Positions 1 to 34,138 of a DNA stretch of 34,138 bases are shown piece by piece. Every line of letters begins with the position of its first letter. The stretch's first letter is position 1. Below the pieces are notes generated by a model. That model did not search any database, was not told where the DNA came from, and saw only the letters and a list, made by a program, of their open reading frames with translations. The stretch comes from Minisyncoccota bacterium. GTDB taxonomy: Bacteria > Patescibacteriota > JACMRA01. A program made the position numbers and the translations under genes. The DNA is taken from contig JACMRA010000006.1 in assembly GCA_014376695.1 (NCBI GenBank), forward strand, positions 1 to 34,138, in the 5' to 3' direction.

Positions 1-3000
1 AAGGCGGTATTGTTATATGGTTGAGCTGCTGGGATAAGGTTTTTGGTTCTTAGACTAGTTTTCATCGCTCCTGCAGTTACATCGAAGGCTCCCTGGAGAT
101 TGAGTTTGAGGTTTAGAGTTGCTGGGGTGAAGGTGTTTGAATGGATCCCGTCTGGACCTGCGTCCTTACTTTGACCTGGGACAACAGTGATGCTGGTTGG
201 GTTAGAACCGCCAGTGACTGTATAACCAGAAGGTGATGCGACTGTAACTGTATAAGTTCCAGCAGGGACATTTTGGGTGTAAGTACCATCAGTATTGATA
301 ACCGCTGCAAAGGTAGTAGCAGTTGTTGTATTGGTTATAGTAACAGTGGTTCCAGATGGAAGAGGCGAGGAAGTAGACGTGTTTGGTTCGGTAGCGTCTT
401 GAGTTCCGTTATTATTAAGATCCAAAAAGACTTTACCGGTGATAGTTGCTGGTAGATAGAGACCGTCGAAGCCTGCATCTACTGGAGCGGTAGGGCTTGC
501 TGTAACTGTAGTTGGGTTAGAAAGGGGACTTCCAGTAATGGTATAACCAGAAGGGGCAACTACTGTAACGGTGTAAGTTCCAGCTGGGACATTTTGGGTA
601 TAAGTACCATCGGTAGTGATAACTACTGCAAAGGTATTAGCTGGGACAGTTGTACTTGTGACAGTGACTGTAGTTCCGGCTGGGATGGGATTTGCTAGAG
701 TAGTGTTTGGTTCACTAGCTTCCTGAACACCTGACTTATTGGTATCCAAAAAGATCTTACCGGTAATCTTGGACGGAGTGTAAAGACCGTCTTGACCTGC
801 GTATGTAATTGCTCCGAGGTTAACAGTGACAGTGGTTGGGTTAGATAGGGGACTTCCAGTAATGATAGAACCAGAAGGGGGTGTGACTGTGACTGTGTAA
901 GTTCCAGCTGGGACAATCTTATTGTAAATACCGTCAGTATTAATAACAGCGGTATAGGTATTAGCTGGCGTTGTAGTGTCAGTTATAGTAACTGTAGTTC
1001 CAGCTGGGATAGGGTTTGTAGTGGTTGTATTTGGTTCGCTAGCGTCTTGAGTTCCATTATTATTGGTATCCAAAAAGATTTTACCTGTAATCATAGGAGG
1101 GGTATAAAGACCGTCTTGACCAGCGTCCTTGATTTCCCATGGGACAAGAGTAACAGTAGTTGGATTAGACAAGGGGTTTCCAGTGACGGTGTAAGCAGAA
1201 GGAGCTGCTACTGTAACTGTGTAAGTACCACCGGGGACGTCTTGAGTGTAACTACCGTCGGTATTAATAACAGCTACAAAGGTATTAGCTGGTGTTGTAG
1301 TATCAGTTATAGTAACTTTAGTTCCTGCTGGGATAGGGTTTGCGGCGGTAGTATTTGGTTCAGTGCCATCTTGGAGACCGTTGTTATTAGTGTCCAAAAA
1401 GATCTTACCAGTAATTGTAGCTGGGCGATATAGACCGTCCATACCGGCATCTACTGGCGCAGTAGGACTTGCTGTAACTGTAGTTGGGTTAGATAGAGGA
1501 TTTCCAGTAATGATATAACCAGCGGGCACTGCTACTGTAACTGTGTAAGTACCGGCAGCGATATAATGGGTGTAACCACCGTCAAAACCAATAGCTACTG
1601 TAGAGGTATTAGCTTGCGAGGCGGTATCAGTTATAGTAACCGTAGTTCCGGCTGGGATAGGATTTCCAACTGAGGTATTTGGTTCGTTAGCGTCTTGAGT
1701 TCCATTATTGTTGTTATCCAAAAAGATTTTACCTGTAATCTTAGACGGGGTGTATAGACCATCTTGCCCGGCATTTGTAGTTGCACCTAGAACAGCAGTG
1801 ACACTAGTTGGGTTAGATAAGGGGCTGCCAGTAACGGTATAACCAGCTGGAGCTACGACGGCAACTGCATAAGTTCCAGCGGGGACATCTTGGCTGTAAG
1901 TACCGTCGGTATTGATAACAGAGGTAAAGGTAATAGCGGGCGAGGTAGTATCAGTTATGGTAACTGTGGTACCCATTGGAATAGGGTTTATGGTTGTAGC
2001 ATTTGGCTCGCTAGCGTCTTGCAATCCGTTATTATTATTATCCAAAAAGATCTTACCAATAATTTTTGGAGGTGTATAAAGACCATCTTGACCTGCATTT
2101 GTACTTGTACCTAGAATAGCAGTAGCCATAGTTGGGTTAGAATTACCAGTGATGGTGTAGGCAGAAGGGGCTGCTACTGTAACTATGTAGGTTCCAGCTG
2201 GGACAATTTGGCTGTAAGTACCGTCAGTGTTAATAACTGCTGTGTAGGTATTAGCTGGGACTGTAGTGCTTGTTATAGTAACTGTAGTTCCGGCTGGGAT
2301 AGGGTTTCCAACTGTAGTATTTGGTTCAGTGATGTCTTGAGTTCCTGACTTGTTAAGATCCAAATAGACTTTACCAGTAATAGTCGTTGGCAGATAGAGA
2401 CCATCGGCACCTGCATTTACTGGGGCGTTAGGACTTGCTGTAACTGTAGTTGGATTAGATAAAGGACTTCCAGTGATGGAGTAGCCATAGGATACTACTG
2501 TTACTGTGTAAGTTCCAGCTGGGACATTTTGGGAATAAGTACCGTCAACATTGATAACTGCTGAATAGGTATTAGCTGGCGTTGTAGTGTCAGTTATAGT
2601 AACTGAAGTTCCCTCAGGGATAGGAGTTGAAATTGTACCATCTGGCTCACTAGCATCTTGTAATCCGTTATTGTTAGTGTCCAAAAAGACTTTACCTGTA
2701 ATCTTAGATGGAATGTAAAGACCATCTTGACCTGCATCCTTAATTTGACCTGGGACAACAGTGACATTAGTTGGGTTAGATAGAGGACTTCCAGTAACTG
2801 TATAACCAGAAGGTGCGACAACTGTGACTGAATAAGTTCCAGCTGGGACATTTTGGGTATAAGTACCGTCAGTCTTAATAACTGCCCCAAAGGTATTGGC
2901 TGGAGTTGTAGTGTCAGTTATAGTAACTGTAGTTCCAGTTGGGATAGGATTTGTAGTGGTTGTATTTGGTTCGCTAGACTCTTGAATTCCTGAATTATTA

Positions 3001-5891
3001 TTATCCAAAAAGACCTTACCTGTAATAGTTGCTGGAAGATAAAGACCGTCAAAGCCTGCATCTACTGGAGCGGCTGGACTTGCTGTAACACTAGTTGGGT
3101 TAGAGCCTCCAGTAATGGTATAACCAGCGGGCGCTACTACTGTAACTGTGTAGGTTCCAGCTATAACATCTTGAGTATAAGCACCGTCGGTATTAATAAC
3201 TGCCGAAAAGGTATTAGCTGGTGTGGTTGTGCTTTTGACAGTAACTGTAGTTCCAGTTGGGATAGGATTTGAAAGGGTGGTATTTGGTTCGCTGGCGTCT
3301 TGTAGTCCGTTGTTATTAGAATCCAAAAAGATTTTACCAATAATCTTGGACGGCATGTAAAGACCATCTTGACCTGCATCTTTGGTTTCTCCTGCGCCCA
3401 CGGTAACTGTAGTTGGGTTAGATAAAGGGTTTCCAGTGACGGAGTAGCCAGAGGATACAACTGTTACTGTGTAAGTTCCAGCAGGAACATTTTGGGTATA
3501 AGTACCGTCAGAATTGATAATTGCCGAATAGGTATTAGCTGGTATAGTTGTACTTGTGATAGTAACTGTAGTTCCAGTTGGGATAGGATTTGTGATGCTG
3601 GTATTTGGTTCGCTAGCCTCTTGAATTCCTGAATTATTAGTATCTAAAAAGATTTTACCATTAATCGTTGTTGGCAAAGCGTAAAAACCAAAGTCTAGTG
3701 TCATATTACCCAAATCATCGGTTCCGCCTTGTGGATTAAGACCGGAAACTAAATCTGTTTCGCCTAGAACTTCTGGCTTAGCAAGGGTGACGATTGAACT
3801 TCTGATACCTGTTGAGGTGTTAAGTTCTCCAATTCCATTGTCATTTCCATCAATATCATTATTAGCCAAAGCTTCGTCAATTGGGCTAGAAGCGTAGCCA
3901 ACAAGCATGCCACTAGAGACAAAGTTACTTGACGCAATCTCGGCGATATAGTTTCCACCAGCAAGATTATCAAACCTGTAATATCCACCGCCGGCTGTCA
4001 ATGTAGTAGTTGGTTGTCCTGAGCTATTCAAAACTGCTGCTCCAGTGCTATTTAGTAAATTAACTTTAACGCCGTCGATGCCGGTTTCTGCGTTATTGAT
4101 AAGTCCATCTTTGTTAGTATCAACCCATACTCGGTTACCAAGACTGAATAAATCGGTTGCAAAATATTTGACCCCAACTTTCAGAGATTCGACTGGTGAG
4201 AATTTGAGGCCGGTAGCAACGCTTGTCGAAACATAGCCAAAGGAACTCCAGGCAACTGTACCATTAAAATCATTGCCAGCAATGCCTGTAAGTCGATAGT
4301 TAATATTAAAAGAGCTAGAATTTGTGTAACCAGTGAGGTTGAATCGCACACCAGTGGTTGTATCAATCAGAGTTGGAGGTGTTGCTGACCAATAAGCTGG
4401 ATTACAATCAGCTGGGAATGGTGTTGTGCCGTCTGGAGATAATGTGTCTCGACATGGGTTCATAACAGTTGTATAAAGAACAGTTCCCATAACGCCGCTT
4501 GGCAAACTAATTGGGGCCTTAAGAGTAGGTTTCCAGGCTGAGTAACGAGGCTCCGAACTAACGACACCTCTATCTCCAACAGATGGAAATATGTCATAAA
4601 TGTCCAAATCTTTTATAGCTCCTGCGGGATTAGTGATAGCTAATTGGTAGTCAATATCACCACCGCTTGATACCTTTGCAAGATCTGGGTATTGTTTGAA
4701 TGTTGTATCAAGATCACCTTTGACGGATAAGACTGCGCTTAGCTCTGAGGATCCTTGAGGGGGGACGATATTATTATTGAAGCGTTGCAAACACATTATG
4801 TCTGAAGTAGAACCATTTTGATTAAGGTCGTATATATCAGCGTTTCTTTTGTCGCCAACACAGTAATTAACACCTTTTGGTTCTGTATTTGCACTTGTCG
4901 CAAAGCCTTCGTTGACTAAGGTTGTTTTTGGCAGAGTACTGTCAAACTTGACTTTGAAATTGACCAATATATCAGTGATGTAGGGTACAACTGGATTAGT
5001 CGCAGACCCGTCAAGTGTCAAAGCACTAGTTCCACTCCAATCGAACTTTAGAAGTGTCTTACCGGTATTGTTAAAATTAAGTGTTTTGGTTACAATGGGG
5101 GCGGGTAAATTAGGGCGACCAGCGTCTACACAATACCAAGAAACACAAGTTTTGGTTGTTGAAGGTGTAGTGTAGCTTGTCTCATCCAAGATTTGACCTA
5201 CTGGGAGCAAATCATACATAACAGGGTTAATGAGTGGCAGTGCATCTGTTGGATTGTTGTTTATTCTCATCTCAACATTTCCACTTTGACCAGGTGCGGA
5301 TGGATCTAGGGCATTAACTCTTTTGTTAAAATAAAATTTTAATTCTTTTACAGGTGAACTATTACCAGCGATTAAAGTAAAACTTTGGCTAGGGTATGTC
5401 TCGGCGGGGTTAGTCCCACTAACTGTACTAACTTGAATTGGTAGGGACTCCCCTTGGGTCACACCAGCTGCCTGAATCTGCATATTGATGCTTATTTGAC
5501 CGGTGGTATTCAAAGGTGTAGAATTATTGAAAGTAAGGGTGTATTTATTATTGATGGAATCGTAGGTTTTGCTTATTCCTACTGGCAGAGTTTCAGTGAT
5601 TGGCTCTATTTTTGGGATATCTAGAACAATCTTATTACCTTGACAGTTACCAACGGTTGATTGACAAGTATAATTCACATAATATGTAAATGGAGTACTA
5701 GTATTAACTGTTAGAGGGCTGCTGACTGGTGAAGAATTATAAATAACGGATGTTGTTAAATTGAATTCAGCCGCAAGTACCGTAATACTTACGAGAGTAG
5801 ATACCAAACAAATACCCAGTATTAGACTGGAAGTGATTTGCACTAACTGTTTTGATAGGTTGACACCCCTATTGAATAGATTGATGAACAT
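1..5891 (-). CDS. Giant secreted SdrD_B-repeat surface protein (5' part; 3' end outside window)
   Basis: The minus frame starting at ATG 5891 has no stop to the window edge (about 1,963 codons). It starts MFINLFNRGVNLSKQL, then a hydrophobic stretch ending VLAAEF, a typical Sec signal peptide. Residues about 45-580 are a Thr/Asn/Ser-rich extracellular region with several Cys pairs (for example CVSWYC). A canonical SdrD_B domain follows (GNRVWVDTNKDGL, residues about 585-730), then eleven SdrD_B-like domains of about 107 residues, each with GK[IV][FY]LDxNxxGxQ, an NTDGTYTQ-like strand, PAGTYTVTV and a DAGxDGLY linker. The Asp/Asn-rich loops fit calcium binding known for SdrD-type B repeats. 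After the last repeat comes LNLKLNLQGAFDVTAG and MKTSLRTKNLIPAAQPY, resembling a module found before C-terminal sorting regions of other giant surface proteins. Likely a cell-surface stalk or adhesin, perhaps for host contact (inference). The anchor is not visible. Confidence 0.93.
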   Translation of the reverse strand, partial: MFINLFNRGVNLSKQLVQITSSLILGICLVSTLVSITVLAAEFNLTTSVIYNSSPVSSPLTVNTSTPFTYYVNYTCQSTVGNCQGNKIVLDIPKIEPITETLPVGISKTYDSINNKYTLTFNNSTPLNTTGQISINMQIQAAGVTQGESLPIQVSTVSGTNPAETYPSQSFTLIAGNSSPVKELKFYFNKRVNALDPSAPGQSGNVEMRINNNPTDALPLINPVMYDLLPVGQILDETSYTTPSTTKTCVSWYCVDAGRPNLPAPIVTKTLNFNNTGKTLLKFDWSGTSALTLDGSATNPVVPYITDILVNFKVKFDSTLPKTTLVNEGFATSANTEPKGVNYCVGDKRNADIYDLNQNGSTSDIMCLQRFNNNIVPPQGSSELSAVLSVKGDLDTTFKQYPDLAKVSSGGDIDYQLAITNPAGAIKDLDIYDIFPSVGDRGVVSSEPRYSAWKPTLKAPISLPSGVMGTVLYTTVMNPCRDTLSPDGTTPFPADCNPAYWSATPPTLIDTTTGVRFNLTGYTNSSSFNINYRLTGIAGNDFNGTVAWSSFGYVSTSVATGLKFSPVESLKVGVKYFATDLFSLGNRVWVDTNKDGLINNAETGIDGVKVNLLNSTGAAVLNSSGQPTTTLTAGGGYYRFDNLAGGNYIAEIASSNFVSSGMLVGYASSPIDEALANNDIDGNDNGIGELNTSTGIRSSIVTLAKPEVLGETDLVSGLNPQGGTDDLGNMTLDFGFYALPTTINGKIFLDTNNSGIQEASEPNTSITNPIPTGTTVTITSTTIPANTYSAIINSDGTYTQNVPAGTYTVTVVSSGYSVTGNPLSNPTTVTVGAGETKDAGQDGLYMPSKIIGKIFLDSNNNGLQDASEPNTTLSNPIPTGTTVTVKSTTTPANTFSAVINTDGAYTQDVIAGTYTVTVVAPAGYTITGGSNPTSVTASPAAPVDAGFDGLYLPATITGKVFLDNNNSGIQESSEPNTTTTNPIPTGTTVTITDTTTPANTFGAVIKTDGTYTQNVPAGTYSVTVVAPSGYTVTGSPLSNPTNVTVVPGQIKDAGQDGLYIPSKITGKVFLDTNNNGLQDASEPDGTISTPIPEGTSVTITDTTTPANTYSAVINVDGTYSQNVPAGTYTVTVVSYGYSITGSPLSNPTTVTASPNAPVNAGADGLYLPTTITGKVYLDLNKSGTQDITEPNTTVGNPIPAGTTVTITSTTVPANTYTAVINTDGTYSQIVPAGTYIVTVAAPSAYTITGNSNPTMATAILGTSTNAGQDGLYTPPKIIGKIFLDNNNNGLQDASEPNATTINPIPMGTTVTITDTTSPAITFTSVINTDGTYSQDVPAGTYAVAVVAPAGYTVTGSPLSNPTSVTAVLGATTNAGQDGLYTPSKITGKIFLDNNNNGTQDANEPNTSVGNPIPAGTTVTITDTASQANTSTVAIGFDGGYTHYIAAGTYTVTVAVPAGYIITGNPLSNPTTVTASPTAPVDAGMDGLYRPATITGKIFLDTNNNGLQDGTEPNTTAANPIPAGTKVTITDTTTPANTFVAVINTDGSYTQDVPGGTYTVTVAAPSAYTVTGNPLSNPTTVTLVPWEIKDAGQDGLYTPPMITGKIFLDTNNNGTQDASEPNTTTTNPIPAGTTVTITDTTTPANTYTAVINTDGIYNKIVPAGTYTVTVTPPSGSIITGSPLSNPTTVTVNLGAITYAGQDGLYTPSKITGKIFLDTNKSGVQEASEPNTTLANPIPAGTTVTVTSTTVPANTFAVVITTDGTYTQNVPAGTYTVTVVAPSGYTITGSPLSNPTTVTASPTAPVDAGFDGLYLPATITGKVFLDLNNNGTQDATEPNTSTSSPLPSGTTVTITNTTTATTFAAVINTDGTYTQNVPAGTYTVTVASPSGYTVTGGSNPTSITVVPGQSKDAGPDGIHSNTFTPATLNLKLNLQGAFDVTAGAMKTSLRTKNLIPAAQPYNNTA
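130..3676 (-). repeat. Eleven tandem SdrD_B-domain repeats, about 318-324 bp each
   Basis: On the plus strand the complement of FLD (tccaaaaag or a close variant) recurs near 417, 740, 1064, 1388, 1712, 2036, 2356, 2677, 3000, 3317 and 3640, a spacing of 317-324 bp. All copies stay in one minus frame. Linkers fall into classes: A, with ASPxAPV before AGxDGLY and P[AT]TI after it; B, ending PPKI or PPMI; C, ending PSKI. From the coding-strand start the order is roughly first, C, A, C, A, B, C, A, B, C, A, so the last seven follow a period of three (about 972 bp). Open frames in other phases here are by-products of the repeat. Confidence 0.9.
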
Positions 5892-5947
5892 ATTATATTT
5901 TTATTTTTGTTTTAGTTTGCCAATATATTTTGGATGCTAATAATCGC

Positions 5948-5976
5948 AGTATATCATAGCTTTTGCAAATACGCAA
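5948..5976 (-). promoter_or_regulatory. Candidate sigma70-type promoter of the giant surface-protein gene
   Basis: Read on the minus strand: TTGCGT (5976-5971), 17 bp, TATACT (5953-5948). The predicted start leaves an AT-rich leader of about 50 nt before ATG 5891, with no clear Shine-Dalgarno sequence. The rest of 5892-6071 shows no gene. Confidence 0.5.
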
Positions 5977-6071
5977 ATTGATTACCGCCCGCAAGTTCTG
6001 TCTGATTAAGTTAGCTACCAAAAAAAGTTTAAGCCAGGATCTTAATCAAAGTCGAACATATCAATTATTTT

Positions 6072-7046
6072 TTAATGATCGGTGTGCAGCTGCGTGCCTT
6101 GCGAGATTAGTTCCCACCAGAGGCTTGGATTGCTACCGTAAGCAATATTCAGGGCGTGCAAGGCCTCGTAAGTCCCCCAAACGGCAAGTGCCACAAAGGC
6201 GATTGAGCCAATGATGGCAATTACGGGATTCTTGATAGCTTTGATAGTGAATTTGGGGTTGAGGAATATCAAAATTAGTAGAATTGAGTGACCGATAAAA
6301 ACACCAAGCCCAAAACCAAAAACATTTACCAGCTTAAATAGCGGTACATACCCAGCAAAATCGTCCAGCCCCAGAATAAAAGGGATAGTAAAACTAGTTA
6401 GTAGCAAGCCTTTTACTGTAAGCTCTTTTTTGGTGTCGAAGCTGAGATCTGGGGTTATACGACTAACAACTGGAGATAGAAAGTTATTTATTGGCCGGAT
6501 AATGGTTTCTAGGCCATTTTTGATTTTGATGTAAATTGGCTTGACTGGTTCAGTGTCATCATCTATATCGGTGTCGTGATTGTCTTGACCGATGTGTTCG
6601 AGGCTGGTTTGGGCAAGCTTAAGAAGCACCATTGAGGCCAGAATTACCATAATTCCAAGTAGCCACGGCACCTGACGGAAAAATACCCAGATAGCCAAAA
6701 CCACCATTGTTCCAAGAGCATTACCGAGGCTGGTGCCAACTTCAATAATTGAACGCGATTTGAGTCCGGGGAATTTGTTCATTAATATGCCAATAAGCAG
6801 AGCAAAATCAATCGATGTCTTGAGGTAAATAGTTAGGCCAACTACAACATCTTGCCATTGAATATTGGTTAAGATTGGTTGAGTGTTTGGGATTAAATTT
6901 AGGCCTCGAATCTGGGCATAGTAAACAAGAGAGAGGATCGTCAGAGTGACCAAAGAAATCGAAATTGATATCACTTGCCCAGTCCAGAAACCAATTTTGG
7001 GTTGGTTGGTTGGGTTAGAATCGGGTGGATGGTTGTTTTGGGACAT
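6072..7046 (-). CDS. Polytopic membrane protein, unknown family
   Basis: A 324-residue protein with a short polar N-terminus (MSQNNHPPDSNPTNQPK) and about six to eight hydrophobic segments (roughly 22-45, 66-86, 108-140, 214-235, 238-260, 275-300). An acidic cytoplasmic-looking loop (DNHDTDIDDDTEPVKP, about 177-192) separates two halves. The second half has FILGLDDFAGY, an acidic pair within or next to a membrane segment, and GFGLGVFIGHS, which would suit an ion or small-solute transporter, but I do not recognise the family. It follows the AbiEi-like gene on the same strand by 47 bp yet has its own strong promoter whose predicted start falls on the ATG, supporting this start and leaderless translation. 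Confidence 0.8.
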   Translation of the reverse strand: MSQNNHPPDSNPTNQPKIGFWTGQVISISISLVTLTILSLVYYAQIRGLNLIPNTQPILTNIQWQDVVVGLTIYLKTSIDFALLIGILMNKFPGLKSRSIIEVGTSLGNALGTMVVLAIWVFFRQVPWLLGIMVILASMVLLKLAQTSLEHIGQDNHDTDIDDDTEPVKPIYIKIKNGLETIIRPINNFLSPVVSRITPDLSFDTKKELTVKGLLLTSFTIPFILGLDDFAGYVPLFKLVNVFGFGLGVFIGHSILLILIFLNPKFTIKAIKNPVIAIIGSIAFVALAVWGTYEALHALNIAYGSNPSLWWELISQGTQLHTDH

Positions 7047-7053
7047 ATGGGAG

Positions 7054-7082
7054 ATTCTAATGGTTTATTACCATATAGTCAA
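7054..7082 (-). promoter_or_regulatory. Leaderless-type promoter of the 6072-7046 gene
   Basis: Minus strand: TTGACT (7082-7077), 17-bp spacer, TAGAAT (7059-7054), 7 nt, then ATG at 7046. The predicted transcription start coincides with the A of the ATG, leaving no room for a ribosome binding site. Confidence 0.65.
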
Positions 7083-7093
7083 TTTAGCGACTT

Positions 7094-7510
7094 TTATGGC
7101 TGGCATAGTTTTTCTATTTTTTTGAGTAGGGATTTGCTGGCATAGTCTTTGGCAATGTCGTAGAGCCTATCTTTGTTAATCTTGCCGAGATAATCAAAGC
7201 CACTTTGGGGATATAAGTAAATTGTATCACATATTGCCCGCTCTGGACTGGCTAGCATATAGCCATTTTTTTGTTCGAGACCCAAGAGGTTACACAAAAT
7301 ATCGGGTTTAATACGGCGAAAATTGTAGATTTTTTGGTTGATATTATAAATTTTTGTGATCGTACTAATATAATCTATTTGGTCGGGCAGTTGATAATTT
7401 ATACCATGAATATAGAGTGCGGTAAAAAGCGATACATAACTTTCTGGTGCAAGTTTTTGACCTATGGAGAGAGCCTCTTCAAAGCTATTGAGGGGAGGGA
7501 TTGCAGTCAT
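7094..7510 (-). CDS. AbiEi-like antitoxin core, N-terminally truncated, no toxin partner
   Basis: The 138-residue product has hallmarks of the AbiEi antitoxin/regulator family of type IV toxin-antitoxin systems: YVSLFTALYIHGI (about 25-37), a basic FRRIKPDIL strand, and LASPERAICDTIYLYP (about 86-101). Family members normally have an N-terminal winged-helix DNA-binding domain and total about 200 residues; here the protein starts right at the C-terminal domain. Upstream in frame there is no ATG, GTG or TTG before a TAA 17 codons away, and another TAA follows further up, so the helix-turn-helix part is absent rather than missed. No AbiEii nucleotidyltransferase toxin lies next to it. It may be a decayed antitoxin or a stand-alone domain. 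Confidence 0.7.
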   Translation of the reverse strand: MTAIPPLNSFEEALSIGQKLAPESYVSLFTALYIHGINYQLPDQIDYISTITKIYNINQKIYNFRRIKPDILCNLLGLEQKNGYMLASPERAICDTIYLYPQSGFDYLGKINKDRLYDIAKDYASKSLLKKIEKLCQP

Positions 7511-7671
7511 ATTTAGGGTGGATTTATTACCCCAACGATCAGCAGATTTGGTTTATCTGTCAAGGATTGGTGGGTTTTTATAACTCTCCAGAACAAATTA
7601 AAAAATTGTAGATAGCCTGATTAAGAGCTTAACTTTATAGGTGAAAACTACTTTTGTAAAGGATTTAAAAA

Positions 7672-7694
7672 CAAAAAAACAGCCTTTAGGGCTG
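7672..7694 (-). terminator. Rho-independent terminator of the small secreted-protein gene
   Basis: On the minus strand the stem CAGCC/GGCTG (7694-7690 with 7684-7680) has a 5-nt loop and is followed by seven T (7679-7673) and a further T-rich stretch. It sits 57 bp after the stop of the gene ending at 7751. The remainder of 7511-7750 shows no gene. Confidence 0.7.
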
Positions 7695-7750
7695 AAAAAA
7701 TGATGTGAACTGAAGGAGGGGGTTAATTCCTCACTCCAGAACTTGACTAG

Positions 7751-8008
7751 TTATTTCCCGCAGAGGGTCGTCACTGATTCTCGTAATACAATCAATTTGT
7801 CAGCGTTTTTGCCATTGCAAGTATATTGAGTTGTCTGACCCAGCATCCTATACCCTGATTGTTTGTTTGTATACACAAGGTATTCTTTGCTCCTTTTACT
7901 TTCCGCTGCCACAGGAACCGCTGGGGATAATTGAATGGCAACGTAAATCGGGAGGAGGAAACAAATGATAAATCGAATCAGTCTCTGAATTTTCATTGAA
8001 ATTTTCAT
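7751..8008 (-). CDS. Small secreted protein, unknown function
   Basis: 85 residues. A basic start (MKISMKIQRLIRF) leads into a hydrophobic core (IICFLLPIYVAIQL) and a PVAAES cleavage-like site near residue 35, so this looks like a Sec-exported peptide of about 50 residues after processing. The mature part (SKEYLVYTNKQSGYRMLG) has two cysteines, near residues 64 and 83, that could form a disulfide. The first ATG (8008) is preceded by AGAGGG at suitable spacing, whereas the second ATG four codons later has none, so 8008 is chosen. A terminator follows. I recognise no family. Confidence 0.6.
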   Translation of the reverse strand: MKISMKIQRLIRFIICFLLPIYVAIQLSPAVPVAAESKRSKEYLVYTNKQSGYRMLGQTTQYTCNGKNADKLIVLRESVTTLCGK

Positions 8009-8288
8009 TGAGGCCCTCTTTGAGCAAGTTTGTTGTCAAGCGTGAAATTTACAAAGGTTTTCACAAATCAGTTCAATTTGTATCTATCCAGTGTAAACTA
8101 CTCATAACATAACATAGATATGTATATCTGTCAAATAGCCATAACGAAAAGTGTATTTATAATGTGCCACTATGTCGATATTGGTGTCGGTCAAATTGAT
8201 ATTCAATGGAGGTTTGGTTAATTTTGGATACCGTTTTTTAGTCGATTTGATGAGGGATAGATTGGGGTCTAAGATAGTCTCTAAGTCT

Positions 8289-9176
8289 CTATTTGGTCTT
8301 AGCTTTTCGAACTGTTTTGCTGGTAGCTTTTGTACCTGCTTTAGCACCGGTTTTTTTGGTGAAGCGACTGAACTTGCCAGCTCCTTTTGGCTTAGTTTCT
8401 TTGCCTTCTTGGCCTGGGAGGATTATGTTGGTAATGGTATGTTTGTTGCCGACTCGGTATTCGCTACATGCGATGTAGGGCTTGAGTGAGGCTTTACTGA
8501 CTCGGATTATCATTTGCTTGTCGCACTCGGTGCAGATCTTGCCTTCTAACTGATTGGTGTACAGAACTTGTGCCTCGGCGAGCATTAAGTTGTACTCACG
8601 AAAGTTTTTGGCGAATTGATGTTCGCGAGTTTCGAGGCACTGGAAATACTCACCAAAACGCCCAATTTTGAGTTCCATTTGGCTATTGCAAGTTGGGCAG
8701 GGCAAGTCAGTTGGCGTACTTCGATACATATCTCGATTCCCCGTGATACCTTCGGATTTACTCTCGATATCTTTTTTGAAATCCCACCAAAAGGCGTCCA
8801 GGACATCGGTGTAGCTACTTTGTCCCTCGGAGATTTTGTCCAGAGAACTCTCCATATCGGCAGTCATTTGACTGTCAGTTACCCGCCTAAAATTATCAAC
8901 TAGGATTTTGTCGACTTTGGTGCCAAGGGTGGTTGGTTTCATAGTATTGCCGGCTTCAACATAGCCGCGATCTTGAAGCGTCGATATGGTGCTAGCGTAG
9001 GTACTAGGGCGGCCAATACCTAATTCTTCGAGTTGCTTGATAAGAGAAGCTGCCGAAAAACGGTAGGGGGCTTGAGTGTATTTTTGGGTGATAAGCAATT
9101 TGCCTAAATTAAATTTTTGACCCAAAGAGATATTAGTCTTGTTAGATTTGTTTTTTTGAAGATCTGGCGATGGCAT
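8289..9176 (-). pseudogene. topA: DNA topoisomerase I, C-terminal fragment
   Basis: 295 residues matching only the C-terminal third of bacterial topoisomerase I. YTQAPYRFSAASLIKQLEEL then GIGRPSTYASTISTLQDRGY (about 33-72) is the conserved stretch after the active-site domains. Two zinc-ribbon-like units follow: CPTC...C (about 160-180) and CTEC...C (about 217-240), each with three visible Cys where the family has four, then a Lys/Thr-rich tail. The TOPRIM domain and the catalytic tyrosine domain (about 400 residues) are absent; an in-frame TAA lies just upstream and the DNA beyond belongs to an opposite-strand gene. It could bind DNA but cannot cleave it. It may be a displaced gene end or a stand-alone DNA-binding protein. 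Region 8009-8288 downstream shows no convincing gene. Confidence 0.8.
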
Positions 9177-9238
9177 AAAGAATGTGTCTTAAAGGGTCTA
9201 TTTTGCAACTTTTTTGACTCGCTATATTAATTAGTATA

Positions 9239-10534
9239 ATGACCCAAAGCCCAATTAATCAAAACATAAAAAAAATAAAGCTTCTTGACAAATATCTGGT
9301 TAATCCCATCGGCCTGTACACTGGGCTTGCCATCAAGAAATATTTTAATAACAGCATTGTTAATCGGTACAATATTGAGTTATCTAGCAGTTTGCAATCT
9401 GGGCGTTATTCGGCTTATGCTCATAATACTCTACTTTCTAGCTTCAAAAATATTATCACCAAGCATAATCTTGGCAAGAGTAATCACGTTTTAATTCATC
9501 CGCTTTTGGATGGGGAAATGGTTAGCTATCTTGAAAATCTAGGCGCTTTGATTAGCACACAAGACATCGACAAATCGACCCTAAATTTGACCACAAGCTT
9601 TCTGAAGCTAAATATTATCAAGCACAAAACCCTCAAAAAGCCAATAGATCATATAATCCTAATTTGCCACAGCGGTTTATCCGATGAGATTATTGAGCAG
9701 ATGCAACTGGCTAACAGCATGGATATTAAGACAATTATACTTTTTCCAACCGGCGTAATCACTCCCCAAAACTACGAAGTCTTGACTCGACTTAGGCTTG
9801 GTTCGGTGATTTTTAATATGGGCGGTGATTTTTTGGCTAGGCATCTTCGGGAAGTAGATATAGCAGGGGAATTTAGGCCGAGACCGTGGTTTTTGGCCAT
9901 CTATATCGAGACGCGGGCCAGTAGCGTGCTAGAATATCATCTCAAAGACAGCCAGAATATTTATTACAATTTGCTTGATAAATACCTAGTACTACTTCGT
10001 AAAAAAGAGGGAGCAGTCAATTTAACAGCTACTTTTACGGGGATTATGGATGCTATGTTTAGCAATGAACCAAAAGATCTCCGCAAAGTCGTCAATCGCA
10101 AAAAAGTTGATTACAATCAAGTTAAGCTAGAACTAGAAAGTCTGTATCGAGATAGCTTGGAATTGGCTATTCCTGATGCTGTCTTCGATCTCGAAAGTAT
10201 GTTTGTTGATGATAAAGCAGTGGAAAGTTACAAGGATTATATGGTCACGGTACAAGAGGAGGCAGTCAAGTGGCACGGCTATTTTAGCAAGGTTCTCAGG
10301 CTTAGGCCGGTTAATTCGCTCGAAATACCAATATTCTACAAATCCAAGTATTACAGCAAGTACTTTGTCTATTCAACTGATTTTGGCTATTATCAAAAGT
10401 CCTTAGCCGGTCGAGATAATATTCAATACGGCATGGAATTAAGCCCGGTAGTAATTGCCGAAAACTTACCAAATGTCCAGTTCGTAGCCAGTTATATTCT
10501 GATGATTGAGCTTGGAGATGCGGCGAAGGGGTAA
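9239..10534 (+). CDS. Hypothetical protein, possibly a degenerate DegT/DnrJ-type aminotransferase fold
   Basis: 431 residues, soluble. The first half resembles the large domain of DegT/DnrJ/EryC1/StrS aminotransferases in order: GRYSAYAHNTLLSSF, then VLIHPLLDGEMVSYLENLGA (a substrate-loop-like strand), DIDKSTLNLT, and HIILICHSGLSDEIIEQM followed by IKTIILFPTG. The C-terminal VLRLRPVNSLEIPIFY and late strands also fit that fold. The PLP-binding lysine motif is not evident, so activity is doubtful and the assignment rests on pattern only. A TATAAT at 9235-9240 overlaps the ATG, so a start further in is possible, but no good alternative codon is near. It runs tail to tail with the next gene, one base apart. 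Confidence 0.55.
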   Translation: MTQSPINQNIKKIKLLDKYLVNPIGLYTGLAIKKYFNNSIVNRYNIELSSSLQSGRYSAYAHNTLLSSFKNIITKHNLGKSNHVLIHPLLDGEMVSYLENLGALISTQDIDKSTLNLTTSFLKLNIIKHKTLKKPIDHIILICHSGLSDEIIEQMQLANSMDIKTIILFPTGVITPQNYEVLTRLRLGSVIFNMGGDFLARHLREVDIAGEFRPRPWFLAIYIETRASSVLEYHLKDSQNIYYNLLDKYLVLLRKKEGAVNLTATFTGIMDAMFSNEPKDLRKVVNRKKVDYNQVKLELESLYRDSLELAIPDAVFDLESMFVDDKAVESYKDYMVTVQEEAVKWHGYFSKVLRLRPVNSLEIPIFYKSKYYSKYFVYSTDFGYYQKSLAGRDNIQYGMELSPVVIAENLPNVQFVASYILMIELGDAAKG

Positions 10535-10535
10535 A

Positions 10536-10850
10536 TTAATCTTTTTTTAGTATATATTTAATATAGTCAGCAAGCGTGATATTAAGAGTCTCTGGATATG
10601 AAAATTTAATTGTCGTGGCTAAGTCTTTTAGAGTAGTATTTATAAGTTGAATAATTTCACTTTTGGTCTGATTATCGATATTCAAAGTCCCAATTTCAAA
10701 TTTTTTGACCAAGAAGTCAACGCCTATTTCAAGGGTAGATTGACTTGAGTTGCCACCAATACCACCTGCAATATACATATTATTTACAAGATGCTTGAAA
10801 TTATGTTGATTACTTTCTAGAATAAATTCTTGATGTTGTTCTGGAGTCAT
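10536..10850 (-). CDS. Small hypothetical protein
   Basis: 104 residues, mostly helical and polar, with a Gly-rich NNMYIAGGIGGNSSQS turn (about 23-38), then LEIGVDFLVKKFEIG and a helix-rich C-terminus ending ILKKD. No signal peptide or known motif. A strong promoter with its predicted start at the ATG (10850) supports the start codon. The stop lies against the end of the opposite-strand gene. Confidence 0.6.
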   Translation of the reverse strand: MTPEQHQEFILESNQHNFKHLVNNMYIAGGIGGNSSQSTLEIGVDFLVKKFEIGTLNIDNQTKSEIIQLINTTLKDLATTIKFSYPETLNITLADYIKYILKKD

Positions 10851-10857
10851 ATAAGCT

Positions 10858-10887
10858 TTTATAAATATATTATTATGTTCGTGTCAA
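10858..10887 (-). promoter_or_regulatory. Leaderless-type promoter of the 10536-10850 gene
   Basis: Minus strand: TTGACA (10887-10882), 18 bp, TATAAA (10863-10858), 7 nt, ATG at 10850. The -35 box begins right after the T-run of the upstream gene's terminator. Confidence 0.65.
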
Positions 10888-10890
10888 ATA

Positions 10891-10925
10891 AAAAACACCC
10901 TAAATCAAATTGACTAGGGTGTTTG
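10891..10925 (-). terminator. Rho-independent terminator of the 10982-11260 gene
   Basis: Perfect 10-bp stem AAACACCCTA/TAGGGTGTTT (10925-10916 with 10903-10894) with a 12-nt loop, continuing into a T-run on the minus strand (complement of 10896-10891). It lies between two same-strand genes and abuts the promoter of the second. Confidence 0.8.
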
Positions 10926-10981
10926 TGACTAATTACATTTCTGCGATTAGCGACCTAATCAAAAAGATTAGAAAAAGGATG

Positions 10982-11260
10982 TTACTTGCCTTGGCGGAGA
11001 GGTGAAGGAGCATCGTCAGCGCTTCCAAACAGTCCAGAAGCGATTGATGCCGCCACCGCTATGATTGGATTGACTTCGTCACTTCTGATTGCTACTCCGC
11101 TAGCGTCTCTTGCAACCCAATCAGAGGACGAATCTCCAATTTTGTGCACATGAGGCATTCGCTCGCCTACTGGGGAAGTGAAAGTGTCACCGTTAGAGGT
11201 GGTTCTCGTTTGAGTTCCATCTCCGTTGTTTACGGTACCAGATCCTGCATTGTAACTCAT
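10982..11260 (-). CDS. Small hypothetical Gly/Ser/Thr-rich protein
   Basis: 92 residues. The N-terminal half (NAGSGTVNNGDGTQTRTT) is polar and probably extended; PHVHKIGDSSSDWVARD follows, then a short hydrophobic helix (NPIIAVAASIASGLFG, about 64-79) and a charged tail. No family recognised. It is one of few genes here with a clear Shine-Dalgarno: GGAG about 8 nt before ATG 11260. The strong terminator downstream supports a real, separately transcribed gene. Confidence 0.6.
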   Translation of the reverse strand: MSYNAGSGTVNNGDGTQTRTTSNGDTFTSPVGERMPHVHKIGDSSSDWVARDASGVAIRSDEVNPIIAVAASIASGLFGSADDAPSPLRQGK

Positions 11261-11338
11261 TGATTATCTCCATGGAAAACTGTGTTATTACTGAAGTAGA
11301 TGCAATGCCTTGTTAGTTTTTGGGCCAACACCCCAAAC

Positions 11339-11362
11339 TTGACATATATATATAGTTGTCAA
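11339..11362. promoter_or_regulatory. Inverted repeat TTGACA...TGTCAA upstream of the 11399 gene
   Basis: TTGACA (11339-11344) and TGTCAA (11357-11362) flank an alternating TA tract, giving a dyad about 37 bp upstream of ATG 11399. It could be an operator, or a -35 region without a clear -10 at 17 bp. A TATACT at 11373-11378 is the best -10. Confidence 0.35.
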
Positions 11363-11398
11363 ATCTTAAATATATACTCTAAGAAAAAATATTTCTTT

Positions 11399-11932
11399 AT
11401 GGCCACTATATTTGCTTCTATACAACTTTTACCTGATTTTTATGTGGGGTTGCTTTTTTGCCAAAGTGATGATTTGGTAACTTATTCTGGACTACATAAT
11501 CAGATTTTTTTGAACGAGGAGGGGTATTTTATCAAGGCTCAATATCCTGATTACGGTTCATTTTTGGAACTTTTAGATGGTTTTATGCCAGTTTGCAAAA
11601 ATAGATTAAATCTTGTCTGTATCACCGATGACAAAATGACAATCAAAAATATTGCCTTCGAGGGAGTTACCAACAAGAATAATATAGGTATGTTGCAATA
11701 TCCACCATTAAGGGAACGGAATATAGAAAATATCAAAAAAGCCACCAAGATATTTTTGGGAATAGTCCAAAGTATTGACTCAAAAGAAAATCGAAGTTTG
11801 AGTGATTATTTTGCTGAGTTAGACAGGAATTACCTGAATCAGGCGGATTGGAAAACTGTCCATAGTACCGACGCTGCCAAGATATATTACCACTCTACAA
11901 TTAACCACTCCACTATCCTTGCCCAGCTCTAG
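11399..11932 (+). CDS. Hypothetical protein
   Basis: 177 residues from ATG 11399; the open frame extends upstream to about 11300, but that part runs through the AT-rich dyad and is unlikely to be coding. The protein starts MATIFASIQLLPDFYVGLLF and is a mixed alpha/beta sequence without membrane segments or motifs I recognise; LRERNIENIKKATKIFLGIV (about 115-135) is a probable amphipathic helix. It is flanked by unrelated small genes and an inverted-repeat-rich gap. Confidence 0.55.
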   Translation: MATIFASIQLLPDFYVGLLFCQSDDLVTYSGLHNQIFLNEEGYFIKAQYPDYGSFLELLDGFMPVCKNRLNLVCITDDKMTIKNIAFEGVTNKNNIGMLQYPPLRERNIENIKKATKIFLGIVQSIDSKENRSLSDYFAELDRNYLNQADWKTVHSTDAAKIYYHSTINHSTILAQL

Positions 11933-12042
11933 TAACTGTGATATAATCTAGTGTCAAATTCGGTTTGTCAAATTCTTTTTACCTTTGATAAGCTTACTGT
12001 AATGAGGTTAGTTTCTGTTCATTTTTAGCTTGATCCAAAAAC

Positions 12043-12167
12043 GAACCAAAAATATCCTGCGACGTCATTTTTGTTCCAAAAATAACTAAGACCGCCATAA
12101 ACTCAACCCTGCGGGTTATGGATTTAAGAAATCCACGCATTCGTTCAGACATATGTCGGTCGCAGGA
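12043..12167. other. Nested inverted repeats, candidate structured RNA
   Basis: Four dyads nest in 125 bp. CCTGCGAC (about 12057-12064) pairs with GTCGCAGG (about 12160-12167). Inside lie CCAT...AACCC-TGC-GGGTT-ATGG and GGATTT-AAG-AAATCC, plus palindrome GACATATGTC. A fourth dyad (GAACCAAAAAT / ATTTTTGTTC) encloses the first arm in its loop, so the arms compete or form a pseudoknot. It lies in the 284-bp gap between the 11399 gene and the OLD-like gene. A 72-codon minus frame (11994-12212) crosses it; I do not call it a gene, although it could be one. Confidence 0.4.
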
Positions 12168-12216
12168 TGAAAAAAAATGGTAGGGTAACTTCAGCGAATA
12201 GTAATCGCACATTTTT

Positions 12217-13443
12217 ATGCTTCATAATCTCTCCATCTGGCAAGATCCAGCCAGAAACCTTCCCGGCGCCGAACTCAAGGCTTTGACTGATATTAATTAT
12301 TTAGTAGCCAAAGACCAAAGTGAAAAAAAAGCCATTTTGGATTTGATCCTTGACAAATACAGCCAGCAAGCCCGAGAACTAAGCTATACCGAGATAGAAG
12401 CCATAATCAACGGTGAGCAAATCCCAATTAGCAAGGACGACCGGATCCTAATTATCCGCAACCCAGAAGATGGTCAAGACCCAAGTATCCAAAAATTAAT
12501 CCCATCTTACCTTGACAAATTCAGGCGGAATAAGCATTTTCAGATTTTTGTGGCTACCAATTCGCCGTTTGTAATCTCGGCTATGGGTGAACTATCTGAG
12601 TATGAAAAAAGTCAATGCGATTGTAGTAAGTACGAATTCTGGCCCTCCCAAAAAGTTTATATTCTCAAGCATAATCAAGTCGCTTCAAAGGATCTCGAAC
12701 TCAAGCTGGATATCGACAATCAACCAAAAGGTCGCTATGGATACTGGGGCAAAAAAGCCAATTTTATCGCCAGTCAAATGCTCTCGAGTGGACTATTTAA
12801 GGAATCTCTCTTGGACGAGCGAACGATTACAGCCGACGCACCAATTCTAGTGCTGTGTGAAGGGTTTAGTAGCGAGGCCGATGCGCTGATTTATAATCAG
12901 GTTTTTGGGACTTATCGCGGGCGGGCAACCTTGTTTATTTCATGTCAGGGGACGCACGAACTTTCGACGGCTTTTGATATTTTTCGGCAGATTAAGAATA
13001 GTTTGAGTGCTAACTTTGTATTACTAATGCTGAGGGATCGCGACCATGAGTTTCCAACAGCTGAGTCTATTGCTAGGTATTGCCAATCCTATCCTGATAG
13101 GCGGGTCCTGCGTAGGCGGGCTATTGAGTGTTATCTCTACAATTCTGAGACGGCAGCGGCCCTAATCAAGACGCTTGGTGCCAACATCCAGCATAGCGAC
13201 CGCCAGCAATTAGATAATTTAAGCCGAGTTATTCAGCTCGAGGCTGAACGTGGAATCGAGGGTAATAGTTACAAGGAGGAACTCAAGCTTGCCTTTGCCG
13301 AGGTGATGAGACGCTACAAATACAATGTCCCAGTTGACGAATTTACAAGTGTTCACAAGTTCTCAGTCGAGGTGCTGGCCAAATTAATTACACCGGGAAC
13401 CGCGGCTTATAAAGAACTGGAGCAAGATATTTTTCCTTACTAA
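12217..13443 (+). CDS. OLD-like TOPRIM nuclease with degenerate, truncated ATPase half
   Basis: 408 residues. The C-terminal half is a TOPRIM domain as in OLD-family proteins: ILVLCEGFSSEADAL with the metal-binding Glu (about 215), LLMLRDRDHEFP with the acidic DxD (about 274-276), and LRRRAIECYLYNSE, the basic stretch typical after this domain. The N-terminal half matches only the end of an ABC-type ATPase: RILIIRNPEDGQDPSIQKLI sits where the Walker B line (hhhDEP...HP..Q) is expected but has RN in place of DE, and FVATNSPFVI replaces the usual THSP switch. No Walker A is present, and upstream frames have stops. OLD proteins are ATP-controlled nucleases of phage defence; this one probably cannot hydrolyse ATP. 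Sixteen bp separate it from the comM frame. Confidence 0.7.
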   Translation: MLHNLSIWQDPARNLPGAELKALTDINYLVAKDQSEKKAILDLILDKYSQQARELSYTEIEAIINGEQIPISKDDRILIIRNPEDGQDPSIQKLIPSYLDKFRRNKHFQIFVATNSPFVISAMGELSEYEKSQCDCSKYEFWPSQKVYILKHNQVASKDLELKLDIDNQPKGRYGYWGKKANFIASQMLSSGLFKESLLDERTITADAPILVLCEGFSSEADALIYNQVFGTYRGRATLFISCQGTHELSTAFDIFRQIKNSLSANFVLLMLRDRDHEFPTAESIARYCQSYPDRRVLRRRAIECYLYNSETAAALIKTLGANIQHSDRQQLDNLSRVIQLEAERGIEGNSYKEELKLAFAEVMRRYKYNVPVDEFTSVHKFSVEVLAKLITPGTAAYKELEQDIFPY

Positions 13444-13525
13444 TTCAATTAAAAGATTTTTGGATTTGACAAACATTAGTAACTATCACCTACTTGATAT
13501 ATTAACTAAGTTTAGTACAAATCAT

Positions 13526-15100
13526 ATGGTTCAAAAGATCTATTCCACCACTCTAAGCGGTCTACGCAGTCAACTAATCGAGATTGAAATTGATATCAGC
13601 CCCAGTATCCCAACGATGCTAATAGTAGGCCTACCTGACAAGGCTGTCCAAGAGAGTCGTGAGCGGGTCAAGACCGCAATTGCCCAATCGGGCTTTGAGT
13701 TCCCGATGGGCAAGATTACGGTCAATTTAGCCCCGGCTAATTTAATCAAGGCTGGAACTCAATTCGACTTGCCAATTGCCGTTGGTATCCTCAAACAAGC
13801 CGGTTACATCAAAGCTAAAACCACTACAAAATCGGGTACTTTGCTAGAAAATTTTTGGGATAAGAGCATCTTTGCGGGGGAATTATCGCTCGATGGGAGT
13901 CTTAGGAGCGTCAACGGGGTGCTAAGTATTGGGTTATACGCAGTCCAAAATAACTTCGAATATCTATTCGTCCCAAAATCTAATCTTAACGAAGCTCGAA
14001 TGATACAAGGAATAAAGGTTTTTGCGATTGAGAGATTGTCTGAGCTAGTTGGGTTCTTTAATGGAACTCTGGAATTGGTGCCTGTCGAGCCAATTGACTT
14101 TAAGACGCTACTCAAGTCGCCCGAAAATACAATTCATCCCAATGATATGGCCTATATTAAGGGTCAAACAGTAGCCAAACGTGCGCTTGAAATTGCAGCC
14201 AGCGGTGGTCATAACGCGATGTTTGTCGGACAACCGGGCAGCGGCAAAACCCTACTTGCCAAAAGTTTTGGGACAATTTTGCCAATGATGAGCGAGCAAG
14301 AAATCTTGGAAGTTACTCAAGTTTATTCCATTGCGGGACTGCTTGACGCTAATCAAATAATGACCAAGCGGCCATTTCGTTCCCCGCACCACACGGCCAG
14401 CCATATTAGTATGATAGGCGGCGGGCTAAAACTTCGACCAGGGGAGGTTAGTTTATCTCATCGAGGGGTGCTTTTTTTGGATGAATTTCCTGAGTTTGGG
14501 CGGGATACGCTGGAGGCTCTTCGCCAACCGTTAGAGGACGGGGTTGTTCAGATTAGCCGCGCGGTTGGTAGTGTGCAATATCCGGCTAAGTTTTGTTTTT
14601 TGGCGGCCGCTAATCCCACGCCTAGCGGTTTTGAATCGGGAGATGCTTTGGCTACAACTAAGTCAGCTAGTCCCAAAGCTATTGCTAGGTATCAAGCCAA
14701 GTTCTCGGGGCCGATTATGGATAGGATTGATATTTTTGTGCAGGTCAACCGCCCGTCCAAAGACGAATTACAGTCCAAAACATTGAGCGAAAGCTCCTAC
14801 CAAATAGCCACCCGAGTTCAACAAGCTCGAGATATTCAGATAGCTAGATTTGGCGAGCGATCGGCTGTTACCTGCAATTCCGAAATGAATCTTCAACAAA
14901 TTCAAGAATTTTGCCAATTAGACAAGCCAACCGAAGAGTTAATGTCCAAGGCCATAGACAAGTTCAAACTCTCAGCTCGAAGTTATATGCGTATCCTCAA
15001 ACTTTCTCGGACAATTGCTGATTTGGACGGTAATAATACGGGTGGCAATATTCTTTTTGCTCATCTCAGCGAGGCCCTGCAATTTAGGAATAAGATGTAG
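13526..15100 (+). CDS. comM: ComM-type Mg-chelatase-like AAA+ helicase
   Basis: 524 residues from ATG 13526. Residues 1-150 are the Lon-S5-like domain typical of ComM/YifB (MVQKIYSTTLSGLRSQLIEI, VGLPDKAVQESRERVKTAI, NLAPANLIKAGTQFDLPIA). The AAA+ domain has Walker A GQPGSGKT (235-242), FRSPHHTASH, and Walker B GVLFLDEFPEF (Asp319, Glu320); a Mg_chelatase_C domain ends the protein. The open frame extends 22 codons upstream to a TTG (13460), but MVQK matches the usual family start. Characterised ComM promotes branch migration when DNA is integrated during natural transformation, so the gene implies uptake or recombination of foreign DNA. Its last 15 codons recur twice downstream (see repeats at 15056, 16937, 18016). 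Confidence 0.93.
   Translation: MVQKIYSTTLSGLRSQLIEIEIDISPSIPTMLIVGLPDKAVQESRERVKTAIAQSGFEFPMGKITVNLAPANLIKAGTQFDLPIAVGILKQAGYIKAKTTTKSGTLLENFWDKSIFAGELSLDGSLRSVNGVLSIGLYAVQNNFEYLFVPKSNLNEARMIQGIKVFAIERLSELVGFFNGTLELVPVEPIDFKTLLKSPENTIHPNDMAYIKGQTVAKRALEIAASGGHNAMFVGQPGSGKTLLAKSFGTILPMMSEQEILEVTQVYSIAGLLDANQIMTKRPFRSPHHTASHISMIGGGLKLRPGEVSLSHRGVLFLDEFPEFGRDTLEALRQPLEDGVVQISRAVGSVQYPAKFCFLAAANPTPSGFESGDALATTKSASPKAIARYQAKFSGPIMDRIDIFVQVNRPSKDELQSKTLSESSYQIATRVQQARDIQIARFGERSAVTCNSEMNLQQIQEFCQLDKPTEELMSKAIDKFKLSARSYMRILKLSRTIADLDGNNTGGNILFAHLSEALQFRNKM
15056..15100 (+). repeat. att-like repeat copy 1 (3' end of comM)
   Basis: The last 15 codons of comM including the stop, encoding FAHLSEALQFRNKM. 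Matches copy 2 at 42 of 45 positions and copy 3 at 28 of the final 29. Identity stops at the stop codon. Confidence 0.9.
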
Positions 15101-15199
15101 GGGTTAATCAGGTTTCTGGATTAAATTTCAAAATCGCTACGGCTCATGCCTAAACTGTTTAAGCCAAATCTTACAGCCGAATCATAATAATTTTTTGTG

Positions 15200-16827
15200 T
15201 TACCTGATACTGATTACGCATTCTTGTAAATATTTCTGAGCTTTATGTTTATCATTTTTTGCAATTTCCAATACAACTAAATTCGTCAACACACAGGCAA
15301 CATTTGGTAAATACACCTGTGGGTCAACTTCTGCTAATTTTCTATATATCCCCAAGGCTTGAGTAAATGAGTCGGATGATGTGTATAGTTGGCCACTTCT
15401 CCTTTGTAAAATTCCTAGGTTATTTAGCACGCCTGCAACGAATTGCAAATGTAAATCAGGATCAATTTTAGCTAAATCTTGTCTGATTTGTAAAACTTTG
15501 GTATAGCACTCTATGGCTTTAATTACATGTGACTTTTCTAAATATACGTTACCTAGATTATTTAATATATCAGCAATAAACGGTAAGTTAAGTTGAGAGT
15601 TTGATTTGGCAAGCTGCTCTCTAATTGACAAGGCTTCAGTAAATGATTCCTCAGCCATATCTAATTGACGGCGATCCATTTGTAAAACACCGAGACAATT
15701 TAGTATGTCAGCATCATATTGCAAGCTAGCTCCGGGGTTTGATTTGGCAAGCTCCTGCCTAATTAGTAGTGCTTCAGTATATAAATGCTGAGCTTCGTCT
15801 AATTGGTTGTTATCATTTTGTAAAACCCCCAAGGAACTAGTATATCAGCAACGCGCGGTAAATACACTTGCGGGTTAAATTTTGCAAGCAGCTTATAATG
15901 ACCTAAGGCGAGTAAAAATTTTTCAATTGCAGGTATAAATTGATTATTTTCGCCAAGGAAAAGTGCGTACTTAAATAATATTTCGACATTATTTGTTTGT
16001 TGGTAGGCTTGCTCATATTCGTCAATTGTATCGGTTATTCTATTCGGGTTACTATAATCCAAACCAAAGGTGCTGATAGAAATTTGGATACTCTCAATAT
16101 CTCTTTTGGCTGAGGCTTTTAGGTTTTCGAGTTCTTTTTGCAACTTTCCCATCCGTTGTATTTTTTGGTTGTAACCCTTGAATAAGCCTGCTTTTTCTTG
16201 GAGGAAATATGCTTTAACCTCTTCAAAGCTACCATGGCTAAATAGTTTGTTTAAATGTTTTGCGTATGGTGAGTTAAGATCTAATTTTTGGATTTCCCAG
16301 TATAATTGATTTAAAATGGTTATGAACTTTTCGATTTCTTCATTCAGTTTTATTAATTCAGTCTTTAGGTGATACTCGAATTGCGGGTTAGCGCTTGCGT
16401 TGGTAATTTTATTTTCTAATTCTTCTCGTTTTTGGTGTAATTTTTTGTAGTCAACCGAATCTAAGATAATGTTATTAAAATTTATTATTCCGTAATTTGC
16501 AATTTCAGTGCGTTTTGAATTGTCATGATAGGTATTATTGCTTCGATTGTAGTTGTTTGTGGAATTATTAGTAATTTACGACATTAGATTTTTGTCGTTT
16601 TGGATAGTTTTAACATCCTCAGCCAGCTCGTCGTTTTCTAATATTAGGCGACTAATTTGATCTTGTAGTTCTTTTGGGGTGAGTAATTTTGGATCTAGTT
16701 TGTCTTGCGAAAATACTTGTTTTATTTTGCCAATTACACTTGTAACAATAGCCCCGCCGACGGTTGTTGCAGCCCCGTTTAGAAGATTATCGGTGATTAG
16801 CTTGATTATACTAGGGTCGATGTACAT
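15200..16827 (-). pseudogene. TPR-repeat protein with hydrophobic N-terminus, interrupted by a stop and a frameshift
   Basis: Three pieces form one gene. From ATG 16827 it reads MYIDPSIIKLITDNLLNGA then a Gly/Ala/Val-rich helix and QDKLDPKLLTPKELQDQI, up to TAA at 16576-16578. The same frame continues without a stop or any ATG/GTG/TTG (ITNNSTNNYNRSNN..., then a coiled-coil-rich stretch KREELENKITN, MGKLQKELENLKASAKRDI) to 15799. Near 15838-15845 the frame shifts: the first frame reads VADILVPWGF where the pattern demands ADILxxLGVLQND, which the next frame supplies. The C-terminal part has at least five TPR-like units of about 46-50 residues (ADILNCLGVLQ, ADILNNLGNVYLE, AGVLNNLGILQ). Intact it would be about 540 residues. 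Hydrophobic helix plus TPRs recalls sensor-effector proteins of defence systems, an inference only. Confidence 0.7.
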
Positions 16828-16846
16828 ACAGAAATAGACTTCTCGT

Positions 16847-16875
16847 ACCATAAATCTCAAACCAATATTCGTCAA
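16847..16875 (-). promoter_or_regulatory. Candidate promoter of the module A gene
   Basis: Minus strand: TTGACG (16875-16870), 17 bp, TATGGT (16852-16847), placing the start about 13 nt before ATG 16827. This argues for 16827 over in-frame codons upstream (16851, 16902). Confidence 0.4.
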
Positions 16876-16936
16876 AGCATAATTAGTACCCAACACAACC
16901 AACTCATCAGTGAATTTGGGTATTTTCCTGGTGTGT

Positions 16937-16981
16937 TTCGCTCATCTTAGCGAGGCCTTGCAATTTAGGAATAAGATGTAG
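16937..16981 (+). repeat. att-like repeat copy 2
   Basis: 45 bp, identical to the comM 3' end except for three bases, all synonymous in the comM frame (TTT/TTC, CTC/CTT, CTG/TTG), so it still encodes FAHLSEALQFRNKM and a stop. Similarity ends abruptly on both sides. Confidence 0.9.
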
Positions 16982-17017
16982 AGGGAGAGCCAGAAAGCCT
17001 GTATTAATAATAACTAC

Positions 17018-17046
17018 TTGTCAAAAATATGTTTTCTACCTATTAT
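17018..17046 (+). promoter_or_regulatory. Candidate promoter of the module B gene
   Basis: TTGTCA (17018-17023), 17 bp, TATTAT (17041-17046); predicted start about 25 nt before ATG 17078. It overlaps the upstream in-frame start at 17018, which is therefore not used. Confidence 0.5.
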
Positions 17047-17077
17047 TCGGTTAACAATTATTAATTTGGAATTTAAC

Positions 17078-17953
17078 ATGGAGACAGTATCACAAGGAAC
17101 TAATCGACAATCACGCCAGGATCTTGAACAAAAAGTAGCTGAAGCGAAATGTGAATTAGATAGAGAGGAAGTTGCAAACTGTTTGAAAAGTATTTTCGAG
17201 GTCGGTTATTCTCCCATTTCAGATGTACATATTTTGGCTAGACATTTACAAATAAATCTAGACTTACTAAAATCGCACAAATTCCTGCGAGTTTTTTTAC
17301 AACGCAAACCTGAAAGTTTGTACCATTTTGGAGCTGAAAGACCTGATATATCGGAAGGTACGATTATAGTTATTGATACAAATGGGAAAGCGATTGTATT
17401 ATACGATAGTGTTGATGGAAATAACTTTGTATTGACTACCGAAATAATAGATTATAACTTAACGGCCTAACCAGTATTACAATCAGCAAACCACCCTGAA
17501 GGTAATGAAACCAGAATTTCGTTCGACCCAGCTGAGTCATTTCGATTTGTTAGTTCAGGTGAGAAATCTCGAGTTTCAATAATCAGAGACTTTTTAACTG
17601 TAACAATTGAAATTAAAGGCGAAACAATACGCCAGCCTTTTTATAGGTCATCTGGCACTGATTCGAACTTACCGGGGGTTTGGTTCCCTTTTGACGGTGT
17701 TACTCAGTGTGATGAAACAACGCAAATGGGTAGAGGGTTTGAGATAAGTCGTTTTATAAATGATCAAGTACCAGAATTTATAGAAAGCGGTAGTACCAGA
17801 ACTGCAAATAGAATTACAAGGATGGGCGGCACACCATTAATCCAGGAATATGGTCCAATGTACCTAAAAATTTCTGAAATGCTAAATAGAGCAAGAATTG
17901 TACCCGAAAAAATAGTCACTTATGATGAAATAAATGAGGCTCTTAATTTGTAA
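17078..17953 (+). pseudogene. Unknown protein gene interrupted by one in-frame TAA
   Basis: From ATG 17078 the frame reads METVSQGTNRQSRQDLEQKV to TAA at 17468-17470, then continues in the same frame without any further stop (PVLQSANHPEGNETRISFDP ... FEISRFINDQVPEF ... EKIVTYDEINEALNL) to TAA 17953. Read through, it is a 291-residue protein. The second half starts in mid-fold and has no plausible start until ATG 17726, so one gene with one nonsense change is the simplest reading. No motif is recognised; the N-terminal part is helical (ELDREEVANCLKSIF), the middle beta-rich (GTIIVIDTNGKAIVLYD). It could encode a small effector or immunity protein, but nothing in the sequence shows this. Confidence 0.6.
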
Positions 17954-18015
17954 TTTTAATAATTCGCACTAAGGTGCGGGGTCATTCGAGTAAAGCCACA
18001 TTTAGAATAGCTTTT

Positions 18016-18060
18016 TTGACCCACTTTAACCAGGCCTTGCAATTTAGGAATAAGATGTAG
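18016..18060 (+). repeat. att-like repeat copy 3
   Basis: The last 29 bp (18032-18060) are identical to copy 2 and differ from comM at one base. The preceding 16 bp are diverged but still read like a ComM end (LTHFNQALQFRNKM against FAHLSEALQFRNKM). Core: gcaatttaggaataagatg. Confidence 0.85.
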
Positions 18061-18085
18061 GATAACCTTGTGAGTTAAGCCTATT

Positions 18086-18358
18086 TTATTTATCTAGTTT
18101 TAGAATGATATCGAGGGCGTGTTCTAATTCTTGTTGATTGTATTTGTGCAGTTGGGTTAAAATACCCTTGGCAATTATATCTTTACAGACTCGGCTAGCT
18201 CCGCCTTTTACAGCTAATAATTGGGTAAAAATTGAGGCGTCGAGATTTTTAGATTCGATTTTGGTTTGGATAGTTTGCAACTGACCTATGATTTTTTTGC
18301 AGGAGATTACCATACTTTTTGCTTGGTCGTCGGTTAGTTTTATAGTCTTGGATACCAT
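18086..18358 (-). CDS. CsoR/RcnR-family (DUF156) repressor without the copper ligands
   Basis: 90 residues, all helical, with the family core KKIIGQLQTIQTKIES (21-36) and IFTQLLAVKGGASRVCKDII (43-62), the four-helix dimer seen in CsoR, RcnR, FrmR and CstR. By approximate alignment with M. tuberculosis CsoR, the ligand positions Cys36, His61 and Cys65 fall on Asp40, Gly65 and Gln69. The only cysteines are Cys20 and Cys58, outside the known sites. So it either senses something else (thiol oxidation by Cys20/Cys58 is possible) or is constitutive. It is divergent from the fasciclin-DipZ genes, with a CsoR-type palindrome between, which suggests it represses them. A TATAAT lies about 16 nt upstream of the start. 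Confidence 0.82.
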   Translation of the reverse strand: MVSKTIKLTDDQAKSMVISCKKIIGQLQTIQTKIESKNLDASIFTQLLAVKGGASRVCKDIIAKGILTQLHKYNQQELEHALDIILKLDK

Positions 18359-18490
18359 AGTAGTTTAGATGAGTATTATAATTAATGATTGTACTATTAT
18401 ATAATTACTCTATTATTAGGTAATGTCAAATAGAATGTCATATATTATTTCAATTATTGCTTTATTAATCGAATGTAAAGGCATACCCAT

Positions 18491-18502
18491 ACCCCTAGGG
18501 GT
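18491..18502. promoter_or_regulatory. CsoR-type operator (perfect GC-tract palindrome)
   Basis: ACCCCTAGGGGT is a perfect 12-bp palindrome inside CCCATACCCCTAGGGGTTG, closely resembling the C-tract/G-tract operators bound by CsoR-family proteins. It lies 64 bp before the fasciclin ATG and 132 bp from the regulator start; its right end touches a TTGACA. Confidence 0.7.
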
Positions 18503-18565
18503 TGACAAGATAAAAAAAACAATGCACTCTGAAAATAGTACTTCAAACAAGTATCTAATAAATAT

Positions 18566-19639
18566 ATGACCAACCCAAACACTCCAAACAACCCAACCAA
18601 CAAAATAAACTACACCCCAATTATAATTGGAATCCTTGCTGTCTTAGTTATCGGCGCAATTGCAATCGGCGCAATGAGCGGTGGCGATATGAAAAATAAT
18701 GCTGACAAAATGCGATCCTCAAGTATGATGGAAAAAACTGTAAATGTTGGCGGAGCCGCAATGTATCCCTCAAAAAATATTATTGACAATGTGGTCAACG
18801 CCTCTAATTTATCAACTCTTGTAACCGCTGTCAAAGCTGCTGATTTGGTAGATACACTAAAAAGCGCCGGACCATTTACCGTGTTTGGGCCAAATAACGA
18901 TGCCTTTGCAGCTCTACCAAACGGAACTGTTGACACATTGCTTCGACCAGAAGGCAAAGTTAATCTTCAAGAGATTTTGAAATACCACGTTGTTCCAGGT
19001 AAATTCCTTATCAGCGACCTTAAAGATGGTCAAATGCTCTCAACTGTACAAGGCGAAATGCTAAAAGTTACCAAAACTAACGGTCAAGTAATGATCAACG
19101 GAGCCGAAATCGAAACAGGCGACGTTATCCAATCCAATGGAGTTGCCCACGTAATCAAAAAAGTATTACTACCTCCCTCAGAAGTAACAGTTGGTGGAAG
19201 TGCAATGGTTCGAACTCAAAATGTTGTAACAAACGCTTCCAAGGCAACTAACCTATCAACTCTTGTAACCGCTGTCAAAGCCGCCGGTTTAGTCGAAACA
19301 TTACAAGGACCTGGACCATTTACAGTCTTTGCACCTGATAATAACGCCTTTGCCAAACTTCCTGCTGGAACTGTTGAAACACTTGTCAAACCAGAAAGCA
19401 AAGATACGCTAACCAAAATCTTAACTTATCACGTCGTTTCAGGAAAATATTTAGCCTCTTCTCTAAAAGATGGACAAGTATTAACTACCGTTCAAGGTCA
19501 AACCCTTACAGTTTCAAGGATGAATGACAAAATTATGTTAAAATCCTCAACTGGAAATACTGTAACTATCACACAAAGTGATGTAATTCAATCCAATGGC
19601 GTTGCTCACGTTATTGATTCAGTCTTAATGCCCCAATAA
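18566..19639 (+). CDS. Membrane-anchored protein with two fasciclin (FAS1) domains
   Basis: 357 residues. A short polar N-terminus (MTNPNTPNNPTNKINY) precedes one transmembrane helix (about 17-38), so the rest faces outward. After a Met-rich linker come two FAS1 domains, about 75-205 and 215-356, each with NLSTLVTAVKAA, GPFTVFxPxxxAFAxLPxGTV, a YHVVxGK motif and QSNGVAHVI, the H1 and H2 blocks of the family. The domains are similar even at DNA level (18808-18840 against 19254-19286), so the second arose by a fairly recent duplication. FAS1 domains usually mediate adhesion. It is the first gene after the CsoR-type operator and 62 bp upstream of the DipZ-like gene. Confidence 0.92.
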   Translation: MTNPNTPNNPTNKINYTPIIIGILAVLVIGAIAIGAMSGGDMKNNADKMRSSSMMEKTVNVGGAAMYPSKNIIDNVVNASNLSTLVTAVKAADLVDTLKSAGPFTVFGPNNDAFAALPNGTVDTLLRPEGKVNLQEILKYHVVPGKFLISDLKDGQMLSTVQGEMLKVTKTNGQVMINGAEIETGDVIQSNGVAHVIKKVLLPPSEVTVGGSAMVRTQNVVTNASKATNLSTLVTAVKAAGLVETLQGPGPFTVFAPDNNAFAKLPAGTVETLVKPESKDTLTKILTYHVVSGKYLASSLKDGQVLTTVQGQTLTVSRMNDKIMLKSSTGNTVTITQSDVIQSNGVAHVIDSVLMPQ

Positions 19640-19701
19640 AAAATTCTATAGATACTAAATAATAACCTTTTATATTGTAATATAACTCTAAACTTAAAAC
19701 T

Positions 19702-21456
19702 ATGACTCTCACACTTCTATCATTCTTGGCAGGTTTTCTTACCGTACTTGCACCTTGTACTTTACCATTTTTACCTGTCATAATTGGCGGAAGCGCAGGA
19801 AATAGCAATAAGTTTAGGCCTTATATTATTACTTTTTCACTTGTTATTTCACTACTGGCATTTACTTTACTCCTCAAAATAAGCACCCTTTTTATCAATA
19901 TTGATCCGGTTATTTGGACTGGATTATCAGGTACTATCCTAATCGCTCTTGGAGTAACATCGTTGTTTCCACAGCTTTGGGACAAAATTTCTTCCCGTCT
20001 AAATCTAACCAACAGCAGTAACGGCTTCATGCAAAAGTTTTCCAAACGCGACGACATGTTAGGTGCGGTTATGACTGGATTGGCTCTTGGTCCTGTGTTC
20101 TCAAGCTGTTCACCAACTTACGCTTTTGCCCTTGCCACGGCTCTTCAAGGAGATCTTCAATCGGGAATTATCAATATAATCAGTTACGTTCTGGGACTTG
20201 CCACGGTTATGCTTTTGATTGGAATTTTGGGGCAGAATGTAATCAAAAGATTAAAATGGGTAGCTAATCCCGACGGGATCTTCAAAAAAGTTATTGCCAT
20301 CATCTTTATAATTCTTGGCCTGTTTATTATACTTGGAATTGACAAAGAAATCCAAAAGTTTGCTGATGGAAATACTCTTTTTAGCGTTACTAAGCTTGAT
20401 AAGCGGTTACTTGATACTGCCTTAAACACAACTCCAGATACAAATTTGGACAAATCTAATAATAATCTAATTAGCAAAGAAAAAGCTGTCCCAGCTCCAG
20501 GATTGGTCGGTCTTCAAGATTGGATAAATTCTAACCCCACAACCCTCAAAGATCTTAAGGGCAAGGTAGTTTTGATTGATTTTTGGACTTATTCTTGCAT
20601 CAATTGTCAGCGAACTCAACCTTATCTTAATAGTTGGTACGATAGTTACAAAGACAAAGGCTTGACTATTTTGGGCTTGCACGCTCCTGAATTTGCCTTC
20701 GAAAAAAAGCTAGAAAATGTCCAAAAAGCCGTTTCCAAAGCCTCGATTAAATATCCAGTAGCCCTCGATAATGATTACGCAACATGGAATAAGTTTGGGG
20801 TCAAGGGGTGGCCATATAAAGTTTTGATTGATTCAAATGGACTTGTGAGATACACGCATTTTGGCGAGGGAGATTACGATATTACAGAAAAAAATATCCA
20901 AACACTACTTCAAGAAAGTAACCAAAATCTAAAATTTAATCCAAGCCCAGCAACCCAAAATCAGGTAATAAATAACAAAAGCACAGCTAATGTAGGCACT
21001 CCTGGGGGCGTCGCAATCTCAAAAGAAACCTACCTTGGATGGGCGCGAAACGAATATTTTGCTCAAGTAGATCAAATAAAGTATAATCAGGTAGGTACTT
21101 ACACGCCTGCAAAAGACAAGGAGCTGCTGCCAAATATGTTTAGTCTTAGTGGTAATTGGGTGGTAAATAATGAAAATATAGAATCCAAACCAGGCGACAA
21201 TAATACTTTGAGTATCAAAGTTACGGGTAAAAAAGTCTTCTTGGTGGCTGGTAGCGATTCCAAAGGAACAATAGAAATATCTGTCAACGGTAAATCCAAA
21301 ATAATCGAAGTTAGCGATGAGCAGCTATACACTATATACGACTCGAGTATCGCTGATTTAACTCCTGCAGATCAAATAAATAGCCAATTAAAAGACCAGG
21401 TCATCAATTTGAAAGTTAGCCCGAATGTACGACTAAACGCCTTTACTTTTGGGTAA
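19702..21456 (+). CDS. DipZ-like fusion: CcdA membrane domain, thioredoxin/TlpA domain, C-terminal beta domain
   Basis: 584 residues. Residues 1-215 are a six-helix CcdA/DsbD-type electron carrier with its two cysteines in APCTLPFLP (Cys19) and FSSCSPTY (Cys136). Residues about 262-415 are an outward thioredoxin domain with active site WTYSCINCQ (Cys299, Cys302) and GWPYKVLID around the cis-proline. The last about 140 residues (YLGWARNEYF, LFLVAG-like strands) match the beta domain at the C-terminus of mycobacterial DipZ and relatives. Such proteins pass electrons from cytoplasmic thioredoxin across the membrane to reduce or isomerise disulfides of exported proteins. Likely clients are the Cys-containing secreted proteins of this genome (inference). 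Same operon as the fasciclin gene. Confidence 0.9.
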   Translation: MTLTLLSFLAGFLTVLAPCTLPFLPVIIGGSAGNSNKFRPYIITFSLVISLLAFTLLLKISTLFINIDPVIWTGLSGTILIALGVTSLFPQLWDKISSRLNLTNSSNGFMQKFSKRDDMLGAVMTGLALGPVFSSCSPTYAFALATALQGDLQSGIINIISYVLGLATVMLLIGILGQNVIKRLKWVANPDGIFKKVIAIIFIILGLFIILGIDKEIQKFADGNTLFSVTKLDKRLLDTALNTTPDTNLDKSNNNLISKEKAVPAPGLVGLQDWINSNPTTLKDLKGKVVLIDFWTYSCINCQRTQPYLNSWYDSYKDKGLTILGLHAPEFAFEKKLENVQKAVSKASIKYPVALDNDYATWNKFGVKGWPYKVLIDSNGLVRYTHFGEGDYDITEKNIQTLLQESNQNLKFNPSPATQNQVINNKSTANVGTPGGVAISKETYLGWARNEYFAQVDQIKYNQVGTYTPAKDKELLPNMFSLSGNWVVNNENIESKPGDNNTLSIKVTGKKVFLVAGSDSKGTIEISVNGKSKIIEVSDEQLYTIYDSSIADLTPADQINSQLKDQVINLKVSPNVRLNAFTFG

Positions 21457-21472
21457 TTTGGTGTTTTTGACT

Positions 21473-24352
21473 TTATTGTTTGGCATTTAGTTCTTGTTGA
21501 AGAATGTCCTTAGGGTTGGTTGTGATAATGTTGTACTCTCGAGGAAAGGAAATAATCTCAATAGCAACGTGGCGAGGCCCAGCAAAAAAGATTCCCTGAC
21601 CGACTTCGGATTGCAACAGGACTTGCTTTTCTCCGCTAGTTAATGCAAAAGTGTCGGCTACTTGATCGATGGCCGCACTAGATTGCTTGAGCAGGAGCTT
21701 CATCGCCGCATTGGTTACAATAGGCTTGCCCAAAGGCGAGGACAAAAAGTCGGTAACGTCTTGGGAAATTGTAGTAATACCAAGGTAGTACTTACGCGCT
21801 CGCTTGGCTAATCCGTACAAGAATCTGGCACTGTCCTCATATTGCATCAGAATCCAAGCTTCATCAATGGCTAGAATGCGTTTTTTGAGATTGGATCTAA
21901 TTTCTGTCCAGACGTATTTGAGCAGGATATACATAGCAATAGGCCGCAGAGTCTCTTGAAGGTCGCGAATACTAAAGACAATAAAATCATTATCAATATT
22001 CAAATTGGTCGGCTTATTAAAAATACCAGCAAAGGTTCCTTCGGTGTACCGATATAGACGCTGAGCCAGACTGTCGCCACCGACAATTCCTTGAAGAATT
22101 TCTACTAGATCTGACATCGTTGGCGGAACGACCGTATCGAGATTGCACTCGCTGGTGATATCTTTTTTGTTATAAGATTCTTGAATGGCCTTTTCCATAA
22201 TACTTACCTCAGTTGGATTAAGCTTACCAAGCATAAGGTTCATAAGTCCCATCAAATCAATAATAGCGGAGCGAATAATGTCGGCCACGCTTTCGCCAGG
22301 TAGGGGTTTGGGCAGATCGAATGGATTGATACGGTTACTTGAGTTAAGGCTAAAGTTGACAAATACTCCGCCAAGCGAATCGGCCAGCACCTTATATTCT
22401 TGTTCGGGATCGATGACGATGACGGCCACGCCAAGCATACGACTACGCAAAATCTCGAGTTTGACGGCAAACGACTTACCGGCTCCAGAGGTCGCAAAGA
22501 CCAGAGAATTAGCATTTTCGAGTTCAAAGCGATCGAAGATTATCAATGAGCTGTTATGGCGATTAATTCCATATAAAATACCTCCATCCGAAGACAAATC
22601 TGACGACACAAAAGGGAAGCAGGCCGATAACGGCGATGTATTCATATTCGAGACGACATCAAGATTGTCCATCAAAATTGGTAAACAGGAATTGAAACCG
22701 TCGTCCATCTGGAGAGCTGAGCGCTTAATCAAGATATTTTGTTGGCTAAGAATTCCCTCGATAGTTTGGGAGATTTTTTCCATTTCATCTTGAGTGTTGG
22801 CATAAATCTGAATGTAGACGCCTACGCGGAAGAATTTTTCGACTCCTTGTTGGATTGCGTCTCGAAGCCCTTCAACATCGCGGTAGGCAGTTTCTAGTTG
22901 CGGGTCCCGGGCTTTGCCTTGTTCGCTGTTAAGCTGAAGACTGGCTTGGATTTTACCAACCTTACCCTTGAGTTCGCGAAGCACATCGCTACTGTCCCGC
23001 GGATAAACAAAGATACTTATATCTAGTTCCATATCGGCATTGACTAGCCCTTCTAACCATCCAGAGACAATTACACGAGGATAAACCAGTACAAAAAACG
23101 AGCGAACCAGTTTGGTGTTCACCTGAATAAAACTGTTGTTGATACTGATTGCTGAGGGAGAAATTAGGTCTCGAATATTAGTAATGCCTTCTCGGTAGGA
23201 TTTTTCGGTTTCGATAAGGGCTTTTTGAATTTCGATTTCGGTCTTGATAACCTCTTTTCGGAGTTCAGACGGGTTTAGGGTTTTGAGGAATTCGGGCGAA
23301 TTTTTGTCTAAGACCGGGATAGGTTTGGATAAAACTTTGACAGCCGTGGTGGAGGTTTTTGGTCCAGTTCGGCGGGCATTACCGAATAGTGCGTCAAAAA
23401 ATCCTGGTTTCTTGGTGTTAATTGTTTTGGCGTTGAGGACTGCTGGGCTAGTCGATGTAAGAGCTGGGTTGGAGGGACTGGCAACTTGCTCGGTTTTGGT
23501 GACAATAGGTTGACTGACTGGACTGCTCAAGGGACTGGCTACTTGCTCGCGAATCAACTGACCTGGACCTACTATTTGGGGGTTAATAATACCAGAACTT
23601 ATTCCTTTGAGGCTGGCGTCTTGGATTTTGTGTTGATTAGACTCGATTAGGTGCCTGAGCCTATCGCGCGAGCTAAGAGGGTTATACTGACTTGAAAGTG
23701 ATATGTATTCGGGGTGGTCCTCGGCTTCAGGTATTGCCACAAGATCAGGCGTAACAGAGGTCGGAATTGAGTGGGGGATTGGATGGTATTGATCCCCCTC
23801 GTCGATTGGGATAGCCTTAACTTGAACGCTAGTTTGATTATCTTGGCGGCTAAGAAATTCTGGCCGAGTGGTAGCTCCTTGAGACGAATTAAGAGTTTGA
23901 GGCCTCTGTTGCTGGTGCCCTGAATTAATTGGTTGATCAAAATTAGTTTGGCGAACCAGTGGTATGTTGTTGATTTGAGTTGGTTGCGGGTTGCTGTTAT
24001 TAATCATTTGATTGATTAAGTCCTCGTCGGGGCTTTGAATTTTGATATTTTGGGTGGCCATATTTGGCGGCGGGGTTATCGTGCCGACAACGGTTGAGGG
24101 ATTAGACTGGAGAGCTGAGGCCGTACCATGGCTTATATGCTGATTAGCTGGTTGGGGATTGCCCTGTGATTTGTTATCCCAATTGCCATAACTACCCTTG
24201 ACATCAGAGTTGTTTTGGAGATTAGTTCCGAGATCTAGATTGGCCTGACCAAAGCTAGTTGGGACGATCGGGGTCGGCGTTTTGGTTGTTCCACCAAAAT
24301 TTTGGCCGGGTTTTTGCAAATCTATTTTGACTGGTTTACGAGGGTTGGTCAT
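21473..24352 (-). CDS. virB4: VirB4/TraC-family ATPase with long disordered N-terminus
   Basis: 959 residues from ATG 24352. Residues 1-350 are Pro/Gln/Asn/Ser-rich and disordered. The TraC-like N-terminal domain follows (FIQVNTKLVRSFFVLVYPRV, DISIFVYPRDSSDVLRELKG), then the ATPase: Walker A FATSGAGKSFAVKLE (about 619-633), VIVIDPEQEYKVLADSLGG, Walker B RILAIDEAWILMQYED (about 820-835), and TTISQDVTDFLSS. VirB4 proteins drive type IV secretion or pilus machines from the cytoplasmic face; CPR genomes commonly carry such genes beside membrane partners. The frame extends 28 codons further (TTG 24436, ATG 24433), but TACAAT lies exactly 6 nt before 24352, as at other leaderless starts here. Convergent with dipZ, 16 bp between stops. 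Confidence 0.92.
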   Translation of the reverse strand: MTNPRKPVKIDLQKPGQNFGGTTKTPTPIVPTSFGQANLDLGTNLQNNSDVKGSYGNWDNKSQGNPQPANQHISHGTASALQSNPSTVVGTITPPPNMATQNIKIQSPDEDLINQMINNSNPQPTQINNIPLVRQTNFDQPINSGHQQQRPQTLNSSQGATTRPEFLSRQDNQTSVQVKAIPIDEGDQYHPIPHSIPTSVTPDLVAIPEAEDHPEYISLSSQYNPLSSRDRLRHLIESNQHKIQDASLKGISSGIINPQIVGPGQLIREQVASPLSSPVSQPIVTKTEQVASPSNPALTSTSPAVLNAKTINTKKPGFFDALFGNARRTGPKTSTTAVKVLSKPIPVLDKNSPEFLKTLNPSELRKEVIKTEIEIQKALIETEKSYREGITNIRDLISPSAISINNSFIQVNTKLVRSFFVLVYPRVIVSGWLEGLVNADMELDISIFVYPRDSSDVLRELKGKVGKIQASLQLNSEQGKARDPQLETAYRDVEGLRDAIQQGVEKFFRVGVYIQIYANTQDEMEKISQTIEGILSQQNILIKRSALQMDDGFNSCLPILMDNLDVVSNMNTSPLSACFPFVSSDLSSDGGILYGINRHNSSLIIFDRFELENANSLVFATSGAGKSFAVKLEILRSRMLGVAVIVIDPEQEYKVLADSLGGVFVNFSLNSSNRINPFDLPKPLPGESVADIIRSAIIDLMGLMNLMLGKLNPTEVSIMEKAIQESYNKKDITSECNLDTVVPPTMSDLVEILQGIVGGDSLAQRLYRYTEGTFAGIFNKPTNLNIDNDFIVFSIRDLQETLRPIAMYILLKYVWTEIRSNLKKRILAIDEAWILMQYEDSARFLYGLAKRARKYYLGITTISQDVTDFLSSPLGKPIVTNAAMKLLLKQSSAAIDQVADTFALTSGEKQVLLQSEVGQGIFFAGPRHVAIEIISFPREYNIITTNPKDILQQELNAKQ

Positions 24353-24358
24353 CGAAAT

Positions 24359-24364
24359 ATTGTA
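24359..24364 (-). promoter_or_regulatory. -10 element for leaderless virB4 transcript
   Basis: TACAAT on the minus strand, 6 nt before ATG 24352. No convincing -35 at 17 bp. It decides the start against the upstream codons. Confidence 0.4.
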
Positions 24365-24470
24365 CTCAAGGTTATAACTGGTTGATTTTGAGTTAATTTT
24401 TGGATATTGGCAAGATAAAACTGCCCTTTCCATCAATCTTTTTTTGCTACATCAATTTAGGTAGTTTTGT

Positions 24471-24499
24471 TTGACGAGATTTGAGATTGATTGTAGATT
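24471..24499 (+). promoter_or_regulatory. Leaderless-type promoter of the DUF3137 operon
   Basis: TTGACG (24471-24476), 17 bp, TAGATT (24494-24499), 6 nt, ATG at 24506. Confidence 0.65.
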
Positions 24500-24505
24500 T
24501 GAAGT

Positions 24506-25462
24506 ATGAATCAGTTATTTAGCCTTGATCAATTAGAGTTTCTTCGAATAAAAGCCAATCAAAACTTAAGAATTATGCTTAGTTCGATTATCGGATTAAT
24601 ACTTGCCACCTTTGTGCTGCCACTGTTTTATTTCGCCGTCGCTCGCCTCGGGTACGACCTATTGGGTAATTATTCGACTTTGCTTTATCAAGGCTTACTA
24701 CTTGCCATTGCTTGCCTTGGCATTTGGAGTGGCGTGAGATTTGTGGACGAGAAAAAACGCTTCACCTCAGCCTTTAAAATAGTTCTAATCAGACAATGGC
24801 TCTCAAATCATGACCAAGGCTTCGAATATTTACCGGAGTCATCAATATCAAAGTCAGTTTTTGCCCGCTCGGACTTGTTTAGTTTTGACGCAAGTTACAC
24901 ATTTCGAAGCCAAGATTTACTAATCAATAAAGCCTATAACAACTTTCAACTCGGCGAAGTCAAACTAACTCACACCACAAAAAATACCAAAGACCAGCCT
25001 AATACCGTTGTAGATTTTGACGGGCTTTATATCACGGCAGAGTTTTCGAATACGTTTGAGGGAGAGACTTTTTTGATTCCGAACAATAGGGCTTTTGGCC
25101 AAGGTATAAATAATTCGCGTATATTTAGGCTGGAGCAAGTAAAGCTCGAGAGTCCGGTTTTTACTAAGAATTGGCGAGTGTATAGCAGTAGCCAGCTAGG
25201 CAGTCGACTCGCCCTATCAACCGATATTATGGATAGTTTAAATCAATTACAAGCCTTAATCCAAAAAAATATTTATCTATCTTTTCGCAGCTCTTGTGTT
25301 CATATAGCGATTTTTAATCTGGATTTACTTGAGCCTAATGTCAATATTCCAGTCACCCACCCCGAACAATTAGCCAAATTCAATCAAGAAATCACCCTAA
25401 TCCAGAGCATAATCGACAAACTCAAGCTGGCTAATACGAATTTTAATTTGACAACTTATTAG
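24506..25462 (+). CDS. DUF3137-family membrane protein
   Basis: 318 residues. Two transmembrane helices near the N-terminus (about 22-45 and 57-78) with a short loop, then a soluble domain. Family features include TVVDFDGLYITAEFSNTFEGETFLIP (about 167-192, cited in part: FDGLYITAEF), VKLESPVFTKNWRVYSSS, and LALSTDIMDSLNQLQ followed by a core strand SCVHIAIFN, as in DUF3137 proteins, whose role is unknown. It starts a four-gene operon (gaps 12, 4 and 12 bp) and is divergent from virB4 with 153 bp between starts. Promoter spacing supports the ATG and a leaderless message. Confidence 0.85.
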   Translation: MNQLFSLDQLEFLRIKANQNLRIMLSSIIGLILATFVLPLFYFAVARLGYDLLGNYSTLLYQGLLLAIACLGIWSGVRFVDEKKRFTSAFKIVLIRQWLSNHDQGFEYLPESSISKSVFARSDLFSFDASYTFRSQDLLINKAYNNFQLGEVKLTHTTKNTKDQPNTVVDFDGLYITAEFSNTFEGETFLIPNNRAFGQGINNSRIFRLEQVKLESPVFTKNWRVYSSSQLGSRLALSTDIMDSLNQLQALIQKNIYLSFRSSCVHIAIFNLDLLEPNVNIPVTHPEQLAKFNQEITLIQSIIDKLKLANTNFNLTTY

Positions 25463-25474
25463 TTCTTAATTTCA

Positions 25475-25852
25475 ATGAATAGAACAACACTCTTTTTTAT
25501 TCGTCTATATAATCCTATGGCCACTTCAGATAATTCTAATCAAGTACCAGTTCTACTAAAGAATTTCTTTTTCAACAAGATTTTTTATTATTACGTAGCT
25601 ACTTTTTTACTTGGTTTCTGTGCTAAGAGGAATTTCGTTTGGATGGATTTCACTTTCACCTTTGAGTTTTTGTGGATTGTATATTTGCCGTTTGCAACTG
25701 CGGCCACCGTTTCAACATTTGATTTTTTGATGGATACAATTGATTTTGAGGATCTTAAGAACATTAAGGATAATCACAAATATCAGTATTCGATTTCTTT
25801 GGCCATTTTGTCAGCTGGGTTTGCTATCGCTTCGGCAATTTTCCTCAAATAA
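25475..25852 (+). CDS. Small three-helix membrane protein, unknown
   Basis: 125 residues, or 111 if translation starts at the second ATG (25517-25519, MATSDNSNQVPVLLKN), which looks more natural since MNRTTLFFIRLYNP is unlike the rest. Hydrophobic segments lie near 35-50, 62-82 and 105-123, with acidic loop DTIDFEDLKNIKDN before the last. No family recognised. In E. coli-type operons for YgiB/YgiC-like proteins a small DUF350 membrane protein occupies this position; this one does not clearly match DUF350 but may be functionally comparable (inference). The stop is 4 bp before the next ATG. Confidence 0.6.
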   Translation: MNRTTLFFIRLYNPMATSDNSNQVPVLLKNFFFNKIFYYYVATFLLGFCAKRNFVWMDFTFTFEFLWIVYLPFATAATVSTFDFLMDTIDFEDLKNIKDNHKYQYSISLAILSAGFAIASAIFLK

Positions 25853-25856
25853 GCTT

Positions 25857-26663
25857 ATGCCTAAATCCAAAGTTGCTATCATTAGTATTGGGGTTCTGGT
25901 TGTGATTAGTTTGGTTAGCCTAGCTTTTCCAACGATTAATATGATTAAGTCGATTAGTTCCAAGATTGAATCATCTGATGAGGTGGCGACTGAATTAACC
26001 ACTGAGGAGAAAAAAGTAGAAGGTCAAGCTATGGAGGCCATTTCCAAAACCTCCGAAATTCTAGGTCAAAAAATCGTTGCCGTCACTCAAGATGACACCT
26101 CCAAAAACACAATCTACACTTTCGATAATGGTCAAAAATTTGAATTACCATTGAATACGTCCAATACTTGTCAAGTCGGGGATAAGATCAGCACATACGA
26201 TGAATCCAAAAATATGTTGACCTGCGTTGACACCATAAATCGTCAAAATTTTGAATCCCGGAGTATGTTTATTCCCAATTCGTGGCTTGGTGGAGTTGTT
26301 GGTGGGACAGTTGGAGCAGTAGCCAGTTCAGTAATATTTGGTCGGTTTTTTGGCGGGAATACCTATCTCAAGAACAATGGTTACAGCCCATATTATAACA
26401 ATGGCCAAAACGGTTTTAGTAATGCTCGGGGAGATAGATACGACTTTGGGAATGCAACCGGTGCTCAAACCAATTCTTCGGTAGGTAATACCGGGCGAAC
26501 TGGCGGCAACGGGGGGCGAAGCGGTAGCGGTAGCGGGACCTCAATTACCAAGACTCCAAACACATCGTCAGGAAAATCAGGTACTTCTGGCAAAGCAGGG
26601 TCTGGTAGCGGTAGCGGCACAACTGGCGGCTTTGGTAGTGGCGGCACAACTGGCACCTCCTAA
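25857..26663 (+). CDS. Membrane-anchored Gly/Ser/Thr-rich protein, YgiB (DUF1190)-like by context
   Basis: 268 residues from ATG 25857, 4 bp after the previous stop; the open frame upstream to 25740 overlaps that gene and is discounted. An N-terminal helix (about 5-27) anchors it. A polar region has IVAVTQDDTSKNTIYTFDNG and two cysteines (CQVGDKI, LTCVDT). A Gly-rich hydrophobic segment (WLGGVVGGTVGAVASSVIFG) is followed by Tyr/Asn-rich NNGYSPYYNNGQNGFSN and a C-terminal tail almost wholly Gly, Ser and Thr (GGNGGRSGSGSGTS). Such a tail next to an ATP-grasp YgiC-like ligase parallels the ygiB-ygiC pair. The assignment rests on gene order and composition. Confidence 0.6.
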   Translation: MPKSKVAIISIGVLVVISLVSLAFPTINMIKSISSKIESSDEVATELTTEEKKVEGQAMEAISKTSEILGQKIVAVTQDDTSKNTIYTFDNGQKFELPLNTSNTCQVGDKISTYDESKNMLTCVDTINRQNFESRSMFIPNSWLGGVVGGTVGAVASSVIFGRFFGGNTYLKNNGYSPYYNNGQNGFSNARGDRYDFGNATGAQTNSSVGNTGRTGGNGGRSGSGSGTSITKTPNTSSGKSGTSGKAGSGSGSGTTGGFGSGGTTGTS

Positions 26664-26675
26664 AATTCTAATCTT

Positions 26676-27890
26676 ATGACAGCACTTTTGGAACAATTTT
26701 ACAATCAATCAGGCTTTCCTTATATGAATATCGGAAGTCAAAAATATATTTTGCCCGAGGTTATGAGTTACACCAATCTTGGCCTAGCTATCGATAGGTC
26801 CGAATTTGATAAGGCTGCTTGCGGTATTGCCCAGGCTTTGGATAGTGGGATAAATAAAATCATAAATCTCCCGAAGTCCAAAATCGCCGAATACGGCTAT
26901 CTACTCGAATCTATCAATTTAATCTCGCAAGTATCTACTAATAACCTATCGCTGATGCGGCTAAGTTTTGTGATCAATCGCGAGGATAATTTGCCGGTTC
27001 TTATCGAAGTCAATAGCCAAACCCCAAGTCTCAATTACGAGTTAGAATCAGGGACCGTGCTAATGCAAAAACTTGCCCCCGAATCAGCTCAAATATCTAT
27101 TGAAGATTTGGCAAACTGCCTATCTAGTCAACTTCATAATCTGGCAAATCAGCTTGGAAAACCACTTGAGGAGTGCAATATTGGACTTCTAACTTGTGAT
27201 AGTCCAGAAGATATTTACCAAATGAATTACTACAAAAATTTAATCATCGAACAAAATCTTGGCAAAAGCTGCGAAGTGGTTACTAATCTGACTTTTGGTT
27301 TTGATAGTGAGGGTTATTGCTGTGGTAATTTGACAAATACTAGATATGATATACTGTTTAATTGGTATCCGCTTGAATGGGGCGTCAAAGAGAGTTTTGG
27401 TAGCGGGGAGAGCTTTGCCCGATTGCTTGATAATGGCATAAATTCCAATCGAGTGGCGATTTTTAATGGGATTGAGTCCTTTGTTGTGCAGAATAAGAAT
27501 TATTTAGTCTTTATGCAGGCCGAGGATCTCTGGCCCAAAAATGTTCAAAATTACGTTAGCGACAGTTATTATACGGAGTCAGAATTGCTAACCACTCAAG
27601 GCTCCAACTCCAATTGGATTGCCAAACCTATCTGGGGACGGCACGGCACGGGGGTTTTTGGGTCGGTGGATTTTCGCAAGTTTTGGGGAGATCTTAGTGA
27701 TGAGTATTATAATAATCAGGACTGTATCTATCAGCCATTATGGGCAAGCAAACTCTTTGGTAATCAAAAAGCCACTTTGGAGGTATTTGTCTACAAGGTA
27801 TCCAACCAATGGGAAGCCGGCGGTATGGGCCTTAGGTTAAGCCCCGATATAATTACCGACGCCTCCGCGAGTTGCCAGATGATTGGGTGA
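26676..27890 (+). CDS. Glutathionylspermidine-synthase-like (YgiC/YjfC-type) ATP-grasp ligase
   Basis: 404 residues, near family length. Features of the GSP_synth ATP-grasp family: VLIEVNSQTPS (about 108-118), TRYDILFNWYPLEWGVKE, WIAKPIWGRHGTGVFGSV (ATP-binding lysine and Gly-rich loop, about 310-327), CIYQPLW, and a terminal LEVFVYKVSNQWEAGGMGL. The family joins amines or peptides to carboxylates with ATP; for YgiC-type members the substrate is unknown. Last gene of a four-gene operon. The end is odd: after IITD, where relatives run on with a short conserved tail, it reads ASASCQMIG and stops, and this stretch is the 46-bp repeat that recurs at 29622. The C-terminus may therefore have been replaced. 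Confidence 0.85.
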   Translation: MTALLEQFYNQSGFPYMNIGSQKYILPEVMSYTNLGLAIDRSEFDKAACGIAQALDSGINKIINLPKSKIAEYGYLLESINLISQVSTNNLSLMRLSFVINREDNLPVLIEVNSQTPSLNYELESGTVLMQKLAPESAQISIEDLANCLSSQLHNLANQLGKPLEECNIGLLTCDSPEDIYQMNYYKNLIIEQNLGKSCEVVTNLTFGFDSEGYCCGNLTNTRYDILFNWYPLEWGVKESFGSGESFARLLDNGINSNRVAIFNGIESFVVQNKNYLVFMQAEDLWPKNVQNYVSDSYYTESELLTTQGSNSNWIAKPIWGRHGTGVFGSVDFRKFWGDLSDEYYNNQDCIYQPLWASKLFGNQKATLEVFVYKVSNQWEAGGMGLRLSPDIITDASASCQMIG

Positions 27891-27895
27891 GGGGT
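27850..27895 (+). repeat. 46-bp direct repeat, left copy (end of the GSP-synthase-like gene)
   Basis: 40 of 46 bases match 29622-29667, including a perfect 19-bp core ctccgcgagttgccagatg. The copy spans the last 12 codons, the stop and a few bases beyond. Confidence 0.85.
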
Positions 27896-27897
27896 AT

Positions 27898-29187
27898 TTA
27901 TATAAATTGGACTTTAGTCTTGATGGTTTTGGTGTTCTCAATCTTAATCTGTGACTCCAGATAACCTTCGACCGTGACCAAATTATAATCGTAGTCTAGT
28001 TTGATTAGGCTGAGATCTGGAGTTTCTATAATTATGGTTGTCGGTGTGTTACACAAAAAACAAATTTGGAATGGGTAGTTATAAGTTAGTTGGTATTCGG
28101 TAGGGCTATTTGTGCCAAGATTATGGATTACAATATTATTAACGGTACTCTGATCCCCAAAGATTGTGACTTGCGATTTGTCTGATTTTTTGAAAGCCAG
28201 GTTCGGTTTTGCAGGGTTTAGAGACGCTAAGCCAAAGCTGTACCCAGAAGAAAAGCCTTTCATTTGGCTAATTTTGAATGTTTTCTTGGTTGGTTCTGTA
28301 TTATTATAAAAATTTACGAGACTTGGAGATCCGACAGTTGTTAATAGTAAATAGATAACTCCAAAGATTATTAGTGGTTTGATTGTATTTTTGGCTTTTG
28401 AAGTCAATAGTTTTAGCCCGTAGCTCAATCGAGCCAGATTAATAACGCAGTAGGCAATTATCAGAGATGAGGTCAACAATCCAAACAAAACTATATCCCT
28501 GCCTAGGCTATTTGGTCTGATTAATAGATTCGAGGAGATATAATTTGCTGGCCAATTGAAATATCGTATCAGAGTAATGCCTGCAGTGAGATAAGTATAA
28601 TAGATAAATTGCCCGAAAGCCAGTATCATCACAATTACCCCAAGGCATTTATAAAAGGCTGGAATTAAATATGTATCAACCCAACTCGAATTATCTTGGC
28701 TAAATTCTAAATAGTCGTTTAATTCATATTTTTCTGGTAGTAAAAATCCCAAAAAGACATAAACCAAAATTACAACCACCGGATTAAAAAATAGTCCGAC
28801 CGCAAATAATATTGCACATAAGGTCAAAACCCAGGGTTGTTTCTGGAATTTATCTGCTAATCCATTAAATACTCCTGGGGTTAAACCAGGCTTTACTCTA
28901 TACAAGCCAGCCACTTTGTAATTTTGATTTTTGATAAATGTCGATGTTTTCCAGTCTTCTAATTGGATTGGATTATCCTTGGATGACCCCTTAGGAAAAA
29001 AAGTTTGAACTAAGTCAATTTCGTAATTAGACAAAATCTCGTCGGATTCGGGGCTGTTTTTGTATTGTAAGCTTTGATTAGCTAGGTAATTTTTGACATT
29101 GGTTAATATTTTGTTTGAAATCCAGATAGATTGTTTGCTAATTGGTAGGGTGAATTTGCGATTAGATGATAAAGTAAAAATAGACAT
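27898..29187 (-). CDS. PspC-domain membrane protein with C-terminal adhesin-like beta domain
   Basis: 429 residues. After a soluble N-terminus comes a PspC domain (94-153: VAGLYRVKPGLTPGVFNGLA, then two hydrophobic stretches and FLGFLLPEKY). Four more transmembrane segments follow (about 170-195, 235-260, 275-295 and one weaker). The C-terminal 130 residues are beta-rich (SQVTIFGDQSTVNNIVIHN, TTIIIETPDLSLIKLDYDYN) like the GIN/DUF2807-type beta-helical domains that often accompany PspC. PspC proteins take part in envelope-stress responses. The partner PadR gene is 8 bp upstream in the same operon, as in PadR-controlled membrane-stress pairs. No Shine-Dalgarno is visible. The stop is 8 bp from the convergent ligase gene. 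Confidence 0.8.
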   Translation of the reverse strand: MSIFTLSSNRKFTLPISKQSIWISNKILTNVKNYLANQSLQYKNSPESDEILSNYEIDLVQTFFPKGSSKDNPIQLEDWKTSTFIKNQNYKVAGLYRVKPGLTPGVFNGLADKFQKQPWVLTLCAILFAVGLFFNPVVVILVYVFLGFLLPEKYELNDYLEFSQDNSSWVDTYLIPAFYKCLGVIVMILAFGQFIYYTYLTAGITLIRYFNWPANYISSNLLIRPNSLGRDIVLFGLLTSSLIIAYCVINLARLSYGLKLLTSKAKNTIKPLIIFGVIYLLLTTVGSPSLVNFYNNTEPTKKTFKISQMKGFSSGYSFGLASLNPAKPNLAFKKSDKSQVTIFGDQSTVNNIVIHNLGTNSPTEYQLTYNYPFQICFLCNTPTTIIIETPDLSLIKLDYDYNLVTVEGYLESQIKIENTKTIKTKVQFI

Positions 29188-29195
29188 ATCGTGAA

Positions 29196-29534
29196 TTATT
29201 CGGTGATAGATTGTAATTGATTGAAGGTTAGGTTAAGCTTATTAACAAAAGATATACTTTGATTTAGTATTTGGCGGCCAAACGGAGTCATAAAATAGTA
29301 TTTACGAGGCGGCCCAGTAGGAGATTCAACCCATTTTGAGTCGAGTTTTTTTTCGGCTTTGAGTCTGGCCAGTAGAGGATATAGAGTTCCTTCTACTAAG
29401 ATTAGATCCGCTGATTTGGCTTTTTCGATAATTTGAAAGGGATAAAGCTCTTGCTCATTTATTATGAGTAAAGTGAAAATCTCCAACATACCTCGTCTCA
29501 GCTGGGATTCAATGGTGTTATTTTGACTAATCAT
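29196..29534 (-). CDS. PadR-family transcriptional regulator
   Basis: 112 residues. Typical PadR winged helix: SQLRRGMLEIFTLLII (about 10-25), YPFQIIEKAKSADLILVEG (recognition region), TLYPLLARLKAEKKLDSKWV (the signature), and GPPRKYYFMTPFGRQIL (wing). A short C-terminal helix suits the small subfamily that dimerises through it. PadR proteins repress their own operon until a ligand binds. An inverted repeat TGTAAC-N9-GTTACA just upstream of the start is a likely operator, so this gene and the PspC gene are probably autoregulated. Confidence 0.9.
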   Translation of the reverse strand: MISQNNTIESQLRRGMLEIFTLLIINEQELYPFQIIEKAKSADLILVEGTLYPLLARLKAEKKLDSKWVESPTGPPRKYYFMTPFGRQILNQSISFVNKLNLTFNQLQSITE

Positions 29535-29545
29535 AGGTATTATGT

Positions 29546-29566
29546 TGTAACATATAGTTGGTTACA
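29546..29566. promoter_or_regulatory. Candidate PadR operator
   Basis: TGTAAC (29546-29551), 9 bp, GTTACA (29561-29566), extending to 8-bp arms with one mismatch, 12 bp upstream of the PadR start. Spacing fits PadR dimers. TTGACA-type -35 sequences lie further up, near 29595-29605 on the minus strand. Confidence 0.5.
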
Positions 29567-29621
29567 CCTAGTACTATGTAATGCATAATAATATTTGTCA
29601 AGTCAATTGCACCAAAAAGTT

Positions 29622-29667
29622 TAATTACATACGTCTCCGCGAGTTGCCAGATGGTTGGGTGAGAAGT
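29622..29667 (+). repeat. 46-bp direct repeat, right copy
   Basis: Matches 27850-27895 at 40 of 46 positions. It belongs to no gene: in the ligase frame it reads ITYVSASCQMVG and a stop, without upstream coding sequence. It ends 18 bp before the SGNH gene's stop. Confidence 0.85.
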
Positions 29668-29685
29668 TCACACCTGCAAGTCAGT

Positions 29686-30300
29686 TTAAATCTCAAGACT
29701 TTCTAATTTGAGGTCTATTATTTGAGCTAAATATTCGTAGCCTAATTTATTCGGATGCAGTCCATCATCGCCAATCATTCTGGGTTCAAACCCTGGGAAT
29801 GCCAGGTAATCTACTTGTCGCTGAATACTAATTTTTTGGAGTAATTGGTTATAAATTTTTACATCCTCAGATTTGCGAATGTATCCATATTTATCAGGTT
29901 CAACACCCAAAATATCAGCTATTGGAGTAACTTCGAGCAAAAGCACTGTACCCAATTGGCTATAAGTATCGATTGCTTTGTTAATATTTGTTACAAACTG
30001 CTCCGAGTCCACATAATATTCTTGGGTCGTTGTATTTTGGGCTAAGTCATTGAGACCGAAGGAAATTATAAACAGGCTTGGTTTGTTTTTTTTGACTCGT
30101 GCGATTCCTTCTTGTAGGCGTTTGACCAGGTCGTCAGTGGTATTACCAGGGATACCAAGATTGTACACCCTATAAGCCGATTCTTTTTTTAAAATCTCGG
30201 GCCAACCGATTATGCCCGCCTCAAGCGATCCGCCTACTCCATAAGTAACGCTATCGCCCAAGCAAAAAATGTTTCGTTGTATTCTATTTTGATTGTTCAT
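29686..30300 (-). CDS. SGNH/GDSL-family hydrolase
   Basis: 204 residues, usual single-domain length. Block I has GDSVTYG with the nucleophile Ser17; block II is NLGIPGNTTDDL (Gly52); block III FGLNDLA (Asn84); block V DDGLHPNKLGYEYLA with Asp179 and His182 completing the triad. These enzymes are esterases or lipases, acting on acyl esters, often of lipids or cell-wall sugars. No signal peptide is visible, so it is probably cytoplasmic, like TesA-related thioesterases. No clear ribosome binding site. It has no evident operon partner: the neighbour downstream is the 46-bp repeat and upstream is a divergent gap of 229 bp. Confidence 0.9.
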   Translation of the reverse strand: MNNQNRIQRNIFCLGDSVTYGVGGSLEAGIIGWPEILKKESAYRVYNLGIPGNTTDDLVKRLQEGIARVKKNKPSLFIISFGLNDLAQNTTTQEYYVDSEQFVTNINKAIDTYSQLGTVLLLEVTPIADILGVEPDKYGYIRKSEDVKIYNQLLQKISIQRQVDYLAFPGFEPRMIGDDGLHPNKLGYEYLAQIIDLKLESLEI

Positions 30301-30457
30301 ATAATTGGGTTTGCTCTAAATATTAATCTGTCAGTAATCTTATTATAATTTAACTTTGTTATAGTGTCTATATACTAGCGACCTATAATTAACCAAATTC
30401 TACTTACTATTGATTTATGGCTGAATATCTAATTTGGATTGGTAGCCTTCTCCGTGG

Positions 30458-30487
30458 TTGACTAGATAATTTTTTGAGGCTTATAAT
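30458..30487 (+). promoter_or_regulatory. Promoter of the 30530 gene
   Basis: TTGACT (30458-30463), 18 bp, TATAAT (30482-30487). The leader to ATG 30530 is about 35 nt, with no Shine-Dalgarno. The rest of 30301-30457 shows nothing I can name. Confidence 0.6.
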
Positions 30488-30529
30488 AGATGTATAAATT
30501 ACCAAATAGTTTTGATTAATCAATCAGTT

Positions 30530-31495
30530 ATGCCGGACACAAGTTATTGGGAATTATTACATAGTGGGTCCGACTCTGGATGGGATACAATGGATAACAA
30601 TTATGAGCAGACCCTAAAACATATCAATAAGCTCCTCAAAACGGCCGGAGAGTTAGATGGGTCTAACGGTCAAATTGTCACATTTGAACTATTTCAAGAA
30701 ATCATCGAGGCCGACAAATACTCAATCTCACAAGACGATGAAAACTCTTGGAAACTGTACAACCAATTACTAAACCAACTGGAACTGGCTTTGTTAGACG
30801 GATTTAAATATTTGGACGATTGGAATGAGCTAAAAGATAAGCAAGAAAGCATCGCCCATTTCAAAATAATTTATAAGGCCTGGTCGTCTCAAATTACAGC
30901 CCATACATCAAATAAAGTTGATTTAAAAACTATCCAAGAGTCAAATTTGGAGGGTGTGAATTATTATATAAAAACCAAAGCAATCACCGACCATACTGCC
31001 ATCGTTGATTCTATAATCAATAGTGATTTCGAGAGTGTTATAAATTCTATGAAGGGCCAAAGCGAGAACAAAACTAGACCAGTTTCTCTGATTATTCTTC
31101 AGCTTTTTTTGGAGTCTAAACTTCCAAGCACCGAGCGAAATATTAAAATAGTCTCAGATTATTTGACCGAGCGAAATTTAAATATACCCAATTGGCAACT
31201 ATATTTGCAATATTTAGAAGAGCGTGCCAAGGAAACTGACAGGGCAACAAAACTTGAAATCGACCTCAAAAGTATCTCGATCACAGGCAAATTTGGAGCG
31301 GATCGCTCAACCTTGGAAAAATATATTAGCAATTCTAAATACGCCTATAACAAAAACAAAAAGCTGGCCAAGTTTGTCTTGATAGGCAGGAAACCTTCAA
31401 TTACCGCGGATCAATTATCCGGTGGCCAGAACGCTATAAATTTTGTGGAATTTTTGGAACTTGTAATGCCAATTGATTCGAAACTGATTGGTTGA
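30530..31495 (+). CDS. Hypothetical soluble helical protein
   Basis: 321 residues from ATG 30530; a TTG six codons upstream (30512) is an alternative. No signal peptide or membrane segment. The sequence is charged and helical throughout (TLKHINKLLKTAGELDG, WKLYNQLLNQLELALLDG, NWQLYLQYLEERAKETDRAT) and ends with KFVLIGRKPSITADQLSGGQ, where the SGGQ is probably coincidental as no ATPase motifs accompany it. I recognise no family. It has its own promoter and is followed 56 bp on by the Coq4-like gene on the same strand. Stop is TGA, evidence that TGA terminates in this organism. Confidence 0.6.
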   Translation: MPDTSYWELLHSGSDSGWDTMDNNYEQTLKHINKLLKTAGELDGSNGQIVTFELFQEIIEADKYSISQDDENSWKLYNQLLNQLELALLDGFKYLDDWNELKDKQESIAHFKIIYKAWSSQITAHTSNKVDLKTIQESNLEGVNYYIKTKAITDHTAIVDSIINSDFESVINSMKGQSENKTRPVSLIILQLFLESKLPSTERNIKIVSDYLTERNLNIPNWQLYLQYLEERAKETDRATKLEIDLKSISITGKFGADRSTLEKYISNSKYAYNKNKKLAKFVLIGRKPSITADQLSGGQNAINFVEFLELVMPIDSKLIG

Positions 31496-31551
31496 CTAAT
31501 TACTTAATATTATAGATTATACTCTTATAATTCAAATTAATATAATTTTTT

Positions 31552-32019
31552 ATGAGTTTTTACGTGCGAAGTTATAATATTGAAAAGCTCTATTACTTGA
31601 CCAAGAATATTTATCAAAATCATTTCAAAAAAAATATACCCTGGAATATCCAAGTTGAAGATTTGCTAATGCTACCGGTTAATTCATTGGGGCATAGCCT
31701 GGGGGAATTCCTAAATAAGCATAACTTTGGAGTCGAGACAAAATTAGAAAATCACGATATTTTTCACATACTTGCCAATATTGGGATAGCAGTTCCAGAA
31801 GAGGTGGCCCTACAATATTATTTACTTGCCAACAAAAAAATCAGCCCATATTTGTGTATGGTGATATTATCTGGGACCCTATTCTATCCCGATAAATGGA
31901 CCCTTTTTATAAAAAGCTATTTTCGAGGATTGCGAGCTAAGCCTTTTCACCACCTTGATTATCTCGAGTATCTAAGGACTCCGATTAATGAATTTAAATT
32001 CCAATATCAAATTACCTAG
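31552..32019 (+). CDS. Coq4-like protein with HDxxH metal motif
   Basis: 155 residues. FLNKHNFGVETKLENHDIFHILANIG followed by VPEEVALQYYLLAN (about 53-94) holds the Coq4 signature: His68, Asp69, His72 and Glu83 or Glu84 (HDxxH, then Glu about 11 residues on), which binds a divalent metal. Coq4 takes part in ubiquinone synthesis, but quinone synthesis is not expected in a CPR cell and many short bacterial relatives have unknown roles, so no pathway is assigned. TATAAT lies 5 nt before the ATG, compatible with a leaderless start. It is 32 bp upstream of the RNA-repair pair and could be co-transcribed with it. Confidence 0.7.
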   Translation: MSFYVRSYNIEKLYYLTKNIYQNHFKKNIPWNIQVEDLLMLPVNSLGHSLGEFLNKHNFGVETKLENHDIFHILANIGIAVPEEVALQYYLLANKKISPYLCMVILSGTLFYPDKWTLFIKSYFRGLRAKPFHHLDYLEYLRTPINEFKFQYQIT

Positions 32020-32051
32020 AATCTAAAGTAAGTATTTTTTAATAACTACAT

Positions 32052-32759
32052 ATGACTAACCTTATGACTAATCAACCCGCCCAATCCTACAAAATTCTCG
32101 GCAAATTTGTCGTTGGTTCTCGTTTGCATAATCTTTATAATCAGCAGTCAGATTGGGATTATCGCGGCGTGCATATCTCCAGTCTCAAATCCATACTTTC
32201 CCCCTTTGCCAAAAATAAGAATACTATTTGGATTGAGGGCGATGAGGATAATACTAGTTATGAATTAATTGATTTTTGTAAGCTTGCGGTTGTCGGTAAT
32301 CCTAGCATTCTCGAGGTTCTCTTTAGTAATCAAATCAAAGAAATAACCCCTGAGATGGAGGAACTGCGAGCTAATCGACATAAGTTTTTGGATAGTTCTA
32401 AGATTTTTGAGGCTTGTAAGGGTTACGCCCACAATCAGTACAACAAAATGAATTTATTCGAGCCGGACAAACGCACTCCCAAATTCGCAGTTGCCTATTT
32501 ACGGACTTTGTGGCAGACCGAGGCGCTACTTAGAATTGGAGAATTACCCTGCCAGATTACGGGGGAAACCCGGGAGTTTTTGTACAAGGTTAAGTACTAT
32601 GACTATACAAACTTTGGGGATTTAATTCCCGAATTGGTGCGACTATTCTCCCAGTATCAAATCAAATTAGCTGAGGCCTATCAACAAAATCACAACAAAT
32701 TTAGCCCCGATATCGAGTGGATTGAAGAGTTTATCGAAAGAAGTTATGCCGAAAAATAG
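32052..32759 (+). CDS. RlaP-type nucleotidyltransferase (DNA polymerase beta superfamily)
   Basis: 235 residues. FVVGSRLHNLYNQQSDWDYR (19-38) carries the GS motif and the two catalytic aspartates (Asp34, Asp36) of the polymerase-beta fold; VHISSLKSIL, SYELIDFCKLAVVGNPSILE and VLFSN match the RlaP family (PF10127), predicted nucleotidyltransferases often encoded beside RNA ligases. It overlaps the RNA ligase gene by 14 bp, so translation is probably coupled. Likely role: adding nucleotides to or processing ends of damaged RNA before ligation (inference from the family). An alternative start is the second Met at residue 5. No Shine-Dalgarno. Confidence 0.85.
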   Translation: MTNLMTNQPAQSYKILGKFVVGSRLHNLYNQQSDWDYRGVHISSLKSILSPFAKNKNTIWIEGDEDNTSYELIDFCKLAVVGNPSILEVLFSNQIKEITPEMEELRANRHKFLDSSKIFEACKGYAHNQYNKMNLFEPDKRTPKFAVAYLRTLWQTEALLRIGELPCQITGETREFLYKVKYYDYTNFGDLIPELVRLFSQYQIKLAEAYQQNHNKFSPDIEWIEEFIERSYAEK

Positions 32760-33801
32760 TCTCAAGCTCCAGCTTCAACCCTACCTAGACAACAAATACA
32801 TCGCCGTCCAAAAACACCCTGAGTATGATTTGTTCATCTATAACTACACCCAAAAAGTTCAATACGAAGCCAAGTGGGATGAGATTACAATGATGACTCG
32901 AGGTTTAGTACTGGATATGAAGGGTAATATTATCGCTAGGCCACTGCCAAAGTTTTTTAATACGGATCAAGTTGGTGGAATGCCGAGTGGTCAAATTATC
33001 GAGGAGGGCTTTGAGGTGTATGAGAAGTTAGATGGCTCGCTTGGGATTATGTTCTACTGGGATAACCAATGGAATATTGCGACCCGCGGGTCATTTGCCT
33101 CCGAACAGGCGATTTTTGCTTCTGATAATTTAATGCCAATTTATGCCGATTATATCAAGGATTTTGATACGCGCCTGACTTATATTATGGAGATTATTTA
33201 CCCAAGTAATCGGATTGTGGTTGATTACGCTGATAGCCGGCGACTAGTTTTGCTCGGGGTTATTGATACAGCTAGCGGTCAAGAGATAGATATTAGGACT
33301 GTAAATTACCCTGACAAGGCCAAGTTATACCAGGGATTAGCAGACTTTGACCAGATTAAATCACTAGAAAATCACCATGGCGAGGGCTTTGTGATACGGT
33401 TTAGGAATGGACATCGGGCTAAGTTCAAGTTTTCAGAATACAAGAGACTTCACAAGATACTGACCAACGTGACCAACCGAACCGTGTGGGAATATTTACG
33501 CGAGGGACGTGAGTTCGATGAATTACTGGAGCGAGTCCCCGACGAATTCTACACCTGGCTAAAAAGCACCAAACTAAAGCTCCAAACTCAATATCAACAA
33601 AAAATCACCCAATTAGAGGCGATTATCCAAGGATTAGACAAGTCAGCGGATCGCAAATCCCTAGCCAAAGTTATTGCCAACTGTTACCCGCAAGATGCCA
33701 AATACCTATTCGGGCTAATTGACGGCCGAGATATTACGGATCAATTGTGGAGAGATCTCAAACCAGTTTTTGGCAAGCCGTTTAAGAGCGAGGAGGGGTA
33801 G
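32746..33801 (+). CDS. T4 Rnl1-like RNA ligase
   Basis: 351 residues from ATG 32746, overlapping the RlaP gene; an upstream in-frame start (32722) lies deeper in that gene. Nucleotidyltransferase motifs in order: motif I EKLDGSLG with the AMP-accepting Lys94, ATRGSF with Arg114, motif III-like YIMEIIYP (Glu149), motif IV GEGFVIRF (Glu213), motif V RAKFKFSEY (Lys226, Lys228). MMTRGLVLD (49-57) before motif I is typical of the T4 Rnl1/tRNA-ligase branch. A helical C-terminal domain (about 235-351) resembles that of Rnl1. It joins 5'-phosphate to 3'-OH RNA ends using ATP; with RlaP it forms a likely tRNA repair cassette, perhaps answering anticodon nucleases. Confidence 0.92.
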   Translation: MPKNSLKLQLQPYLDNKYIAVQKHPEYDLFIYNYTQKVQYEAKWDEITMMTRGLVLDMKGNIIARPLPKFFNTDQVGGMPSGQIIEEGFEVYEKLDGSLGIMFYWDNQWNIATRGSFASEQAIFASDNLMPIYADYIKDFDTRLTYIMEIIYPSNRIVVDYADSRRLVLLGVIDTASGQEIDIRTVNYPDKAKLYQGLADFDQIKSLENHHGEGFVIRFRNGHRAKFKFSEYKRLHKILTNVTNRTVWEYLREGREFDELLERVPDEFYTWLKSTKLKLQTQYQQKITQLEAIIQGLDKSADRKSLAKVIANCYPQDAKYLFGLIDGRDITDQLWRDLKPVFGKPFKSEEG

Positions 33802-33969
33802 AAAAATGGTTTGTCGGTGAACTATAGACAGAACTCACAAGAGTAACTATCAAAAAGATTATAGTTTAATCCAAAATAGTGTTAGACCCGCTAGCAAATC
33901 GAGCTTGAATAATCTTATTATTTTATAAGATAAAATCTAATGGCTATATGATAAAACTGACATTATTTT

Positions 33970-33998
33970 TTGACAAGATGTTTATTTTATGCTGTAAT
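33970..33998 (+). promoter_or_regulatory. Promoter upstream of a hairpin leader
   Basis: TTGACA (33970-33975), 17 bp, TGTAAT (33993-33998). A transcript would begin near 34005 and carry the inverted repeat at 34022-34042 in its leader. Region 33802-33969 shows no gene. Confidence 0.5.
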
Positions 33999-34021
33999 GG
34001 GTATGTATCTTGAAACGGAAC

Positions 34022-34042
34022 AATTGCAAGTAAATTGCAATT
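34022..34042. promoter_or_regulatory. Inverted repeat AATTGCAA-N5-TTGCAATT
   Basis: Perfect 8-bp arms with a 5-bp centre, downstream of a promoter and about 55 bp before the next ATG. Could be an operator or an RNA hairpin. Confidence 0.4.
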
Positions 34043-34097
34043 CAAGTCGCGGATAGTGAATCAATAAATTTTAATTATTGGAAATTATAAAAGCTTT

Positions 34098-34138
34098 ATG
34101 GAGAGTCCCAGATTAAAAAAACCGGAGATTGAAATTGA
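34098..34138 (+). CDS. Start of a gene running off the window
   Basis: ATG at 34098 opens MESPRLKKPEIEI to the window end. TATAAA lies exactly 6 nt before the ATG, as at other leaderless starts here, so this is probably a real gene start. Product unknown. Confidence 0.4.
   Translation, partial: MESPRLKKPEIEI

Follow-up and report, generated by a model that had tools for sequence, protein, structure and literature searches.

A PadR–PspC gene pair between two copies of a ligase gene end in a Minisyncoccota genome: a candidate small islet without an integrase of its own

Elements mobilized by tyrosine recombinases carry direct repeats of 8–60 bp in their att sites and can integrate into housekeeping protein genes at the 3' end, leaving the gene undisrupted; both CIMEs and accretion have been described among them (PMC5704250). 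Cargo bounded by gene-end repeats is a feature of tycheposons, elements named in PMC10872708. Here we report on a stretch of 34,138 nucleotides from a Minisyncoccota bacterium (contig JACMRA010000006.1 of assembly GCA_014376695.1; hereafter, the window), in which a gene pair encoding a PadR-type regulator and a PspC-domain protein lies between two copies of the 3' end of a ligase gene. The features at this locus and at a sister locus at comM are compiled in Table 1.

Table 1. Positions of the features at the ligase and comM loci, in window coordinates
Feature	Position	Strand	Remarks
comM/yifB 3' end, comM repeat copy 1	15055–15103	+	reads FAHLSEALQFRNKM, then stop
Insert A, 1881 bp	15104–16984		GC 0.350; on the − strand, a small ORF and a TPR gene that occupies two frames
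comM repeat copy 2	16936–16984		end of insert A
Insert B, 1079 bp	16985–18063		GC 0.359; single ORF, 150 aa
comM repeat copy 3	18015–18063		end of insert B; reads LTHFNQALQFRNKM, then stop
GSP-synthase-like ATP-grasp ligase (target gene), 404 aa	26676–27890	+	Pfam GSP_synth 2.7e-16; 3' end is repeat copy 1
Ligase repeat copy 1 (attL-like)	27850–27895	+	final 13 ligase codons with the stop, plus 5 bp
Insert unit (cargo plus one repeat copy), 1772 bp	27892–29663		GC 0.353 vs. 0.398 in the sampled own genome
PspC-domain membrane protein (cargo), 429 aa	27898–29187	−	Pfam PspC 6.3e-5, slightly under the family cut-off
PadR-type transcriptional regulator (cargo), 112 aa	29196–29534	−	Pfam PadR 7.2e-15
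Inverted repeat (21 nt), possible PadR operator	29538–29593	−	consensus match only; overlaps the promoter
Likely promoter, TTGACA-17-CATAGT	29601–29573	−	consensus match only; inside the insert
Ligase repeat copy 2 (attR-like)	29622–29667	+	reads LITYVSASCQMVG, then stop, in the ligase frame; no attached gene
SGNH hydrolase	29686–30300	−	Pfam Lipase_GDSL_2 4e-25

The repeat and the insert at the ligase gene

When counted on the sequence, the two copies of the ligase gene end were identical at 40 of 46 positions (six mismatches) and shared a perfect 19-bp core, CTCCGCGAGTTGCCAGATG, as a preliminary description of this DNA had claimed; the repeat finder listed the pair as 42 nt at 90% (labelled D7). 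The ungapped score of the pair was 32, far above chance, since 100 dinucleotide shuffles gave no pair within 6 kb that scored above 19.5. These shuffles were made from positions 3901–34138, the first 3.9 kb with its tandem-repeat gene having been set aside (a large gene region at 148–3759 with about ten tandem repeats of ~321 bp). In the ligase frame, copy 1 reads IITDASASCQMIG and encloses the ligase stop codon (27888–27890), and neither the frame nor the exact stop codon is altered in copy 2.

With up to three mismatches allowed, the 19-mer was found at two sites in the window, namely both copies, where none were expected. The genome-wide search for the core that had been proposed in the preliminary description also returned these two copies and none elsewhere in the phylum: a 30-bp pattern (three mismatches) matched only them in the own genome (955,781 bp in 16 contigs, 78% complete), and a 28-bp version retrieved only the same two among 380 genomes of the phylum including the own one, with none in the other 379. 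For an 18-mer, nine matches were obtained in 257 billion bases of genome contigs, all in unrelated bacteria and at about the number expected by chance. No further copy was present in viral contigs or phage records, and a phage or viral origin of the repeats was set aside; such searches for further att-site copies are bounded by collections that are thin for this lineage, with six genomes in its class. A dispersed repeat or RNA element, the alternative that the preliminary description had itself raised, is countered by the presence of just two copies, by the lack of an Rfam match and by folding that did not exceed that of shuffles on either strand (DNA folding z-scores of 0.4 to 1.3), values that also led us to reject an attC-type hairpin. 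Symmetrical arms beyond those in shuffles were likewise absent from the ligase repeat, as was the 28-bp near-palindromic 11-6-11 arrangement of Xer-dif/pdif sites. In one relative, G002 (contig C3, locus L064), a perfect 28-bp near-palindrome readable as 11-6-11, AAACCCCTAGTTTAAGAACTAAGAGTTT, occurs three times between four co-oriented genes (796–823, 3310–3337 and 4572–4599), with no further copy in the stretches examined; it might represent a Xer/dif-like cassette array and differs from the gene-end repeats.

The preliminary description had also proposed that the ligase ends abruptly, as if its tail had been swapped, and had called for a comparison with homologues. The duplicated gene end was upheld; the swapped tail, as stated, was not supported by this comparison. 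The sole homologue found (contig C18 of G004, which belongs to the same family and has similar neighbours upstream; 43% identity) aligned without gaps through the final residue of each protein, and the match to the Pfam domain reached residue 398 of 404, so the ligase ends where expected; no relatives were found in the PDB. Judging from this alignment, the tail appears to be at its normal position and neither truncated nor exchanged for another domain, although its last residues differ; these may stem from incoming DNA, placed where the native end would be.

With regard to the insert itself, exactly two genes lie between the copies, as had been noted, and both are on the − strand, with PadR 8 bp upstream of PspC; an integrase or transfer gene was not found there. 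The PspC stop codon is 7 bp from that of the ligase on the opposite strand, and no relative of this protein was detected in five genomes of the same family or in viral contigs. A promoter-like site and an inverted repeat (together spanning 29538–29601) occupy the DNA between PadR and repeat copy 2. In a translated search of the insert, the only convincing ligase remnant was the end comprising the last 14 codons. Furthermore, computed removal of the 1772 bp left the ligase and SGNH genes convergent with a 23-bp gap; convergent pairs in the sampled genome are separated by a median of 30 bp. The SGNH gene is presumed to be the original downstream neighbour of the ligase; a relative with the two genes side by side was not found, given that among the genomes compared only G004 has the ligase, followed by a different gene.

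The comM locus and the survey for similar cases

A second locus with this layout and a repeat of unrelated sequence had also been proposed; this, too, was supported, and a shared kind of event seems likely. At comM the repeat is present in three copies, not two, all of which end in frame with ALQFRNKM and a stop codon, while the ComM proteins of relatives end in QYRGKWG or QYRGRWG. Within the shared end, three codons distinguish copy 1 from copy 2, all by synonymous changes, and divergence is greatest in the far copy, as tandem accretion predicts. Symmetry relative to shuffles was weak in copy 1 (17/300) and absent in copies 2 and 3. Removal of both inserts from the locus (15055–18063) left comM and a CsoR-like gene convergent and 25 bp apart, and the only convincing comM remnants in the inserts were the last 16 and the last 12 codons. 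The neighbours of comM in G001, G003, G004 and G005 were all different, so that none of these genomes offers an empty site for comparison. The TPR gene of insert A (15200–16152) is split into overlapping frames (15200–15832 and 15799–16152), possibly by a frameshift.

The comM and ligase repeats are unrelated in sequence and each is confined to its own locus; a search for motifs shared by the insert ends of the two loci yielded two 10-mers only, which were taken as chance. The GC content of the three inserts (0.35–0.36 vs. 0.398) contrasts mildly with that of the genome, values as low being found in 4–11% of sampled windows.

In a survey of ~359 kb of the own genome, including the window, non-paralogous gene-end repeats around cargo were found only at the ligase and comM loci, and no clear case emerged from ~909 kb of three relatives. 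In a weaker case, at locus L048 of the own genome, G000 (G000:C8, 11842–11916 and 14677–14751), an intact PIN gene is preceded at 2.8 kb by a remnant (91%) of a PIN-toxin gene end. A 53-bp repeat (89%) flanking an LRR gene at L043 (G000:C3, 78–130 and 1604–1656) was rejected as a third case: each copy closely precedes a start codon, and it is therefore probably better read as a duplicated promoter region. A tandem duplication of ~2.8 kb with ~81% identity was observed at L040 (G000:C2, 8394–13239).

Origin of the inserts

Within the own genome (78% complete), PF00589 matched one protein, a Xer-like tyrosine recombinase encoded on G000:C12 between transketolase-like and alaS-like genes. As four of five relatives likewise have a single such protein, this lone recombinase is, also given its gene neighbours, probably the chromosomal Xer. 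PF00239 matched a broken serine-recombinase stub with an internal stop (G000:C8:3016-3229), the sole match among the six searched genomes of this order. A candidate recombinase for the islets was not found in the own genome at this completeness.

We regard it as somewhat probable that the PadR–PspC pair represents an integrated, CIME-like islet of small size that is flanked by attL and attR and whose recombinase acted in trans or has been lost. Under this model, the final ~45 bp of the ligase gene would serve as the attachment site; a circular element with a near copy of the ligase end would recombine with that end, so that the incoming copy completes the ligase frame and the displaced end remains on the far side. 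The cargo would bring its own promoter and probably a PadR operator too, and at comM two rounds would have occurred in tandem, with the newest insert beside comM. The circular intermediate, the site-specific recombinase, the direction and order of events and the regulation by PadR are what we infer from the observed arrangement: repeats above chance and in two copies only, the kept frame and stop codon, the lack of further gene remnants in the inserts, neighbours that become compactly convergent once these are removed (gaps of 23 and 25 bp) and low GC. Against an islet stand the lack of a recombinase, the missing symmetrical arms in the ligase repeat, the mild GC contrast and a cargo of 1.0–1.8 kb, very small for such elements; the two unrelated attachment sequences, which need two specificities, count against it as well.

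The main rival is homology-facilitated illegitimate recombination, in which ligase–PspC–PadR DNA of a relative recombines inside the ligase gene and joins illegitimately in its last ~45 bp, leaving the host end behind. This needs no integrase, which agrees with the failure to find a recombinase, with repeats that differ between the loci and with copies diverged like orthologues, comM copies 1 and 2 differing only synonymously. The process is described for competent bacteria, at least in the accessible text of PMC3240628, and competence genes are reportedly widespread among Patescibacteria (PMC12455944), a group that probably includes this lineage, to judge by its genome size and the make-up of the phylum. 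However, the joint could fall anywhere in a gene of 1.2–1.6 kb, yet three times it left ~40–50 bp at the end, so a bias would be needed, such as the loss of longer, unstable duplications; we consider this explanation rather unlikely.

Less probable still is the decay of tandem duplications, whereby a second ligase gene (and a second and third comM) downstream was deleted down to its last 45 bp. Decayed paralogues do occur elsewhere in the genome, for example the PIN-toxin remnant and pairs of Nudix and lipoprotein genes, but the inserts hold no other convincing remnant of ligase or comM and no duplicated neighbour, and an identical endpoint would be required three times. The repeat–cargo–repeat–cargo–repeat order at comM would suit an array of integron-like cassettes with attC-type sites, or else a dispersed repeat or an RNA element, but this explanation is very improbable, being largely refuted by the folding, Rfam and copy-number results, by the Xer-like nature of the sole tyrosine recombinase and by the confinement of each repeat to one locus.

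An integrated islet of the proposed type is ordinary in kind and unusual in its small size and its lack of a recombinase. A bolder version, which we think improbable, is that a recombination system of this lineage acts in trans to move promoter–gene packages of 1–2 kb into different protein genes at their 3' ends, the coding end serving as attachment site, integron-like without attC or a resident integrase and possibly driven by the host Xer. If the islet reading holds, a streamlined genome can house accessory gene pairs in very small islets at the ends of protein genes, which island finders keyed to integrases or tRNA genes would miss. Should the recombinase be found, it would explain the gain of small regulated gene packages where almost no mobile-element enzyme was detected.

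Comparison with described elements

A close likeness is to a CIME or decayed integrative and mobilizable element (PMC5704250), which shares with the islets the 8–60 bp direct repeats, of which one is the target gene's intact end, the absence of an integration gene inside and the tandem accretion at one site. The islets differ in their cargo of 1.0–1.8 kb, in lacking any remnant of an integrase or mobilization gene, and in having no known integrase-bearing partner. They can be said to work like CIMEs rather than to be proven members of that class, because the searches yielded no element with a matching integrase. As far as the accessible text of the sources extends, SGI1-type islands at the 3' end of trmE (PMC8409611) and dusA islands at the 5' end (PMC4482086) likewise sit at the end of a conserved protein gene; both are large and use target genes other than the ligase and comM, and dusA islands, unlike the islets, carry their own integrase.

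Integron cassettes and CALIN resemble the comM locus in their tandem small cargo units split by a repeated site, whereas the repeats described here have no attC-type hairpin (as folded for the ligase repeats), overlap the host coding end and come with no integron integrase that we could find. Finally, tycheposons, which include integrase-less satellite members, resemble the islets both in placing cargo between gene-end repeats and, in some cases, in lacking a recombinase of their own; they use the ends of tRNA genes, whereas the islets use those of protein genes.
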